DNA of 64,000 nt from an uncultured Paracoccaceae bacterium (GTDB lineage: Bacteria; Pseudomonadota; Alphaproteobacteria; Rhodobacterales; Rhodobacteraceae), in contig CANLQK010000006.1 in assembly GCA_947493255.1 (NCBI GenBank), positions 186,001 to 250,000 on the forward strand, given 5' to 3'. Below the pieces are notes generated by a model. It ran no database searches, was not told where the DNA came from, and saw only the letters and a program-made list of their open reading frames with translations. How positions within the stretch are numbered: the first letter of the stretch is position 1; each line of letters begins with the position of its first letter. The translations under genes were made by a program, and so were the position numbers. This document shows positions 1 through 64,000 of this stretch, one piece after another.

Positions 1-777
1 TGTTTCGATCGCAACAAGTTCCGGATCATTCGCAACGATGTTTCCTTGTGAAAAGCCAACCCCGCAGCCTGACCTAATGAGGGCCAAAAAGGTCGAATGA
101 TCATCGCAACGCGTCTTGAAAAAATCTCGCGTTACCTCGAGCCCCGCCCTTTTGAACCCATCAATGATGGCTGTGCTTGTGTCGAAACCTACGAAATCAT
201 GGTGCTTGAAATCCTGAGGCCCCGTCAAAGGGCCCGCCTTTTTGAGGTAAGACTGTGACGCACACAGGACCAGTTTAATGTCGCCAAGGTACTGCGTCAC
301 CAAATCAAGTTGCGTCGGGCGATACATGCGAAGCGCTATGTCTGCTTCGCGATATAGCAAATTACTGCTGGCATCTGACGGGGCAAGTTCGATTGAGATC
401 GCCGGTTCAAGGCGGCGAATTTCTGCGATGATATTTGGCAAGTGATATAGGGCCGTCATGGTGCTGGCCGTAATCCGCACTGTTCCTTCGATCTGCACTG
501 ACCGGCCAGCAGCAGCCAATGATATTTCATGCATTGCATCCCGCATAGCCCGCGCAGGCGCCATCAGCGCCGCGCCTGTTTCGGTCAGCACCAAACCACG
601 GGGTTGCCGCGTAAACAGCTCGGCCTGCAACTGTTGTTCAAGGGTCTTAACTTGACGACCCAGCGTAGGCTGGCTGGCCCGAAGAGCGCGCGCAGCAGCA
701 GACAAAGAGCCTTCTTCTGCCACGGCTAGGAAAGCCTGAACGAGCGACCAGTCTGCGGGGGTTATCAATTTATCCAT
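1..777 (-). CDS. LysR-family transcriptional regulator (3' end cut by window)
   Basis: DNA-binding regulator, truncated by the left window edge. Translating the minus strand from the ATG at 777 gives MDKLITPADWSLVQAFLAVA followed by EEGSLSAAARALRASQPTLG, the typical N-terminal winged helix-turn-helix of LysR proteins. The frame stays open for 259 codons to base 1. A usual LysR protein is about 300 residues, so roughly 40 C-terminal residues are missing. It is divergent from the epimerase gene at 865, which is the usual arrangement of a LysR regulator and its target, so it probably controls that gene; this is inference. The inducer is unknown. Confidence 0.9.
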   Translation of the reverse strand, partial: MDKLITPADWSLVQAFLAVAEEGSLSAAARALRASQPTLGRQVKTLEQQLQAELFTRQPRGLVLTETGAALMAPARAMRDAMHEISLAAAGRSVQIEGTVRITASTMTALYHLPNIIAEIRRLEPAISIELAPSDASSNLLYREADIALRMYRPTQLDLVTQYLGDIKLVLCASQSYLKKAGPLTGPQDFKHHDFVGFDTSTAIIDGFKRAGLEVTRDFFKTRCDDHSTFLALIRSGCGVGFSQGNIVANDPELVAIET

Positions 778-789
778 TCACAAATGAAT
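776..789. promoter_or_regulatory. Inverted repeat over the LysR start, possible operator
   Basis: ATTCA-CAAA-TGAAT is a perfect 5-bp inverted repeat overlapping the LysR initiation codon in the 87-bp divergent intergenic region. LysR proteins bind short interrupted dyads (T-N11-A type) and commonly repress their own gene, so this is a reasonable autoregulatory site. The repeat is short and AT-rich, so chance is a real alternative. Confidence 0.25.
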
Positions 790-864
790 ACATGATCTAC
801 ACATTTTGGCAATTAACCAATGAAGTTGAATAGGTGACAACAGGCCAACAGAAGGAGAATCGAC

Positions 865-1773
865 ATGAAACCTATCGTTCTTATCCTTGGCTCAAACGGC
901 CGCATGGGCCGCAACGCCGCCATCGCATTCAAAGACAACGGGTGGGATGTCCGCCGGTTTAACCGGAAGAAAGATACGCTTTGGGATGCCGCGTGGGGTG
1001 CATCGGTTATCGTAAACGCATGGAACCCGCCCTATCAGGATTGGGCAGACCAAGTGCCAAAGATGACTGATGAGATCATTGAGGTCGCAAAGGCGAGCAA
1101 CGCGACCGTGATTCTGCCCGGGAACGTCTACGTTTATGGCGAACGTGCACCTGCTGAGTTCGGATCTGACACACCGCACCTTGCTGAAAACCCTTTAGGG
1201 CGTATCCGCATCAACATGGAGGCTTCGTATCGTGCTGCCGATATCCAAACGATTGTGGTTCGCGGCGGCGATTACATCGACACCGAAGCCTCAGGCAACT
1301 GGTTCGACATGATTATGTCGAAGAAGGTTTCGAAGGGGGTGTTTACCTCACCTGGCCCATTGGATTGCCCGCGCGCGTATTCCTATTTGCCGGATGTCGC
1401 AGCAACTATGGTTGCATTGGCCAACAAACGCCAAGACTTGGCCAAGTTCGTCGACGTCAATGCGCCAAGCTATACGTTGACAGGTAAACAGTTTGCAGAC
1501 GCAATTAGCGCTGCACTTGATAAACAGGTTTTCGCCAAAGAAATGACGTGGTGGCCCATCAAGTTGCTACGCCCCGTTTGGCCAATGGCGCGCGGCATCT
1601 GTGAAATGCAGTATCTTTGGTCAAAGCCGCACTTCCTGTCGACTGACCGCCAGATGGAGCTATGCCCAGACGTCCAAAGGACACCATTGAAGGAGGCTTT
1701 AATTCGCGCTCTCGATCATCAAATCAACCCAGACAAGGTGGTGAGCACCGGCCATGCCGTTCCCGCCGAGTAG
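865..1773 (+). CDS. NAD(P)-dependent epimerase/dehydrogenase-like protein
   Basis: A 302-residue Rossmann-fold protein. The N-terminus PIVLILGSNGRMGRNAAIAF carries the glycine-rich GxxGxxG nucleotide-binding loop, and a later segment NVYVYGERAP resembles the active-site YxxxK region of extended short-chain dehydrogenases in degenerate form. An AAGGAG ribosome-binding site lies about 8 nt before the ATG. It is divergent from the LysR gene and its last 75 bp overlap the convergent gene at 1699. Substrate cannot be told from the sequence; related proteins act on nucleotide sugars or are atypical SDR family members. Confidence 0.8.
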   Translation: MKPIVLILGSNGRMGRNAAIAFKDNGWDVRRFNRKKDTLWDAAWGASVIVNAWNPPYQDWADQVPKMTDEIIEVAKASNATVILPGNVYVYGERAPAEFGSDTPHLAENPLGRIRINMEASYRAADIQTIVVRGGDYIDTEASGNWFDMIMSKKVSKGVFTSPGPLDCPRAYSYLPDVAATMVALANKRQDLAKFVDVNAPSYTLTGKQFADAISAALDKQVFAKEMTWWPIKLLRPVWPMARGICEMQYLWSKPHFLSTDRQMELCPDVQRTPLKEALIRALDHQINPDKVVSTGHAVPAE

Positions 1774-2913
1774 ATCAAAATACCGGTCATCGGGTGCAGG
1801 CCAGAACACACCTGCGTCCGTGACCGTCAGATCAGCAGACGGCAAAATATAGGACACACGCAAATTTCCCGGTGTCTCATCGGGCCAATCTGCTGTGTCG
1901 AGGGCCGGCGGACCATTGTGGTTTGGGTCAGCGGCCAACTGTGCCCCTTCGCTTTTGGGCATTGGGTCTTGTAAGGCAGGGTGCGCAAGAAGCCGGATCA
2001 TTGCGTCCCGCAAACCATCCCCATCGAATGGATCGATATTGGCATTTCCGATCAAGACTGGCGCGATTGGAACTGCAGCCAGTTGCCCGCCCAAAACAGC
2101 CTCCCAGACAAGCAGTTCCCCACGGTTGCGCAACCCGTTGAAATCTTCGGGACCATCAAAGACAGGAGGCGTTGCATCAAATGCCATCAACGAAATGCCT
2201 GCCCCAGCGATGTCTATGGGGATGATCCAATGAGCGGTTGACGACACAGGCAGCACTTCGAAAACGTCTGCCGATGGAAAAGTCACGTCACCGCGTTCTG
2301 GGAGGCTCGCATTAGGGACATCTGCCCAAAGCAATTGAGTGAGGTCGATGATGTCTTCCGTTCGAATTGGATATCGAGACAACACAGCCATTCCGCCGTC
2401 TCCGAAAAACCGCCCATAGCCTAGCGCATCACGGGCATCACCACTTCGCCCATCTCCGTCCAGATCAAGACCAGCCTGCACACCAGAATTCGGTGGGCCT
2501 GCAAACAAATACGGAAAGGGCGCCGCAAGGGCCTGTGAAAACGTGCTCAAGGCCGCTGCGCCAGCGTCGAAATCGATGTCTGTTAGCACCAAGATATCAG
2601 GAGCCACATGATTTATCACGTCCAGCGTCGCCAAGATTTGAGGGTCATCACCCTTAAGAATATCTTGTAACAGCAAACCCGGTCCAGCACGGCTGAGCGG
2701 TGATGCGTATGTTGCGACACGAAGATCTATGGCTTCGGAAGAGACCACCCATGGCCATAACAGAAGTGTTGCGGTTAAGCAGGTACGCCGTCTTCTTTGG
2801 CATCCAAGTATGCCCGTTCCCGTTGCATCACGATCATCTGCGCGACACGCAGTATCGCAATTCCGCGCATGATCATGCTTGCAGGAAGAAAGGCCCATGC
2901 TGTCATCATCCAA
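1699..2913 (-). CDS. Secreted endonuclease/exonuclease/phosphatase-fold protein (start uncertain)
   Basis: The conserved part runs from AIDLRVATYASPLSRAG to the C-terminal HHLVWVDLMIES and contains the pattern of the EEP superfamily (DNase I-like metal-dependent phosphoesterases): ILVLTDIDFD, the GDGGMAVLSRYPI segment, an NANIDPFDGDG segment and the final His. A signal-peptide-like stretch (RRRR then TCLTATLLLWPWVVSS) precedes it, but no ATG, GTG or TTG is available just upstream of the arginines. The in-frame starts at 2913 and 2898 lie more than 100 bp inside the preceding gene, and the GTG at 2748 would cut through the signal peptide. The 3' end overlaps the convergent epimerase gene by 75 bp. 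Probably in an operon with the membrane-protein gene upstream. Confidence 0.7.
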   Translation of the reverse strand: MDDDSMGLSSCKHDHARNCDTACRADDRDATGTGILGCQRRRRTCLTATLLLWPWVVSSEAIDLRVATYASPLSRAGPGLLLQDILKGDDPQILATLDVINHVAPDILVLTDIDFDAGAAALSTFSQALAAPFPYLFAGPPNSGVQAGLDLDGDGRSGDARDALGYGRFFGDGGMAVLSRYPIRTEDIIDLTQLLWADVPNASLPERGDVTFPSADVFEVLPVSSTAHWIIPIDIAGAGISLMAFDATPPVFDGPEDFNGLRNRGELLVWEAVLGGQLAAVPIAPVLIGNANIDPFDGDGLRDAMIRLLAHPALQDPMPKSEGAQLAADPNHNGPPALDTADWPDETPGNLRVSYILPSADLTVTDAGVFWPAPDDRYFDLLGGNGMAGAHHLVWVDLMIESAN

Positions 2914-3710
2914 ATCAAAGTGTGCGGGTTCTGCAGCTGAATTGGGTTGAACATGTCAGATGCGAGCTTAACCAGCGCCGGGATCAAGAAGGGGAGTAGA
3001 AACCCTAATATTAGGTTAACTTGCCCATCGCGTTCGAGCCGTTCGACCACATCGCCACCTGCGGTAGGATCAAACGTCGGAAGGTTGGTCCATATATTGA
3101 AGCCACCCTTTTGGCTTGGCCAGTTGTTCAAGCGAAACGTAAGCACGAAAAACGCAAGAGACAGTAACGAAACCAGGTAGCTCAACCCAGCCGCGGTGCG
3201 CACGCTGTTGATCAGCGTCAAATCCGCCTCAGATGGAAGCATCAACACGACCAAACGAACCGGCGAATACGGGAAATCCATTGCTTGTGCCAAAGACCCA
3301 CCAATGATCGTAAACAATCGCGTGAGAGTGGTTGGATCGGTCACACCCTTGGCGATGATCGCCAACGCAAATACAGTCGCGCAGAGGCCAAAAAACCGAA
3401 CGCGGTTAAATGGCGGTGCGTCGCGAAATTCGATGAGACTAGGCGAATCGGAATTGTATTCGAAGAAGGTAAAAACGGCTGCTGAGATACAAACCAATAC
3501 AACGATTAGCGCCGTGTCCGCCGTCGTGCTCGTGAGCACCAACGAAGGAAGAGCAATCATCAAGATCACCATTGCTGCCCGCAGGACAGCACCTGAAAGA
3601 CGTGAAACCACTGCCTTGTTACCCTCAATTCGGTCGGACGCGATACTTTGCCGTGCCCTTGTCCCGGTCTGATCCTGCACTTGATCGGCAGGTTTCATCA
3701 TAGTTGCCAT
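2775..3710 (-). CDS. Conserved multi-spanning membrane protein of unknown function
   Basis: About 311 residues from the ATG at 3710; a GTG at 3722 would add four residues. After a polar N-terminus there are about six hydrophobic segments, beginning with AAMVILMIALPSLVLTS, ALIVVLVCISAAVFTFFEY and FFGLCATVFALAIIAKG, and ending with LIWMMTAWAFLPASMIMR. A soluble loop between segments holds the sequence NLPTFDPTAGGDVVERLERD. No family was recognised. Its stop lies inside the longest reading frame of the downstream phosphoesterase, so the two are likely co-transcribed. Confidence 0.7.
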   Translation of the reverse strand: MATMMKPADQVQDQTGTRARQSIASDRIEGNKAVVSRLSGAVLRAAMVILMIALPSLVLTSTTADTALIVVLVCISAAVFTFFEYNSDSPSLIEFRDAPPFNRVRFFGLCATVFALAIIAKGVTDPTTLTRLFTIIGGSLAQAMDFPYSPVRLVVLMLPSEADLTLINSVRTAAGLSYLVSLLSLAFFVLTFRLNNWPSQKGGFNIWTNLPTFDPTAGGDVVERLERDGQVNLILGFLLPFLIPALVKLASDMFNPIQLQNPHTLIWMMTAWAFLPASMIMRGIAILRVAQMIVMQRERAYLDAKEDGVPA

Positions 3711-3907
3711 ATTTCTGCCCACATTCAGTTATCGTAGCAAGTCGATCCCGCTTTAATGCTGCCCATTTCGGGCCGATTTACGGCAACACTGGTGCGAGAA
3801 TGCAACCATTCCAAAGCATTAACGAGAATTGCGCTAGATGTAGGGGGACTGCCAATACCGACACACAAGTCACGATTAACGTGCTGTTAGCACCTGTGAC
3901 AAAAGAA

Positions 3908-3932
3908 AGAGGGTGCCAACATGGCACCCTCT
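3908..3932 (-). terminator. Intrinsic terminator of the leu genes
   Basis: A perfect hairpin GAGGGTGCC / GGCACCCTC with a 5-nt loop lies 43 bp past the leuD stop. Read on the minus strand, the stem is followed by TTTCTTTTGTC, a good U-tract, so it should end leuCD transcription. The other strand has no T-run. Confidence 0.85.
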
Positions 3933-3974
3933 TCCCAAGTTATTACATTTTCCCGAAATCGGGCGCGTCTGGAA

Positions 3975-4580
3975 TTAGACCCAAGGACGTTCGGCGGAAA
4001 CCTGTGTTTCGAATGTGTCGATAGAAGCGGCCTTTTCCATTGTCAGGCCGATGTCATCAAGACCATTCATCAAGCAGTGCTTTTTGAACTCATCAACTTC
4101 GAACGAGAATGTTTCGCCATCTGACGACGTGACGGTCTGTGCTTCAAGGTCTACAGAGATGCGTGCGTTCGCCCCCTTTTCTGCATCCTTCATCAGCACG
4201 TCACGCTGATCTTCTGGCAGAACGATGGGCAAAATGCCGTTCTTGAAACAGTTGTTATAGAAAATATCCGCGAAGGACGTTGAGATCACGCAACGGATAC
4301 CAAAATCGGCGATGGCCCATGGCGCGTGCTCACGGGATGACCCACAACCGAAGTTGTCACCCGCGACAAGAATAGAGGCTTCGCGGTAAGCTGGTTGGTT
4401 CAAAACGAAATCTGGGATTTCGTTGCCTTGGCGGTCAAAACGCATTTCATCAAACAGGTTCACCCCGAGGCCAGAACGTTTGATTGTCTTCAAGAACACC
4501 TTCGGAATGATCATGTCTGTGTCGATGTTCACCAGCGGCATTGGCGCGGCGATTCCGGACAGTTGGTCAAATTTTTGCAT
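3975..4580 (-). CDS. leuD: 3-isopropylmalate dehydratase small subunit
   Basis: LeuD pairs with LeuC to isomerise 2- to 3-isopropylmalate in leucine biosynthesis in the cytoplasm. From the ATG at 4580 the protein is 201 residues, the normal LeuD length. It shows the swivel-domain signatures [17 protein letters not shown] and [17 protein letters not shown]. The start is supported by an AGGA ribosome-binding site 7 nt upstream. The reading frame is open upstream without a stop as far as 5054, so a 359-residue fusion to a Tat-signal ORF is also encoded; the cause is a 22-bp duplication described separately. LeuD from 4580 should be made regardless of the fusion. Confidence 0.95.
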
Positions 4581-5054
4581 TGGAGTTTCCTTTCGGGGCG
4601 TTAACCCTTTGGAGCTTTCACGTTCATCTTTGTGAACGGATTGTTCATCAATTTCGTCAGTATGGGTCGGGTATTGCTCTGGTATGGGTTTGGTATTGCT
4701 CTGAACCTTGCTGGCGACCGTTTTCGCAGATGCGACAACGGAGCCTTTCGGGCGAATCCAAACCTGACTGCGGGCCCATTTGCCGGCTTTGGTTGTCCCC
4801 TGAAGGGGGCCCAAAATACCGCGCGATGACATATCACGCATCAGCTGTTCCGCCTGATCCATCCCTAGCCCCAACCGTTTGGCGAGGGTGAAGACAGAAA
4901 ACGAAACATCCGATTGCGCATGATAGATCGCCGCGTGAAGGGCGGAGGCGGGATAACCCGCCTTAGCCGCAGCACCAAGCGACGCGGACGGCAAAAGCGG
5001 GGCAGCGAAAGCACCCCCCAACATTTGCAAAAATCCGCGACGCTTCATGGTCAT
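4581..5054 (-). CDS. Tat-signal / winged-helix ORF between leuC and leuD, now fused in frame to leuD
   Basis: The ORF starts at an ATG sharing its A with the leuC TAA, so translation is probably coupled. Residues 4-10 (KRRGFLQ) plus a hydrophobic stretch and an alanine-rich site near residue 30 resemble a twin-arginine signal. Residues 35-84 ([15 protein letters not shown], then [16 protein letters not shown] and SSRGILGP) resemble the winged helix of the FtsK gamma domain, recognised by eye only. A basic linker follows. There is no stop before leuD; residue 159 is the LeuD initiator Met. Removing one copy of the 22-bp repeat at 4660-4703 restores a 143-residue product ending NVKAPKG with its TAA at 4601-4603. 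Function is unknown. Confidence 0.7.
4660..4703. repeat. Tandem 22-bp duplication inside the leuC-leuD intergene ORF
   Basis: Positions 4660-4681 and 4682-4703 are adjacent copies of the same 22-bp unit differing at only two bases (CG in the first, TT in the second). Because 22 is not a multiple of 3, the extra copy changes the reading frame. The unit codes for part of the linker of the Tat-signal ORF. The two base differences argue against a simple assembly error. Confidence 0.92.
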
Positions 5055-6457
5055 TACATCAAGTCCCGTACGTCTGTCAGTTTACCGGTAAGAGCAGCGG
5101 CAGCGGCCATACCCGGAGACACAAGGTGTGTCCGGCCTTTGTAGCCCTGACGGCCTTCAAAGTTCCGGTTGGAGGTGGACGCACAACGTTCGTCTTCGGC
5201 CAACTGATCTGGGTTCATGGCAAGACACATGGAACAACCAGCCATGCGCCATTCGAAACCTGCCTCTTTGAAGATGTCGGCAAGACCTTCTTCTTCGGCT
5301 TGTGCACGAACGAGGCCAGAGCCCGGAACGACCATGGCGCGATTGACCTTGATCTTTTTACCTTTGAGAACCTCAGCAGCGGCACGCAAATCTTCGATAC
5401 GGCCGTTGGTACAGGACCCGATGAACACCGTGTCGATTTCGATGTCTGTGAGTTTCTGACCAGCCTTCAGGCCCATGTATTCGATAGAACGCGCAGCGGC
5501 GTCGACTTTACCACCTTCAAAGGAAGATGGGTCAGGCACGACAGCGTCGATTGGCAGAACGTCTTCTGGAGATGTGCCCCATGTGACGGATGGCGCGATG
5601 TCTTCGCCTTTCAGCGTTACAACCAAATCCCATTCAGCGTCGTCGTCAGAGTACAGTGTTTTCCACCATGCTTCGGCGGCTTCCCATTCGGCGCCTTTTG
5701 GGGCGTGTGGGCGGCCTTTGCAGTAGTCGAATGTTTTCTGGTCTGGTGCGATCAGGCCAGCGCGGGCGCCACCCTCAATGGCCATGTTGCAGACGGTCAT
5801 GCGGCCTTCCATGGAAAGGTCTTCGATAGCTGTGCCACAGTATTCGATCACGTAACCAGTACCACCGGCGGTGCCGGTTTTTCCGATGACGGACATGGTG
5901 ATGTCTTTCGCGGTGACACCTGGTTTCAGGTGGCCCGTGATTTCGACCTTCATGTTTTTGGATTTCTTCTGGATAAGCGTTTGCGTCGCCAGAACGTGTT
6001 CGACTTCGGATGTGCCGATGCCGTGGGCCAGCGCGCCGAATGCGCCGTGGGTCGCTGTGTGGCTGTCGCCGCAGACAACTGTCATGCCTGGCAATGTCCA
6101 ACCCTGTTCAGGGCCAACGATGTGCACGATGCCCTGACGAACGTCGGACACGGGGTAGTAGTGGATACCGAAGTCTTTGGCGTTCTTGTCGAGCGCGTCG
6201 ACCTGAATGCGGCTGTCTTCGGTCATGGTTTCAGCGTTCGCACGGTCCAGCGTTGTTGGAACGTTGTGATCTGGAACAGCGATTGTTTTTTCTGGCGCGC
6301 GGACCTTGCGGCCCGCCATGCGCAGGCCTTCGAAGGCTTGCGGTGATGTCACTTCGTGCACGAGGTGACGATCGATGTACAACAGACATGTGCCGTCTTC
6401 GGATTCGTGGGCGACGTGGGCATCCCAGATTTTATCGTAAAGCGTTTTGGGGGACAT
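5054..6457 (-). CDS. leuC: 3-isopropylmalate dehydratase large subunit
   Basis: Aconitase-family 4Fe-4S enzyme, the large subunit of isopropylmalate isomerase. The ATG at 6457 ([15 protein letters not shown]) gives 467 residues, the family length, and has GGAGAGGAC just upstream; longer in-frame extensions are unlikely. Visible signatures: [37 protein letters not shown] and [12 protein letters not shown]; the Cys of the third and the two Cys of the fourth are the iron-sulphur ligands. First gene of leuC - Tat ORF - leuD, with a TAATG junction to the next ORF. Two hairpins lie in its 5' region. Confidence 0.97.
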
Positions 6458-6508
6458 GTGGTCCTCTCCCGTTATTAGTGTGGCTGTGGAGATGGCTTGG
6501 GTTTTGGA

Positions 6509-6529
6509 CACGCGGGACGAGCCCGCGTG
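6509..6529 (-). promoter_or_regulatory. Hairpin in the leuC leader
   Basis: Perfect 8-bp inverted repeat CACGCGGG / CCCGCGTG with a 5-nt loop, 52 bp before the leuC start. There is no T-run after it, so it is not a classical terminator; it could be an mRNA structure or an operator. Confidence 0.45.
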
Positions 6530-6549
6530 GAGATCATAGGTGTGCGAGG

Positions 6550-6568
6550 ATGGTGCAGGTTGCACCAT
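6550..6568. promoter_or_regulatory. Palindrome upstream of leuC
   Basis: Perfect inverted repeat ATGGTGCA / TGCACCAT with a 3-nt centre, 20 bp further from leuC than the first hairpin. The size and symmetry fit a dimeric regulator operator, or a second leader hairpin. The regulator is unknown. Confidence 0.4.
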
Positions 6569-6773
6569 AAAAGCGCCAAGGCAGGCGCGCGCGGTCATCC
6601 ATGTCGAAAACTTGTGTCATGGGGGTCAGATATACACGAAGACCGAGTCTCGCAAGGGTGATCGGGAAATCGGTTGTATTGCAGGGACCTCACCATTTGC
6701 TGAGAAAACGTTATTGGCACATAAGCGGGTCGTCGCAGAAAGTACCCCAAATTTCGTGGGAAAGGTCGGCATT

Positions 6774-8159
6774 ATGTTCTGTCAAAATTCGGTATCTCTA
6801 AGGGGGCTTCTGGCTGCGGCGACATTGGCGACCTTTGCCTTTGGGCAATCAGTGGTCGCACAAGGGACGGACCAGTTGCCTGGCTATGTGGTCCAAGAAT
6901 ACGGCACACCACCGGCAGTTCCGCAGGGCGACATCGCCCCAGAAATCATGGATGCCTTACAGATCGTGTTTGTTGACAGCCTAGAGCTGAGCGAATGGGG
7001 CAACCGTGAATCCCTTGCCTTGGAGCAAGTCGCCCAAACCGGTGACCCACGTTTGGCATGGATCATTACAGATATGATGCGGTTCACGTGGCGCCAGACG
7101 TTTGATGACGCATTGGCGCAAACCGCTGCTGGGTTATTGGAGATAGAGCTGGAAACGCCAAATCGCTGGCATGAATTAACCGACCATCTGATCGCGTGGG
7201 ATATTCCGGCTTACCCCGGTTACCTGCCGCATAAGCGCGCGATTTTCACGCGGTTCTTGGATGGATGGGATGATATTTTCATTGAAGGCGATATTGACTG
7301 GCGCATGGTGTCATGGGGCGGCGTACCAATCGACAATCGCGCCTATGACCGGACCGATATTTTGTGTAACTGCATCCCCGCAGCCGATAACCCCGAGGTC
7401 AGCAGCGCGGAAGATGCAACGTGGTTGGACGATGACGACATCGTATTCGGCATAGGGATAAACGGCGAATATCGCGCGTATCCGCGCCAAATCATGGAAG
7501 TCCGTGAGATGGTGAATGACACCTTAGGTGGACGCGATTTGGGCATTCCATACTGCACGTTGTGCGGAGCTGCGCAGGCCTATTTCACCGACAACATGCC
7601 TGCCGGTGTAGAACGCCCTGTGTTGCGGACATCCGGTTTGTTGATCCGTTCCAACAAGGTGATGTTTGACGTGAATACCTATTCAGTATTCGACACGTTT
7701 CTTGGGACCGCATTGACGGGCCCATTGAACGACATCGGTTTGCAGCTGGAACAGGCCACCGTGATCACCACCGATTGGGGCACATGGAAAGAAACCCACC
7801 CTGAAACGACCGTTTTGATCGAAGCGTTAGCCTTGGGACGCGATTTTGATTTCCGCAATGGTCGCGACGCAAATGGCCCGATCTTTCCGATCGGTGATGT
7901 GGACCCGCGTTTGCCAGTTCAGGACGACATTATTGGTGTTGTAACCGCAAGTGGCGAACCAGTTGCCTTCCCTCGCGGGCCCGCATTGCTGGCACTGAAC
8001 AGTGGCGCTGAAATCTCGTATGAAAATGTCGTTCTGGAATTGGACGCTGGTGGCATTCGGGCGGTTGACCAAGACGGGTCCGATTTGGGTAGCCATGAGG
8101 CGTTTTGGTTCGCATGGTCACAGTTCCACCCAGACACAGCATTGTGGACGCCAAACTAA
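6774..8159 (+). CDS. Secreted DUF3179 domain protein
   Basis: From the ATG at 6774 the protein is 461 residues with a signal peptide (SLRGLLAAATLATFAFGQSVVAQG). The signature IPYCTLCGAAQAY, the downstream LLIRSNKVMFD and the segment SVFDTFLGTALTGPL identify the DUF3179 family, whose function is not established. An extra Cys pair (ILCNCIP) lies in the middle. A secreted hypothetical protein follows 57 bp later on the same strand, so the two may be co-transcribed. The start was chosen because the signal peptide begins there; frame-open sequence upstream looks non-coding. Confidence 0.85.
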   Translation: MFCQNSVSLRGLLAAATLATFAFGQSVVAQGTDQLPGYVVQEYGTPPAVPQGDIAPEIMDALQIVFVDSLELSEWGNRESLALEQVAQTGDPRLAWIITDMMRFTWRQTFDDALAQTAAGLLEIELETPNRWHELTDHLIAWDIPAYPGYLPHKRAIFTRFLDGWDDIFIEGDIDWRMVSWGGVPIDNRAYDRTDILCNCIPAADNPEVSSAEDATWLDDDDIVFGIGINGEYRAYPRQIMEVREMVNDTLGGRDLGIPYCTLCGAAQAYFTDNMPAGVERPVLRTSGLLIRSNKVMFDVNTYSVFDTFLGTALTGPLNDIGLQLEQATVITTDWGTWKETHPETTVLIEALALGRDFDFRNGRDANGPIFPIGDVDPRLPVQDDIIGVVTASGEPVAFPRGPALLALNSGAEISYENVVLELDAGGIRAVDQDGSDLGSHEAFWFAWSQFHPDTALWTPN

Positions 8160-8216
8160 CCTATTCTTTGATGGCCAAGACTTGCCTGATGCTGCGGCGT
8201 CAGCTTTGATTGGCTT

Positions 8217-9326
8217 ATGTTTGGATTGATCAGACCAATCTTGTTGGCAACGGTCTTGTGGCTTCCCGTATCTGCGTTCGCAGAGCGGGAGGTTCATGTT
8301 GTGAGCCTTGTAAACGGGCGTGACCAACCTGGTTACGTGCTGGCGGTGCCTGACACGGAAATCTACGTTGACCGGCCGGGACAAAGCGTAACCTTGGTTC
8401 TGGTTTCTCGTACGCCTTTGAAATGGAATGTGTCCCATAGCGACGGGACGTTGATTGAAAGCATTCTTTTAGGCGGTGATGCGTTGAGTGATACACAACT
8501 TACCCTTTCAGGCATCACAATGGACGCCGAAACGTTCTCTGGATTGCCGATTACGACGCAGCCCATTGGCGCCCCATTTCGAAGACTGGTGTCAAACGTG
8601 ACGGACCACATTGGGCTGGATGCCATAAACAGCTTTTACGGGCGGTACGATGCGCCGGATACGCCTATTACTATCGACACTAACTTTGCCCAATTGGATG
8701 CATTCAACCCCAATTATCTAAGCAGCGCCATTGGGCCCTTGGGCGACGTACCACACGTATTGCGTGATTGGCAAAACCACCTTCCGCGCGGCCCTATCGT
8801 CCGATTTGACGCCGAAGGAGTGCAACTGGGTGATGACGCGCTGCTTGAGGTGACCGAGGACGTACCGCCCATATTTTTGCCACAAGCAGCCGTTTATGAC
8901 CCAATCGAAGAGATGATCTATGCGATGTCTCTTGGGGGCGTTGGGTATGTTTACAGAGTCGACAGGAGAACGGGCGTCTGGGACGTTTTCGCGGAGTTGG
9001 ATGGGTTCGACGGTGCGCAGATGCATTTCGACCATGATGGTCAGCGGCTTATTCTGACTGGCGCGTTCGGGCGCCCAGGTGAAATCTTGGTTCTGGGGTT
9101 GGACGGCAGTGCAGACACCTTCACTTTGCCGGTTCAAATGTTTGCTGGTTTGACCGACCTTTACGACTATGGCCAAGACGACCCGCCAAGCCTTGTGCCG
9201 TTGGAAACCGACGGCGATTGGGTGCTATTGTCGGCAAGCACGCCGCCATCGGAAGCCTATCGAATTTACGCCTTGAATTTGGCCAACCGGAACATTCGCT
9301 TGCTGGCATATCGCAACGCGTTCTAG
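8217..9326 (+). CDS. Secreted protein of unknown function
   Basis: 369 residues beginning with a signal peptide (LIRPILLATVLWLPVSAFAE). The rest is beta-rich with repeats of short strands such as AAVYDPIEEMIYAMSLGG, YVYRVDRRTG and HFDHDGQRLILTGAFG, which suggests a propeller-like fold in the C-terminal half; this is inference. No family was recognised. It follows the DUF3179 gene in the same direction with no terminator between, so it may share its transcript. Confidence 0.75.
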   Translation: MFGLIRPILLATVLWLPVSAFAEREVHVVSLVNGRDQPGYVLAVPDTEIYVDRPGQSVTLVLVSRTPLKWNVSHSDGTLIESILLGGDALSDTQLTLSGITMDAETFSGLPITTQPIGAPFRRLVSNVTDHIGLDAINSFYGRYDAPDTPITIDTNFAQLDAFNPNYLSSAIGPLGDVPHVLRDWQNHLPRGPIVRFDAEGVQLGDDALLEVTEDVPPIFLPQAAVYDPIEEMIYAMSLGGVGYVYRVDRRTGVWDVFAELDGFDGAQMHFDHDGQRLILTGAFGRPGEILVLGLDGSADTFTLPVQMFAGLTDLYDYGQDDPPSLVPLETDGDWVLLSASTPPSEAYRIYALNLANRNIRLLAYRNAF

Positions 9327-9369
9327 GGTATTGAAGCGAGGTGCAGCAAGGTCACGCCGAAAGGACTGA

Positions 9370-10710
9370 ATGGAACAAGACGAAACAGCTGATCTGACCC
9401 AGCAAGCCGCCGAGATTGCAGAGATCGGTCAAGGGCTATGGGGTCAGGCGCTTGTATTTGGTGAAAGCCTGTTAAGGCCTTGGAACGCGTACCAGTTAGG
9501 GATCATACTGATCACGTTTTTGGTCGCGCAAGCGGTTGGTACGTTTGTCGCGCCCAAGCTTCATCAGTGGCTGCGCACACGAGAAGGTTGGCCCAAATGG
9601 CGACTGCGTTGGGCGCTTGTCGTACATAAACGGATACGAGGAATGGTCTTCGTTACGTTGATCTGGATCGTCTTGATGGTCATGCGGGAGGCCACTTGGC
9701 CATCTCGATCCTACATCATCGCAATTGCTGCAAACCTTGCGCTTGCGTGGCTTATCGTGACTTTGGCAACGCGGTTGATTGGGAACCCGTTCATGCGGTC
9801 CATCGTGCGGTATGGGGCGTGGGCGTGGATTTCGCTGCGGATATTAGGGCTTACAGAACCGACTGTCGGTGTGCTGGACGCGATTTCGTACGAGGCCGGT
9901 GATTTTAGGTTGTCGCTGTGGCTGGTTTTGCAGGGTGTATTCATCCTGTCGGTTTTCTTTCTCATCGCACGGTTTATTTCGCGGCAAACATCCACTCGGG
10001 TGAAGTCGAACGATGACATCAGCCCGTCGATGCAGGTTTTGCTGGTGAAGTTTGTGCAGGTCGTTCTGTACGGTGCTGCGTTTTTCATTGGCCTCAAGGC
10101 CGTTGGGTTTGACCTGACGGGTTTGGCCGTGCTTTCGGGTGCGATTGGTGTGGGCCTTGGGTTTGGTTTGCAGAAGGTCGTTTCGAACCTTGTGTCCGGG
10201 ATTATCATCTTGCTGGATAAGTCCATCAAACCCGGCGACGTTATTACCGTTGGTCAGACGTTTGGTTGGATCAATTCGCTGGGTGCGCGGTATGTGAGCA
10301 TTACAACACGGGATGGGCGCGAATACCTGATCCCGAACGAGGACCTGATTACAACGCAGGTGGTGAACTGGTCGCATTCCAATGACTTTGTGCGCCTCGA
10401 TATCAATTTCGGCACCGCCTATGACGACGACCCGCATGAGGTCAGAAAGCTAGCGATAGATGCGGCACTGAGCGTTGATCGCGTGCTGAATTTCCGCCCG
10501 CCGGTTTGCCACATCATCGGGTTTGGTGACAGCAGCGTGGACTACGTGCTTCGGTTCTGGATCAAAGACCCCACTGGCGGGCTGACCAACATTCGGGGGA
10601 ACGTTTATTTAGCCCTATGGGATGCGTTCAAAGAACATGGAATTTCAATTCCGTTCCCACAACGCGAGGTGAAGGTGTTGGGCGGTTCGGATACGGCGAT
10701 GGGCGATTAA
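9370..10710 (+). CDS. MscS-family mechanosensitive ion channel
   Basis: Inner-membrane channel of 446 residues. Several N-terminal hydrophobic helices lead to the pore-lining helix GAIGVGLGFGLQKVVSNLV followed by GIIILLDKSIKPGDVI, the canonical MscS TM3 and beta-domain entry. The cytoplasmic vestibule includes ISITTRDGREYLIPNEDLI. It is likely to release osmolytes on hypo-osmotic shock. The stop shares the tetranucleotide TTAA (10707-10710) with the stop of the convergent HTH gene. Confidence 0.93.
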   Translation: MEQDETADLTQQAAEIAEIGQGLWGQALVFGESLLRPWNAYQLGIILITFLVAQAVGTFVAPKLHQWLRTREGWPKWRLRWALVVHKRIRGMVFVTLIWIVLMVMREATWPSRSYIIAIAANLALAWLIVTLATRLIGNPFMRSIVRYGAWAWISLRILGLTEPTVGVLDAISYEAGDFRLSLWLVLQGVFILSVFFLIARFISRQTSTRVKSNDDISPSMQVLLVKFVQVVLYGAAFFIGLKAVGFDLTGLAVLSGAIGVGLGFGLQKVVSNLVSGIIILLDKSIKPGDVITVGQTFGWINSLGARYVSITTRDGREYLIPNEDLITTQVVNWSHSNDFVRLDINFGTAYDDDPHEVRKLAIDAALSVDRVLNFRPPVCHIIGFGDSSVDYVLRFWIKDPTGGLTNIRGNVYLALWDAFKEHGISIPFPQREVKVLGGSDTAMGD

Positions 10711-10907
10711 ACCGCCTCCAAAATATCCGCGGGTTGGCAGTCTAGCGCGTCACACAATTTGCCCAAGGTTTCGAACCTGATTCCTTTGACCTTTCCTGAT
10801 TTTAGAAGGCTCAGGTTTTGTTCGGTGATTCCAATCTGCGCGGCCAGTTCACGGCCCTTTATTTTGCGTTTGGCCATCATCACATCAAGACGAACGACAA
10901 TTTCCAT
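10707..10907 (-). CDS. Small Cro/CI-type HTH regulator
   Basis: 66-residue DNA-binding protein: MAKRKIKGRELAAQIGITEQ then NLSLLKSGKVKGIRFETLGK and LCDALDCQPADILE form the five-helix Cro/CI domain with nothing else attached. The ATG at 10907 overlaps the TGA of the upstream DUF2975 gene (TGATG), so the two are translationally coupled. Small HTH proteins of this type are regularly paired with DUF2975 membrane proteins. Confidence 0.9.
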   Translation of the reverse strand: MEIVVRLDVMMAKRKIKGRELAAQIGITEQNLSLLKSGKVKGIRFETLGKLCDALDCQPADILEAV

Positions 10908-11431
10908 CAAACAAATTCCCGATTCTCTGCTGCGATTTTCGTCGCCTCTGACATGGACCAGCCTATCAGGGACAACAACCCAGCGACCAGAATGAACCCA
11001 ATGGTGCTGCTGTTGAGACTGATTGAAATAGACCGTTGGCCAACAGGGTTACCAAGCGACATGAGCAATGATTGCACCGGGACAACTGCAATGATCAAAA
11101 TGGCACCAATCATCAAATTTCCGCCAATCGATTTGATCAAGGGTCCGGCATCTGGAGCAAGGGGATCCCCCAAGCGGTAAAGCGCGAAAAGGGACCGCAT
11201 TTTGTTCACCGCGAGCCAGAAAAATACTGCAGGCAAGAAGCCAACCATCAATCCAATCCAAGTGACCAAGGACCAGTCCGAACGAGGTACTTCGGAGAAC
11301 GTTGGAAGTTGAAACATGGCCATTGAAGGGACCGCGATAGCCCAGAGAATTGCCAACGGGAGCAGGACAAGTGCACAGGTTGCCAAGAGTTGAAGGCCCA
11401 TTGCTATTCTTGGGAGGCGCTGTTCAGTCAT
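10907..11431 (-). CDS. DUF2975 family membrane protein
   Basis: 174 residues with four transmembrane segments (about LLATCALVLLPLAILWAIAV, SLVTWIGLMVGFLPAVFFWL, GNLMIGAILIIAVVPVQSLL, SSTIGFILVAGLLSLIGW). The start at 11431 has AAGGA upstream. A segment FALYRLGDPLAPDAG between helices 2 and 3 is typical of DUF2975 proteins. It forms a two-gene operon with the HTH gene. A membrane sensor or anti-regulator role is a guess based on the pairing. Confidence 0.85.
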   Translation of the reverse strand: MTEQRLPRIAMGLQLLATCALVLLPLAILWAIAVPSMAMFQLPTFSEVPRSDWSLVTWIGLMVGFLPAVFFWLAVNKMRSLFALYRLGDPLAPDAGPLIKSIGGNLMIGAILIIAVVPVQSLLMSLGNPVGQRSISISLNSSTIGFILVAGLLSLIGWSMSEATKIAAENREFV

Positions 11432-11504
11432 TTTCAATTCCTTCTTGCTATGTGATATTTTTTATTGTTTTACATTAAACATTGATCGTCAATGGAGAAT
11501 CACA

Positions 11505-12050
11505 ATGCGTTCCTTTTTTATTACTTCTGTCGCGACACTGTTGCTCACGGCCTGCACAAGTGTTGTGCCGGCAACGCTTATACGACTAAGCGCGCTGGAC
11601 CCGTTAACCGCAGACCCTGCGGGATTTGCAGTTGCGTTAGAAACAGACGATGGGATCAGCGTAACCCCTGGAACTACAGTCATGAGCTTTGTGGCAACGC
11701 AAAGTCCAAGCGGAGAAAGCAGGCGCGAAGATTTAGTGCTTCTTGAAGATCGCGCCGATGACGGGCGCCTTACCTACAGAATTTCCCCCGAAGGGATTCG
11801 CGCCCTTCGGGAGCTTCAACAAGCAGTGCTGCCTTGGAAAGAAACGTCGGATGGAAACAGCTCTTTCAGCCTTGGCGTAACGGCTGATGGCTGCCTCATG
11901 CCAGGGTTTGACGTTCCTGAAGATCCGCGTGTGTCGATATTCATACAGCTTGCCGCTGATGCACCGATGCGACCATTGGTGCGCAATGGGCCGCTGAGCG
12001 CGCTTTTTAGCCTTGAAGAACTGGCAGAATTACCGCAGTGCGACAGCTAA
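11505..12050 (+). CDS. Putative lipoprotein of unknown function
   Basis: 181 residues from the ATG at 11505, preceded by GGAG. The N-terminus MRSFFITSVATLLLTACTS ends in a lipobox (LTAC), so the mature protein should be lipidated at that Cys. The body has no recognised family; it contains LSALDPLTADPAGFAVALET, a pattern seen in Rhodobacteraceae lipoproteins of unknown function. It is divergent from the DUF2975 gene with about 73 bp between starts. Confidence 0.75.
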   Translation: MRSFFITSVATLLLTACTSVVPATLIRLSALDPLTADPAGFAVALETDDGISVTPGTTVMSFVATQSPSGESRREDLVLLEDRADDGRLTYRISPEGIRALRELQQAVLPWKETSDGNSSFSLGVTADGCLMPGFDVPEDPRVSIFIQLAADAPMRPLVRNGPLSALFSLEELAELPQCDS

Positions 12051-12139
12051 CTTTTGTGTTTATTGAAATGCAATGTTCGCCTTGTTAAGTTAGGGCATGC
12101 CCAGCGCCGGGGATTTGTCGGCGCGATCTAAGGAGGACA

Positions 12140-12199
12140 ATGATCTGTCTCTTTCTTCAATGGCAGGAAACCCTGCCGCAGCTGGTGCCCGCGCTATGA
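12140..12199 (+). CDS. 19-codon upstream ORF overlapping the rsfS start
   Basis: ATG at 12140 follows a near-ideal AAGGAGG (12130-12136) and encodes MICLFLQWQETLPQLVPAL, ending in TGA at 12197-12199, which overlaps the rsfS ATG at 12196 (ATGA). The rsfS start itself has no convincing ribosome-binding site, so this mini-ORF could feed ribosomes to rsfS by coupling. Whether the peptide has a function cannot be told. Confidence 0.45.
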   Translation: MICLFLQWQETLPQLVPAL

Positions 12200-12555
12200 G
12201 CGTGCAAGCCCCAGACGCCGAGAGCACGCTGGCCGCGGTTCTTAAATCCCTTGATGATGACAAAGCCGAAGACGTTGTGCAGGTCGACCTGCGCGGCAAG
12301 TCCGAGATGGGCGATTACATGGTGATCGCGTCTGGCCGGTCTTCGCGTCAGGTATCGTCGATGGCCGAAAAGCTGACCGACCGCCTAAAGCAAACCTATG
12401 GCATTCTGTCCAAGGTCGAAGGCCGCGCGACGGGCGATTGGGTTTTGATCGACACGGGCGATGTGGTTGTTCACGTTTTCCGCCCAGAAGTGCGCGAATT
12501 CTACCAGTTGGAAAAAATGTGGTTGAGCCCTGAAGAGGCCGCGAGAGCGGACTGA
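12196..12555 (+). CDS. rsfS: Ribosome silencing factor RsfS
   Basis: RsfS binds L14 on the 50S subunit and blocks subunit joining in starvation. From ATG 12196 the protein is 119 residues, the family size; the core LKSLDDDKAEDVVQVDLRGK, MGDYMVIASGRSSRQV and GDWVLIDTGDVVVHVFRP is diagnostic. A longer in-frame start at 12097 would add 33 low-complexity residues and lacks a clear ribosome-binding site. It is followed after 2 bp by rlmH, the usual partner. Confidence 0.93.
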   Translation: MSVQAPDAESTLAAVLKSLDDDKAEDVVQVDLRGKSEMGDYMVIASGRSSRQVSSMAEKLTDRLKQTYGILSKVEGRATGDWVLIDTGDVVVHVFRPEVREFYQLEKMWLSPEEAARAD

Positions 12556-12557
12556 GT

Positions 12558-13028
12558 TTGCGGGTAACCCTATGCGTAGTGGGCCGCCTGCGGGCGGGCC
12601 CCGAACGCGAACTGATCGATGACTATGTGACGCGGTTTGACCGCACCGGGCGGGCCCTTGGGCTTGGCCCTATTGACGTGCGCGAAGTCGAAGATCGCAA
12701 AGGTGGTGGTATGGCCGCTGAAGCTGTGTTGCTGGAAAAGGCGATACCATCTGGCGCCGTTGTTGTTGCCTTGGATGAACGTGGCAAGGTGAAGACTTCA
12801 CCCGAGTTTGCCAACGATTTGGCGCGTTGGCGTGATGACGGGCGCCAAGATGTGGCGTTCATCATTGGTGGTGCTGACGGGATTGACCCAAGCCTGCGTG
12901 CGAAGGTGGATGCCAAGCTTTCGTTTGGGAAAATGGTCTGGCCGCACATGATGGTGCGCGTGATGTTGACCGAACAGTTATACCGCGCGGCGAGCATATT
13001 AGCGGGATCCCCCTACCATCGCGTTTAA
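12558..13028 (+). CDS. rlmH: 23S rRNA (pseudouridine1915-N3)-methyltransferase
   Basis: SPOUT-family methyltransferase modifying pseudouridine 1915 of 23S rRNA. 156 residues with the family signatures GGGMAAEAVLLEKAIPSGA, VVALDERGKVKTSPEFA, AFIIGGADGID and the C-terminal LTEQLYRAASILAGSPYH. The start codon is TTG at 12558, 2 bp after the rsfS stop, so translation is likely coupled. Confidence 0.96.
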   Translation: MRVTLCVVGRLRAGPERELIDDYVTRFDRTGRALGLGPIDVREVEDRKGGGMAAEAVLLEKAIPSGAVVVALDERGKVKTSPEFANDLARWRDDGRQDVAFIIGGADGIDPSLRAKVDAKLSFGKMVWPHMMVRVMLTEQLYRAASILAGSPYHRV

Positions 13029-13119
13029 GAGCGGTGTTTTTTGCCGCTTTGGGCTGGCAGTGGTTTTCGTTTCCTTGGTTGCGCGTTAGAAGGTGGCAAC
13101 ACCCAAGAGAGGATTGATT

Positions 13120-14631
13120 ATGACCACGCCGAAGCCTGTTGTTCTTTGTATTCTGGACGGATGGGGCAAACGCGCCGAAACGGTCGGTAATGCGCCTGCG
13201 TTGGCGAAGACACCCGCGTTTGACAGTGTGATGCAGGGGCCCAATGCGGAACTGATCACCCATGGGCCGGATGTTGGTTTGCCAAAAGGGCAGATGGGCA
13301 ATTCGGAAGTGGGGCACACAAACATTGGTGCAGGCCGCGTTGTGGCCATGGATTTGGGCGCAATCGATCTGGCGATTGAGGAAGGCACGTTTTTCGACAA
13401 TGACGCGTTGGTCGCATGGGCAGATGGCCTAAAGGCGAGCGGCGGCACCGCACATATCATGGGCTTGGTCAGTGATGGTGGCGTGCATGGGCATATCGTT
13501 CATATTCAGGCCGCGTTGAAGGCTGTGGCGGATCGTGGTGTTCCGGTTGTTTTGCATGCGATCACCGATGGCCGCGATGTTGCGCCGAAATCCGGTGTGG
13601 AATTTCTTGAAGATCTTGTGGCGAATATGCCGAGCGGTGTTGTGATCGGGTCGATCAGCGGCCGGTATTACGCAATGGATCGCGACAACCGTTGGGAACG
13701 GGTTGAAACCGCGTACCGCGCGATGGTCGATGGTGCTGGTCCCAAGGGTGTGGATGCGGTTTCAGTTGTGAAGGCCGCTTATGCAGAAGATGTGACCGAT
13801 GAGTTCGTTCCGGCAACCGTTCTGGGCGATTACGCAGGGATGGCGGCAGGCGATGGTGTGTTTTGCCTGAACTTCCGTGCGGACCGTGCGCGTGAGATTT
13901 TGGCGGCCATGGGCGCGCCTGCGTTTGACGGGTTTGATGTGACGACGCGCCCTGCGCTGAACTTGTTGGGGATGGTGAACTATTCCGATGATCACAACAC
14001 CTACATGACCACCTGTTACCCAAAGCAAGAGATCAAGAATACGTTAGGCGCGTGGGTCGCCCAAAAGGGGTTGCGCCAGTTCCGTGTGGCGGAAACCGAG
14101 AAGTACCCCCATGTGACGTTCTTTTTGAACGGCGGCATTGAGACACCTGAGGCAGGCGAAGACCGGTTTATGGCGCCGTCCCCCAAAGTTGCGACCTATG
14201 ATTTGCAGCCAGAAATGTCAGCCGCCGAGGTCGCGGGTGCGTTCGTTGGCGCGATCGAGGATGGGTATGACCTGATCGTTTGCAATTTTGCGAACCCCGA
14301 TATGGTTGGTCACACGGGTGATATTGATGCAGCGATAGCGGCATGTGAAGCGGTGGACAACGGTTTGGGCAAGGTCTTGGTTGCCCTTGAAAAAGCCGGT
14401 GGCGCGATGATCGTGACGGCGGATCACGGAAATTGCGAAACGATGATTGACCCCGAAACCGGCGGTCCACACACGGCCCACACGATCAATCCGGTGCCTG
14501 TTGCATTGGTTGGTGGGCCTGAAGGCGCAACATTGCGCAATGGGCGTTTGGCGGATTTGGCGCCAACACTGCTGGACCTGATGGGGCTTGATTTGCCACC
14601 CGAGATGACCGGAGAAACATTGATCTCTTGA
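13120..14631 (+). CDS. gpmI: 2,3-bisphosphoglycerate-independent phosphoglycerate mutase
   Basis: Interconverts 3- and 2-phosphoglycerate in glycolysis with two Mn ions. 503 residues from ATG 13120 (GAGAGGA upstream), matching the family. Signatures: VVLCILDGWG, GNSEVGHTNIGAGRVV containing the catalytic Ser, GRDVAPKSG, NFANPDMVGHTGD and TADHGNCETMID. The stop TGA overlaps the TTG start of the next gene (TTGA), so expression of the EnvC-like protein is coupled to it. Confidence 0.96.
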   Translation: MTTPKPVVLCILDGWGKRAETVGNAPALAKTPAFDSVMQGPNAELITHGPDVGLPKGQMGNSEVGHTNIGAGRVVAMDLGAIDLAIEEGTFFDNDALVAWADGLKASGGTAHIMGLVSDGGVHGHIVHIQAALKAVADRGVPVVLHAITDGRDVAPKSGVEFLEDLVANMPSGVVIGSISGRYYAMDRDNRWERVETAYRAMVDGAGPKGVDAVSVVKAAYAEDVTDEFVPATVLGDYAGMAAGDGVFCLNFRADRAREILAAMGAPAFDGFDVTTRPALNLLGMVNYSDDHNTYMTTCYPKQEIKNTLGAWVAQKGLRQFRVAETEKYPHVTFFLNGGIETPEAGEDRFMAPSPKVATYDLQPEMSAAEVAGAFVGAIEDGYDLIVCNFANPDMVGHTGDIDAAIAACEAVDNGLGKVLVALEKAGGAMIVTADHGNCETMIDPETGGPHTAHTINPVPVALVGGPEGATLRNGRLADLAPTLLDLMGLDLPPEMTGETLIS

Positions 14632-15731
14632 GAGTTCTTGCGCTGATATCATTGTTGTGGGCTGGTCCTGTTTGGGCGCAGTCACCGGCCGATGATGCGT
14701 TGATCGCGGCGCAAAGTCTGACGCAGGCGCGGACCGCGCTGGAAACGGCAAGTGGGCGGTCTGATCGGGTTGCGGCATTGACGCAGACAGTTCAGGCCTA
14801 TGAGGATGGATTGGCGGCCTTGCGCGATGGGTTGCGCCGCGCAGCCATTCGACAACTTACATTGGAAACAGACCTAGAAGCCCGATCGGACGAGGTCGCA
14901 CGCTTGTTAGGTGTTTTGCAGACCATGGGCCGTGCCCCTGCCCCGATATTGTTGCTGCACCCCAGTGGCCCAACGGGCACTGCGCGGTCCGGCATGATGC
15001 TGGCGGATGTCACGCCCGCCTTACAGGATAAGGTCACAGAACTGCGCGAGCAGTTAGACGAGGTCGCGATACTGCGCGGGTTACAAAACGATGCATTGGC
15101 CATTCTGGAAGACGGGCTTTCAGGTGCGCAAACCGCGCGCGCGGAGCTAAGCGCGGCGATTGCGGACCGCACAGATTTACCGCGTCGTTTTTCGGAAGAC
15201 CCAGCGCAAACCGCCGTTTTGCTTGCCAGTTCGGAAACCTTGCAGGCCTTTGCAAGCGGATTGGCCCAAACGCAAACAAACGGCGGCCCTGATGCAAACA
15301 CGGTAAAGGGGAACATTCCGCTGCCTGTCGATGGACGGGTCATCCGGATGTACGAAGAGCCTGATGCGGCGGGTATTGCACGACCGGGAATTTTGATTGC
15401 CGTACGCCCACGAGCTTTGGTCACCACTCCGATCTCGGCGACCATTCGATATGCGGGACCGCTGTTGGATTACGGCAACGTGGTCATCCTTGAACCCGCT
15501 GCCGATGTGATGTGGGTGCTTGCAGGGCTTGAACAGGTCTTTGGTGAGGTCGGGCAGATCGTTCCTGATGGAACTCCTGTCGGCTTGATGGGAGGCATTA
15601 TAACGGACGCTCAAGGTATTTTGACTGAAAGCGCGCAGGGTTCCGCTGGTGAACGCACTGAAACGCTTTATCTTGAGGTCAGAGACAGGCAGAGTGCCGT
15701 GAACCCTGCCGAATGGTTTGTTTTTCAATGA
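14628..15731 (+). CDS. EnvC-like murein hydrolase activator with degenerate LytM domain
   Basis: 367 residues: signal peptide (ALISLLWAGPVWAQ), long coiled-coil helices to about residue 190, then a C-terminal LytM/M23-type beta domain. The metal ligands of active M23 peptidases are absent: DYGNVVILE and MWVLAGLEQV stand where active enzymes have HG and YAHL. This matches EnvC, which activates amidases and does not cleave itself. It starts with TTG overlapping the gpmI stop and precedes ctpA, a neighbourhood common in alphaproteobacteria. Confidence 0.85.
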   Translation: MRVLALISLLWAGPVWAQSPADDALIAAQSLTQARTALETASGRSDRVAALTQTVQAYEDGLAALRDGLRRAAIRQLTLETDLEARSDEVARLLGVLQTMGRAPAPILLLHPSGPTGTARSGMMLADVTPALQDKVTELREQLDEVAILRGLQNDALAILEDGLSGAQTARAELSAAIADRTDLPRRFSEDPAQTAVLLASSETLQAFASGLAQTQTNGGPDANTVKGNIPLPVDGRVIRMYEEPDAAGIARPGILIAVRPRALVTTPISATIRYAGPLLDYGNVVILEPAADVMWVLAGLEQVFGEVGQIVPDGTPVGLMGGIITDAQGILTESAQGSAGERTETLYLEVRDRQSAVNPAEWFVFQ

Positions 15732-15771
15732 GCCAACACGCGGGACGTAAAGAAATGATGGGATTGAGTGA

Positions 15772-17112
15772 ATGAAGAAATTTGCGATGGCTGCTACTGG
15801 CGGCATCTTGTTGGGCGCAGTCGCCACCACGCAGGTGGCCGGCCCATTGTTAGCGCAGGAGGCCAGCAACAACGCAAGCGTCTATGAACAGTTGGATCTG
15901 TTTGGAGACATCTTTGAGCGTATCCGCGCACAATACGTGGAAGAAGTCGACGAAAGCGCGCTGATCGAAGCCGCGATTGACGGCATGTTAACGTCGCTTG
16001 ATCCGCATTCCAGCTATCTGTCACCAGACGATGCGGCAGACATGCGGGAACAAACACGTGGTGAATTCGGCGGCTTGGGCATCGAAGTGACCCAAGAAGA
16101 CGGTTTCGTTAAGGTCGTTTCGCCAATTGATGGCACACCAGCCAGCGAAGCGGGCATCGAATCCGGTGATTTCATCACTGCGGTCGATGGCGAAAACCTG
16201 TTGGGGCTGACACTGGATGAAGCGGTTGAGCTGATGCGTGGGCCGGTCGGGTCCGAGATCATCATCACAATTGTACGCGAAGGTGCGAGTGAGCCGTTTG
16301 AGGTTTCGATCATTCGCGACACCATCAAATTGACCGCCGTGCGCAGCCGCGTTGAAGGCGAAACAGTTGTATTGCGGATTGTGACATTCAGCGACCAAAC
16401 CTACCCGAGCCTTGAAGAGCAACTGGCAGAACAGGTTGCGGAAGCGGGTGGCATCGAAAACGTCAACGGTTTCGTCATCGATTTGCGCAACAACCCTGGT
16501 GGTTTGCTGAACCAAGCGATTGCCGTGTCGGATGCGTTTTTGGACGCTGGCGAGATTACATCGACCCGTGGGCGCGAACCAAGCGACGGCCAACGTTGGA
16601 ATGCACGTGAAGGCGATTTGGCCGAAGGTTTGCCGATTGTTGTGTTGATCAACGGCGGCTCTGCATCCGCGTCGGAAATTGTTGCAGGTGCGTTGCAAGA
16701 TCACCGCCGCGCAGTCGTGATTGGAACCAATTCGTTTGGCAAAGGGTCCGTTCAGACGGTGATGCCGCTGCGCGGTGAAAGCGCGATGCGTTTGACAACA
16801 GCGCGTTATTACACGCCATCTGGCCGGTCCATTCAGGCGTTGGGCATTTCGCCCGACATTATCGTTGAACAACCCCGTCGGGATCCAAATGCGGAGATCG
16901 AAGAGGACGAAGACGTCGGGTTCACACGTTCAGAAGCGGACCTGCGGGGCGCGTTGAACAACGACAGCCTAACGGATGATGAGATTGAACAGATCCAAGC
17001 GGACCGTTTGCGCGCCGAAGATGCGGCAGCTTTGCGTGAAGAGGACTATCAACTCGCTTACGCGATCGACATTCTTAAAGGTCTTGGCGTGCTAGAAAGC
17101 GGCGACAACTAA
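15772..17112 (+). CDS. ctpA: Carboxy-terminal processing protease (S41 family)
   Basis: Periplasmic PDZ-protease that trims or degrades envelope proteins by their C-termini. 446 residues: signal peptide, N-terminal helical region with [15 protein letters not shown] domain ([10 protein letters not shown] to VREGASEPF), and S41 catalytic domain. The catalytic Ser299 in GGSASASEI and Lys324 in NSFGKGSVQ are 25 residues apart as expected. The acidic C-terminal region (residues about 365-410) is typical of Rhodobacteraceae CtpA. It ends the gpmI-EnvC-ctpA group, before a strong terminator. Confidence 0.95.
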
Positions 17113-17130
17113 GTTCCAAATTGGGACACC

Positions 17131-17161
17131 ACGCCGCCGAGATGAATCTCGGCGGCGTTTT
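17131..17161 (+). terminator. Intrinsic terminator after ctpA
   Basis: A 12-bp perfect stem ACGCCGCCGAGA / TCTCGGCGGCGT with a TGAA tetraloop is followed directly by TTTTC, 19 bp after the ctpA stop and just upstream of rppH. Confidence 0.92.
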
Positions 17162-17179
17162 CATTTGAAGGACAACGTC

Positions 17180-17662
17180 ATGACACCGGACGAAATTTCA
17201 AAACTCCCTTACCGCCCGTGCGTTGGCCTGATGGTTGTAAATACGGAAGGGAATGTCTTCGTCGGCCAACGCGTTGATCACGATCAGGACGCATGGCAGA
17301 TGCCGCAAGGTGGCATTGATAAAGGCGAAGACGTATTAACGGCGGCCCTACGTGAGCTGGCAGAAGAAACCGGTATCACATCCGATCTCGTCACCGTTGA
17401 GGCCGAAACCGAAGGATGGATTCCCTATGACCTGCCCCATGATATCGTTCCAAAGATCTGGAAGGGTCGCTTTCGTGGTCAGGAACAAAAATGGGTTCTT
17501 TTGCGGTTCCACGGCACCGATGAAAACATCAATATTGTTCAGCCGCACCAAGAGTTTTCTGAATGGAAGTGGATTTCCCCAAAGGATCTGATTGCGAACA
17601 TTGTCCCATTCAAACGGACCGTCTATTCGTCGGTGATGGATGAATTCGGGGACAGGATTTAG
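17180..17662 (+). CDS. rppH: RNA pyrophosphohydrolase
   Basis: Nudix enzyme that removes pyrophosphate from mRNA 5' ends and triggers decay. 160 residues from ATG 17180, preceded by AAGGA; a TTG at 17165 is less likely. The Nudix box [20 protein letters not shown] followed by TGI is intact, and [11 protein letters not shown] and WQMPQGGID are RppH signatures. It stands alone after the ctpA terminator. Confidence 0.95.
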
Positions 17663-17746
17663 GTCCGACCAGCAAACTGTCGCTTAAACGGCCGCTGAAG
17701 GGGCACTATGCCTTGAATCGTCTGTCCCACGTCGTAGGTGTTTGGA

Positions 17747-18214
17747 ATGAAAAAAATACTCGTCCTATCCGCCCTAGCCCTTTCCGTAGCGACACAAGCC
17801 TCGGCCTTGTCATGCCTGCGCCCTGACGTTGTTCGAAGCTACAACAACGCAGCTGCCGCCGACGTAAGCTTTGCCATTTTGCTTGGTGAGTTTGATTTTT
17901 CAGCTCCTGCGGAAAACAACGCCGAACAAGGCCAGCAAGTGACGGCGCAGTTTAGCGGGCAGGCTATGACCGCCCAAGGATTTGATGCAATAAACCCAAT
18001 GGTTGTTGACCTTTTGACGACATGCTCCGGCAGTTGGTGTGGGCACTTTCCAGCCCCCGGAACTGAGGTACTGGCCTTCGCGCAGCAAACACAAAACGGA
18101 TTCATACTTTCGTTAGGCGCTTGTGGCGGATCTGTGTTTGGCGCAGATGAAGCGCCCATCGTCGAAGCATGCGTGCTTGGTCAAAAATGCGAAGAAGGTG
18201 CCGCGTTCCGTTAA
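17747..18214 (+). CDS. Secreted cysteine-containing protein of unknown function
   Basis: 155 residues with a clear signal peptide (KKILVLSALALSVATQASA). The mature part has seven cysteines, including pairs in TTCSGSWCGHF, GACGGS and ACVLGQKCEE, so it is probably disulphide-bonded in the periplasm. No family recognised. It ends 1 bp from the convergent rnr gene. Confidence 0.7.
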   Translation: MKKILVLSALALSVATQASALSCLRPDVVRSYNNAAAADVSFAILLGEFDFSAPAENNAEQGQQVTAQFSGQAMTAQGFDAINPMVVDLLTTCSGSWCGHFPAPGTEVLAFAQQTQNGFILSLGACGGSVFGADEAPIVEACVLGQKCEEGAAFR

Positions 18215-18215
18215 A

Positions 18216-20459
18216 TCACCTACGAGTCCGTTTCACTTTACGGGCCGTTTTTGCCGCCTTCTTTCTGCCTTTCGACATTTTGCGGCGGGGGGCCTTCCCA
18301 CGCGATTTAGACGGGCCTTTGGCCAAGGCCTTGCCGTCCAATTCGACCAATTCCACGATTAACCCGCCGGTTACGGGCGCTGCTTCAACCAGTTTCACGA
18401 TGGCCCGTTGGCCAAGCCCAATGATTTGGCCCGTGTCACCGCCCATTAGGGTTTGGCTGTCTGCGTCATAGTGGAAGTATTCATTGCCAAGGTTGCGCAT
18501 GGGGATCATGCCGTCCGCACCGGTTTCATCGAGTTTGACGAAAACACCGAATTTGGCGATGCCACTAATACGACCCGTCATGACTGCCCCAAGACGATCG
18601 TTCAGGAATGCCGCAAGGTAGCGGTCGGTCGTGTCGCGTTCGGCCATCATGGAACGGCGTTCGGTATCAGAAATGGCTTTGGCGGTGTCGCCCAACATGG
18701 CTTCATCTTCGGGGGTCAAACCGTCATCGCCCCATCCATGGGCGCTGACCAAGGCGCGGTGCACGATAAGATCAGCGTAGCGGCGGATGGGGGATGTGAA
18801 GTGGGCATACGCCTGCAGTGCCAAGCCGAAGTGTCCGAAATTGTCGGGACTGTAATAGGCTTGGGTCATGGACCGCAGGGTCGAAATGTTGATCAGTTCT
18901 GCGTTGTCCGTCCCTTCGGCCTGTGCAAGCAATCGGTTGAGATGCGCGGTTTTTAGAACCTGACCCTTCGCCAATTGCAGGCCTGAGGCGGCGGCGGTTT
19001 CGCGCAAGGATTCCAGTTTTTCTTGGCTGGGTTCTTCGTGGACGCGAAAGAGTTGCGGGGTGCGCTTGGCGATCAGGGTTTCGGCAGCGGCGACGTTGGC
19101 CAGCACCATGAATTCTTCGATCAGACGGTGCGCATCGAGACGATCTTTGAAAGCGACGTCTTGAACTTCGCCTTCATCTGTCAGCACGATCTGGCGTTCA
19201 GGGAGGTCCAGTTCGAGCGGTTGACGGACTTCGCGGGCTTTGCGCAGGGCACCATAGCAGGCGTAAAGCGGTTTGATGACATCCTCGAACAAGGGCGCGA
19301 CTTTGTCGTTGATGTCACCGTCGATGGCGGCCTGTACTTCTTCGTAGTTCAGGGACGCAGGGGAGGTCATGAGACCGCGCACAAAACGGTGGGAGGTTTT
19401 GTTCCCTGCACCATCGATTTGCATTTCTACGGCGAGACAGGCCCGTTCGACCCCTTCGTGGAGGGAGCATAAATCGCCGGACAGGATGTCGGGCAACATG
19501 GGCACGACACGGTCGGGAAAATAGGTAGAGTTGCCGCGTTTGCGGGCCTCGCGGTCGAGTTCGGACCCCGGGGTTACGTAGTGCGCGACGTCGGCAATGG
19601 CGACCCAGAGGGCAAAGCCGCCATCAGCGTTAGGAATGACGCAGCAGGCGTCATCGTGGTCGCGGGCGTCCCATGGGTCGATGGTAACCAAGGGCAGGTC
19701 GCGCAGATCTTCGCGTTTGCCGATGGGGGCGGGTTTGGCGTTGTCGGCTTCGGCGATAACGGCATCGGGGAAGTGATCTGGGATGCCGTGTTGGTGGATC
19801 GCGATCAGGGAGACCGCGCGCGGTTCAGTGGGGTCGCCCAAGCGGGTTACGATTTTGGCTTTGGGTAGGCCCATGCGCCCCTTAGGGCCGGATTGTTCAG
19901 CCTCGACCAGCTCGCCATCTTTGGCGCCACCGGTTGCACCTGCGGCGACGATCCATTCTTTCTGAGACCCTTTGTCGACGGGCAAGATGCGCCCCCCTTC
20001 GGAGCCTGCGCGAAACACACCCAACACACGTTCTGGGTTGGTGCCGATCCGGCGAATGAGACGCGCGGTGTGGGTGAAATCTTCGCCCTTTACCTCGGTC
20101 AGACGACCGAGAATACGGTTGCCAGCGCCCAGCGCTGGATCGGACGATTTCAGGGTCAGCAGAATACGGGGTTCTGGGCCTTCACCATTCCATTCCATCG
20201 GACGCGCAAAGAGGTCGCCGTCAGCATCCGGTGCCAGCACCTCGAGGACAGTGACGGGGGGCAGGCTTTCGGGATCACGGTATGACGATTTACGCTTCTG
20301 AAGCTTACCTTCGTCCTCAAGCTCGCGCAGTAGCCGCTTGAGGTCGATGCGCGCAGCGCCTTTGATCCCAAAAGCCTTCGCGATGTCGCGTTTGGCAGTT
20401 TGGGTTGGGTTTTCAGAGATCCATTGGAGGATTTCGGCTTTGGAAGGTATGCGTTTCAT
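18216..20459 (-). CDS. rnr: Ribonuclease R
   Basis: 3'-5' exoribonuclease of the RNB family, degrading structured RNA. 747 residues: N-terminal winged helix (ILQWISENPTQTAKRDIAKA), cold-shock domains, the RNB domain with TIDPWDARDHDDACCV holding the catalytic aspartates, FTSPIRRYADLIVHR near its end, an S1 domain (GRISGIAKFGVFVKLDETG) and a lysine/arginine-rich tail. It lies 72 bp downstream of dapE on the same strand. Confidence 0.97.
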   Translation of the reverse strand: MKRIPSKAEILQWISENPTQTAKRDIAKAFGIKGAARIDLKRLLRELEDEGKLQKRKSSYRDPESLPPVTVLEVLAPDADGDLFARPMEWNGEGPEPRILLTLKSSDPALGAGNRILGRLTEVKGEDFTHTARLIRRIGTNPERVLGVFRAGSEGGRILPVDKGSQKEWIVAAGATGGAKDGELVEAEQSGPKGRMGLPKAKIVTRLGDPTEPRAVSLIAIHQHGIPDHFPDAVIAEADNAKPAPIGKREDLRDLPLVTIDPWDARDHDDACCVIPNADGGFALWVAIADVAHYVTPGSELDREARKRGNSTYFPDRVVPMLPDILSGDLCSLHEGVERACLAVEMQIDGAGNKTSHRFVRGLMTSPASLNYEEVQAAIDGDINDKVAPLFEDVIKPLYACYGALRKAREVRQPLELDLPERQIVLTDEGEVQDVAFKDRLDAHRLIEEFMVLANVAAAETLIAKRTPQLFRVHEEPSQEKLESLRETAAASGLQLAKGQVLKTAHLNRLLAQAEGTDNAELINISTLRSMTQAYYSPDNFGHFGLALQAYAHFTSPIRRYADLIVHRALVSAHGWGDDGLTPEDEAMLGDTAKAISDTERRSMMAERDTTDRYLAAFLNDRLGAVMTGRISGIAKFGVFVKLDETGADGMIPMRNLGNEYFHYDADSQTLMGGDTGQIIGLGQRAIVKLVEAAPVTGGLIVELVELDGKALAKGPSKSRGKAPRRKMSKGRKKAAKTARKVKRTRR

Positions 20460-20460
20460 A

Positions 20461-20498
20461 GGGTCTGCCTATCACGCGGATTGGTGAAGGTCAGACCC
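20461..20498. repeat. Inverted repeat between dapE and rnr
   Basis: GGGTCTG (20461-20467) and CAGACCC (20492-20498) form a 7-bp stem enclosing 24 nt just upstream of the rnr start. No T-run is present, so it is not a typical terminator; it may structure the rnr leader. Confidence 0.3.
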
Positions 20499-20531
20499 AT
20501 TCGTCATTGGTTTTAGCCTGCCGAGTGCAGT

Positions 20532-21674
20532 TTACGCAAAAAAATCGGTCAATATGCGGGTGTAGATCGATTTGAGCTGGGTGATCTGTTCGATCGGAAC
20601 GCATTCATCCACTTGGTGCATGGTTTTCCCGACCAAACCGAATTCGACCACAGGGCAATGGTTTTTCACGAAACGCGCATCAGAGGTGCCGCCCGTGGTG
20701 GACAGTTCTGGCGTGATACCTGTTTCAGCTTGCACGGCGGCAGACACGAGGTCGGACAGCGCACCGGGGGGGGTGAGGAAACTTTCACCAGACACGCGGG
20801 TTTGAACGTCGATCTGGACGCCGAATTCTTGGGCGACGTCGCCCGCCTCGGATTGCATCCAGTTGATGACGCTTTCGGATGTGTGAAGGTCATTGAACCG
20901 GACATTTGCGCTGGCTTTGCACACAGCGGGGATAACGTTGGTCGCGGGGTTACCGGTGTCGATGGTGACGACGGCCAACGTTGAGGGATCGAAATGATCA
21001 GACCCTTGGTCCAGCTCGTGGCTGGCGAGACGGTCTACCAAGCGTGCCATGGCTGGCAGCGGGTTGATCGCGCGATGTGGATAGGCAGCGTGGCCTTGTT
21101 TACCGGTGACCGTGAAATGAGAGGTCAGGGAGCCGCGACGGCCGACCTTGATCATTTCGCCCATGGTTTCGGGACAAGTGGGTTCGCCGACCAAACAGGC
21201 GGTCATGGCTTCGCCTTGAGTTTGCATCCAATCGAGTAGGGCAATGGTGCCATCGGTTGATGGGCCTTCTTCGTCGCCCGTGATGGCCAAAATGACGGCA
21301 CCGTCGGGCGGCGTATCGGTGACAAAATCAATTGCGGCAGCAGCAAAGGCAGCGACGCCGGATTTCATATCGGTAGCGCCACGCCCGTACATGATGCCAT
21401 CGCGGATTTCTGCGCCGAAGGGATCAACCGTCCATGCGGCCTCGTCACCAACGGGAACAACATCGGTATGGCCGTTGAACCCAAATGATTTGTTGGCCCC
21501 GCGGTTGCCCCAACGGGCATAAAGGTTCGGAGTGCCTTCACGATCCACGCGCCAGGTCTCGAACCCTGCGTCAGACAGAAGCCGATCGAGCAACTGCAAG
21601 GCACCGCCTTCGATTGGGGTGACGCTAGGGCAGCGGATAAGATCAGCGGTTAAAGCAATGGGATCTATGGGCAT
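20532..21674 (-). CDS. dapE: Succinyl-diaminopimelate desuccinylase
   Basis: M20-family zinc enzyme producing LL-diaminopimelate for lysine and peptidoglycan. 380 residues, family length. Signatures: [14 protein letters not shown] with the first metal-binding His and Asp, [13 protein letters not shown] with the bridging Asp, [13 protein letters not shown] with the catalytic Glu pair, and [11 protein letters not shown]. dapD at 26.5 kb supplies the earlier step of the same branch. Confidence 0.96.
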
Positions 21675-21806
21675 TAAAATTCTCCTGTGGTCACTGCGTT
21701 ACCCGTGAAAACTGCCCGATGCAAACAATGGTGGCTGTGTCTTGACCGTCACATATGAAACAGGACCAAGCGCCGATTTACGAATACCCGCAGAAATTCC
21801 GCAATA

Positions 21807-21822
21807 TTAACGTATAGTTAAC
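21807..21822 (+). promoter_or_regulatory. CtrA-type box upstream of the first Hint gene
   Basis: TTAA-CGTATAG-TTAAC matches the alphaproteobacterial CtrA consensus TTAA-N7-TTAA exactly and is embedded in a 5-bp inverted repeat. It lies about 90 bp before the GTG at 21913 (about 150 bp before the ATG at 21970) in a 238-bp divergent region whose other gene is dapE. CtrA control of surface and motility functions is known in Rhodobacterales; this assignment rests on the motif alone. Confidence 0.5.
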
Positions 21823-21912
21823 ACAATAACATAGACCCGAGGCAGGGCAGACATCGAGCGGACCCCAAATGGTCCATAGGTCGCAACGTCGACCACTAGA
21901 TATAGGTATTTC

Positions 21913-23562
21913 GTGCGGATCCCCGTACGAAGACCGTCTGGCTTGTCTCACCTTGAGCAGGTGGACGATATGGTTGCTGGCGTAGAACTTGACTATGAAA
22001 CCAATGCAAACGCGATGGAGATGGCCAATACCATCTTTGGAAACGGCATAACTGTCGAAAGTGCGTCCTATTCCGGTTCCAGCTATTCATCTGCAATCTA
22101 TTCAAATGGCGATAGCGTTTCGGACTTTGTGACCCCAAGCGACACCGGCGTCATTTTGTCGACCGGTAGCGCGACGCGATTTACGAACAATTCTAGCCAG
22201 TCAAACCTAAGCAACAGCACCAGTGTTAACTCACAAGGTGCGAACAACGATTCTGATTTTAACAGCGTTGCGGGTACAAGCACGTATGACGCGTCATTTC
22301 TGACGGTCGATTTCACCCCGGATGCCGGGCTGGACACGATGACAATGCAGTTCGTCTTTTCGTCCGATGAGTACCCCGAGTATGTAAATTCGATCTACAA
22401 CGACGTTGTTGGTGTGTGGATCAACGGGTCCCATGTTCCGTTGTCGGTTGCAGAAGGCGGGACCGAGATTAACTCGGTCAACCAGAACGAAAACGTCAAC
22501 TTGTACAACGACAACACGTCAGATCAGTACAATACTGAAATGGACGGCTTCACCGTTACGATGACGCTAACCATTCCGATCATTCCGGGTCAAACCAACA
22601 CCATTAAGATCGGTATCGCCGATGTCGGTGATAGCAGCTACGATTCAAACTTGTTGATCGCGTCAGACTCTGTTCAGGCGATGTTGATCGCCGAACAAGA
22701 CTACGTGACGATGCAGGACAGTGTCACAAAAACCGTAGATGTGTTGGGCAATGATCTGAACAACACTACCGGCACGCTACAGATCACGCACATCAATGGT
22801 ATCGAAGTCGTGGCGGGACAAACGGTTACCTTGGCTACTGGTCAAACGGTAAAACTGAACGCCGACGGCACCTTTGACATCACAACCGACAGTGACTTTG
22901 AAACACAAAGTTTCACCTATGAAGTGGCGTCGTTGGATTCATCAGGCAACGTGCTGGAAACTGACGTTGGTTTTGTGACGGTTGAAACGATCCCTTGTTT
23001 TGTTGCAGGCACGATGATCGAGACGGTTGACGGCCCTCGCGCTGTTGAAAGCCTGTGTGCCGATGACATGGTCATCACCCGCGATGACGGACCACAGCCG
23101 GTGCGCTGGATTGGGCGCCGCGTTGTGCCTGCCGTTGGAAAGATGGCACCAATTTGCCTACAAGAAAACGCCTTGGGCGAGCACGGCGCATTGAGGGTGT
23201 CGCCATTGCATCGGATTTTGATAAAGGACGCGTTGGCCGAACTGTTGTTCGGTGAAGACGAAGTTCTTATTGCGGCCAAGGATCTTGTTAATGACAGCAC
23301 CATTCGTTCGGTTGAAGGTGACTCTGTGGAATATGTGCATCTGCTGTTTGACCGACATCAGGTGATTTATTCCGAAGGTCTGCCTACTGAAAGCTTCCTT
23401 CCGGGCCCGCAAACAACCAAGTCATTCGAGGAAGATATCATCGAAGAGATCACGACGATCTTCCCAGAGCTAGATGTGAAAACTGGCGAAGGTTACGGGC
23501 CGGCCGCGCGCCCCTTGCTGAAGCGATATGAAGCCGAAGCGCTTCGCAATGAGGTCGCTTAA
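21913..23562 (+). CDS. Choice-of-anchor L / Hint-domain surface protein
   Basis: 549 residues from the GTG at 21913; an ATG at 21970 giving 530 residues is equally possible. Residues about 25-260 resemble choice-of-anchor L domains (ANTIFGNGITVESASYSG, GVILSTGSA, QFVFSSDEYPEY), a cadherin-like segment follows (VDVLGNDLNNTTGTLQI), then a Hint_2 domain from Cys362 in PCFVAGTMIETVDGP, with VSPLHRILI and His482 in DRHQVI. In Hint domains the first Cys is the nucleophile of self-processing. No classical signal peptide is present, which fits type I secretion. A second Hint gene follows 6 bp later. Confidence 0.85.
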   Translation: MRIPVRRPSGLSHLEQVDDMVAGVELDYETNANAMEMANTIFGNGITVESASYSGSSYSSAIYSNGDSVSDFVTPSDTGVILSTGSATRFTNNSSQSNLSNSTSVNSQGANNDSDFNSVAGTSTYDASFLTVDFTPDAGLDTMTMQFVFSSDEYPEYVNSIYNDVVGVWINGSHVPLSVAEGGTEINSVNQNENVNLYNDNTSDQYNTEMDGFTVTMTLTIPIIPGQTNTIKIGIADVGDSSYDSNLLIASDSVQAMLIAEQDYVTMQDSVTKTVDVLGNDLNNTTGTLQITHINGIEVVAGQTVTLATGQTVKLNADGTFDITTDSDFETQSFTYEVASLDSSGNVLETDVGFVTVETIPCFVAGTMIETVDGPRAVESLCADDMVITRDDGPQPVRWIGRRVVPAVGKMAPICLQENALGEHGALRVSPLHRILIKDALAELLFGEDEVLIAAKDLVNDSTIRSVEGDSVEYVHLLFDRHQVIYSEGLPTESFLPGPQTTKSFEEDIIEEITTIFPELDVKTGEGYGPAARPLLKRYEAEALRNEVA

Positions 23563-23568
23563 AACAGC

Positions 23569-24660
23569 ATGTCCCTGAACTGGATCGCCACACGCACACA
23601 AGAAACGGGAACCTTTCATTCTAAGGGCCTTGGGTCTTTGCAAACTCCACCGCCTGTTGGGCTGGAACTGCTGACGCGTGGGAGTGTCTTGCTCGAGACG
23701 AAAACACGTCCCCTATCCCACCCAGTGAATTTGTTGCGCTATGGCGTTCTGGACCCTTGGCCTTCAGGCCTGACAATTTGTCTGGAACCTGACGGGACAG
23801 TGCGGTTGTTGATGCGCCAAGGCGGGCGGAACTTGGAAGCGTCGCTTAAGACCGGCCTTGGTGGTAAAGTCGAAACCGCCCACATTGCGTATATTTGGGA
23901 CGCACCACGCAGGCGCGGCCGGTTAAGCGTTTACGTCCCAGATCATGGGTTGTTGTGGCAGACGGACGTGATTGCACCTTTCCCGATCGCACTTCGAGAC
24001 GCAAAAAGAATTGCAAACGACTGGACGAATGCGACCATCGACTCTGATGTAAATTTCTTGGCTATTTCTGATGCACCTTGCCCACTCGGACCAGTGCCCG
24101 GCCTGTCAGGGTCTGCCGCAGTTGAAACACCCGAAGGTCCACGCGCATTACGTGACGTTAAGGCCGGCGATTATGTGTGCGCCCAAGGTCGCAGTCCTGT
24201 GCGTGTTTTATGGTCGGGTCATGCCACAGTTCCAACGCTTGGCCGGTTCGCATCGATGACATTGCGGCGACCTTATATGGGGCTGTGGGATGACCTAGTT
24301 TCCGCAAAGGACCAGCGGGTCTGCCTTTCTGGGTCTGAAGTTGAATATCTGTTTGGCGAAGAACGCGTTTCGACCGCTGTTCGGCATTTGGAAATTCGGA
24401 ACTGTGCAACCCCGACCAAAAACATGCCGCCTGTCGCCACGTACCACCAGATCCTGTTGGAAAGCCACGAGATCATCACCGTAAACGGTGCGCCTGTGGA
24501 GAGCTTTGATGGATCCGCGGTTTTGGACAGCCGTGGAGCGATTGCAACGTCGGTGCTTGCGGATATGGACCCGCAGTTTCGCCCCAAACAAATCGGCCTC
24601 GCGGCCCCTGTATTACAGGGTTATGAAGCGTTGACACTGACAGGTGTCACGATCGGTTAA
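23569..24660 (+). CDS. Hint_2-like protein lacking the catalytic Cys
   Basis: 363 residues. The first half has beta-rich segments such as GLTICLEPDGTVRLLMRQGG; the second half aligns by eye with the Hint domain of the preceding gene: AVETPEGPRALRDVKAGDYV, SPVRVLWSGHATVPTLG, YLFGEERVSTAVRHLE, ILLESHEIITVNGAPVESFD. The position of the nucleophilic Cys is Gly (GLSGSAAVE) and the SPLHR block is SAKDQR, so self-cleavage is not expected. The late His is kept. It starts 6 bp after its neighbour and shares a TTAA stop with the convergent gene. Confidence 0.75.
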   Translation: MSLNWIATRTQETGTFHSKGLGSLQTPPPVGLELLTRGSVLLETKTRPLSHPVNLLRYGVLDPWPSGLTICLEPDGTVRLLMRQGGRNLEASLKTGLGGKVETAHIAYIWDAPRRRGRLSVYVPDHGLLWQTDVIAPFPIALRDAKRIANDWTNATIDSDVNFLAISDAPCPLGPVPGLSGSAAVETPEGPRALRDVKAGDYVCAQGRSPVRVLWSGHATVPTLGRFASMTLRRPYMGLWDDLVSAKDQRVCLSGSEVEYLFGEERVSTAVRHLEIRNCATPTKNMPPVATYHQILLESHEIITVNGAPVESFDGSAVLDSRGAIATSVLADMDPQFRPKQIGLAAPVLQGYEALTLTGVTIG

Positions 24661-25043
24661 TGTAGAGTGTCGTTAGATGGGTCGTCGAAAAACGGTGTCA
24701 TCTGTGCGACGATAACTGAGTTTTCTTCGAGCGCCCTTTGCATCAACGCCCGTTCTTCGTCGGGGATGTCGTGGCCTTCGGCCAGACGCTCGTCCAAGGT
24801 GCCATATCCCGAAACATCCAGCGGATTCACATCGGCTTGCTTTAGGATCGCGACAGTTTCGCGGACCGCTTCTGCCTCATCCACGCCCGAAGCATAAACC
24901 ATCAACGCAGCGCCAGTGCTTTCGGCTGGAAGGCCGTCACCGTCTTTGCGGCCAACCTCGACCAACAAGGTAAATACCTGTTGGCGGGAGACCTTTTTGG
25001 GTTTCGATTTTGAGGCCGATTTGGCCTTTGGTTTTTCACTCAT
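24657..25043 (-). CDS. Conserved hypothetical protein with basic N-terminus
   Basis: 128 residues: a lysine- and serine-rich start (SEKPKAKSASKSKPKKVSRQ), a folded centre (QVFTLLVEVGRKDGDGLPAE, ALMVYASGVDEAEAVRETVA) and an acidic end (FFDDPSNDT). No family recognised. The centre contains DVSGYGTLDERLAEGHDIPD. It shares the stop TTAA with the second Hint gene and is divergent from the receptor-like gene at 25142. Confidence 0.65.
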   Translation of the reverse strand: MSEKPKAKSASKSKPKKVSRQQVFTLLVEVGRKDGDGLPAESTGAALMVYASGVDEAEAVRETVAILKQADVNPLDVSGYGTLDERLAEGHDIPDEERALMQRALEENSVIVAQMTPFFDDPSNDTLH

Positions 25044-25141
25044 ATGGATCGGGTAGACTTAACAAACGGATAGGTCAACGCCCAAGCCCGTTGACGATTT
25101 GGCCTGAACGTTGCAAAGGGATACGAACTTGGGGAAAAGAA

Positions 25142-26203
25142 ATGAATTTTGTTCGTGTTTCACTGACGTTCTTACTGCTATCGGTGACAGCTCTTCCGGC
25201 GTTAGCGCAAGATGACACGCTGTCATTCGCCACAATTGAACGCCCGCCGTTTTCGACGACCCGCGGCGGTGTTCCGTCAGGATTTAGCCTCGACCTTATG
25301 AAAGCGATCGCCGCAGAGCTTGATCGCTCTGTGGAGTTCAAATTTTACGACAGCTTTCCTGCAATGCTGTCCGCCGTATCTGTCGGAATTCATGATGGCG
25401 GCGTCGCCAATATTTCGATCACCGCTGACCGTGAAAGCCAAATGGATTTCAGCCAGCCCATTTTTGAAAGCGGGATCGGTGTGCTGTTGCCCGAAGACTC
25501 TGGAGGGAACCCGATTTGGCAGGCTTTGTTAACACGCGATTTCTTGACCTCAGTTGTTATTGCCCTTGGGGTTCTATTTGGAAGCGGAATGTTGATGTGG
25601 CTGTTCGAACGCCGTGTACAGCCATATTTTGATCGCCCAGCCCGCGAGGCATTGTTCCCATCATTCTGGTGGGCCCTTAATGTTGTTGTGAACGGTGGCT
25701 TTGAAGAACGGATGCCACAGTCGGGCCTTGGCCGGTTCTTCGCAATTATTCTTGTGGTATCAAGCCTGTTCGTTGTGTCGATCTTTGTCGCAACGATTAC
25801 ATCGGCGACCACTGTGGCCGCGCTAAGAGACAACGTCGAGTCTATCAATGATTTGGAAGGTCGGAACGTAGCGACTGTTTCTGGTTCAACTTCGGCAAAC
25901 TTCTTAGATGCGCGTGATATCAACTACCTGGGCTATCAGTCACCAAACCAGATTTTTGAAGCACTCGAAGCGGGGCGCGTAGAAGCTGTCGTTTTCGACG
26001 CTCCGATCCTCGCCTATTATTCATCAATAACAACCGAGCCTGAGACACGGCTGATGTCACGCATTTACCGACGCGAAAATTACGGTATCGCGCTTCCGAC
26101 TGGCAGTGTTTTGAAAGAAGAGATCGATCAAGCGCTTTTGCGCCTGCGCGAGGACGGAACCTACGATGAGCTCGTGCAACAGTGGTTTGGGAGCCAACAC
26201 TAA
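25142..26203 (+). CDS. Prokaryotic ionotropic-glutamate-receptor-like channel protein
   Basis: 353 residues. A signal peptide (1-23) is followed by a periplasmic-binding-type lobe S1 (26-115) with TADRESQMDFSQP, where Arg97 is the amino-acid carboxylate-binding position of this family. Then comes transmembrane helix 134-154, a re-entrant pore-like segment 171-189 (LFPSFWWALNVVVNGGFEE), helix 198-222 and the S2 lobe with DLEGRNVATVSGST and VVFDAP. The S1-TM-P-TM-S2 order is that of GluR0-type receptors, so a ligand-gated channel is likely; a pure solute-binding protein would lack the membrane part. Ligand and ion are unknown. The TVGYG potassium filter is absent. Confidence 0.8.
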   Translation: MNFVRVSLTFLLLSVTALPALAQDDTLSFATIERPPFSTTRGGVPSGFSLDLMKAIAAELDRSVEFKFYDSFPAMLSAVSVGIHDGGVANISITADRESQMDFSQPIFESGIGVLLPEDSGGNPIWQALLTRDFLTSVVIALGVLFGSGMLMWLFERRVQPYFDRPAREALFPSFWWALNVVVNGGFEERMPQSGLGRFFAIILVVSSLFVVSIFVATITSATTVAALRDNVESINDLEGRNVATVSGSTSANFLDARDINYLGYQSPNQIFEALEAGRVEAVVFDAPILAYYSSITTEPETRLMSRIYRRENYGIALPTGSVLKEEIDQALLRLREDGTYDELVQQWFGSQH

Positions 26204-26484
26204 GTTTGGTCTTCTCTATCCTCAAAACGCGACTTTGCGGCCCAAAGCGATGAAAAGATCAAAACCGCCTGTATCGGGATAAACGCGACCGCAAACAGGG
26301 CAACGATTGTTGCCCAGAGCGGGAAGTTGGCTTGGTCTGTCAGATTTTGGAAAGGGCCGAACAAGGCCACGCCCAAGGCTATCAAAACCGCAGCATCAAA
26401 CACCACAGGCATCCATGCGGCCGCCCATGTCGGACGCTCGCCGCGCGCAATGCGGGCTTTGGCAAGCGTCCGAGACAGTATCAT
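26200..26484 (-). CDS. Small two-helix membrane protein
   Basis: 94 residues with two transmembrane segments (VVFDAAVLIALGVALFG and PLWATIVALFAVAFIPIQAV) and charged ends. Unknown family. Its ATG overlaps the dapD stop (TAATG), so it is co-translated with dapD. Its TAG is nested in the CTAA shared with the convergent receptor gene. Confidence 0.65.
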   Translation of the reverse strand: MILSRTLAKARIARGERPTWAAAWMPVVFDAAVLIALGVALFGPFQNLTDQANFPLWATIVALFAVAFIPIQAVLIFSSLWAAKSRFEDREDQT

Positions 26485-27311
26485 TAGTCGCGCAACAGTT
26501 CGTTGATGCCCGTCTTGGAACGTGTGCGTTCGTCGACACGTTTGACGATCACGGCGCAGTAGAGGTTCACGCCGTTCTTGGACGGCATAGAGCCTGCAAC
26601 GACAACTGAATATGGTGGCACTTCACCGTACATGACTTCGCCAGTTTCGCGGTCGAGGATCTTGGTGGACTGGCCGATAAACACGCCCATGCCCAGAACA
26701 GAGCCTTCGCGCACGATGCAGCCCTCGACGACTTCGGAGCGGGCGCCGATGAAGCAGTTGTCTTCGATGATTGTGGGGCCAGCTTGCATAGGTTCAAGAA
26801 CGCCGCCGATACCAACGCCACCAGACAGGTGCACGTTTTTACCGATCTGCGCACAGGAGCCAACGGTGGCCCATGTGTCGACCATGGTGCCTTCGTCAAC
26901 GTAGGCGCCCAAGTTCACGAAGGATGGCATCAGGACAACGCCTGGTGCGATGAATGCAGATTTGCGCACAACACAGTTTGGAACAGCGCGGAAACCAGCG
27001 GCCTTCCATTGGTCTTCGCCCCAGCCTTTGAATTTGCTGTCGACTTTGTCCCACCAGCCAGCGCCTTGTGGGCCACCGTCATGCATTTCCATATCTTTGA
27101 TGCGGAACCCCAAGAGCACGGCCTTTTTGGCCCACTGGTTTACATGCCAGCTGCCGTCGTCCTGTTTTTCGGCCACGCGGAGTGTGCCGCTGTCGAGGGC
27201 GTTTAGCGTGTCTTCGATGGCTTCCCGTGTTTCGCCTGTGGTCGCAGGTGTGATCGTGTCACGGGCGTCCCATGCGGATTCGATTGCGGATTCTAGCTGT
27301 GCGTTGGACAT
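26484..27311 (-). CDS. dapD: Tetrahydrodipicolinate N-succinyltransferase
   Basis: Succinyl-CoA-dependent step of the diaminopimelate pathway. From ATG 27311 ([14 protein letters not shown]) the protein is 275 residues, the DapD length; a longer frame upstream lacks family similarity. The left-handed beta helix is visible as hexapeptide repeats: [49 protein letters not shown] and [18 protein letters not shown]. Works with dapE at 20.5 kb. Confidence 0.96.
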
Positions 27312-27385
27312 AAAGGCCCCCGATTGTGCGTTACGTTTGCGCCCCAATACCGTGGTCTTGCAGTTTGGGCAATCAGATCGGCCAA

Positions 27386-28297
27386 TCAGACGGGAATGGG
27401 CGCAGGGTTTGCGCCGCACAACAAGACGGCCACCTTTTCACCCTTGGCAGGAACATAGGCGCCTGACATCACCGCGGCCAATGCCGCAGCGCCAGCCGGT
27501 TCAACAAGTTGGCGAAGGTTTTGCCACAACGCCGTTTGCGCCTTAGCGACAGCATCGTCAGTTACCAACACTGTCTGGAGGTCATTCTCTTTGGCCAGAT
27601 CATAGGACAAACGCCCAATGCGGCGCGCACCCAATGCGTTTGCACAAATGCCGGACACATCGACATCGGTTTCAGGGCCATGGGCCAGGGCGGCGTGCAT
27701 TGCGTTGGTTGTTTCGGTTTCGACCCCAATGATGTTGCGCCCGCTAAACCAAGACATCGCACCACCGATTAGGCCACCACCGCCGATTGCTATGAGGACA
27801 GTGTCAGCATCCAAGCCTTGGTCTTCCCATTCTGCGAAACACGTTCCCTGCCCTGTCAGTGTCGCAGGCGCATCGTAGGGGTGGATGTCGAGGGCACCGG
27901 TTTTGGATTGATGGGTATTGGCGCCGGCCGCTGCATCCGCATAGGCCCCGGGCACAACATGTAAGGTGGCACCGGTTTGACGGATGACATCGATTTTTGC
28001 AAGCCCCGAAATTTCGGGCACAAAGATATGTGCATCGTGCCCCATAGTGCGTGCCGCATGCGCGACGGCGGCACCATGGTTGCCACCGGATGCGGCAACA
28101 ATACCAGCCGCCGGAACATCAGAGGTCAGCACAGAGTTAAACGCGCCGCGCGCCTTAAAGCTGCCCGTCACTTGGGTGTGTTCCAATTTGAACTGCAATG
28201 GCACCCCGAATGCATCAGACCGCATCACCGGCGTCTTGTGGACGTACGGGGCAATGCGTTTGGCAGCAGCAGAGATATCGGAGCGCGAAATTGACAT
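27386..28297 (-). CDS. Threonine/serine dehydratase (PLP)
   Basis: Fold-type II PLP enzyme deaminating Thr or Ser. From ATG 28297 it has 303 residues. The PLP lysine is in [22 protein letters not shown] binds the substrate, and the phosphate loop is GGGGLIGG. It lacks the C-terminal ACT-like regulatory domain of biosynthetic IlvA, so it is the short catabolic type. It precedes dapD on the same strand by 74 bp and is divergent from the LOG gene. Confidence 0.88.
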
Positions 28298-28380
28298 GTA
28301 ACACCTACGGGATTGGACAATCGTGGGGCAACCTGCCACTAAAATGGAAAGATAAACAATACGCCTTCGGAGCAGACCAC

Positions 28381-29220
28381 ATGAAAGATGACAACCGCCG
28401 CCACCCTTTGCGCGATAGCAAACAAGACCGCGCTGAAGCAGTTCAAGTGCCCGATACGCCGCAGACCCGTTCACCCGCGTATGCGCTGGCGTTCGCGGAC
28501 GAGGATTTCATGTGCCGTGACGAGCTGCGCCCCGTTCGACTGCAGTTGGAATTGCTGAAGCCTGAATTGATGCTGGACGAACAGGGTATCGTTTCAACCG
28601 TCGTGATGTTTGGCGGTGCACGTATTCCTGAGCCTGCGAAAAAAGACACGGCCCGCACAAAGACCTTGGCTGAGCTTTCTGAGTATTACGACGAAGCCCG
28701 TAAATTCGCTGAATTGATGACCCTAAAGGGTGACCCGAACGAGAACGTTATCGTCACTGGTGGTGGACCAGGTGTAATGGAAGCGGGCAACCGTGGCGCT
28801 ATTGATGCGGGTGGAAAATCGATTGGACTGAACATCGTGCTGCCGCATGAGCAAGCGCCGAATGAATATGTGACACCCGAGTTGTGCTTTAACTTCCATT
28901 ACTTTGCGATCCGCAAAATGCATTTCTTAATGCGCGCCAATGCGATCACAGTTTTCCCAGGTGGGTTTGGGACGTTGGACGAAATGTTCGAAGCGCTGAC
29001 ACTGATCCAAACCGGCCGCATGGAAAAAGTTCCGTTCCTACTGTTTGGGCGCGCCTTCTGGGAAAGCATTATCAACTGGGATGCTTTATCTGAAGCAGGT
29101 ACAATTTCTGCCGAGGATTTGGATCTGTTCAAGTTTGTAGACACGGCCGAAGAAGCTGTCGCGGCATTGGAGAACTGGGAAGGTGCGGGCGAAAAACGCG
29201 GTGCAATTCCTGGTCGGTAA
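28381..29220 (+). CDS. LOG-family Rossmann-fold protein
   Basis: 279 residues from ATG 28381. Signatures of the LOG/TIGR00730 family are VIVTGGGPGVMEAGNRGA, GLNIVLPHEQAPN and FPGGFGTLDEMFEALTLI (PGGxGTxxE). Family members include cytokinin-riboside monophosphate phosphoribohydrolases and nucleotide 5'-monophosphate nucleosidases; the exact substrate here is unknown. An N-terminal extension of about 70 residues (MKDDNRRHPLRDSKQDRAEA) precedes the core. gntK follows after 5 bp. Confidence 0.85.
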   Translation: MKDDNRRHPLRDSKQDRAEAVQVPDTPQTRSPAYALAFADEDFMCRDELRPVRLQLELLKPELMLDEQGIVSTVVMFGGARIPEPAKKDTARTKTLAELSEYYDEARKFAELMTLKGDPNENVIVTGGGPGVMEAGNRGAIDAGGKSIGLNIVLPHEQAPNEYVTPELCFNFHYFAIRKMHFLMRANAITVFPGGFGTLDEMFEALTLIQTGRMEKVPFLLFGRAFWESIINWDALSEAGTISAEDLDLFKFVDTAEEAVAALENWEGAGEKRGAIPGR

Positions 29221-29225
29221 TCGAT

Positions 29226-29711
29226 ATGAAGATCGTTGTTATGGGCGTGGCAGGGTCGGGTAAATCAACACTCGGCGCCGCCATTGCCCAAGAATTGAGT
29301 TGCCGCTTCATTGATGCAGACGACCTGCACCCTGAAGAGAACATCACCCACATGAGCAGCGGGCGCCCGTTGACTGATGCAATGCGTTGGCCATGGCTGG
29401 ACGCATGTGGCGCTGCGCTGAAGGAAAGCGATACCGTTGTCTTAGGGTGTTCTGCTTTGAAACGGTCGTATCGGGATCATTTGCGGCTTTTCGTGCCTGA
29501 TTTGCGGTTGGTTTACCCAAACGTCCCCGAAGCCGTTATTCGCAAACGTTTCGAACAACGCGAAGGGCATTTTATGCCAGACCAGTTGATTACGTCACAA
29601 TTTGAAACGCTGGAAGAACCACATGCAGACGAAGATGCAACCGAGATTGCGGCGTCACTTTCTATTGGTCAGGCAGCCAAATTAGCCGCATCACAGATGT
29701 TGGCAAAGTAG
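29226..29711 (+). CDS. gntK: Gluconokinase
   Basis: 161-residue kinase phosphorylating gluconate to 6-phosphogluconate. P-loop GVAGSGKST at residues 7-15, then DADDLHPEENITHMSSGRPL and GCSALKRSYRDHLR, all typical of GntK/IdnK; the end holds EGHFMPDQLITSQFETLEEP. It sits 5 bp after the LOG gene and ends 5 bp from the convergent LacI-family gene, next to a sugar operon. Confidence 0.92.
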   Translation: MKIVVMGVAGSGKSTLGAAIAQELSCRFIDADDLHPEENITHMSSGRPLTDAMRWPWLDACGAALKESDTVVLGCSALKRSYRDHLRLFVPDLRLVYPNVPEAVIRKRFEQREGHFMPDQLITSQFETLEEPHADEDATEIAASLSIGQAAKLAASQMLAK

Positions 29712-29716
29712 TCAGC

Positions 29717-30727
29717 TTAGAAGTCGGGTTTTTCAAGAAACTGCATTGGAGGTTCGCCTGGCTGTCGAACCGCCTGCATCGCGGCACGTGCCACGAATGC
29801 GCCCGCCGCTGTAACATCTTCAAAAACTGTTAGAATTCCGGGACGAAACCATTCCAAAATCGAGACAGCTTCTTTTGCGAACACATCAATGTCGTCACCC
29901 AGCGTCCGTCCCACCTTTTCCAACGACGCTACAGACGCCATAGCAGCAGAGGTAGACGCACAAATAATGCCATCAATATTTGGGTTATCCAAAAGAAATG
30001 ACTTCACCTCATCGGTCAATGGCACGCGAGGGAAATCACTTGTGACTGTTGGGTGTGTCGTGACCTGAACACCCAGATCTGCGGCGGCGGCATTGCAGCC
30101 TTCGATCATATGTTTGGCATAAAACTGATCGCGCGGTGGCGCGATGAGGAGGATATTTTTGCGGCCGCGTTTGACGAGCCTGCGCAATGCGAGGTTCCCA
30201 ACGATCTCATTGTCGAAGTCGTAGTAAGGGTGCTGGTCACACCAAAGGCTTCGACCGTGGGTCACAAATGGGAACTTGTGATCCATAAGGTATTTCACCC
30301 GTTCATCTTCGGGCGTAACTTGATTGAGAATAATGGCATCCGCCGACCGCGTTTCAACGATGTAGCGGATGGGTTTCATAATGTCTTCTTCGGGGAAGTA
30401 GGGGGTAACGTTCATATGGAACGGGGTGCCCTGCATTGCGCCCGCAATTGACGAAATCAAAGACCCTGTATGGTTCGTCAAATCGTGTTGCGTGGACAGA
30501 ACGAGGCTAATGACGTTGGTGCGTCCGGTACGTAAACGCACGCCTGCGCGATTCGGAACGTAGCCGATTCTTTCGGCGATTTCGCGAATTTTTACTTTCG
30601 TCGCCTTTTTGATGTCGGGCGCATCGTTCAAAGCACGGCTAACTGTCGGTACAGCAAGGCCGCTGAGACGCGATATCGTCTTGAGCGTTGGTTTTTCACC
30701 TTTTTCCAGCTGTTTTTCTTCCGACAC
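29717..30727 (-). CDS. LacI-family repressor of the adjacent sugar operon
   Basis: 336 residues: N-terminal LacI helix-turn-helix (TLKTISRLSGLAVPTVSRAL, the hinge PNRAGVRLRTGRTN) and a periplasmic-binding-type sensor domain. It is divergent from the ABC sugar operon at 30894, whose promoter carries two LacI-type operators. The inference is local repression relieved by the transported sugar or a catabolite. The N-terminal extension of about 12 residues (SEEKQLEKGEKP) is charged. Confidence 0.9.
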   Translation of the reverse strand: MSEEKQLEKGEKPTLKTISRLSGLAVPTVSRALNDAPDIKKATKVKIREIAERIGYVPNRAGVRLRTGRTNVISLVLSTQHDLTNHTGSLISSIAGAMQGTPFHMNVTPYFPEEDIMKPIRYIVETRSADAIILNQVTPEDERVKYLMDHKFPFVTHGRSLWCDQHPYYDFDNEIVGNLALRRLVKRGRKNILLIAPPRDQFYAKHMIEGCNAAAADLGVQVTTHPTVTSDFPRVPLTDEVKSFLLDNPNIDGIICASTSAAMASVASLEKVGRTLGDDIDVFAKEAVSILEWFRPGILTVFEDVTAAGAFVARAAMQAVRQPGEPPMQFLEKPDF

Positions 30728-30826
30728 AGGCTTTCACCATTCCCTTAACACTCAGAACTAACGCTTCCTCCTACCCACAGGATTCAAACTGTAAAGGTCC
30801 GCAGGCAAGTTCTTTAATTTTATTTC

Positions 30827-30854
30827 TTGTCAGACCTTTCTAAATCGATATAGA
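30827..30854 (+). promoter_or_regulatory. Predicted promoter of the sugar operon
   Basis: TTGTCA (30827-30832), 16-bp spacer and TATAGA (30849-30854). The -10 overlaps the right half of operator 1, as expected for a repressor that blocks RNA polymerase. Confidence 0.5.
30839..30854. promoter_or_regulatory. LacI-type operator 1
   Basis: TCTAAATCGATATAGA reads the same as its reverse complement at 14 of 16 positions and is centred on CG, the hallmark of LacI-family sites. It overlaps the predicted -10 element. Confidence 0.65.
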
Positions 30855-30858
30855 TTTT

Positions 30859-30874
30859 TCTACAACGATTTAGA
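30859..30874. promoter_or_regulatory. LacI-type operator 2
   Basis: TCTACAACGATTTAGA shares the outer TCTA/TAGA and central CG with operator 1 (12 of 16 symmetric) and is centred exactly 20 bp downstream, about two helical turns, so two repressor dimers would lie on the same DNA face. It lies around or just after the expected transcription start. Confidence 0.6.
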
Positions 30875-30893
30875 ATCAGGGAGGATATGGATC

Positions 30894-32123
30894 GTGAAAC
30901 TATCAACCAAACTTTTGGCCGCGACTGCGATGGTCGCCGCACCTGCTGTTCATGCAGCAGAACTTGAAGTCACACACTGGTGGACATCGGGCGGTGAAGC
31001 CGCTGCTGTCTCCAAACTTGCCGAAGCGTGGGAGGCCGCAGGCAACACATGGATCGACGGTGCGATCGCCGGTTCCGGCGGCACAGCACGCCCAATCATT
31101 ATTTCCCGCATCATCGGCGGTGACCCAATGGCAGCGACACAGCTGAACCATGGTCGTCAAGCTGAAGAGCTGATCGAAGCTGGTCTTTTGACAGACCTGA
31201 CCGAAGTTGCTGAGGCAAACAACTGGGCTGACCTGATCAACCCACCAAGCCTTCTGGATGCATGTACATTCGAAGGCCGCGTTTACTGCGCACCTTTGAA
31301 CATCCACTCCGCGCAGTGGTTGTGGCTGTCACACGACGCCTTTGAAACCGCAGGTGTCGATGTTCCTGCTGATTGGAACGAATTCGTAGCTGCGGCACCA
31401 GCATTGGAAGAAGCTGGCCTTCTGCCTCTCGCAATGGGTCAGCAGGGTTGGCAGCAGAACATCGCATTCGGCACAATCACAATCGGCATCGCCGGTGTTG
31501 ATAACTGGTTGGCTGTGAACCGCGACAAGAACATCGAAGTTGCAGAAGGCCCGGCCTACACAGCTGTTTTCGAAGCAGTTGAAGCCGCGCGTGCACTTGC
31601 CGCTGACTCAAGCGTTCAAGACTGGAACCTCGCGACAAACCTCGTGATCACAGGTCAGGCCGGTGGCCAGATTATGGGTGACTGGGCACAGGGTGAATTC
31701 CAAGTTGCTGAACAGGTCGCTGGCGAAGACTATTCCTGCCTTCCAGGCCTTGGTCTGAACGCAGTCTTGGATACGGGCGGTGACGCTTTCTACTTCCCTG
31801 TGATCGATGATGAAGAAACACGTGCGGCACAGCTGGAAATGGCTGCAATGCTGGTTTCTCCTGAAGTTCAGGTCGACTTCAACCTCGCGAAGGGTTCCTT
31901 GCCTGTACGTGGCGACGTTGATCTGTCTGCAGCAAACGACTGCATGCAGAAAGGTCTGGCTATCCTCGCATCTGGCGAAGGTATCCTGCCGTCCGGCGAC
32001 ATGAACTTGTCCGCTGATACACAGACACAGGTAGAAGATCTGATGGCCGAATTCTGGTCCTCCGACTTGTCCGCCGCTGACGCCCAAGCGCGTTATGTCG
32101 ATATCATCCGCAGCGCTGACTAA
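30894..32123 (+). CDS. CUT1 sugar ABC transporter, substrate-binding protein
   Basis: Periplasmic binding protein, 409 residues, with signal peptide (KLSTKLLAATAMVAAPAVHA). GTG start at 30894 with AGGGAGG upstream; an ATG 7 bp earlier is out of frame. The mature start ELEVTHWWTSGGEAAAVSKL resembles glucose/mannose-type binding proteins (GtsA-like), so a hexose or related sugar is the likely ligand; this is not proven. First gene of a transporter operon continuing with two permeases, an ATPase, an isomerase and an oxidoreductase. Confidence 0.92.
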   Translation: MKLSTKLLAATAMVAAPAVHAAELEVTHWWTSGGEAAAVSKLAEAWEAAGNTWIDGAIAGSGGTARPIIISRIIGGDPMAATQLNHGRQAEELIEAGLLTDLTEVAEANNWADLINPPSLLDACTFEGRVYCAPLNIHSAQWLWLSHDAFETAGVDVPADWNEFVAAAPALEEAGLLPLAMGQQGWQQNIAFGTITIGIAGVDNWLAVNRDKNIEVAEGPAYTAVFEAVEAARALAADSSVQDWNLATNLVITGQAGGQIMGDWAQGEFQVAEQVAGEDYSCLPGLGLNAVLDTGGDAFYFPVIDDEETRAAQLEMAAMLVSPEVQVDFNLAKGSLPVRGDVDLSAANDCMQKGLAILASGEGILPSGDMNLSADTQTQVEDLMAEFWSSDLSAADAQARYVDIIRSAD

Positions 32124-32141
32124 ACCAATCAGCTTGCACTT

Positions 32142-32167
32142 GGGGCGCGGGTTTTCCCCCGCGCTCC
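32142..32167 (+). terminator. Intra-operon hairpin after the binding-protein gene
   Basis: Stem GGGGCGCGGG / CCCGCGCTCC (ten pairs including one wobble, 6-nt loop) in the 69-bp gap between the binding-protein and first permease genes. It is followed by only a loose pyrimidine tract. Such hairpins often cause partial termination or stabilise the upstream mRNA, keeping binding protein in excess over permeases. Confidence 0.6.
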
Positions 32168-32192
32168 TTCCTCTTACTCCGGATTTTTTCTG

Positions 32193-33110
32193 ATGTCTGA
32201 CCACGTGTCTGAGCAGTCCGCTCCTGCGAAGCGGCCCGTACAGCTGTTCCGCAATATGAGCGCAAAAATCGCGTCGATCCCGATGATCCTGACAGCCCTT
32301 GTGGTGTTTGTCGGGGGCACAACATGGACCGTCGTGCATTCCTTCACATCTTCACGCCTTCTACCGAAACTCGATTTCGTTGGGCTTGATCAATATGAAC
32401 GTCTTTGGTCCACGCCACGTTGGCTGATCTCGATCGAGAACCTTGCCATCTACGGGCTGTGCAGCATGATCCTGACGCTGACCATTGGATTTACCTTGGC
32501 AGCGCTGCTTGACCGCAAGATCCGGTTCGAGAACACGTTCCGTACCATTTTCCTTTATCCGTTCGCGCTGTCCTTTGTTGTGACCGGCCTTGCGTGGCAG
32601 TGGATTTTGAACCCTGATTTCGGCCTGCAACAGGTTGTGCGTGACTGGGGTTGGGAAAGCTTTGCGTTTGATCCGCTGAACAATTCCAAGATCGTGATCT
32701 TCGGTATTCTAATTGCTGGCATTTGGCAGGGATCAGGCCTGATCATGTGCATCATGCTGGCTGGCCTGCGCGGCATTGACGAAGACATCTGGAAAGCCGC
32801 GCGTGTTGACGGGATTGGCACCGTAAAGACCTATCTCCGCGTGATCATTCCGATGATGCGCCCCGTGTTTATTACATCTCTCGTTCTCATCGCCTCAGGC
32901 ATTATCAAACTTTATGATCTGGTCGTTGCGCAAACCAACGGCGGACCGGGCATCAGTTCCGAAGTCCCTGCAAAATACGTGATCGAATATATGTTCCGCG
33001 CCCAAAACCTTGCTCAAGGTTTTGCAGCCTCAACCATGATGCTGGTGAGTGTGGTCGTGATCTTGATCCCTTGGGCCTATCTCGAATTTGGAGGACGTAA
33101 ACGTGGTTGA
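32193..33110 (+). CDS. CUT1 sugar ABC transporter permease 1
   Basis: MalF-type inner-membrane subunit, 305 residues, about six transmembrane segments (PMILTALVVFVGGTTWTVVH, MILTLTIGFTLAALL, and others). The coupling loop is DIWKAARVDGIGTVKTYLRV followed by IIPMMRP (EAA motif). It overlaps the next permease gene by 8 bp. Confidence 0.94.
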   Translation: MSDHVSEQSAPAKRPVQLFRNMSAKIASIPMILTALVVFVGGTTWTVVHSFTSSRLLPKLDFVGLDQYERLWSTPRWLISIENLAIYGLCSMILTLTIGFTLAALLDRKIRFENTFRTIFLYPFALSFVVTGLAWQWILNPDFGLQQVVRDWGWESFAFDPLNNSKIVIFGILIAGIWQGSGLIMCIMLAGLRGIDEDIWKAARVDGIGTVKTYLRVIIPMMRPVFITSLVLIASGIIKLYDLVVAQTNGGPGISSEVPAKYVIEYMFRAQNLAQGFAASTMMLVSVVVILIPWAYLEFGGRKRG

Positions 33111-33999
33111 TGTTGCAATGAGCGGGCCACGCGGCCCGAAACCGAAGAAGGCATTTTCGACCCGTAACATCATGCTTTACGGCACGTTGATTCTGGTCAG
33201 TGTTTACTACCTCTTGCCGCTTTATGTGATGATCGTCACATCATTGAAAGGCATGCCCGAAATCCGCCTCGGCAATGTGTTTTCCCCACCTCTGGAGATT
33301 ACCACCGCAGCATGGACCAAAGCATGGTCAGAGGCCTGCACAGGGATCAACTGCGACGGCCTGAGCCGCGGGTTCTGGAATTCGGTACAAATTTTGATCC
33401 CATCTGTGGTGCTGTCTATCGCGGTGGCGTCTGTGAACGGTTACGCGCTGAGCCATTGGAAGTTCAAAGGGTCCGAACTATTCTTCACCATCCTGATCAT
33501 CGGGGCGTTCATCCCTTATCAGACGATGCTGTACCCTATCGTGATCTTGCTCCGTGAAATCGGATTGATGGGCGATTTGGGCGGGTTGGTTTTGGTGCAC
33601 ACCGTGTTCGGGATGCCTATTCTGACGCTGCTTTTCCGTAACTATTTCACATCGATCCCCGAAGAGCTGTTCAAAGCAGCGCGGGTCGATGGAGCGCGGT
33701 TCTGGGGCATTTATTTCCGCATCATGTTGCCGATGGCATTGCCGATCTTTGTGGTCGCGATGATCTTGCAGGTAACGGGTATCTGGAACGATTTCTTGTT
33801 CGGTGTGATCTACACCAAACCGGATACATACCCGATGACGGTTCAGCTCAATAACATCGTGAACTCGGTGCAGGGCGTCAAAGAATACAATGTGAATATG
33901 GCGGCGACACTGCTGACCGGCCTCGTGCCTTTGGTCATCTATTTCGCCTCTGGGAAGCTGTTCGTGCGCGGCATCGCTGCTGGCGCAGTAAAGGGATAA
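33103..33999 (+). CDS. CUT1 sugar ABC transporter permease 2
   Basis: MalG-type subunit, 298 residues from GTG 33103, which has GGAGG (33090-33094) at ideal spacing; a TTG at 33088 would lie within the ribosome-binding site. Six transmembrane segments; EAA loop ELFKAARVDGARFWGIYFRI. The start lies before the stop of permease 1, indicating coupling. A periplasmic loop contains EACTGINCDGLSRGFWN. Confidence 0.94.
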   Translation: MVDVAMSGPRGPKPKKAFSTRNIMLYGTLILVSVYYLLPLYVMIVTSLKGMPEIRLGNVFSPPLEITTAAWTKAWSEACTGINCDGLSRGFWNSVQILIPSVVLSIAVASVNGYALSHWKFKGSELFFTILIIGAFIPYQTMLYPIVILLREIGLMGDLGGLVLVHTVFGMPILTLLFRNYFTSIPEELFKAARVDGARFWGIYFRIMLPMALPIFVVAMILQVTGIWNDFLFGVIYTKPDTYPMTVQLNNIVNSVQGVKEYNVNMAATLLTGLVPLVIYFASGKLFVRGIAAGAVKG

Positions 34000-34001
34000 T
34001 C

Positions 34002-35084
34002 ATGTCAAACCATTCCGTAGAAATCAGAAACCTCGACTTATCGTTTGGTGCAGTCGAAGTTCTTAAAGACCTCAACCTTGATATCCATGAAGGTGAATTC
34101 CTTGTCCTTCTTGGGTCATCTGGCTGTGGTAAATCAACGCTGTTGAATTGCATTGCTGGCCTCCTGGACGTCACGGACGGCCAGATCTTCATCAAAGGCA
34201 AGAACGTGACATGGGCCGAACCCAGCGATCGTGGCATCGGCATGGTGTTCCAATCCTATGCGCTTTACCCGCAGATGACGGTTGAGGGTAACCTGTCGTT
34301 CGGGTTGAAGAACGCACGGCTGCCAAAGGACGAAATCGAAAAACGCGTGGCACGTGCCGCCGAGATTTTGCAGATTGGGCCGCTTCTAAAACGCAAACCT
34401 GGTGCATTGTCTGGCGGACAGCGCCAGCGTGTCGCGATTGGCCGTGCGTTGGTTCGTGATGTGGATGTTTTCTTGTTTGATGAACCGCTGTCGAACCTTG
34501 ATGCAAAGCTGCGTGCCGATCTGCGTGTAGAGTTGAAGCGGCTACATGAGCAGCTGCAAAACACCATGATTTATGTGACCCATGATCAGGTAGAGGCCAT
34601 GACTTTGGCAGATCGGATTGCCATTATGAAGGGCGGGCAGGTCATGCAACTCGACAGCCCTGCCAACATCTACAACAAGCCGCGCAACCGGTATGTTGCG
34701 GGTTTCATCGGCTCGCCTGCGATGAACTTTATCGAGGGTGAGTTATCTGGTGGTGTATTCAAGGCAGACGGGTTCGAGGCCAGCCTAGCAGGCTATGATT
34801 GGGCTTCCGAAACACCCGCCGACGGACCTGTAACCTTGGGCCTGCGCCCCGAACATATTCTGACAGAAGACCAAGTCGACAACGGTACAGTGACCACTGA
34901 AGTGTTGGCCGATCTGGTTGAACCGATGGGCGCCGACACGTTGGTATGGTCCAGCTTGGCTGGGCATCCGTTCCGTTTCCGTATGGATGGGCAAGCCACC
35001 GTTAAGGGCGGCGACACAGTGCGCATTGGCATCGACATGACCCGCGCTTCTGTCTTCGACGTCACATCCGAACTTCGACTCTAA
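34002..35084 (+). CDS. CUT1 sugar ABC transporter ATPase
   Basis: MalK/UgpC-type ATPase, 360 residues. Walker A GSSGCGKST, Q-loop VFQSYALYPQMT, signature LSGGQRQRVAIGRAL, Walker B DVFLFDEPLSNLDAK, H-loop YVTHDQVEAMTLADR, then the C-terminal TOBE-type regulatory domain from about residue 240. Starts 2 bp after the second permease. Confidence 0.95.
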   Translation: MSNHSVEIRNLDLSFGAVEVLKDLNLDIHEGEFLVLLGSSGCGKSTLLNCIAGLLDVTDGQIFIKGKNVTWAEPSDRGIGMVFQSYALYPQMTVEGNLSFGLKNARLPKDEIEKRVARAAEILQIGPLLKRKPGALSGGQRQRVAIGRALVRDVDVFLFDEPLSNLDAKLRADLRVELKRLHEQLQNTMIYVTHDQVEAMTLADRIAIMKGGQVMQLDSPANIYNKPRNRYVAGFIGSPAMNFIEGELSGGVFKADGFEASLAGYDWASETPADGPVTLGLRPEHILTEDQVDNGTVTTEVLADLVEPMGADTLVWSSLAGHPFRFRMDGQATVKGGDTVRIGIDMTRASVFDVTSELRL

Positions 35085-35104
35085 CGCCTCTAAGGACTTA
35101 AATT

Positions 35105-35839
35105 ATGAACCTGTCATACCAACTGTATTCCTCTCGCAATTGGCCTTTGTCTGACACGCTAAAAATGGTGTCTGACATTGGGTATAAAGAGGTCGAAGCC
35201 TATGCTGCGCTGTTCGATAACGTCGACGAACTAAAGACAGCCGTGGCCGAAAACGGCCTGACTGTTTCGTCGTGCCACATGGATATCAGTGCACTTGAGG
35301 GTGACGTCGACGCCTGTATCGCACTGGGCAACGACGTGGGTACGAAACGCATTTACGGCCCCTACCTAAACGAAGACATCCGCCCAAAAACGAAGGCGGA
35401 ATGGGAAGCATTTGCCCAACGTTTAATGGCAATCAAACCATCAATCGAGGCGGCCGGTTTCGTCTTTGGATGGCATAACCACGATTTCGAATTTGTCGAC
35501 CTTGGCGATGGCGTGACACCGATGGATATTCTTGCTGATGCAGGCATTCCGTTTGAATTGGATTTAGGTTGGGTGCATGTGGCCGGTTTTGATGTCATCG
35601 AAACCATCAAGAAATACGCCCCTTTGATCCGCACGGCGCACATCAAAGACCGCGCACCAGAAGGCGAAAAGACCGACGAAGACGGTTGGGCCGATGCTGG
35701 TGCAGGCGTGTTGGATTGGGCGCCGATCATGGCCGCGCTGAAAGACGCAGGCATCACCCATTGCGTTATCGAACACGACAACCCGAGCGACCATGAACGG
35801 TTCGCCCGGGCGTCTTATGAACACATCACAAGCCTTTAG
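35105..35839 (+). CDS. Sugar phosphate isomerase/epimerase (TIM barrel)
   Basis: 244 residues of the xylose-isomerase-like TIM-barrel family (AP endonuclease family 2 fold). Metal-site elements: SSCHMDIS, WHNHDFEF, DLGWVHVAGFD, RTAHIKDRAP and CVIEHDNPSDH. It sits in the sugar operon between the ATPase and the oxidoreductase, the usual catabolic partners for such sugars. Substrate unknown. Confidence 0.88.
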   Translation: MNLSYQLYSSRNWPLSDTLKMVSDIGYKEVEAYAALFDNVDELKTAVAENGLTVSSCHMDISALEGDVDACIALGNDVGTKRIYGPYLNEDIRPKTKAEWEAFAQRLMAIKPSIEAAGFVFGWHNHDFEFVDLGDGVTPMDILADAGIPFELDLGWVHVAGFDVIETIKKYAPLIRTAHIKDRAPEGEKTDEDGWADAGAGVLDWAPIMAALKDAGITHCVIEHDNPSDHERFARASYEHITSL

Positions 35840-35847
35840 GACAGATT

Positions 35848-36966
35848 ATGAAGACTCTTGGTATCGGCCTTATTGGCTGCGGTAACATTTCCACCACCTA
35901 TCTGGATCTTGCCCCGTTGTTTAAGGGCGTTGAAATCCGAAGTGTGACCGACCTGAACGCTGAATTGGCGGCAGAGAAGGCCGAAACCTATGGCGTGCGA
36001 TCTGAATCGTTGGACGCTATGTTGGCGGCGGATGATATTGAAATGGTCGTGAACTTGACCATTCCCGAAGCCCACTACGCTATCTCGAAACAGGCGTTAG
36101 AAGCCGGCAAGCACGTTTATTCGGAAAAGCCGTTTGTTCTATCGCTGGAAGAAGGTTTGGAACTGACTGCTTTGGCGAAAGCCAAGGGTGTCCGTTTGGG
36201 GTCATCGCCAGATACGTTTTTAGGGGGTTCTCACCAACAAGCGCGCGCGGTTTTGGATGCAGGCGAAGTTGGAGACATCGTGTCTGGTACTTGCCACATC
36301 ATGGGGCATGGCATGGAAGACTGGCACCCTAACCCAGACTTTTTCTATCGTGAAGGCGGCGGGCCCATTTTGGATATGGGGCCCTATTACCTAACAAATC
36401 TGGTGCAACTGTTGGGCCCAGTGGCGCGTGTTCAGGCGGTTTCTGATACGCCATTCAAGACCCGAACAATCGCCAATGGCCCACGCAATGGCGAAGACGT
36501 TCCTGTGACAACACCGACGACGTTCCATGCGATTTTGCAATTCGCGAATGGTGCGATCATCACATTGGGCGCGTCTTGGGATGTTTGGAAACACCGTCAT
36601 GATCACATGGAACTGTACGGCACTAAGGGAAGCCTGTTTCTGCCCGACCCCAATTTCTTCGGAGATGTTGTGAAGATGGCCAAACCAGGTGGCGAGATCG
36701 AAGATCTTGCTGTCACCACTCACCCGTTCCATGCCGACAACCAAGGAACACAGGCCAACTATCGCACAGCGGGCGCTGCTGACATGGCGCAAGCTGTTTT
36801 GGAAGGTCGTCCACACCGTTGCAACGGTGATTTAGCTCTCCATGTTGTTGAAGTGATGACAAGTATCTTGAAAGCAGGGGAAACAGGCCAAGCATTGGAA
36901 ATGCAGACATCTTGCGAACGTCCACTACCACTGGGCGAGAATGACGCGGCGGCACTGTTGAACTAA
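35848..36966 (+). CDS. Gfo/Idh/MocA-family oxidoreductase
   Basis: 372-residue NAD(P)-dependent sugar or inositol dehydrogenase. Rossmann loop GIGLIGCGNISTTY at the start, the conserved GKHVYSEKPF with its catalytic Lys, and GGGPILDMGPYYLTNLVQLL in the C-terminal domain. Last gene of the sugar operon, 8 bp after the isomerase and just before a strong terminator. Together with the isomerase it probably channels the imported sugar into central metabolism. Confidence 0.9.
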   Translation: MKTLGIGLIGCGNISTTYLDLAPLFKGVEIRSVTDLNAELAAEKAETYGVRSESLDAMLAADDIEMVVNLTIPEAHYAISKQALEAGKHVYSEKPFVLSLEEGLELTALAKAKGVRLGSSPDTFLGGSHQQARAVLDAGEVGDIVSGTCHIMGHGMEDWHPNPDFFYREGGGPILDMGPYYLTNLVQLLGPVARVQAVSDTPFKTRTIANGPRNGEDVPVTTPTTFHAILQFANGAIITLGASWDVWKHRHDHMELYGTKGSLFLPDPNFFGDVVKMAKPGGEIEDLAVTTHPFHADNQGTQANYRTAGAADMAQAVLEGRPHRCNGDLALHVVEVMTSILKAGETGQALEMQTSCERPLPLGENDAAALLN

Positions 36967-37010
36967 AGGAAACGAGGGCGTTATGCCCGCAAACGTCCTT
37001 GGATGGGATG

Positions 37011-37048
37011 AAAGGGGCCGAGCGGTGACACCACGCTCGGCCCCTTTT
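37011..37048. terminator. Bidirectional terminator between the sugar operon and rlmN
   Basis: 14-bp perfect stem AAAGGGGCCGAGCG / CGCTCGGCCCCTTT with a 9-nt loop. A-rich on the left and TTTTCTTT on the right, so it can end transcription from both directions, serving the sugar operon and the convergent rlmN gene. Confidence 0.92.
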
Positions 37049-37059
37049 CTTTGGCAGGT

Positions 37060-38244
37060 TTAAAGGCCTGCTTCGGCTTCAATCTGTTTACGCGATTTGC
37101 GAGCGCGTTCGGTCGCCGACTTAAGTTGCCCGCACGCGGCCATGATGTCTTCGCCGCGTGGCTTGCGAACCGGAGACGAATAACCCGCATTATAGACAAT
37201 ATCAGCGAAAGCCTTGATGCGGTTGTTCGAGGAACGCTCATAAGGTGCACCAGGCCATTCGTTGAATGGGATCAAATTGATCTTGGCAGGAATGCCTTTG
37301 ATCAGCTGAACCAATCGGCGCGCATCTTCGTCGCTGTCGTTGACGTCTTTCAACATAACGTATTCGAATGTGATGCGTTCGGAGTTAGAAACTTTGGGAT
37401 AAGCTGCCAAGGCTTTGAGCAGCTCCTCGATGTTCCAACGTTTATTGATGGGCACCAATTTATCGCGCACTTCATCCGTCGTGGCGTGGAAGGACACGGC
37501 CAACTGGCATCCGATTTCTTCGGCTGTGCGCGCGATTTCTGGAACCACACCAGACGTGGACAATGTGATGCGGCGACGTGACAGAGCGATGCCTTCGGGG
37601 TCCATCGCGATTTTCATCGCGTCACGAACGCTTTCGAAATTATAAAGCGGCTCGCCCATACCCATCAGAACAATATTGGACAAAAGGCGTGGGCCTTGGT
37701 CGGCGGTGCTGACGCCAGCTTCGGGCCACTCATCCAGATCATCACGGGCCAGCATGACTTGACCGATGATTTCACCAGCGGTCAGGTTACGTACCAATTT
37801 CTGGGTGCCCGTGTGACAGAACGAACAGGTCAATGTGCACCCCACTTGGGACGAAATGCAGAGCGTGCCACGGTCGGTTTCTGGAATATAAACGACCTCG
37901 ACTTCATGCCCACCAGCGATCCGCACAAGGTATTTGCGTGTGCCGTCTTCTGACACGTGTTTAGAGACGACTTCGGGGAGCTGGATGACGAAATTTTCAG
38001 ACAGCGTCGCGCGCAGATCTTTTGCAAGGTTCGTCATTTCCGCGAAATCGCGGACGCCCCAATGGTAGAGCCATTGCCAGATTTGGTTCACCCGCATCTT
38101 GGCCTGCTTTTCCTTTACGCCAACACCGATCAAGGCGTCGCGCATTTCAGTACGCGATAAGCCAACGATGTTTGTCGCACCGCCCTCGGGCAGTTTGCGT
38201 TTGATCGTCATGACGTCTTGGGTGATGGGCGCTGAAGGCTCCAT
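37060..38244 (-). CDS. rlmN: 23S rRNA/tRNA adenine-C2 methyltransferase
   Basis: Radical SAM enzyme methylating A2503 of 23S rRNA and A37 of some tRNAs. From ATG 38244 (GGAG 8 nt upstream) it has 394 residues; an upstream extension in the frame is not conserved-looking. Radical SAM cluster motif CTLTCSFC (CxxxCxxC), then [31 protein letters not shown] and the C-terminal catalytic Cys in [10 protein letters not shown]. Confidence 0.95.
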
Positions 38245-38282
38245 GGGAATCGCTCCGGTTTGGGTTGCGGGCTCTATATAGT

Positions 38283-38317
38283 GCAAAGGGCCGGTTTCCA
38301 AAGAAAACCGGCCCTGC
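38283..38317 (-). terminator. Hairpin downstream of the IalB-like gene
   Basis: GGGCCGGTTT / AAACCGGCCC (10 bp), extended by GCA/TGC with a 2-nt bulge, 21 bp past the IalB-family stop. The T-run on the minus strand is only TTT, so termination may be inefficient. Confidence 0.55.
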
Positions 38318-38337
38318 AAAATTGTAGTAGGTCGCGA

Positions 38338-38877
38338 TTAGCTGCAGCGGTTTGCAGCCTCTTCCACGCCAGCAGTGAAGCCGAGCAAAGAGAAGGAGTC
38401 GCGTGTGACTGTGCCACGACCGGAACGCGCGGACACGACAGCCTCGGCGCCACGTTTCATCGCCGCAACGATTTGCGCGTCTGCCTCTGGTGTTGCTGGC
38501 CACGCCCATTCACCTTCGGTGAACAGCTCGAACTTCGTGCCGCCGATGTCTAGTTCTGCAGTTGAACCGGATGCAAACGGGTAGCCGCCTGTGAACGTCA
38601 CCTGCCCCTGCACGCCTGCGCCAGGACGGTAGAACACGAACAACAAAATCTCGCCGCGGCGCACGGAAACAACCTGCCCATCGCGTGAGTTTACAGTCTC
38701 CTTGGGCGCGGAAACGGCCCAGCATTCTGTTGGGTCAGTTTCGACAAATACTGACCAGTCCGTATTCGCAGCAACCCGGTTGGAACTCGCCTCTTGCGCC
38801 GACACAGCCGTAGACGATGCCAAAAGTGCAATCGCACCCAACACTTGCCCAATCTTTGGGGAAATCTTTGAAATCAT
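38338..38877 (-). CDS. Invasion-associated locus B (IalB) family protein
   Basis: 179 residues from ATG 38877 with signal peptide (GQVLGAIALLASSTAVSAQE). The mature part has the IalB pattern: TDWSVFVETDPTECWAVSAP, RRGEILLFVFYRPGAG, ELDIGGTKFELFTEGEWAWP and ADAQIVAAMKRGAEAVV. IalB proteins are periplasmic and common in Rhodobacterales; a general envelope role is inferred and there is no evidence of virulence here. Confidence 0.85.
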   Translation of the reverse strand: MISKISPKIGQVLGAIALLASSTAVSAQEASSNRVAANTDWSVFVETDPTECWAVSAPKETVNSRDGQVVSVRRGEILLFVFYRPGAGVQGQVTFTGGYPFASGSTAELDIGGTKFELFTEGEWAWPATPEADAQIVAAMKRGAEAVVSARSGRGTVTRDSFSLLGFTAGVEEAANRCS

Positions 38878-39066
38878 AAATACAGCCTCCAAGCTGTCTT
38901 TTGCCTCTGATGCCCTTGCTAATACCAGCACCTCTGACGGGTACCTTTTCGGCTAGAAAGAGCGGTTTCAACTCGATACCTGTACCAGTAGCAAGTTTTT
39001 GCCCAAATGGGAAAGCCTTTTGGACACATATAAATGCGCGGGATGTCGCGCACTTTGGGGAAAATA

Positions 39067-40050
39067 ATGGGTACTTCAGTGAATTTAGTCGAACTTTGGC
39101 GTGGTGGCCGCATGGAAAGCGCGCATACGGGCCATGCGGTTGTGATGGATTCGACAGGGCAGATCGTCCAGTCTTGGGGTGATCCGGACCATGTGACGTT
39201 TCCAAGATCGTCTGCAAAGATATTGCAGGCTGTCCCGATGGTTGAAAGTGGCGTGGCCGATAAAATGGGGCTGACGCAGGCCCAATTGGCATTGTCGTGT
39301 GCGTCACATTCCGGTGCGGCGATCCACACTAACCCAGTCCAAAGCTGGGTTCACGACCTTGGTTTCGATGACAACGCGTTTGTTTGTGGACCACAGTGGC
39401 CCGCAGATTTGCCAGCCCGAAATGGGTTGGTGAAGACGGATGCCACGCCGTGTCGACACCACAACAACTGTTCCGGCAAACATTGCGGGTTTCTGACAAT
39501 GGTAAAGGCCAATGGATGGGGCCCAGAATACGCTGAAATCGACCATCCGCTTCAGATTGTCATCAAACAAGCCTTCGAAGAGCTGACCGAAGAAACCTCT
39601 GCGGGTTGGGGGATTGATGGCTGTTCTGCGCCTAACCATGCTGTTTCAATCCGTGGTATGGCCCGCGCTATGGCAACAATTGCAGCCGCTGACGACAGCA
39701 CCACGCGCGGGGCAGCCCTGGTTCGTCTGCGTGCAGCAACGATGGCCCACCCTGAGCTTGTCGCCAACGTAGACCGCGCCTGTACCCATTTGATGCGTGC
39801 TGGAAAAGGACGGGTGTCGGTGAAGACAGGGGCCGAAGGATATTTCATCGCAATCATTCCCGAAAAGAAGATGGGCGTTGCATTGAAGATTATGGATGGC
39901 ACCACCCGTGCATCTGAATGTGCCATGGCCGCGATCTTGTGCCAGCTAGGTGTTTTGGATGCGAACGACCCGCTGGTCAGCCGATATGCCAATCCAACGC
40001 TCAAGAACTTTGCCGGTCTGGTGACCGGTGACATGCGCGCAGTTTTATAA
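39067..40050 (+). CDS. Asparaginase (asparaginase II family)
   Basis: 327 residues from ATG 39067. The family is the Rhizobium-type asparaginase (PF06089), distinct from E. coli AnsA/B: the start VNLVELWRGGRMESAHTGHA and FPRSSAKILQAVPMVES, CASHSGAAIH, HHNNCSGKHCGF and GIDGCSAPNHA are characteristic. Hydrolyses Asn to Asp and ammonia. Divergent from the IalB gene and convergent with the selenouridine synthase gene, 2 bp apart. Confidence 0.88.
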   Translation: MGTSVNLVELWRGGRMESAHTGHAVVMDSTGQIVQSWGDPDHVTFPRSSAKILQAVPMVESGVADKMGLTQAQLALSCASHSGAAIHTNPVQSWVHDLGFDDNAFVCGPQWPADLPARNGLVKTDATPCRHHNNCSGKHCGFLTMVKANGWGPEYAEIDHPLQIVIKQAFEELTEETSAGWGIDGCSAPNHAVSIRGMARAMATIAAADDSTTRGAALVRLRAATMAHPELVANVDRACTHLMRAGKGRVSVKTGAEGYFIAIIPEKKMGVALKIMDGTTRASECAMAAILCQLGVLDANDPLVSRYANPTLKNFAGLVTGDMRAVL

Positions 40051-40052
40051 GG

Positions 40053-41096
40053 CTAGGGAAGCCAGTCTGCGATCTGGTTTGCAATGCTTTGGCGGTCCGT
40101 ATCTTGCAGACTCGAAACCGTGAAGCGTTTCTTGATGACCGGTTCATGGCGCGCACGCGAAGACCGGTAGCTGGGATCATAGTGATCTTGCATCAGGGTC
40201 CTCGCAAGGGCGTTGGTTTGCCCAGCGTTCAACATTTCTAGCCATTCGTCGGCCTTCGCACCACGGTGACGACGCAGGACCTCTAGCTTTTCTGCGAACC
40301 TTTTGGTGTCTTCGTTTAAGTCACCATAAGCCTGTTCCAGATACAGCGCGCGAGCATCTAAGGTGGCGTCGATTTCTATACGAGGGGCGGATTTCATGGC
40401 GGTCCACAAGGACGGCGGAATGATGCGCGCACCAATCTTGCTGCTTTCTGCTTCGACTAAGACGGGGCGGGTTGGGTCAAGTCGCGCCAATGCGCAGGCC
40501 AGTGCGGTTTCAAACCCCTTTTGCGCCGGCTGGCCATCGGGATAATCCCCCAACAGCGACCCACGGTGGTTCGCCATACCTTCTAGGTCGATGACCTGCA
40601 CACCAAGGGTTGCAAGACGGTGCAAGATGTCGGTTTTTCCGGTGCCCGTGTTTCCATCAAGCAAGTACAGGTTCAGCGACAATGGTAGGTCATACAGGAA
40701 CGAATGCACATGGCGGCGGAATGCCTGATAGCCCCCACTTATAACCCCTGCCCGCCAGCCAATCTGGCTTAGGATAGACGCAAAAGAGCCAGACCGTTGC
40801 CCGCCGCGCCAACAGTAGACCAAAGGTTTCCATCCGCCGTCCTTCTGCGCGAGCGGTCCCTCGAGATGGGCAGCAACATTCTTGGCGACCAATGCCGCGC
40901 CAATTTTGCGGGCTTTGAAAGGATCATCTTGAACGTAAATCGTTCCGACCTCTGCCCGTTCCGCATTGGACAGAGCGGGCAGGTTGATAGCGCCCGGCAC
41001 GTGGTCTTCTGCGAATTCAGCGGGGGAACGCACATCGATAACCGTGTCAAATCCGTGTGCCAACATGTCGGCCAATGTATCAAACGAGATGCCCAT
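40053..41096 (-). CDS. mnmH: tRNA 2-selenouridine synthase
   Basis: MnmH (SelU/YbbB) replaces sulphur by selenium in 2-thiouridine 34 of Lys, Glu and Gln tRNAs using selenophosphate. 347 residues from ATG 41096. N-terminal rhodanese domain with Cys95 in LVYCWRGGQRSGS, then a P-loop GNTGTGKT at 148-155 and the segment EAESSKIGARIIPPSLW. SelD at 49.6 kb makes its selenium donor. The gene is divergent from the GNAT gene at 41178. Confidence 0.93.
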   Translation of the reverse strand: MGISFDTLADMLAHGFDTVIDVRSPAEFAEDHVPGAINLPALSNAERAEVGTIYVQDDPFKARKIGAALVAKNVAAHLEGPLAQKDGGWKPLVYCWRGGQRSGSFASILSQIGWRAGVISGGYQAFRRHVHSFLYDLPLSLNLYLLDGNTGTGKTDILHRLATLGVQVIDLEGMANHRGSLLGDYPDGQPAQKGFETALACALARLDPTRPVLVEAESSKIGARIIPPSLWTAMKSAPRIEIDATLDARALYLEQAYGDLNEDTKRFAEKLEVLRRHRGAKADEWLEMLNAGQTNALARTLMQDHYDPSYRSSRARHEPVIKKRFTVSSLQDTDRQSIANQIADWLP

Positions 41097-41177
41097 ATTT
41101 CTGCATACCTGAGCTTCGAGCACGCCGAAAGGTACAAGGTTATAGCGACGTTGCCTGGGGCCGGTTAGTATCTTGAT

Positions 41178-41660
41178 ATGGAATTTGAAACGCTCGACAT
41201 CAGCACCGACCACGACCGCGTTGCAGCCCTATTTCAGGCCGCTTCAGATTACGTTGAGTTGGAAAGCGGGCAACCACCAACAAATCAAACCGTGATCGAT
41301 TTTTTCGAGGAGCGGCCCCCAACGCTAACCGCCGATGACACCCATCACATAGGGGTTGTTAAACACGGTCGGTTGGTTGGCCTTACGGGGCTTTGTTTTG
41401 GCTACCCACAGACGTTTGATTGCTACATCGGAATGTTAATTTTTGAACCGGCTGCGCGAGGTCAACGGCTTGGTCGGAGAACCGTTGATCATGTCGCAGC
41501 CTATGCACGGTCTCGCGGTGCAAACCGCCTGTTGATCGCCGTTTTAGATGCCAACCCTAAAGGGCGCGCGTTTTGGGAACGAAATGGGTTTGTTTTAGAA
41601 CAAACCTTTCCTCCCAGCGATGATGCACACACACGGCACCGGATGATCCGCACCCTTTAG
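41178..41660 (+). CDS. GNAT-family N-acetyltransferase
   Basis: 160 residues. The acetyl-CoA loop is AARGQRLGRRTVDHVAAYA, followed by GANRLLIAVLDANPKGRAFW and ERNGFVLE, the classical GNAT motifs A and B. Substrate unknown. Its stop TAG is nested in TTAG (41657-41660), shared with the convergent phosphatase gene. Confidence 0.88.
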   Translation: MEFETLDISTDHDRVAALFQAASDYVELESGQPPTNQTVIDFFEERPPTLTADDTHHIGVVKHGRLVGLTGLCFGYPQTFDCYIGMLIFEPAARGQRLGRRTVDHVAAYARSRGANRLLIAVLDANPKGRAFWERNGFVLEQTFPPSDDAHTRHRMIRTL

Positions 41661-42448
41661 GGGGTCAACGGTGTCCGCCCAGCCTCGTCCAAAGTGAACC
41701 ATTTACCATCATCAAACACGGCAGGCACCAAAGTGCGGCCGCGGCCCGCGCCGCCATCAAGGTTAATTCGGTTGCCGTGATGCACAGGAAAATCGAGCGC
41801 CGTGTGGCCGTGGACGACCATGTGATCAAGCGGCCCTACGTAATCGAGCCAGCCATCGCGGATCCAGACGAGATCATCGCGCGTTTGGTCTTCCATCGCG
41901 ACACCAGGCCGGATGCCCGCGTGGACAAACAGGTGATTGTCAGGCCCTTCGATAAAGAGAGGCAAATTGATCAACCAATCGAGGTGCGCTTTGATGGTCG
42001 CATCTTTGCGAGCGGCCTTGGACACCGTATCGAGCAGGTCGTCAGACGCATCATTGCCAAGCCCATGTTCAAGGACATGATCCCAGCTGATCCACTCTGG
42101 GTGGTCGATTGGCGTGTCTTTCATGTAGGAATACAGCGTCGTCATCCCGCCCAGCCGGCTGTTCGTCCATGACAGATCAACGCGCAGTTCGGGGTCAAAA
42201 CGGTTACGGCCGGTTTTGACGAATTCGTAAAACATCAGGTCGTGGTTGCCGAGGATTGCCTGCCACGGTCGGCCCGCCGCCTGCGCATCCATGATGTTTT
42301 GAATGACAGATTTACAATCCGGCCCGCGATCCGAAAAATCGCCGAGGAAATATAGTGGCGCGTCTTTGCCGCCGTCTGCTGCTATCAGATCTAGGCCCCG
42401 ATCGAATTTATCCTGAAACCCGTGAATGTCACCCAAAACGTAAAACAT
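41657..42448 (-). CDS. Metallophosphoesterase (Ser/Thr phosphatase-like)
   Basis: 263 residues from ATG 42448 with AAGGATCAG upstream. Motifs of the calcineurin-like phosphoesterases: FYVLGDIHGFQDKFDRGL, YFLGDFSDRGPDC, ILGNHDLMFYEF, FVHAGIRPGV and VVHGHTALDF. It is probably a PrpA/ApaH-like protein phosphatase or nucleotide phosphatase. It lies downstream of serA, separated by a terminator. Confidence 0.88.
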   Translation of the reverse strand: MFYVLGDIHGFQDKFDRGLDLIAADGGKDAPLYFLGDFSDRGPDCKSVIQNIMDAQAAGRPWQAILGNHDLMFYEFVKTGRNRFDPELRVDLSWTNSRLGGMTTLYSYMKDTPIDHPEWISWDHVLEHGLGNDASDDLLDTVSKAARKDATIKAHLDWLINLPLFIEGPDNHLFVHAGIRPGVAMEDQTRDDLVWIRDGWLDYVGPLDHMVVHGHTALDFPVHHGNRINLDGGAGRGRTLVPAVFDDGKWFTLDEAGRTPLTP

Positions 42449-42477
42449 GATCTGATCCTTTGGTCTTAAAATAGAAA

Positions 42478-42506
42478 CGGCCGCGCGCTGGTTAAGCACG
42501 CGGCCG
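42478..42506 (-). terminator. Terminator of serA
   Basis: Read on the minus strand, CGGCCGCGTGC / GCGCGCGGCCG (one wobble) with a 7-nt loop is followed by TTTCTATTTT, 30 bp past the serA stop. Confidence 0.8.
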
Positions 42507-42535
42507 AAATGGGGCGTACCCCGAGTACGTAAAGA

Positions 42536-44134
42536 TTAAGCGACGTCGAAGGTCAACGGTTTCACTTGTGTGAAGTGACCGGTTGCTTCGAGTGCCTTCA
42601 AAGCGGCCTCAGGTGCTGGCGCATCGATGTAAAGCATAGCAATCGCTTCACCCGCTTCCTCGGCACGACCTAAGGTGAAGTTCGCGATGTTGACGTTGTT
42701 TTCGCCCATGATTTTGCCCAGCGTACCAATGATGCCAGGCGCATCCTTGTTGGTGGTGTAGACCATGTTCGCACCCAATTCAGCGTCGATGTTGATGCCT
42801 TTGATCTGGATGAAACGTGGTTTGCCATCAGAGAACACGGTGCCCGCAACGGAACGTTCGCGTTTGTCTGTGACAACGGTCACTTTGATGTAGCCGTCGA
42901 ATGCGCCGGATTTGTCCTGCTTGGTTGTACTGATCTGAATACCGCGTTCTTTGGCGATCACGGGCGCGCTGACCATGTTGGTGTCAGGGTTCGCCTTTTT
43001 CATGATGCCGGCCAGAACAGCAGCTGTCAGCGCCTTGAGGTTCATTTCAGAAACGGAACCATCGTACAGGATGTTGATCGCTGTGATCGGCTCGTCTGTC
43101 ATCTGGCCGGTGAAGTTACCAAGGTGACCGGACAGGTCGATCCATGGGCCCATGATTTTGGCTTCTTCGGCGGTAACAGACGGCATGTTCAGCGCGTTTG
43201 TCACAGCGCCTGTCAGCAGGTAGTCGGACATCTGTTCTGCAACTTGAAGCGCCACGTTTTCTTGGGCTTCCGTAGTAGCCGCGCCGAGGTGCGGTGTGAC
43301 GACAACGTTTGGCAGGTTGAACAATGCGTTTTCTTTTGCAGGCTCTTCCGCGAACACGTCGAACGCTGCACCAGCCACATGGCCGGATTTCAGCAATTCT
43401 GCCAGTGCTTCTTCGTCAACCAGACCACCACGGGCACAGTTGATGATGCGAACACCTTTCTTGGTTTTCGCGAGGTTTTCAGCAGACAGGATGTTTTCTG
43501 TTACGCCTGCGATGAACGGGACGTGAAGCGTGATGAAATCAGCAGTTTCGAGAAGCTCGTCCAACTCAACTTTTTGAACGCCCATTTCGTCAGCTTTTTC
43601 TTCACCAAGGTAGGGATCGTATGCTTTGACTTTCATTTTCAGGCCACGGGCACGGTCGCAAACGATACCACCGATGTTACCAGCGCCGATCACGCCGAGT
43701 GTTTTACCTGTCAGCTCTACACCCATGAATTTGGATTTTTCCCATTTGCCAGCGTGTGTGGATTCAGACGCTTCAGGGATTTGACGGGCTACGGCGAACA
43801 TCATTGCAATCGCATGTTCAGCAGTTGTGATCATGTTGCCGAAAGGCGTGTTCATGACGATCACACCTTTTTTGGAAGCAGCTTCTTTATCGACGTTGTC
43901 AGTCCCGATACCGGCGCGACCGATGACTTTGAGGTTGTCCGCGCTTTCCAGCAGTTTTGCTGTGGCTTTTGTCGCAGAACGGATCGCCAAACCATCGTAT
44001 TGGTCGATGATTTCAGCGAGCTTTTCTTTGTCTTTGCCAAGTTCGGGCATGAAGTCGACGTCGATGCCGCGGTCGCGGAAGATTTGAACAGCTGTTTCAG
44101 ACAGTTTGTCAGATACGAGAACCTTAGGTGCCAT
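42536..44134 (-). CDS. serA: D-3-phosphoglycerate dehydrogenase
   Basis: First step of serine synthesis, NAD-dependent oxidation of 3-phosphoglycerate. 532 residues from ATG 44134, with AAGG at suitable distance; the ATG 9 bp earlier abuts that site. Type I architecture: catalytic domain, NAD domain (LGVIGAGNIGGIVCDRARG), dimer region NCARGGLVDEEAL and VVVTPHLGAATTEAQ with the catalytic His, the intervening ASB-like domain, and a C-terminal ACT domain (KDAPGIIGTLGKIMGENNVN). Follows serC at 60 bp. Confidence 0.96.
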   Translation of the reverse strand: MAPKVLVSDKLSETAVQIFRDRGIDVDFMPELGKDKEKLAEIIDQYDGLAIRSATKATAKLLESADNLKVIGRAGIGTDNVDKEAASKKGVIVMNTPFGNMITTAEHAIAMMFAVARQIPEASESTHAGKWEKSKFMGVELTGKTLGVIGAGNIGGIVCDRARGLKMKVKAYDPYLGEEKADEMGVQKVELDELLETADFITLHVPFIAGVTENILSAENLAKTKKGVRIINCARGGLVDEEALAELLKSGHVAGAAFDVFAEEPAKENALFNLPNVVVTPHLGAATTEAQENVALQVAEQMSDYLLTGAVTNALNMPSVTAEEAKIMGPWIDLSGHLGNFTGQMTDEPITAINILYDGSVSEMNLKALTAAVLAGIMKKANPDTNMVSAPVIAKERGIQISTTKQDKSGAFDGYIKVTVVTDKRERSVAGTVFSDGKPRFIQIKGINIDAELGANMVYTTNKDAPGIIGTLGKIMGENNVNIANFTLGRAEEAGEAIAMLYIDAPAPEAALKALEATGHFTQVKPLTFDVA

Positions 44135-44167
44135 GTTGAGCATCCTTATATTTGTGTTGGGGTGTGG

Positions 44168-44186
44168 GGCCGCGTCCAGCGCGGCC
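44168..44186 (-). promoter_or_regulatory. Hairpin between serC and serA
   Basis: Perfect 7-bp stem GGCCGCG / CGCGGCC with a 5-nt loop in the 60-bp gap. No U-tract, so partial termination or an mRNA-processing barrier is more likely than full termination. Confidence 0.45.
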
Positions 44187-44194
44187 GCCTAAAT

Positions 44195-45334
44195 TCAAGC
44201 GTTGATTTCAGCGTGGAAGGCCCACTCGAGCCAAGGGAGCATCGCTTCGATGTCCGAGGTCTCGACCGTGGCGCCACACCAGATCCGCAGACCGGCAGGA
44301 GCATCGCGGTATGCGCCGATATCCAGAGCGATCCCTTCAACCTCAAGACGTTTTGCAACGGCTTTGGCAAAGGCTGCGCCATCTGTGATGCGGTCATCGG
44401 TGAACTTCAGACAGACAGATGTGTTGGACCGAGTGTCCTTGGCCACGGCCAAGTTATCGATCCAGTCACGAGTCGCACAGAAATTCCAAACCGCACGGGC
44501 GTTTGCGTCCGCGCGCAATTTCAACGCGTCGAGGCCACCGATGGATTTCGCCCAGTTCAGGCCGAACAGGTAATCTTCGACACACAACATGGAAGGCGTG
44601 TTGATTGTGGCGCCGGTAAAGATACCGTCGATCAGCTTGCCGCCTTTGGTGAGGCGGAAGATTTTTGGCATTGGCCACGCTGGTGTGTAGGATTCAAGGC
44701 GTTCAACAGCACGTGGGCTGAGGATCAGCATGCCGTGGGCTGCTTCGCCACCCATGACTTTCTGCCAAGAGAATGTGGTTACATCCAATTTGTCCCACGG
44801 CAGGTCCTGCGCGAAAGCCGCAGAAGTTGCGTCACAGATTGTGAGGCCAGTACGGTTCGCCGGGATCGCATCGCCGTTTGGCATGCGCACGCCGGATGTG
44901 GTGCCGTTCCATGTGAAGACGACGTCTTGGTCGTAGTCCAAGGCGGCCATATCAACGATTTCGCCATAGTCGGCGACGTGTTTCGTTGCGTCGATTTTCA
45001 GCTGGTTCACAACATCGGATACCCAGCCAGAGCCGAAGCTTTCCCAGGCAACCATCTGCACAGGGCGTTCACCCAGCAGAGACCACATGGCCATTTCAAC
45101 AGCGCCTGTGTCAGACGCCGGAACAATGCCGATTTTGTAATCTGCAGGGATACCCAACACGTCGCGTGTTGTTTCGATCGCTGCTTTCAATTTTTCTTTG
45201 CCCACGGCGGCGCGGTGGGAGCGACCAAGAGGTGCATCCTGCAGTGCGTCTAACGTCCATGTGGGGGGTTTGGCACAGGGGCCAGAGGAAAAACGCGGGT
45301 TTGCCGGCCGCGTAGCCGGTTGTTGAGTCGTCAT
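44195..45334 (-). CDS. serC: Phosphoserine aminotransferase
   Basis: PLP enzyme of serine synthesis and pyridoxal phosphate biogenesis. 379 residues from [13 protein letters not shown]; the start carries GAGGAT upstream. Signatures: [28 protein letters not shown], and the PLP lysine in [12 protein letters not shown]. Longer in-frame extension (20 residues) lacks a ribosome-binding site. First gene of serC-serA. The start coordinate is taken from reading-frame arithmetic and may be off by one. Confidence 0.95.
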
Positions 45335-45646
45335 TGCTGGTATCCTCGCAGATAAATGCCCTTCGTTGGGGAAGGGTGTCCCACCGCCGGACATAAGGGG
45401 ATCAGGCCGGTGTCACAACAGCCAAAATGACGCATTTTCGGTCGTTCGAGATTTTTATCTCTTGTCGGGGCGCCAATCGGAAACTTTTTAGGGGCACATG
45501 CGATCGTCGATCAGTGAACGGAATGTTTTGGGAGAGCTTCAAAAGTTAGGCCAAAACCACCTTCCAAAAAACTTCTTCTATGCGCCCCAGTTTCGAACGA
45601 ATTTCCTGATTGAACCAACCCAAGATTTTTGACCAAGGGTATTTTT
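45335..45646. other. Divergent intergenic region upstream of serC
   Basis: Holds the serC leader and the promoters of serC and the Sel1-repeat gene. Near serC a short hairpin CCTTC/GAAGG (about 45360-45376) precedes the start region; alphaproteobacteria can carry a serC leader RNA whose last stem involves the ribosome-binding site. A second hairpin GAGAT/ATCTC (45448-45461) lies further up. No coding region was seen. Confidence 0.35.
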
Positions 45647-47638
45647 ATGCGATCTATTTTGGGTGCGTCTGCAGGTTTAGCCTGTTCGGTCTTGGCCTTG
45701 GCCACGGCGTCGGTCTTCTTCCCAATTGAAGGTTCAGGAACCGCAAAAACAGGTACGTCAACAGTTTCAGACGTTTCTTTGACGGCCGAGACCGTTGAGG
45801 TTGCGATGGACGCGAATTCTGAAAATGTGGAAACAACCATTGATCCGGAGCCGGTTACGCAATCAACGCCGGAAACCATTGAACCGGAAACGGCTGAATT
45901 CAACGTTGCAGATCTTACTGTTGAACAATTGGCTACGCTGCGGTCGGATGCACTGGAGCAAATAAGCCAAGTCGAGCAGACGAAGTACGAACTGTTTCTT
46001 GAAGGTTTCGCAGCGATGAAATCTGTGGCCCTTCGTCCGGAAGCGGACCTACAGTTTGCGGAAAGTGAACGACCCGTTGCTTCGCAATTGCGCGAATCCT
46101 GTGCGCAAGGTGATGCCGATGCCTGTGCGGGTCTTTCGGGTCACTACATGTTTGGGCAAGGTGTTTTACAAGACCAACCGCTTGGCGCTGCAATTGCATT
46201 TCTGGCCTGTGAAGAGGGTGCGGATGAAGGGTGTATTCATTTCCATAATTGGGAAAATATCAGCCAATACGATTATGAAGGGCCATACCCGCATGTCGGC
46301 CATTTCGCGCAGCGATGTGCAGAAGGGAACGGTGAGTTCTGCTATCTTTTGGGCTTTCTCACAAAATACGGGCTACATAGCGTCGTAGAGGATGAATCGG
46401 CTGCTCAAAGCCTATTCGCGCAGTCCTGTGAACTGGCATATCCAATGGGATGCGCAGCGGTCGGTGAGAGCGAAAAATTCAATGAACTGGTGCTCGCGTT
46501 GTGTGGTCAAGACGACGCCGAGGCGTGCTATTCGGTTGGACGCCTACATGAACGGGGCCAGTTTGAAGGAATTTCAGAACTAAACGCGCTATCCTACTAC
46601 CGTCTGTCCTGCGATCTCGAGCCGGGGTACGCCTGTACGAAAGCCGCGCGCATCCTAACGGACGGCGAGAGTATTTCAGAAGACCTACTAGGGGCTTTCA
46701 ACTTGCTGGAAAGGGCATGTATCGCAAACCATTCTCAGAGTTGCGTGGATGCTGCCGGTTATTTGGTGGCGGGCACTGTGGTGCCGCAAGATTTGGACGG
46801 TGCACAAGCATACCTTGAAACCGCATGTATTGGGTCGCGTTCATATGAACACTGCGCCGAACTTAGGGAATTGGCACCGGATCACCCATTGGTCCGAGAG
46901 GTCAGTCATGAAACGATCAAAGCCGAGGTTGCGAGCCTAAATGCTGCAGAAGGCCCCCTAGCAGCAGCGCTTTCGGATAATTTGGATATGTTCCATCCGT
47001 CTTATTACGGACAAGTCCAACGTGTGCGCACAGAATGCGCCGCTGATGACGCCCGATCCTGCATTTACCTCGCGCACTATCTTTACGGCGAATATTCTGG
47101 CGGCGGCTCACACGGTCTTCTTTATGATGCTGTGAACCGCCCAGCCGCACGTGCTGTTTTGGAGCGGGCGTGTGACCTGGGCAACGCACAGGGCTGTTAT
47201 GAATGGGCTGACAGTTACATGTATATCGGTGAAGAGACCGATTTGGATTCTGCCTTTCCGATTTTTGAAAGAGCTTGCGACATGGACCATGCTGCAGCGT
47301 GCCATTCTTTCGCGACATTTTACGAAGACGGGACAGTAGTCGAAGAAGACTTCGTGCAGGCTGGGGAATTGTACTCAAAGTCATGTGCCCTTGGCGCAGA
47401 TTATGGCTGTCATCGATTGGGAAGCCTTTGGGACATTGAAGACGAAGCCTTGTTTCTGAGAAACATGTTAGAGAGCTGCGTTAACGGTCAAGGGAACAAC
47501 TGTGAACGCCTCGCGCAGAATTTCGAAGGCGGGCACTATGGACTTAGCGAGAACGCCGAAGTTACGACCGCACTGTTGCAATTGGGCTGTGAGCTTCAGA
47601 ATGAAAGATCATGCGCAGCAATCAGCGACACAAACTAA
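45647..47638 (+). CDS. Secreted cysteine-bridged Sel1-repeat protein (HcpA-like)
   Basis: 663 residues from ATG 45647: a signal sequence (ILGASAGLACSVLALATAS), a Thr/Glu-rich spacer (residues about 30-85) and then many Sel1-like helix pairs, for example ACDLGNAQGCYEWADSYMY, ACDMDHAAACHSFATFYEDG and SCALGADYGCHRLGSL. Most repeats hold a Cys pair about eight residues apart, as in Helicobacter HcpA-type proteins where each repeat is disulphide-bonded. Likely periplasmic and involved in protein contacts. Function unknown. Confidence 0.85.
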   Translation: MRSILGASAGLACSVLALATASVFFPIEGSGTAKTGTSTVSDVSLTAETVEVAMDANSENVETTIDPEPVTQSTPETIEPETAEFNVADLTVEQLATLRSDALEQISQVEQTKYELFLEGFAAMKSVALRPEADLQFAESERPVASQLRESCAQGDADACAGLSGHYMFGQGVLQDQPLGAAIAFLACEEGADEGCIHFHNWENISQYDYEGPYPHVGHFAQRCAEGNGEFCYLLGFLTKYGLHSVVEDESAAQSLFAQSCELAYPMGCAAVGESEKFNELVLALCGQDDAEACYSVGRLHERGQFEGISELNALSYYRLSCDLEPGYACTKAARILTDGESISEDLLGAFNLLERACIANHSQSCVDAAGYLVAGTVVPQDLDGAQAYLETACIGSRSYEHCAELRELAPDHPLVREVSHETIKAEVASLNAAEGPLAAALSDNLDMFHPSYYGQVQRVRTECAADDARSCIYLAHYLYGEYSGGGSHGLLYDAVNRPAARAVLERACDLGNAQGCYEWADSYMYIGEETDLDSAFPIFERACDMDHAAACHSFATFYEDGTVVEEDFVQAGELYSKSCALGADYGCHRLGSLWDIEDEALFLRNMLESCVNGQGNNCERLAQNFEGGHYGLSENAEVTTALLQLGCELQNERSCAAISDTN

Positions 47639-47671
47639 TATGCGACCGTGAACACCAAGCGGACCAGGCGC

Positions 47672-47688
47672 CCCAACGCATTGTTGGG
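47672..47688 (+). terminator. Weak hairpin after the Sel1-repeat gene
   Basis: CCCAAC / GTTGGG with a 5-nt loop, 33 bp after the stop. There is no T-run, so termination is doubtful. Confidence 0.25.
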
Positions 47689-47811
47689 TGACTATGACGC
47701 TGCAAATTCGGTGAATGCATGGTTTTTTGACCAGAACGTGGGAGTTCGGGTTGCGATTTCGGTCGGAACGGGTTTTTTGGGCCCGAGAATTTGAAAACAA
47801 AGGATCCGCCC

Positions 47812-48678
47812 ATGTTCGTTGTCACATTGATTGCCGCAGCAGGTGGTTTACAGCCTGCTTTGGTCGAAAGCCTACGAAACGCATGGGGCGGGCAATCGGC
47901 GCAGTGGTTGGCCGCGGATGAAGCCGCCGAATTCGCTATGGACACATTGCCCGACAATGTCGACACCGTTTGGAGCGATCTGCAGGATCAGAAAGTTGAC
48001 CTTGTGGTTCAACCGATCGAGGGTCGCCGCAAGAAAATGCTGTTGGCGGATATGGACAGCACCATGATCCAGCAAGAATGCATTGACGAGCTGGCCGCCG
48101 AGGCCGGTGTTGGTGAGCGGGTCGCCGACATTACCGCGCGTGCGATGAACGGTGAGCTAGATTTCGAAGAGGCGATCGATGAACGCGTTGGATTACTGAG
48201 AGGCTTACCAGAAAGCATCATCGCAAAGGTTTTGTCCGAGCGGATCGATTTCATGCCCGGTGGCCGCGCGTTGGTTCAAACGATGAAAGCGAACGGCGGG
48301 TATTCTGCGTTGGTGTCGGGTGGCTTTACCGCATTCACAGCGCTTGTTGCTGATGAACTTGGGTTTGATGAAAATCGGGCAAACACCTTAGAGATCGCCG
48401 ATGCGACACTCACTGGCAAAGTAGTACGGCCGATTTTAGGGCAGCAAGCAAAGCTGGTCGCCCTTAATGAGATCACCGAACGTTTGGGCATCACTGCGGC
48501 CGATGTATTGGCCGTGGGTGACGGGATGAACGATTTGTTGATGTTGCAGAATGCGGGCACAGGCGTCGCGCTGCATGGCAAACCTGCGCTACAAGAAAAG
48601 TGCAAAGTGCGGGTGAACCACGGCGACCTGACGGCTTTGCTGTACATCCAAGGTTACGCAAAAACCGAGTTCGCCTAG
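47812..48678 (+). CDS. serB: Phosphoserine phosphatase
   Basis: Last step of serine synthesis. 288 residues from ATG 47812. HAD motifs: MLLADMDSTMIQQECIDELA with the catalytic Asp, LVSGGFTAFTALVADELGFD with motif II Ser, a Lys in the KLVAL segment and VGDGMNDLLMLQNAGTGVAL. An N-terminal ACT-like region precedes it. Its TAG is shared with the convergent kinase gene (CTAG 48675-48678). Confidence 0.95.
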   Translation: MFVVTLIAAAGGLQPALVESLRNAWGGQSAQWLAADEAAEFAMDTLPDNVDTVWSDLQDQKVDLVVQPIEGRRKKMLLADMDSTMIQQECIDELAAEAGVGERVADITARAMNGELDFEEAIDERVGLLRGLPESIIAKVLSERIDFMPGGRALVQTMKANGGYSALVSGGFTAFTALVADELGFDENRANTLEIADATLTGKVVRPILGQQAKLVALNEITERLGITAADVLAVGDGMNDLLMLQNAGTGVALHGKPALQEKCKVRVNHGDLTALLYIQGYAKTEFA

Positions 48679-49577
48679 GCCAATCTAGCGATGCCTAAAT
48701 GCGTTAGGGTCTGGCGGGAAATGGCGCATAGCCCTTCATGGGACCGGCCACGGTAAAAGGCCAATGCAACGGTCGCAGCATAAAGTGCCCATCCTTTTGC
48801 GCGCGCCCATTCAGGTTCTGTCGCTGCGCAGGTCGTGCGGAACGTTGCCCGCCCAGATGGTGGGAGCCACGTCCAAGCGGCTGCAAGGTCAACAGCTCTA
48901 TCGCCGATAGCGGACAAGCCCCAGTCAATAACCGCCACGAGCTTTCCATCTTTCGCCAAAAGATTATCGGCTTTGATGTCGCCGTGCACCCACGTCAATT
49001 CGCGGGCGGGCGGAGCGCAACAGGCGTCGTTCCAAATTTGACGCGCTGCTTTCGTGTCCAATTCATCTGCGAGGCTCTCGATGTCGCTGAGTACTTTGCC
49101 TGTCAGCAGGTCTAGCGCCACACCTCGATTGTGATTTTGGTTGCCGGCGATGGGCCCGCCATAGGTTCCCACATCACGAAGAGCATTCAAGAATTCACCA
49201 AGGTCACGGGCGCCCTGTTGCGGGTCCTTGATTTGATCCAAGCTCGCGGGGTTTCCGTCGATCCATTTGAATAGCCCGAAACGATCCTGCGGTTCGGCGT
49301 TTGCCGTTGCAAACAGCACTTGCGGGGTTTGGAGAGGCAAGCCGTGAAGGCGCGGCAAGATCTGTAGTTCCTTTGCCAACAAGGGCACTGCGCTTGGCCG
49401 TTTAGCGACACGTAGAACCGCTCCCGCACCCAGCCGAAACATCGCATTGTCTGTTCCGCTCGTCTGCAACGCCTGCACAGGTAAGTCGGCCCAATCAGGC
49501 GCTTGCGCCCTCAGGAGGGCCGTTACCTGTTCAGGACCAATGACCGAGCCATCATTCCAATCTTGATCACCCGTCAT
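48675..49577 (-). CDS. Aminoglycoside-phosphotransferase-family kinase
   Basis: 300 residues from ATG 49577, which lies 11 bp inside the selD 3' end, so it is coupled to selD. The protein-kinase-like core shows VLRVAKRPSAVPLLAKEL, catalytic WVHGDIKADNLLAKDGKL and metal-binding AVIDWGLSAIGD. The family includes antibiotic, choline and other small-molecule kinases; there is no ground to call it a resistance gene. A role connected to selenium is only suggested by the coupling. Confidence 0.85.
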   Translation of the reverse strand: MTGDQDWNDGSVIGPEQVTALLRAQAPDWADLPVQALQTSGTDNAMFRLGAGAVLRVAKRPSAVPLLAKELQILPRLHGLPLQTPQVLFATANAEPQDRFGLFKWIDGNPASLDQIKDPQQGARDLGEFLNALRDVGTYGGPIAGNQNHNRGVALDLLTGKVLSDIESLADELDTKAARQIWNDACCAPPARELTWVHGDIKADNLLAKDGKLVAVIDWGLSAIGDRAVDLAAAWTWLPPSGRATFRTTCAATEPEWARAKGWALYAATVALAFYRGRSHEGLCAISRQTLTHLGIARLA

Positions 49578-51705
49578 CAAAAACCACACCCGGCTCATCG
49601 GTAATCTCGCCGATGATATGGATGCCTTGTGTCCCTGCCAGACGTTGCGCCAATGACTTAGGGATTGCGGCCAATAATCCGCCGCCAGTTTGGGGGTCAA
49701 ACATGAGCGCGGCGCGGGCGGTGTCCGGCGCGGTGACGCCTTCGATTGCACGGTTGTCGGGGTATATCGTCGATCGTACGCCCGTCTCAGCAAGGTGCAA
49801 AGCGCCCTCCATTAAGGGTACATCGGACAGCTTCACCCGCGCCCCAACGCCAGACGCGCCACACATCCCAGCGAGGTGACCCGCCAACCCAAAACCGGTG
49901 ACATCTGTCATCGCGTTGGCCTTGGCCAAAGCCAGCGCTGCCTGCGCCTGCCCGCGTTGCATGTGAACAAGGCAAGCCTGCACATCTGCACCATGGGCAA
50001 GGCGCCGCATATCTGCCGCCATGATTGTTCCCGAACCGATTGGTTTGGTCAGAACCAAGGCATCACCAGGTTTTGCCCCTGCCAAGGTGATCGGTTTTGC
50101 TTTGCAAAGGCCTGTCACCGTGAGGCCGATGGCCATTTCTGCGCCCATGGATGTATGTCCACCAACGAGGGCCGCACCGGCATCTGCCAACACTTGCGCG
50201 GCGGTTTTTGTTATTTCGGCCACAGTGCGGGCCTGCAATGCAGCCGTCATCCGCGGGAGCGTTATTGAAAGTGTTGCGGCTTGTGGCGCTGCCCTCATAG
50301 CCCAGACATCGCCCAGCGCATGCACCGTCGCAATATTGGCCAATGTAACCGGATCATCGGTGATCGCGTTCAAATGATCCGTTGTTAGCACCTGTCGTGT
50401 GCGCCCCATTGTAAGCAATGCCGCATCATCACCAGCCAACGGAGTGACATCTTTGCGCGTGGTAGCCGGCAAACCAGACAGTGCGGTATCTAATGCGGCG
50501 CGCCCAACTTTAGCACCGCAGCCCCCGCATTGAGGTACGTCGCCCATCACCTCAACCACCCCATCGGCCACAGGGCTAGGCAGCTTGGTTTTCATCGCTG
50601 GCAGGGTGTCGAACTGGTTCATGAACTTGCGGTCAATTTGGTTTTTCCACCGCCAAAGCAATGCACCCCGACGCGCCGTGCCCAACTTTTCGGCCAAGGC
50701 CTCTTTACCGCCCAGTGAAATGAGTTTGAGATAATCTTTTTGCGGCTTGTAGGGCCGTAATGTACCCCCCGACAAATGCGCACGTAGATTGTCGAAAAGC
50801 ACGGGTGCCTGCCGCACCGCAAATACGCCCGCCTTGGGCCGCGGATCGTGGGTTAAATGCGCGCAATCCCCGACCGCAAAAACGTCGTCATGCGATGTCT
50901 GAAGCGTTGGACCGACCTTTAAGAAACCTTCGTGCAGGTCCAACCCAATTTCTGACACCCAATCGTGTGGGCGCGCACCAGCCGCACCCGTGGTAAAACC
51001 AGACGCAATCTTGCGGCCATCCGCAAGGCAAACCGCATCGGTACGAACTTCGGAAACATCGGCACCTTCGACTAAGGTAACACCGAGTTCGTCCAAAGCC
51101 GCCAGAAGCCGGTCACGTGTTGGGCGATTGAAACCATCCAACACTTCACCGCGATCGATTAGCGAGATTTCTGGTGATCGGTCGCGCAGGGCATAGGCCA
51201 TTGCCATTGCCAGTTCAGCGCCCGCAACACCGCCGCCGATGATCGCTATCTTGGGGTCCTTCGCATCTGCGCGAAACGCATCCCAACGCGATGCAAAAAT
51301 ACCCAATGGTTTTGCAGGCACGCCGTGTTCTGAGAAGCCATCCAGCTTGGGCATCTCGGACGTAATTCCGACATCGATCGCCGCGACGTCATAGGCAACC
51401 GGCGGGCGGCCCGGAACGGTGATTTCTTTTGTCACTGGGTCAATTGCCGTGGCTTTGCCGTTGATCAGTCGGGCGCCCGCAAACCGGCACAGCTTGACCA
51501 GATCAATGTCTAATTCGTCGCGCGTATAATGACCGGCTACAAACCCGGGCAACATGCCCGAATAGGGTGCAGTCGGGCCGGGATTTATCACCGTTACGCG
51601 CACGCCAGGCAGCGGGTTCATGCCCCATGATCGAAGAACAAGCGCGTGGGTATGACCACCGCCAACAAAAACGAGGTCACGGGTGTATGGGATTTGCTTT
51701 TTCAT
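49567..51705 (-). CDS. selD: Selenide, water dikinase fused to an FAD-dependent oxidoreductase
   Basis: 712-residue fusion. Residues 1-375 are an NDH-2-like pyridine nucleotide-disulphide oxidoreductase domain with two dinucleotide loops (VFVGGGHTHA, IAIIGGGVAGAELAMAMA) and the FAD motif VFAVGDCAHL. Residues about 385-712 are SelD: QCGGCGAKVG, with Cys396 aligning by eye to the catalytic Cys of E. coli SelD, DDAALL, VGGHTSMGAEMAIG and DVTGFGLAGHL. SelD makes selenophosphate from selenide and ATP; the oxidoreductase part may supply reduced selenium. Such fusions are known in several bacteria. Its product serves MnmH in this window. Confidence 0.94.
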   Translation of the reverse strand: MKKQIPYTRDLVFVGGGHTHALVLRSWGMNPLPGVRVTVINPGPTAPYSGMLPGFVAGHYTRDELDIDLVKLCRFAGARLINGKATAIDPVTKEITVPGRPPVAYDVAAIDVGITSEMPKLDGFSEHGVPAKPLGIFASRWDAFRADAKDPKIAIIGGGVAGAELAMAMAYALRDRSPEISLIDRGEVLDGFNRPTRDRLLAALDELGVTLVEGADVSEVRTDAVCLADGRKIASGFTTGAAGARPHDWVSEIGLDLHEGFLKVGPTLQTSHDDVFAVGDCAHLTHDPRPKAGVFAVRQAPVLFDNLRAHLSGGTLRPYKPQKDYLKLISLGGKEALAEKLGTARRGALLWRWKNQIDRKFMNQFDTLPAMKTKLPSPVADGVVEVMGDVPQCGGCGAKVGRAALDTALSGLPATTRKDVTPLAGDDAALLTMGRTRQVLTTDHLNAITDDPVTLANIATVHALGDVWAMRAAPQAATLSITLPRMTAALQARTVAEITKTAAQVLADAGAALVGGHTSMGAEMAIGLTVTGLCKAKPITLAGAKPGDALVLTKPIGSGTIMAADMRRLAHGADVQACLVHMQRGQAQAALALAKANAMTDVTGFGLAGHLAGMCGASGVGARVKLSDVPLMEGALHLAETGVRSTIYPDNRAIEGVTAPDTARAALMFDPQTGGGLLAAIPKSLAQRLAGTQGIHIIGEITDEPGVVFDDG

Positions 51706-51756
51706 GAATTCTTCCTAGCCCGTCACTTCACGCAATGGGAGGGGTTCACGGAAAAG

Positions 51757-52791
51757 TCACTCATACCCTGTCATTTCCAAATACCCTCTGCCTTGGTGGC
51801 TACCTTCGATGACCACGGGCCCTTCCCAATAAGGAATCGATGTCGTCATCCATGCCTGAGGGTTGATCGCATAGACGTCCACATCGACGCCACGGTCACC
51901 CAACTGAACAGACCAACCAGTGGGAACATCACGCCCATTCACTGACGTTGTATTGGTAGGCTCGGCCGTAAACGCCCCGTCAGGATAGGCCGTTGTTTCA
52001 CCATTGGGCGCGATCCATGTGGCGGCGGTGTAATAGGTGTCATCGGTCTGTCGAAGGCGGAAACCCATTAATTTTCCTTCTTCCAAGGAAAGCGAAAACC
52101 AATCCCATCCTGTTTGGTTTTCAGATAGGGGCTGAGACGACCATTCGCGATCTAGCCATGCCTGCCCCGTAACGGCCACCTCACCATTCGGCAGATTTAG
52201 GATCCCCTCGATCGCATAGAACGGTTGTGAATAGTAATAGCTGGCCTGCCCCTCGGCAGACTTTACGGAATAGCCATCCTCCCCATGAAAGATGAGCGGG
52301 CCTTGGGCGGTAAGTTCCATGTCGTAAGAAAAATCCGGCCCGCTGGCTGTCATGCGGAGATCGTCGAAGTTAGGGCCCGCCAATTGCCAATCGTCTATCC
52401 ATGCCTCGAAGGGGGCTGCCGTAACGCCCGCCTGCCCGATCCCGCCACGCGCCAACCGTTCTGTGACATAGTGAGCGTCCGGCGTCGTCACTGCCGCGTG
52501 GCCCATCCATAACTGCGGCGACGTCCAACCGTCGCCCTCACCAACGGCTAGGGCTGTTCTAAACAAAGTCCACTGAAGTCCATAATCGGTTCCGTCGTCG
52601 GCCTGTAAATTCGCAGTCAGATACCACCATTCAATCCGGTAATCTGGATGCGGGCCATGATCGGCGGGAAAAGAAAATGCAGCGGGACGTTGCGGCGTTG
52701 CGAAGTCTTCGGTCGCTGTGCCAAGGCCAGCAAAACCTTGGGCTGATACGACACTCGGTAGCAACAAAAAAATCAGGGCTTTAACGTTCAT
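51757..52791 (-). CDS. AttH/CrtC-like secreted lipocalin-type protein
   Basis: 344 residues with a signal peptide (KALIFLLLPSVVSAQG). Signatures of the AttH/CrtC family: FPADHGPHPDYRIEWWYLTA, WMGHAAVTTPDAHYVTERL, ASYYYSQPFYAIEG and AWLDREWSSQPL. It overlaps the permease gene by 11 bp. In AttEFGH systems the AttH protein is exported by, or works with, the ABC transporter encoded upstream. A carotenoid hydratase role is unlikely because no carotenoid genes are near. Confidence 0.85.
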   Translation of the reverse strand: MNVKALIFLLLPSVVSAQGFAGLGTATEDFATPQRPAAFSFPADHGPHPDYRIEWWYLTANLQADDGTDYGLQWTLFRTALAVGEGDGWTSPQLWMGHAAVTTPDAHYVTERLARGGIGQAGVTAAPFEAWIDDWQLAGPNFDDLRMTASGPDFSYDMELTAQGPLIFHGEDGYSVKSAEGQASYYYSQPFYAIEGILNLPNGEVAVTGQAWLDREWSSQPLSENQTGWDWFSLSLEEGKLMGFRLRQTDDTYYTAATWIAPNGETTAYPDGAFTAEPTNTTSVNGRDVPTGWSVQLGDRGVDVDVYAINPQAWMTTSIPYWEGPVVIEGSHQGRGYLEMTGYE

Positions 52792-55165
52792 TGGAAAACA
52801 CCTTTAGCAAGTCGGATGGACGTGTGCGTGCCAATTTACGGGCCGGCCAAAGTGCGGCTAAGATTGCGGCGCCGACCGCGAAAACCGCTAAACGTGCGTA
52901 GTCTAGCGGGAACAGGAACATCGGCAAACGCCACCCAAAGGCTTCGACGTTGACAACAGCAAGCAACGTCCACGCCAACCCCAATCCTAAGGGTAGAGCC
53001 AAAATCGTTGTAAGCAGCGCCAACATGACGGCGCGCAGAATTTCTATTCGCCCCAACCGAGCCCGTGTCAGCCCCTGTGACCAAACCGGTGCAAGCTGCG
53101 GAAGCCGCATCGTTGCGAGGGTTAGAAGGCTCATCAAGATTGCAAAGCCAGCCACTGCCAAGGTTAACACATTTAGGGCCCCTGTTACGGTAAACGTGCG
53201 GTCAAATACATCCAAAGAGAATGCCTTGATTCCCGCCTGATTGACCATATTCGCCTCTGATAGGTCGAACATTTCGCGCAATTCTATGGTGAGGGCAGTT
53301 ACATTTTCAGGGTCCATGCGCACCCCAAATCGCAAGGCGCGGATATCGGGGAAAAGGGCTTCGAACACAGCTTCGGTCACGATGACCTGACCTATGGGAT
53401 TACCGTAGTCACCATAGATCCCGAGCACATCAAACCGTTCGCCGGCAAGGGTGATCTGGTCGCCAATGGCAAGACCTGCACGGCGGGCGAGCTGTTCGTT
53501 GATAGCTGCGCCTTCCCCATTCTCAATACGCGTCCAAGCGTTGGGGGCGTCCTGCAAGAACACCCAATTATCGCGGTATGTGGCGTGGGGGGTTGGGCCG
53601 TAAATTTCAGATGGAAGACCCCGAATATCTTGACTGATGGATTGAATCGGAAGGACCTTTTCGACCCTTGGTTTTAGGTAGTCCTGTAGCTGGCTGGCTT
53701 GGGCCGCATCATCTGCATAGATATAAAGTTCAGATGCCAACCGTTGGTCCAAAAACCCTGTAAACGTCAACCGAAACGAACTGACCATAGTCGAGACACC
53801 AACGTTTGCTGCCATCGCCAAAAGCAGTGCCATGAGCGCAAGCGAAAGGCCTGGAAGTTGTTGACGGGTATCAGCCCAAAACCATTCAGCCATAACGCTA
53901 CGCGCCCGCGATGCCCCGAAGGCCAGCACACGGTCCAGCAACAATGGTAGCGCCAAGGCCGCGCCGATCAGGAGGGCCGCCAACATACCAAAACCGGCCG
54001 CCAAGCCGCTGCCGAACACACCCAACAGCGCTGCCGCCACAAGAAGCCCCACAGCCAGAACACCTTGCGCCTTTCGGCCCTGTCCTGCCTGCATTGCCCA
54101 TGCGCGCGGGCGTGCAGATGCCAATAGTGGCATCTTTGCCAACCGCCACAGGGACGCCGCGGCCGCCAGCGCCGTGCCGCCGACAGCAATTGCCAACCCC
54201 GAAAGCCACCATTCTGGGCGGAGTTGCAAATTGCCGGAAACAGATGCGCCGTAAAGGCCCGACAGGGTCGCCGCCACATCTGGCAACAAGGCCGCAGCAA
54301 CGACATAACCCAGCCCGACGCCAATCGCGCCAGCAACCAAGGACAACACCAAGAGTTCCGCCGCGATCAAGCCAACCAATCTGCGCAACGGAAAGCCCAG
54401 CGCCCGCAATGTCCGAATAACGGGACGACGTTGTTCAAATGCCAACCCAATCGCGCCGTGAACAATGAATATTCCTACAGCAAAAGACAGCAACCCAAAC
54501 GCTGTCAGGTTCAAATGGAAGCTATCCGTCAACCGCGCCACATCTGACCCGCCTTGGGGTGGGCGCAAGGTCAGGTTGGGTACCACTTGGTCAAGCGGGA
54601 TCTGTGTAACTGGTTGGTTTGGCGCAACGATGAAACGGGTCAGTTCGCCATCCATCCGCAGCAGCCTTTGCGCGGTGCCGACATCGGTCAGAATGACGTT
54701 CGGGGCCACGTCCCCAGATACGATTTTTGTTATGTCGACATCGACTAACCGGTCCAGCGTGGCTTGGGTGCCGAACAGCACCCCACCTAACAAAGTTTCG
54801 ACCGTCAATGCGCCGTCTGTAAAGTCTACGGGGCCTAACCCGTTGGGGGCCGTCAACGCATCTAACCCCACCAATCGAATACCCTGCAACCGGCCTTCGG
54901 CGACAGGGCTGACCAACCAACCCGCGCGGCGCAATGCGACGTAATCCGATTGGGCAATGGCACCATCAGCGCTGGTAATTTGCGCGAATTGCCCTTCACC
55001 CAAGGTTTCGGCTGCAGCATCATAGGACGCGCGTGCCTCGGCGTTTACGGCTTGAACCCCAGACCAAAGCGCGGTTGCCAGCGACAACCCTACAACCAAC
55101 GTAAACAACTGCATCGGATTGCGCCGCCAATGAGACAGCAGCGCTAACAAACCAGCCTTGGTCAT
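52781..55165 (-). CDS. FtsX-type ABC transporter permease (AttF/AttG-like, single chain)
   Basis: 794 residues with about ten transmembrane segments in the double FtsX architecture: an N-terminal helix (LFTVVVGLSLATALWSGVQA), a large periplasmic loop, three helices, a middle helix set, a second periplasmic loop (about 490-640) and three C-terminal helices ending near WPARKLARTRPSDLLKVFSN. One gene covers what is split into AttF and AttG in some bacteria. It overlaps the ATPase gene by 4 bp (ATGA) and AttH by 11 bp. Confidence 0.88.
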   Translation of the reverse strand: MTKAGLLALLSHWRRNPMQLFTLVVGLSLATALWSGVQAVNAEARASYDAAAETLGEGQFAQITSADGAIAQSDYVALRRAGWLVSPVAEGRLQGIRLVGLDALTAPNGLGPVDFTDGALTVETLLGGVLFGTQATLDRLVDVDITKIVSGDVAPNVILTDVGTAQRLLRMDGELTRFIVAPNQPVTQIPLDQVVPNLTLRPPQGGSDVARLTDSFHLNLTAFGLLSFAVGIFIVHGAIGLAFEQRRPVIRTLRALGFPLRRLVGLIAAELLVLSLVAGAIGVGLGYVVAAALLPDVAATLSGLYGASVSGNLQLRPEWWLSGLAIAVGGTALAAAASLWRLAKMPLLASARPRAWAMQAGQGRKAQGVLAVGLLVAAALLGVFGSGLAAGFGMLAALLIGAALALPLLLDRVLAFGASRARSVMAEWFWADTRQQLPGLSLALMALLLAMAANVGVSTMVSSFRLTFTGFLDQRLASELYIYADDAAQASQLQDYLKPRVEKVLPIQSISQDIRGLPSEIYGPTPHATYRDNWVFLQDAPNAWTRIENGEGAAINEQLARRAGLAIGDQITLAGERFDVLGIYGDYGNPIGQVIVTEAVFEALFPDIRALRFGVRMDPENVTALTIELREMFDLSEANMVNQAGIKAFSLDVFDRTFTVTGALNVLTLAVAGFAILMSLLTLATMRLPQLAPVWSQGLTRARLGRIEILRAVMLALLTTILALPLGLGLAWTLLAVVNVEAFGWRLPMFLFPLDYARLAVFAVGAAILAALWPARKLARTRPSDLLKVFSNER

Positions 55166-55818
55166 GCGACTTTCCCAGCGCGCAATTGCAATCGACGGCT
55201 CATTCGCGCGGCCAGACGTTCTGAGTGGGTCACCATCAACAAAGCCGCCTGTGTTTCGGCCACTAGGTTCAGCATTAGGTCCATCACGGCATCTGCGGTT
55301 GTTTCGTCCAAGTTGCCTGTTGGTTCATCCGCCAAAACCAGTTTCGGGCGCGCAGCCAATGTGCGCGCTATTGCGACACGTTGTTGTTGGCCGCCAGAAA
55401 GCTGTTCTGGGTATTTGGTTAGTTGGTCTGCCAACCCCATTCGATCTGCCAGTTCACCTGACCATGCGACATCTTCGCGGCCAGCAAGGCGTGCTTGGAA
55501 TGCAATGTTGGATGCGACCGTTAGAGATGGAATGAGATTGAACTGTTGAAAAATCACCCCAACCGTTTCGCGACGGATGGCCGCGCGACCGGCATCATCA
55601 AGCATGCCAATATTGACACCTTCGATATTCACCTCGCCACTGTCTGGTTGGTCTAACCCACCGACCAAATGCAGCAACGTGCTTTTTCCGCTTCCAGATT
55701 CACCGGTCAGGGCCAATGTTTCACCGGCTTCCAGTGTCATGCCGATACCATTCAAAACGGGAATTGCGCCATCCGGCCCAGCAAAGGATTTATGCAAATC
55801 TGATACGCGCAAAAACAT
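55162..55818 (-). CDS. ABC transporter ATPase (AttE/LolD-like)
   Basis: 218 residues. Walker A TGESGSGKSTLLHL, Q-loop VIFQQFNLIPSLT, signature QLSGGQQQRVAIARTL, Walker B LVLADEPTGNLDE and H-loop LMVTHSERLAARMS. MacB/LolD class, partner of the FtsX permease downstream. First gene of the three-gene system. Confidence 0.92.
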   Translation of the reverse strand: MFLRVSDLHKSFAGPDGAIPVLNGIGMTLEAGETLALTGESGSGKSTLLHLVGGLDQPDSGEVNIEGVNIGMLDDAGRAAIRRETVGVIFQQFNLIPSLTVASNIAFQARLAGREDVAWSGELADRMGLADQLTKYPEQLSGGQQQRVAIARTLAARPKLVLADEPTGNLDETTADAVMDLMLNLVAETQAALLMVTHSERLAARMSRRLQLRAGKVA

Positions 55819-55984
55819 AAAAATACCCTGTTCGTTGTTACACCTGACTATCTAGCGGGAATCTCTGATTGAAAAGGACGAACCCACTGCGGTGCCGCGT
55901 TGTTTCGTCGCTTTGCGTCGTTACGTCAGACTTGGGAACGCACCAAGACTGTTTAAGGTACAGCCGAAATCAAAAGGAAATGTC

Positions 55985-57160
55985 ATGTCAGATATCGTCA
56001 TCTTATCCGGAGCCAGAACCGCCATTGGTACTTTCGGCGGCAGCCTAGCGGGTACAACCCCGATCGACCTTGGCGCAACAGTGAGTGCGGCGGCATTGGA
56101 ACGGGGTGGCGTCGACCCAAAACAAGTTGGGCATGTCGCCTTTGGTCACGTGATCAACACTGAACCCCGCGACATGTATCTCAGCCGTGTCGCCGCAATG
56201 ACAGCAGGTGTTCCTGACAGCGTTCCGGCAATGAACGTGAACCGTTTGTGTGGCTCGGGGGTTCAGGCCATCGTATCTGTTATTCAGTCACTCATGTTAG
56301 GTGATGCCGATTTCGGCCTCGCCGGTGGCGCCGAAAACATGAGCAGATCACCTTTCATTTTGCCGGATGCCCGTTGGGGTGCAAAGATGGGTGATGTTGG
56401 CGCCCGCGACATGATGTTGGGCGCGTTAAACTGCCCCTTCGGAACTGGACACATGGGTGTCACCGCCGAAAACGTGGCTTCCGAACATGACGTTAGCCGT
56501 GCTGACCAAGACGAATTTGCAATGGCGTCACAAGAACGAGCTGCCGCCGCGATTGAGGCTGGATATTTCGACGACCAAATCGTGCCGGTTGATGTGAAAG
56601 TAAAACGCGATCTTGTGCCTTTCTCGGTAGACGAACACCCGAAAGCCACTTCTCTCGATACGTTAGGTGGGTTGCGTACGGTGTTCCAAAAAGACGGAAC
56701 AGTCACAGCGGGCAACGCATCTGGCATCAACGACGGGGCGGCGGCAGTTGTTTTGGCGCGCGCGGATGCAGCCGAGGCTGCGGGCCTAACGCCGAAATTT
56801 AAGGTTTTGGGGTATGCGCATGCAGGTGTGCGCCCCGAGGTGATGGGAATTGGCCCAGTACCAGCTGTTCAAAACTTGTTGGCTAAAACCGGTATGTCTG
56901 TTGCCGATTTTGATGTGATTGAAAGCAACGAGGCCTTTGCTGCGCAAGCCATCGCCGTAAGCCGTGAACTGGGCCTAGACCCGGCCCGCGTTAACCCTAA
57001 TGGTGGCGCCATTGCTTTGGGTCATCCAGTCGGCGCAACCGGTGCAATCATTACCGTGAAAGCGATGTATGAATTAGAACGTACAGGCTGCAAACGTGCG
57101 TTGATCACGATGTGCATTGGTGGCGGTCAGGGCATCGCATTGGCGATTGAACGGATCTAG
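55985..57160 (+). CDS. Acetyl-CoA C-acetyltransferase (thiolase)
   Basis: 391 residues from ATG 55985 (AAGGAAA upstream). Catalytic elements: nucleophile Cys in MNVNRLCGSGVQAI, base His in NGGAIALGHPVGATG and second Cys in ITMCIGGGQG. Likely condenses acyl-CoA for polyhydroxyalkanoate or degrades beta-ketoacyl-CoA; the sequence does not decide. Stop shares CTAG with the convergent yaaA gene. Confidence 0.92.
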   Translation: MSDIVILSGARTAIGTFGGSLAGTTPIDLGATVSAAALERGGVDPKQVGHVAFGHVINTEPRDMYLSRVAAMTAGVPDSVPAMNVNRLCGSGVQAIVSVIQSLMLGDADFGLAGGAENMSRSPFILPDARWGAKMGDVGARDMMLGALNCPFGTGHMGVTAENVASEHDVSRADQDEFAMASQERAAAAIEAGYFDDQIVPVDVKVKRDLVPFSVDEHPKATSLDTLGGLRTVFQKDGTVTAGNASGINDGAAAVVLARADAAEAAGLTPKFKVLGYAHAGVRPEVMGIGPVPAVQNLLAKTGMSVADFDVIESNEAFAAQAIAVSRELGLDPARVNPNGGAIALGHPVGATGAIITVKAMYELERTGCKRALITMCIGGGQGIALAIERI

Positions 57161-57936
57161 GCCTTTTCCGGATAGTCGCGCACGAACGTCAGCTTTGTGT
57201 CACCCTCGCTAAGGTCCGGATCAAACGCATAGCCACCCATATTGAAGCCGCGCAAGTCATCGACAGATGTTGCGCGGTTTTCTACAACATGACGTGCCAT
57301 CGCACCGCGTGCCCGTTTAGCGAAGAAAGAAACAATGCGCGGCTTGTTGTCTTTTACTTCCATGAACACCGGTGTGATGACTTTGAGCTTTAGTGCCTTG
57401 GTGTCCGCCGCGCCGAAATATTCCTGACTGGCGCAATTGACCAACAGATCGGTATCTTGTTCTTCGCCCAACGTGTTGAGAGCTTTGGAAATCGTGTCGC
57501 CCCAGTAATCGTACAGCGATGTCCCACGACGGGTTTTCAACCGGCTGCCCATTTCCAAACGGTAGGGTTGGATCGCGTCCAACGGTCGTAACAAGCCATA
57601 CAGTCCAGATAAGATCCGCAGGTGGTCTTGGGCATATGCCATGTCGTGATCGGACAGTGTTTTAGCCTCTAGGCCCTGATAGGTGTCGCCATTGAACGCC
57701 AAGGCTGCTGGCTTAATCCGGTCTGCCGATGGCGTTTCTTCAAATGCTTTGAACCGGTCGCGGTTCAGCTTTGCCAGATCATCGGAAATCGACATCAATT
57801 TCTTCAAAGCGCCAAGCGTCAAGTTGCGTGACGTCTTTGCCAGCCTAACTGCGTCATCCTGAAATTCGGGCGCCGTCGCCTGCACATCAACGGGATCCAT
57901 ATCGAGTGACTTGGCAGGTGAGATAACGGTGAGCAT
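57157..57936 (-). CDS. yaaA: Peroxide stress protein YaaA
   Basis: 259-residue DUF328 protein that limits intracellular iron in peroxide stress. Signatures: MLTVISPAKSLDMD, KLMSISDDLAKLNRDRF, HLRILSGLYGLLRPLDAIQP, YRLEMGSRLKT and VVENRATSVDDLRGFN. Downstream of recQ on the same strand, 86 bp apart. Confidence 0.94.
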   Translation of the reverse strand: MLTVISPAKSLDMDPVDVQATAPEFQDDAVRLAKTSRNLTLGALKKLMSISDDLAKLNRDRFKAFEETPSADRIKPAALAFNGDTYQGLEAKTLSDHDMAYAQDHLRILSGLYGLLRPLDAIQPYRLEMGSRLKTRRGTSLYDYWGDTISKALNTLGEEQDTDLLVNCASQEYFGAADTKALKLKVITPVFMEVKDNKPRIVSFFAKRARGAMARHVVENRATSVDDLRGFNMGGYAFDPDLSEGDTKLTFVRDYPEKA

Positions 57937-58022
57937 GGCGCGACCTTCAAGATGATGACGATTGATATTTAATGCAGCTTGCAGCGGAGAAGATAGACCA
58001 TTCTAGGGCGCCGTCGAGCGGA

Positions 58023-60056
58023 TTACGCGGACGACAGGACATCAAGGAATGCAGGACCAAAACGTTCTGTGTATTTTTCACCAATCAGCCGTTCTAGCGC
58101 GGCAGTATCGCGCGGTTTTGTGCTTGCAACTTTGGCCAGCAATGACGCCGAGCAGGACAACGGTTTATCGGTACCGTCAGCACCACGGGTCAGGTCCGCC
58201 TGTGCTTCGAGCAAGCGATCATAGATCGTTCCTTCGTTTCGACCGGCAAGCTTTTGGCGCCGCGGATGCAAGGCTTCGGCTTCGCCGTTGATGACCTCTA
58301 GAAAGGCCGCGCCGTATTTGTCCAACTTTTTAGCCCCGACACCCCCAATGGCCGCCATGTCGTCTAAAGTGACAGGGCGCTTTTCAGCCATTTCAATCAA
58401 CGTGCGGTCGTTGAAGATGATGTAAGCTGGCCCCCCCGCCTGTTCGGCAAAGAACCGGCGTTTTGCTTTGAGGGCTGACAGCAACGGGGCGTCTTCTTCG
58501 GAGACCATCTGTTTAACCTTCGGCCCGCTACGCGCAGCTTTGATGGTGTCACGACGCAGGTCGATTTTTGCTTCGTCTCGCAAAATTGGGCGGGCGCGTT
58601 CTGTCATCCGTAATGCGCCATGGCGTTCGGCATCTGGGCGCATCAGGTCGTGCCCCATCATCTGCCGAAAAATCGCCTGCCACTGGACGCGAGAATATTC
58701 TTTACCGACACCAAAGGTCGGCAATTGGTCGTGGTTCCACTGCGCGACCTTATCGGTGTGGTTCCCCAACAAAATGTCGATCAAATGACCAGACCCAAAC
58801 CGTTCATCGGTGCGCAACGCAGCAGACAAGGCCATGCGAACTGGTGTCGTCCCATCAAACACATCGGCGGGCTTGTCGCATAGGTCGCAATGTCCGCATT
58901 TTTCGGGGTTTTCGCCAAAGTAAGACAACAGGTTTTGGCGGCGGCAAACCAATGCTTCGGCCAAACCCAAAAGAGCGTTCAACCTGCCATGGTCCGCAAC
59001 CCGCCGTTCCGGTGGCGCGAGACCTTCGTCGATTTGTTGGCGACGATACCGAATGTCGTCTGGGCCAAACAACGTAAGGGTTTCAGCGGGGGCACCGTCA
59101 CGGCCTGCACGGCCAATTTCCTGATAGTAGCTTTCGATGGATTTTGGCAAATCAGCATGGGCGACCCACCGGATATCAGGTTTGTCTATGCCCATCCCAA
59201 AGGCGACCGTCGCGCACACGATAAGCCCGTCTTCTTGTTGGAACCGGCGTTCAACATGACGACGATCGTCAGCGTCCATCCCGCCGTGGTAATGGCAGGC
59301 AGTGTGGCCTGCATCACGTAACGCCTTGGCTAAGGTTTCGGTTTTGGCTCGGGTTCCGCAATACACAATCCCGGCCTGATCACGGCGGTTTCCTGCGAAG
59401 GTTAGGATTTGTGCGCGTGGGCCATCCTTGGCGGCAAAAGCAAGATGGATATTGGGCCGATCAAAACCATGTAGGAACGTTTCGGGTGGTTCGCCGTCAA
59501 ACAGTTTCTGGACAATTTCATCGCGTGTTTCGGCATCTGCTGTCGCCGTGAACGCCGCCAAGGGCACGCCCAGCGCGCGACGCAGTTCACCGATGCGCAA
59601 GTAGTCTGGCCTAAAATCGTGCCCCCATTGGGACACACAATGTGCTTCGTCCACTGCAATCAGGGACACGCCTGCATTGGCCAGCATGCGCCGCGCACCG
59701 TTAGACGCAAGCCGTTCAGGAGCGATATAAAGGAGCTTGAGTGTGCCAGCCTCGAGCGCGCGCCAAACATCATGGGTTTCTTCTTCGGTATTGCCTGACG
59801 TTAATGCGCCCGCGACAACTCCGTTTTCCTGCAAGAACCGGACCTGATCGCGCATCAATGCAATCAGGGGCGAAATCACAACAGTCACACCATCGCGCAC
59901 CAAAGCGGGAAGTTGGAAACACAGAGATTTGCCACCGCCTGTCGGCATGATGGCAAGGGTGTTCTTTCCGTCGGTGACGGCTTGCACGATGTCTTGCTGA
60001 CCCGGACGGAAACCGTCGAAGCCAAATACATCGCGAAGAAGCGTGGCAGCGCTCAT
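58023..60056 (-). CDS. recQ: ATP-dependent DNA helicase RecQ
   Basis: 677 residues: Walker A PTGGGKSLCFQLPA, DEAH box VDEAHCVSQWGHDFRPDY, IVYCGTRAKTETLAKAL, QEIGRAGRDG, zinc-binding region with CGHCDLCD, winged helix, and C-terminal HRDC domain (EQAGGPAYIIFNDRTLIEMA). Acts in recombination and replication-fork repair. Divergence from a neighbour is absent; yggT lies 93 bp upstream on the same strand. Confidence 0.96.
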   Translation of the reverse strand: MSAATLLRDVFGFDGFRPGQQDIVQAVTDGKNTLAIMPTGGGKSLCFQLPALVRDGVTVVISPLIALMRDQVRFLQENGVVAGALTSGNTEEETHDVWRALEAGTLKLLYIAPERLASNGARRMLANAGVSLIAVDEAHCVSQWGHDFRPDYLRIGELRRALGVPLAAFTATADAETRDEIVQKLFDGEPPETFLHGFDRPNIHLAFAAKDGPRAQILTFAGNRRDQAGIVYCGTRAKTETLAKALRDAGHTACHYHGGMDADDRRHVERRFQQEDGLIVCATVAFGMGIDKPDIRWVAHADLPKSIESYYQEIGRAGRDGAPAETLTLFGPDDIRYRRQQIDEGLAPPERRVADHGRLNALLGLAEALVCRRQNLLSYFGENPEKCGHCDLCDKPADVFDGTTPVRMALSAALRTDERFGSGHLIDILLGNHTDKVAQWNHDQLPTFGVGKEYSRVQWQAIFRQMMGHDLMRPDAERHGALRMTERARPILRDEAKIDLRRDTIKAARSGPKVKQMVSEEDAPLLSALKAKRRFFAEQAGGPAYIIFNDRTLIEMAEKRPVTLDDMAAIGGVGAKKLDKYGAAFLEVINGEAEALHPRRQKLAGRNEGTIYDRLLEAQADLTRGADGTDKPLSCSASLLAKVASTKPRDTAALERLIGEKYTERFGPAFLDVLSSA

Positions 60057-60149
60057 GCGGGGACCCTGTGGAATTATTGTTTCTGCTCGTTGGCGTTACA
60101 ATCCCACAGGGTGGATTCAGGGGCAAGCCTTTGCGGCGTGCAACTGATT

Positions 60150-60416
60150 TTAGGTCAGGACGATGCGAATAGCCTCGAGCCCCAACAATGCCACAAGCGG
60201 GCTAAGGTCAATGCCACCCATGTTAGGCAAGACGCGGCGGATCGGGCCATAAATTGGTTCGAGAAGTCGGTTAAGACCATACCAGATTTGCGACACAAAT
60301 TCCTGACGGATGTTGAGGACTTGGAACTGGATCAACCATGACATGATGAAATGTGCGATAATGAATGTACGCAAAACACCGATAAGCATCAGCAGGATTT
60401 CAATAAGCGAGTCCAT
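60150..60416 (-). CDS. YggT family membrane protein
   Basis: 88 residues from ATG 60416: hydrophobic helix IEILLMLIGVLRTFIIAHFI, then LNRLLEPIYGPIRRVLPNMG and a second helix LSPLVALLGLEAIRIVL, as in YggT/Ycf19 proteins. Inner-membrane, role in osmotic adjustment or division suggested in other bacteria. Divergent from the thioesterase gene across a perfect 18-bp palindrome. Confidence 0.88.
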   Translation of the reverse strand: MDSLIEILLMLIGVLRTFIIAHFIMSWLIQFQVLNIRQEFVSQIWYGLNRLLEPIYGPIRRVLPNMGGIDLSPLVALLGLEAIRIVLT

Positions 60417-60493
60417 GATAGGTCCTTTAGTTTGTCTCACCTGCAGGTAAGCACGCATTCCTTAAAGGGCAATAACTTTCCGTCGCGTTAGTG

Positions 60494-60511
60494 ATTGACG
60501 TTAACGTCAAT
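60494..60511. promoter_or_regulatory. Perfect 18-bp palindrome, probable operator
   Basis: ATTGACGTTAACGTCAAT equals its own reverse complement. It lies 18 bp before the thioesterase start and 77 bp from the yggT start. Two halves TTGACGT face each other with no spacer. From memory it resembles LiuR-type MerR-family operators (TTKACGTWWACGTMAA-like) of acyl-CoA and branched-chain amino acid genes. Confidence 0.6.
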
Positions 60512-60529
60512 ATAGCGTCTTTAGGTTGC

Positions 60530-61069
60530 ATGTACCCATTTATTCGCCTTGGTTTGACCTTGTTTAACTCGCGTCGGTTGCCACCGATGGACCCGCTCGA
60601 CCTTCATGTTTCGCAACACAGGTGTTGGCCCGTCGATTGTGACATCTTCATGGAAATGAACAACGGTCGCATCCTGACATTGTACGAAATGGGACGGTTT
60701 CAGGCATCGGTTCGCATGGGGCTTTGGCCACTGCTGAAGAAGAACCGCTGGGGGCTGACGGTTGCTGGCACGTCTATTCGGTATCGCCGCCGCATTACCC
60801 CGCTAGAACGTTATGAAACACGCACCAAAATTGCGACGTGGGACGAACGGTTCGTTTACATCGAACAAGGTATGTACAAAACGAACGGCGAATGCGCGAG
60901 CCATGTGTTGTTCCGCACTGCAGTCGTTGAAAAAGGGCGCGCTGTGCCGACCGGCCGACTGATGGAGGCTTTGGGAATTACGCAAGAGCGCCCAACGCCG
61001 GCACCGTGGGTTCAAAACTGGATCGACGCGGAAGCAACGCGCGTTTGGCCGCCGGAATTGAACCCATAG
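60530..61069 (+). CDS. Acyl-CoA thioesterase (hot-dog fold)
   Basis: 179 residues from ATG 60530; an earlier in-frame GTG at 60491 would place the palindrome inside the gene. The core DCDIFMEMNNGRILTLYEMG, then SIRYRRRITPLERYETRTKI and RFVYIEQGMYKTNGECASHV, is that of 4HBT-type thioesterases (TIGR02447-like/YbgC). Substrate chain length unknown. Confidence 0.85.
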   Translation: MYPFIRLGLTLFNSRRLPPMDPLDLHVSQHRCWPVDCDIFMEMNNGRILTLYEMGRFQASVRMGLWPLLKKNRWGLTVAGTSIRYRRRITPLERYETRTKIATWDERFVYIEQGMYKTNGECASHVLFRTAVVEKGRAVPTGRLMEALGITQERPTPAPWVQNWIDAEATRVWPPELNP

Positions 61070-61164
61070 AAAAATCAGTGTTGGTCTAACCTTCCGTCAA
61101 GCCACTGCCCCATTGCCAGTTTGATGTTTTGCCTATCTTATTGTCGGCAAACGGGGGGTAGGAC

Positions 61165-62547
61165 ATGGCAACGGTTTCAAAGAAACGAATTTGGGGATGG
61201 ATGGCGTTCGATTGGGCGTCGCAACCTTTTTACACATTGGGTCTGACGTTTATTTTCGGACCTTATTTTGCTGCCGTCGCAGCCGAATATTTCATGACCG
61301 GTGGCATGACTGAAGACGGCGCAAAGGCGCAGGCACAAACCATCTGGTCAGGTGGGCAAACAATCGCCGGGTTATTCATTGCATTTACCGCACCATTTCT
61401 GGGCGCGTTTGCAGACAATTCGGGGCGAAAAATGCCATGGATCGCATTCTTTTCGATAATCTACCTAATCGCCACTTCAGCCCTTTGGTTTCTTTACCCT
61501 GATGGCACGAACCTTTTTCTTGTCCTGATCATTTTCTACGTCGGCTTTATTGCCGCTGAATCAGCGCTGAACTTTACCAACGCAATTCTGCCAAGTCTGG
61601 GCACAAAAGACGAAGTCGGAAAAATTAGCGGTTCGGGCGCTGCTTTCGGATATTGGGGCGGCGTTTCAGCCTTGGCGATCATGCTTTTGCTATTTGTCGA
61701 ACAAGACAATGGACGCACTATTTTCGTTAATCTCGAACCGGCGCTTGGGTTGGACGCTGACCAAAAGGAAGGCACACGGTTTGTTGGCCCCTTCATCGCG
61801 ATTTGGTTTGCCGTCTTTATGATCCCATTCTTTCTGTACGTCCGAGACGACCCAAAGGCAGGCGGAAACCCCACCAACATCCGCGCTGTGGCGGCCGACC
61901 TTTGGGCGACACTGAAATCGGTTAAAGAACGCAAAAGCCTTTTGAACTTTCTCGTGGGGTCCATGTTTTATCGCGACGCGTTGAATGCGCTTTACGCGTT
62001 TGGAGGCGTTTACGCAGCGCTGGTTCTAGATTGGAGCGTAACATCGATTGGTGTGTTCGGCGTTATTGCCGCCATTGCAGCGGCAATAACGACTTGGATA
62101 GCTGGACTAGCGGACCGCCGTTTTGGGCCAAAGCCGGTAATACGTATCGCGGTTTGGTGCCTCATTTTGGTGTCGATCACGATCGTAGCCATGTCCCGTG
62201 AGCAGTTGTTCTGGATTGCCCTACCGGCTGGGTCTTCTGTGCCAGATACAGTGTTCTTTATTTGTGGCGCGGTGATCGGGGGCGCCGGTGGCGCAGTATA
62301 TTCGGCAAGCCGTTCGATGATGGTGCGGCACACACACCCCGAACGCCCTGCAGAAGCCTTTGGGCTTTTCGCATTGTCAGGGAAGGCCACGGCGTTTCTA
62401 GCGCCTGCAGGCATTACATTCTTCACGTGGCTCACAGGAAATACGCAGCTGGGGTTCTTACCGGTGATCTTCCTTTTCTTGTTGGGTTTAGTTTTGTTAC
62501 GATGGGTTAAAGCAGAAGGAGATGCAGACGAATGGGCAGTTTCGTAA
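61165..62547 (+). CDS. UMF1/MFS family transporter
   Basis: 460 residues with 12 predicted transmembrane segments. Start IWGWMAFDWASQPFYTLGLT and the segments AFTAPFLGAFADNSGRKMPW and YVGFIAAESALNFTNAILPS match UMF1 (Vps22/Atg22-like) permeases; cargo unknown. Its end overlaps the mepA start by 16 bp in another frame. Confidence 0.88.
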   Translation: MATVSKKRIWGWMAFDWASQPFYTLGLTFIFGPYFAAVAAEYFMTGGMTEDGAKAQAQTIWSGGQTIAGLFIAFTAPFLGAFADNSGRKMPWIAFFSIIYLIATSALWFLYPDGTNLFLVLIIFYVGFIAAESALNFTNAILPSLGTKDEVGKISGSGAAFGYWGGVSALAIMLLLFVEQDNGRTIFVNLEPALGLDADQKEGTRFVGPFIAIWFAVFMIPFFLYVRDDPKAGGNPTNIRAVAADLWATLKSVKERKSLLNFLVGSMFYRDALNALYAFGGVYAALVLDWSVTSIGVFGVIAAIAAAITTWIAGLADRRFGPKPVIRIAVWCLILVSITIVAMSREQLFWIALPAGSSVPDTVFFICGAVIGGAGGAVYSASRSMMVRHTHPERPAEAFGLFALSGKATAFLAPAGITFFTWLTGNTQLGFLPVIFLFLLGLVLLRWVKAEGDADEWAVS

Positions 62548-63464
62548 AAGTTGGCGTTATGGTTGCGGTGTTGGCCGTGACTGCAAGTTGCCGCAATAAC
62601 GATGTTACGCGGAATGATCCTTCGCTTCCGGCGGCATCAACGGCTGCACAGAATGCGGGTGATGATCGTGTTGCGAAACAGGTTTTTGGCCACATCCCGA
62701 CTGCATCCAACCAGCAATCCGAGGCGATTGGTGGCTACGCCAGAGGCTGCCAAGCCGGTGCAGTAGAACTGCCCGAAACTGGCCCCACTTGGCAGGCGAT
62801 GCGCCTGTCGCGCAACCGCAACTGGGCGCAACCAACCACTGTTGATTACATTCAGGACCTCAGCCGTTTTGCCGCGACCCTGCCTGGGTGGGAAGGCATC
62901 TATGTAGGCGACATGAGCCAGCCGCGAGGCGGGCCGATGTTAACGGGGCATGCGTCGCACCAATCTGGTTTGGATGCAGATATTTGGATGCTGCCACCGA
63001 ACCGCCTGAACCTATCCCGCCAAGAACGCGAAGACCTATCTTCGATTTCTATGCGTCGCGAACGTGGCGCCTATACGAATTCGGACTGGACCGAAGAACA
63101 TATGCGCCTTCTGCGCGCGGCTGCCAGCGATGACCGTACAGCGCGAATTTTCGTGTTTCCTGGCGCGAAGGTTGCCATGTGCAACTGGGAAACTGGTGAC
63201 CGGTCTTGGTTGAATAAGATCCGCCCTTGGTGGGGGCACCATTACCATTTCCACGTGCGTTTAACCTGCCCACGCGGTGATTCATCCTGTGAGAACCAGG
63301 CACCGCCACCCGCCGGTGATGGTTGTGCAGACGCACAGACTTGGGTGAACAACATTCTAAACCCACCCCCGCCTGACCCGAACGCTACGCCATCGCCATC
63401 ACGTGGGCCGTTGACGATGGCACGGCTGCCAGCGCAATGCACAAGCGTAGCCAACAGCAACTAA
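62532..63464 (+). CDS. mepA: Penicillin-insensitive murein endopeptidase
   Basis: 310 residues. N-terminal lipoprotein-like signal (VMVAVLAVTASCRNN with a Cys after VTAS), then the MepA zinc-peptidase domain: LTGHASHQSGLDADIWM (metal His and Asp), and WWGHHYHFHVRLTCP with the HxH pair. Cleaves D,D crosslinks in peptidoglycan. An acidic/proline tail (NPPPPDPNATPSPS) ends the protein. The ATG overlaps the upstream transporter gene. Confidence 0.93.
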   Translation: MGSFVKVGVMVAVLAVTASCRNNDVTRNDPSLPAASTAAQNAGDDRVAKQVFGHIPTASNQQSEAIGGYARGCQAGAVELPETGPTWQAMRLSRNRNWAQPTTVDYIQDLSRFAATLPGWEGIYVGDMSQPRGGPMLTGHASHQSGLDADIWMLPPNRLNLSRQEREDLSSISMRRERGAYTNSDWTEEHMRLLRAAASDDRTARIFVFPGAKVAMCNWETGDRSWLNKIRPWWGHHYHFHVRLTCPRGDSSCENQAPPPAGDGCADAQTWVNNILNPPPPDPNATPSPSRGPLTMARLPAQCTSVANSN

Positions 63465-63466
63465 TC

Positions 63467-63551
63467 GTTTGACAAGGTGGACGCCGGTCACTTAAGACGC
63501 GGCGTCCTGCATGAGGCAGGGCCAAGTGTCCGACTACCTTGTCAAAACGGA
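63467..63551 (+). ncRNA. Candidate structured leader RNA of the queuosine-precursor transporter gene
   Basis: TTTGACAAGGT (63468-63478) pairs perfectly with ACCTTGTCAAA (63536-63546), an 11-bp closing stem. Inside are GGACGCC/GGCGTCC (63479-63485 with 63501-63507), a smaller hairpin TGC-ATGAG-GCA (63508-63518) and a possible pseudoknot between loop CACTT (63489-63493) and AAGTG (63524-63528). The probable ribosome-binding site CGGA begins 1 nt after the closing stem. No T-run follows, so it is not a terminator. Class not recognised. Confidence 0.5.
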
Positions 63552-63559
63552 TTGTTATT

Positions 63560-64000
63560 ATGACCCGAATTCTTCCTGGCGTTCTCGCCATGGCCGCCGT
63601 TGTTGTGGCCTCTAACATCCTTGTTCAGTTTTTGATCCTTGATGGATTGCTGACATGGGGTGCGTTCACCTACCCGATTGCGTTTCTTGTGACGGACGTA
63701 ATGAACCGCGTTTACGGTGCCGCTGCTGCGCGCCGTGTAGTGTTGATTGGTTTTGTTGTAGGGATCATTTGTTCCCTGATCGGCAGCCAGATCATGATCC
63801 AAGGAGATGGTTACGAATTCCCTGCTGTAGCGTTCCGTGTCGCGATTGGGTCCGCAACAGCGTTCCTTGTAGCGCAAATGCTGGACGTTTTGATCTTTTC
63901 CAAACTGCGTGATGGCGCGTGGTGGCGTGCGCCGCTGGCGTCTACTTTGATTGGGTCCACTGTTGATACCATCCTGTTTTTCACCATTGCTTTCAGTGCG
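63560..64000 (+). CDS. VUT-family queuosine precursor transporter (3' end cut by window)
   Basis: 147 codons from ATG 63560 to the window edge (full-length proteins are about 200-220 residues). MTRILPGVLAMAAVVVASNI, the segment LTWGAFTYPIAFLVTDVMNR and VYGAAAARRVVLIGFVVGI give at least four transmembrane segments. The FP(I/V)xFLVTD-type motif (here YPIAFLVTD) is the YhhQ/VUT hallmark. Family members import preQ0/preQ1. A candidate structured leader precedes it. Confidence 0.88.
   Translation, partial: MTRILPGVLAMAAVVVASNILVQFLILDGLLTWGAFTYPIAFLVTDVMNRVYGAAAARRVVLIGFVVGIICSLIGSQIMIQGDGYEFPAVAFRVAIGSATAFLVAQMLDVLIFSKLRDGAWWRAPLASTLIGSTVDTILFFTIAFSA

Follow-up and report, generated by a model that had tools for sequence, protein, structure and literature searches.

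Four-unit direct-repeat arrays in Rhodobacteraceae, one of them between leuC and leuD, as probable chromosome-wide protein-binding sites

The repeat that lies between leuC and leuD in an uncultured Paracoccaceae bacterium is probably one site in a chromosome-wide family of polar, mostly four-unit sites for one or more putative oligomeric, sequence-specific DNA-binding proteins. The window analysed is a stretch of 64,000 nucleotides (contig CANLQK010000006.1 of assembly GCA_947493255.1; this genome is referred to as G000), for which a preliminary description had attributed the repeat to a 22-bp tandem duplication that fused an upstream open reading frame (ORF) to leuD. Arrays of the same kind recur elsewhere in this genome and in its relatives, where they occur in two spellings, termed C and T. 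The features of the region, in window coordinates, are as follows.

3975..4580, minus strand: leuD, 3-isopropylmalate dehydratase small subunit, with its own ATG at 4580 (TIGR00171)
4581..4655, minus strand: spacer between array and leuD, containing GTTAAC at 4605-4600 and, at 4593-4586, the leuD ribosome-binding site AAAGGAAA
4656..4699, minus strand: C-spelling array of four 11-bp units (Tandem Repeats Finder and genome-wide pattern match)
4699-4689, minus strand: array unit 1, GCAATACCAAA, 11 bp
4688-4678, minus strand: array unit 2, CCCATACCAGA, 11 bp
4677-4667, minus strand: array unit 3, GCAATACCCGA, 11 bp
4666-4656, minus strand: array unit 4, CCCATACTGAC, 11 bp
4716..5054, minus strand: codons 1-113 of the upstream ORF, which align with nine relatives; the start is Tat-like, and a domain has weak similarity to FtsK gamma (winged helix)
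5054..6598, minus strand: ORF (start not curated) which we take to be leuC by recognition and from its place before leuD; its stop overlaps ATG 5054

Tandem Repeats Finder reported the repeat at 4660-4703 with period 22, 2.0 copies, 90% matches and a score of 74, the highest among its 11 rows for the window, and for the same region it also gave period 11 with 3.1 copies. The near-perfect 22-bp tandem repeat described earlier was thus confirmed, together with an 11-bp sub-period that had been missed. It is the same DNA as the array at 4656-4699 read in another phase, its 22-bp unit being a pair of 11-bp units, and its 22-bp appearance arises because the first unit is similar to the third and the second to the fourth. 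About seven conserved and four variable bases make up each unit, and 11 bp correspond to one helical turn. The loose two-unit pattern (up to two mismatches) is not in excess within the window (5 matches against 2.96 expected, with 15 of 100 shuffles reaching 5); at one mismatch, all 3 matches in the window fall within the leuC-leuD array.

On the scale of the genome (3.36 Mb), an exact run of three units (CMATAYN5 x3) was counted 59 times, against a chance expectation of about 0.006 by arithmetic with equal base frequencies. Up to two mismatches give 81 matches, including the 59 exact ones, and these were collapsed to 31 C arrays, 30 of which contain three exact units in succession; weak matches elsewhere, at least five in number, were not counted. 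When fetched and aligned, the C arrays mostly consist of four units in a fixed order: GCAATACCNRA, CCCATACYNRA, SCMATACCNRA, and CCCATAT. Ten of the 31 (class A: L090, L091, L095, L098, L099, L104, L105, L109, L112, and L114) lie within a longer repeat with GTTAAC boxes. Across a class A region that begins about 95 bp ahead of the array start and extends 150 bp beyond it, GTTAAC or TTAAC boxes stand at nearly fixed distances, and some members have a CACCGNNCGGTG-like palindrome.

The C pattern was matched in 13 of 19 genomes of the genus, some of them with only one or two matches that may be due to chance, and G016 carries 35 arrays. Across the family, a four-unit C match was found in 37 of 394 genomes, nine of which have at least 10 overlapping matches, while among the weaker ones several resemble coding DNA or chance matches; in G232, 59 matches with CCAKAC units lie on one contig. 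The backward-pattern control is not independent for this spelling, as CATACC matches itself when shifted, and it was mostly zero for the four-unit form. An exact four-unit CCAKAC scan of the genome collection gave at least 120 stretches (L120-L239); among the matches listed, 68 come from Rhodobacteraceae or its genera and 52 from other or unplaced records. Therefore, the C pattern is not private to the family, since these 52 stretches among the matches listed are far above chance by arithmetic; this, too, counts against the explanation favoured here. The records outside the family, among the matches listed, include members of other phyla such as Granulicella, Paludibacteraceae, Prevotella, and Anaerolineae, with several stretches per genome. 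Exact array patterns also occur on viral contigs, in 21 stretches (17 C and 4 T; L388-L408).

The second spelling was found through the leuD site of G010 and reads TACATACNGGT TGTGTACAGGT TGTGTACGCNN TGTGCC (TGTGTAC units). With up to three mismatches, the T pattern was matched in 14 of the 19 genus genomes, some with one or two matches that may be due to chance, and the backward control gave 0-2 matches per genome. This genome has 14 T arrays, from 25 matches, so that the two spellings together make about 45 arrays, mostly of four units. One T array (G000:C6:250471-250499, L439) lies 471 bp past the end of the window, and the contig of the window therefore carries both spellings. At up to two mismatches, 13 of 120 genomes of the family contain the T pattern, whose variants include GTGCACG, and some other Rhodobacteraceae genera have arrays of both spellings. 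The genus member G008 gave no match of either spelling, which is counted against the explanation favoured here. The presence of two spellings in one genome suggests that there may be two readers.

That the arrays are DNA sites is indicated by their positions in related genomes. A comparison by translated flanks of 172 arrays from seven genus genomes resolved 84 addresses, 37 of which are common to two or more genomes. All 181 pairs of arrays from different genomes that agree in both flanks keep their orientation, the pairs not being independent of one another; three quasi-palindromic T arrays were re-stranded before this count, and the pair L412/L470 was not used because their address merged unlike places. 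Both spellings are represented at 26 of the 37 shared addresses, to which class A contributes none of its ten arrays. G000 has C where G015 has T at four addresses, and T where G009 has C at three; the LeuD proteins of G015 and G009 are 96% and 91% identical to that of G000. In flank comparisons between C and T, the register agrees within 1 bp modulo 11 in 122 of 171 cases (27% would agree if uniform; the comparisons overlap), and the same-spelling controls gave 47 of 64 for C-C and 59 of 89 for T-T. Therefore, what is kept is a DNA site, since its place, its orientation and mostly its register survive a change of spelling.

Individual addresses illustrate this exchange. At the address of a HAD gene, compared in 17 genomes, four have C and seven, as well as G011, have T; G009 has an apparently decayed T array (by eye), and nothing was found in G007, G008, G010, and G013. 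The valS gene carries an array in its coding frame, as T in G000 and G006 and as C in G001 and G009; between conserved flanks, the insert reads RAHTGPISDPYPTHIT where the spelling is C and, in G000, SVHTGGAQDVYALCPE. An ABC-transporter gene likewise carries an array in its coding frame (C in G016, T in G006 and G014), and the peptides differ; at a third such address the frame is open in G001 and G016, and not in G006 or G014. Since the peptide changes with the spelling inside valS and the ABC-transporter gene, it is the DNA and not the peptide that is kept. Conservation at the DNA level is also seen at leuD, where the 44-nt array is identical in G000, G009, and G015; LeuD synonymous sites differ by 0.57-0.63 among these three species, and the spacer between array and leuD has 2-5 differences in 78 nt.

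At leuC-leuD itself, a search with the upstream ORF and the linker in 100 relatives and this genome matched 15 of the 101 genomes; in ten genus members other than G000, the ORF occupies the same place. Both repeat copies and the same 359-codon frame are present in G009 and G015. G005 also has an open frame that connects this ORF to leuD (353 aa), through a different linker that contains no array (L009, L291), and in the remaining seven the ORF stops before leuD. A leuD search matched 17 of the 19 genus genomes. A C array stands in the leuC-leuD spacer of eight of them (G000, G009, G015, G001, G011, G012, G016, and G018) and a T-like array in that of G010 (by eye) and G006 (also a T-pattern match); no clear array was seen there in seven of the 17 spacers (G003, G005, G007, G008, G013, G014, and G017). 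The upstream ORF ends before the array in G001, G012, G016, and G018, and in G011 the array lies between leuC and leuD without the ORF. By eye, many of the 17 spacers (L280-L296) also show GTTAAC boxes on the leuD side of the array, and in several genomes two such boxes are spaced by 22 bp. Twenty-nine leuD loci from other genera were also inspected, in 21 of which a script located the end of leuC (8 were not parsed); leuC-leuD arrays were seen in G107, G056, and G057 (the last by eye), and none was shown in the other members of this set. In the array test, G107 clearly passed, and G056 and G038 passed against shuffles but not against other lags. The G056 array is backed by the separate T-pattern scan; the G038 case is not so backed and is not array-like.

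The fused reading frame was confirmed on the minus strand, open from ATG 5054 to the leuD stop (3975-5054, 359 aa). Residues 159-343 match TIGR00171 with 254 bits against a cutoff of 116, which identifies them as LeuD, and the normal start at ATG 4580, with its own ribosome-binding site, stands as described. The upstream part does have a Tat-like start and runs in frame into leuD, as had been proposed, while its DNA-binding-like domain is only weakly similar to a winged helix: the best profile matches are FtsK_gamma (E=0.0025) and TAT_signal (E=0.65), both below the Pfam gathering level. Residues R5 R6 G7 F8 L9 are invariant in 10 sequences, and codons 1-113 have pN of 0.02-0.04 against pS of 0.26-0.37, which indicates constraint on the protein. 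A paralog of this ORF, 29-36% identical, is present in 12 of the 19 genus genomes, and G050, from another genus, has four tandem relatives of it about 1 kb upstream of leuD (loci for both: L012, L016, and L027 (G050:C43), and L013, L014, L017-L026, and L028). The ORF was considered as a source of the array-binding protein, which is unlikely, because G011 has the array without the ORF, and G003, G005, and G013 have the ORF without a clear array there.

According to the preliminary description, a 22-bp tandem duplication joined a separate 143-residue gene to leuD, giving a second and possibly exported form of LeuD. The frame is open, and the arithmetic was reproduced, the +1 frame ending in NVKAPKG and a stop; moreover, the fusion is maintained across three species whose LeuD synonymous sites have diverged strongly, as well as in G005 with its other linker. 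However, the repeat and the long frame are shared with G009 and G015, which the description itself had named as grounds for refutation, and arrays stand beside separate ORFs or where the ORF is missing. The array is thus independent of the upstream ORF, so that the duplication account fails, and G005 demonstrates that fusion of the frames does not need the repeat. A separate upstream protein is borne out in so far as the ORF stands apart from leuD in seven of the ten other genomes, but all seven end in tails other than NVKAPKG, the supposed ancestral ending. Changes after the array among the fused species (1-3 of 2-5 nonsynonymous) give no sign of selection on the protein, although these numbers are small. 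Recent duplication as the cause of the fusion was therefore rejected and is hardly credible; the leuC-leuD array is a feature of its own and not a product of duplication. The fused frame is most simply explained by read-through across an array that is stop-free in the frame concerned. In the G000 lineage, the upstream ORF no longer has the stop and tail with which it ends in relatives, and since the array is also open in the resulting frame, the frame reaches leuD. A long LeuD product of the fused frame is possible, and the fusion would be incidental to the array.

Ordinary operators, by which one or two transcription factors of the OmpR/PhoB type (or LexA-like) would control adjacent genes, are a strong rival reading of the arrays, though one less likely than not. 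A LexA-like repressor in Alphaproteobacteria recognises direct repeats spaced by 11 bp, and PhoP of Streptomyces is said to bind 11-nt direct repeat units. ArcA sites contain between two and five direct repeats spaced by 11 bp (PMC3798270), and the arrays resemble operators of the OmpR/PhoB family in having direct repeats at this spacing, one helical turn per protomer. In addition, 24 of the 35 arrays of G016 have a downstream gene in the sense direction, often starting 14-60 nt away. However, 6 of the 35 are antisense to both neighbours, and three lie deep inside a gene (32 do not). Sites also occur in the leuC-leuD spacer, within valS and downstream of 3' ends, and the neighbours, which by recognition we take to be lpd, acs, icd, trmFO, serS, valS, argG, cysG, rpoA-rplQ, leuCD, and yebC, look functionally mixed. 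Unlike operators of that family, the arrays have mostly four units, they lie in operon spacers, at 3' ends and in coding sequence rather than in promoters of a coherent gene set (as judged from gene calls and recognised names), and their two spellings exchange at fixed addresses. The contexts in G016, from a simple codon-usage script, are tandem in 18 sense and 6 antisense cases, divergent-type in 4 and convergent in 4; the tandem contexts of G000 are 9 sense and 9 antisense, and those of 62 other Rhodobacteraceae loci (5 from Pseudooctadecabacter) are 18 and 9. The sense lean in G016 and in these other loci is not predicted by architecture alone. A gene caller placed 60 of the 62 loci outside genes, but no claim is made from this since 51 of 52 non-Rhodobacteraceae matches were also outside.

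The same sense bias would suit an RNA element, in which C-rich, G-poor arrays with an 11-nt period serve as Rho utilisation or leader binding sites; the C spelling is C-rich, and the period is near the spacing of Rho contacts. Such an element is nevertheless very doubtful, since the T spelling is not C-rich, arrays occur inside genes, 10 of the 35 arrays in G016 are preceded by a gene on the opposite strand, which does not fit a Rho-bound transcript, and Rfam found only two tRNAs, and no other known RNA family, in 14 loci. It is improbable, though less so, that the arrays are selfish or neutral dispersed repeats which copying keeps similar, with shared addresses as inherited insertions. Some copying of elements did occur, as the longer repeat of class A and its absence from shared addresses indicate, and arrays are missing or apparently decayed at some addresses, as beside the HAD gene in G009. 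But copying fails to account for the 26 addresses at which two spellings share their place, orientation and mostly register, for the spelling changes in valS, or for the 44-nt identity across species with LeuD pS near 0.6. REP/BIME elements are short, dispersed, mainly intergenic repeats with a palindromic unit; the arrays are likewise short, dispersed and mainly intergenic but are made of in-phase direct units of fixed polarity, lack a palindromic unit and have addresses shared between species. The TAACTGA repeats of Beggiatoaceae, Cyanobacteria, and Bacteroidetes are contiguous 7-bp direct repeats of one spelling that stand mostly just before start codons in the best-studied genome (PMC4679880). 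They too form many short direct-repeat sets that are mostly intergenic and show no functional pattern in their neighbours (PMC4679880); the arrays differ from them in unit sequence, in their 11-bp period, in having two spellings, and in addresses common across species.

In the explanation favoured here, that of sites for a putative binding protein, an oligomer with sequence specificity would contact the same helix face through four consecutive turns, a geometry for which ArcA sites provide a precedent. The function we prefer is one at chromosome scale, in nucleoid association, anchoring or segregation, because the neighbours are mixed housekeeping genes, because operon spacers, gaps between convergent genes and gene interiors all contain sites, and because their spacing is partly even. 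The coefficient of variation of the spacing is 0.47 in G000 (P=0.0004), 0.50 in G016 (P=0.0001), and 0.72 in G232 (P=0.019), which is more even than random. For all 45 arrays of G000, one interval is shorter than 15 kb against 7.05 expected (P=0.0025); both spellings without class A gave P=0.0013, and class B alone P=0.053. Even spacing was not seen in G001, G107, G006, and G014, and as a general property it was rejected. The orientations in G006, after re-stranding, follow a replichore-like split into two arcs (29 of 35, P=0.005), which was not seen in G014, G232, G107, and G360; general replichore polarity was rejected, as G006 alone of the five genomes fits. The matS site is a single palindrome confined to the terminus region. 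The arrays resemble matS/MatP and other chromosome-organising sites in forming tens of sites at intervals of tens of kilobases, and they differ from matS in being polar and spread over the chromosome.

Among the matches listed from the open-licence literature, no description of these arrays was found. It may tentatively be proposed that Octadecabacter and many other Rhodobacteraceae possess an addressing system of some 20-50 fixed, polar, four-turn putative sites with two interchangeable spellings and two related oligomeric readers, in which a site could change its reader and keep its place, direction and helical phase. For annotation, it should be borne in mind that stop-free arrays can lengthen or fuse reading frames, as at leuD. 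If the arrays are the sites of a chromosome-organising protein, they would provide a ready target map in a major marine bacterial family. They would also constitute a natural experiment, in which the same site at the same place has two spellings between relatives, even inside a tRNA-synthetase gene, and would allow one to ask how the recognition sequence can change across an entire network of sites.
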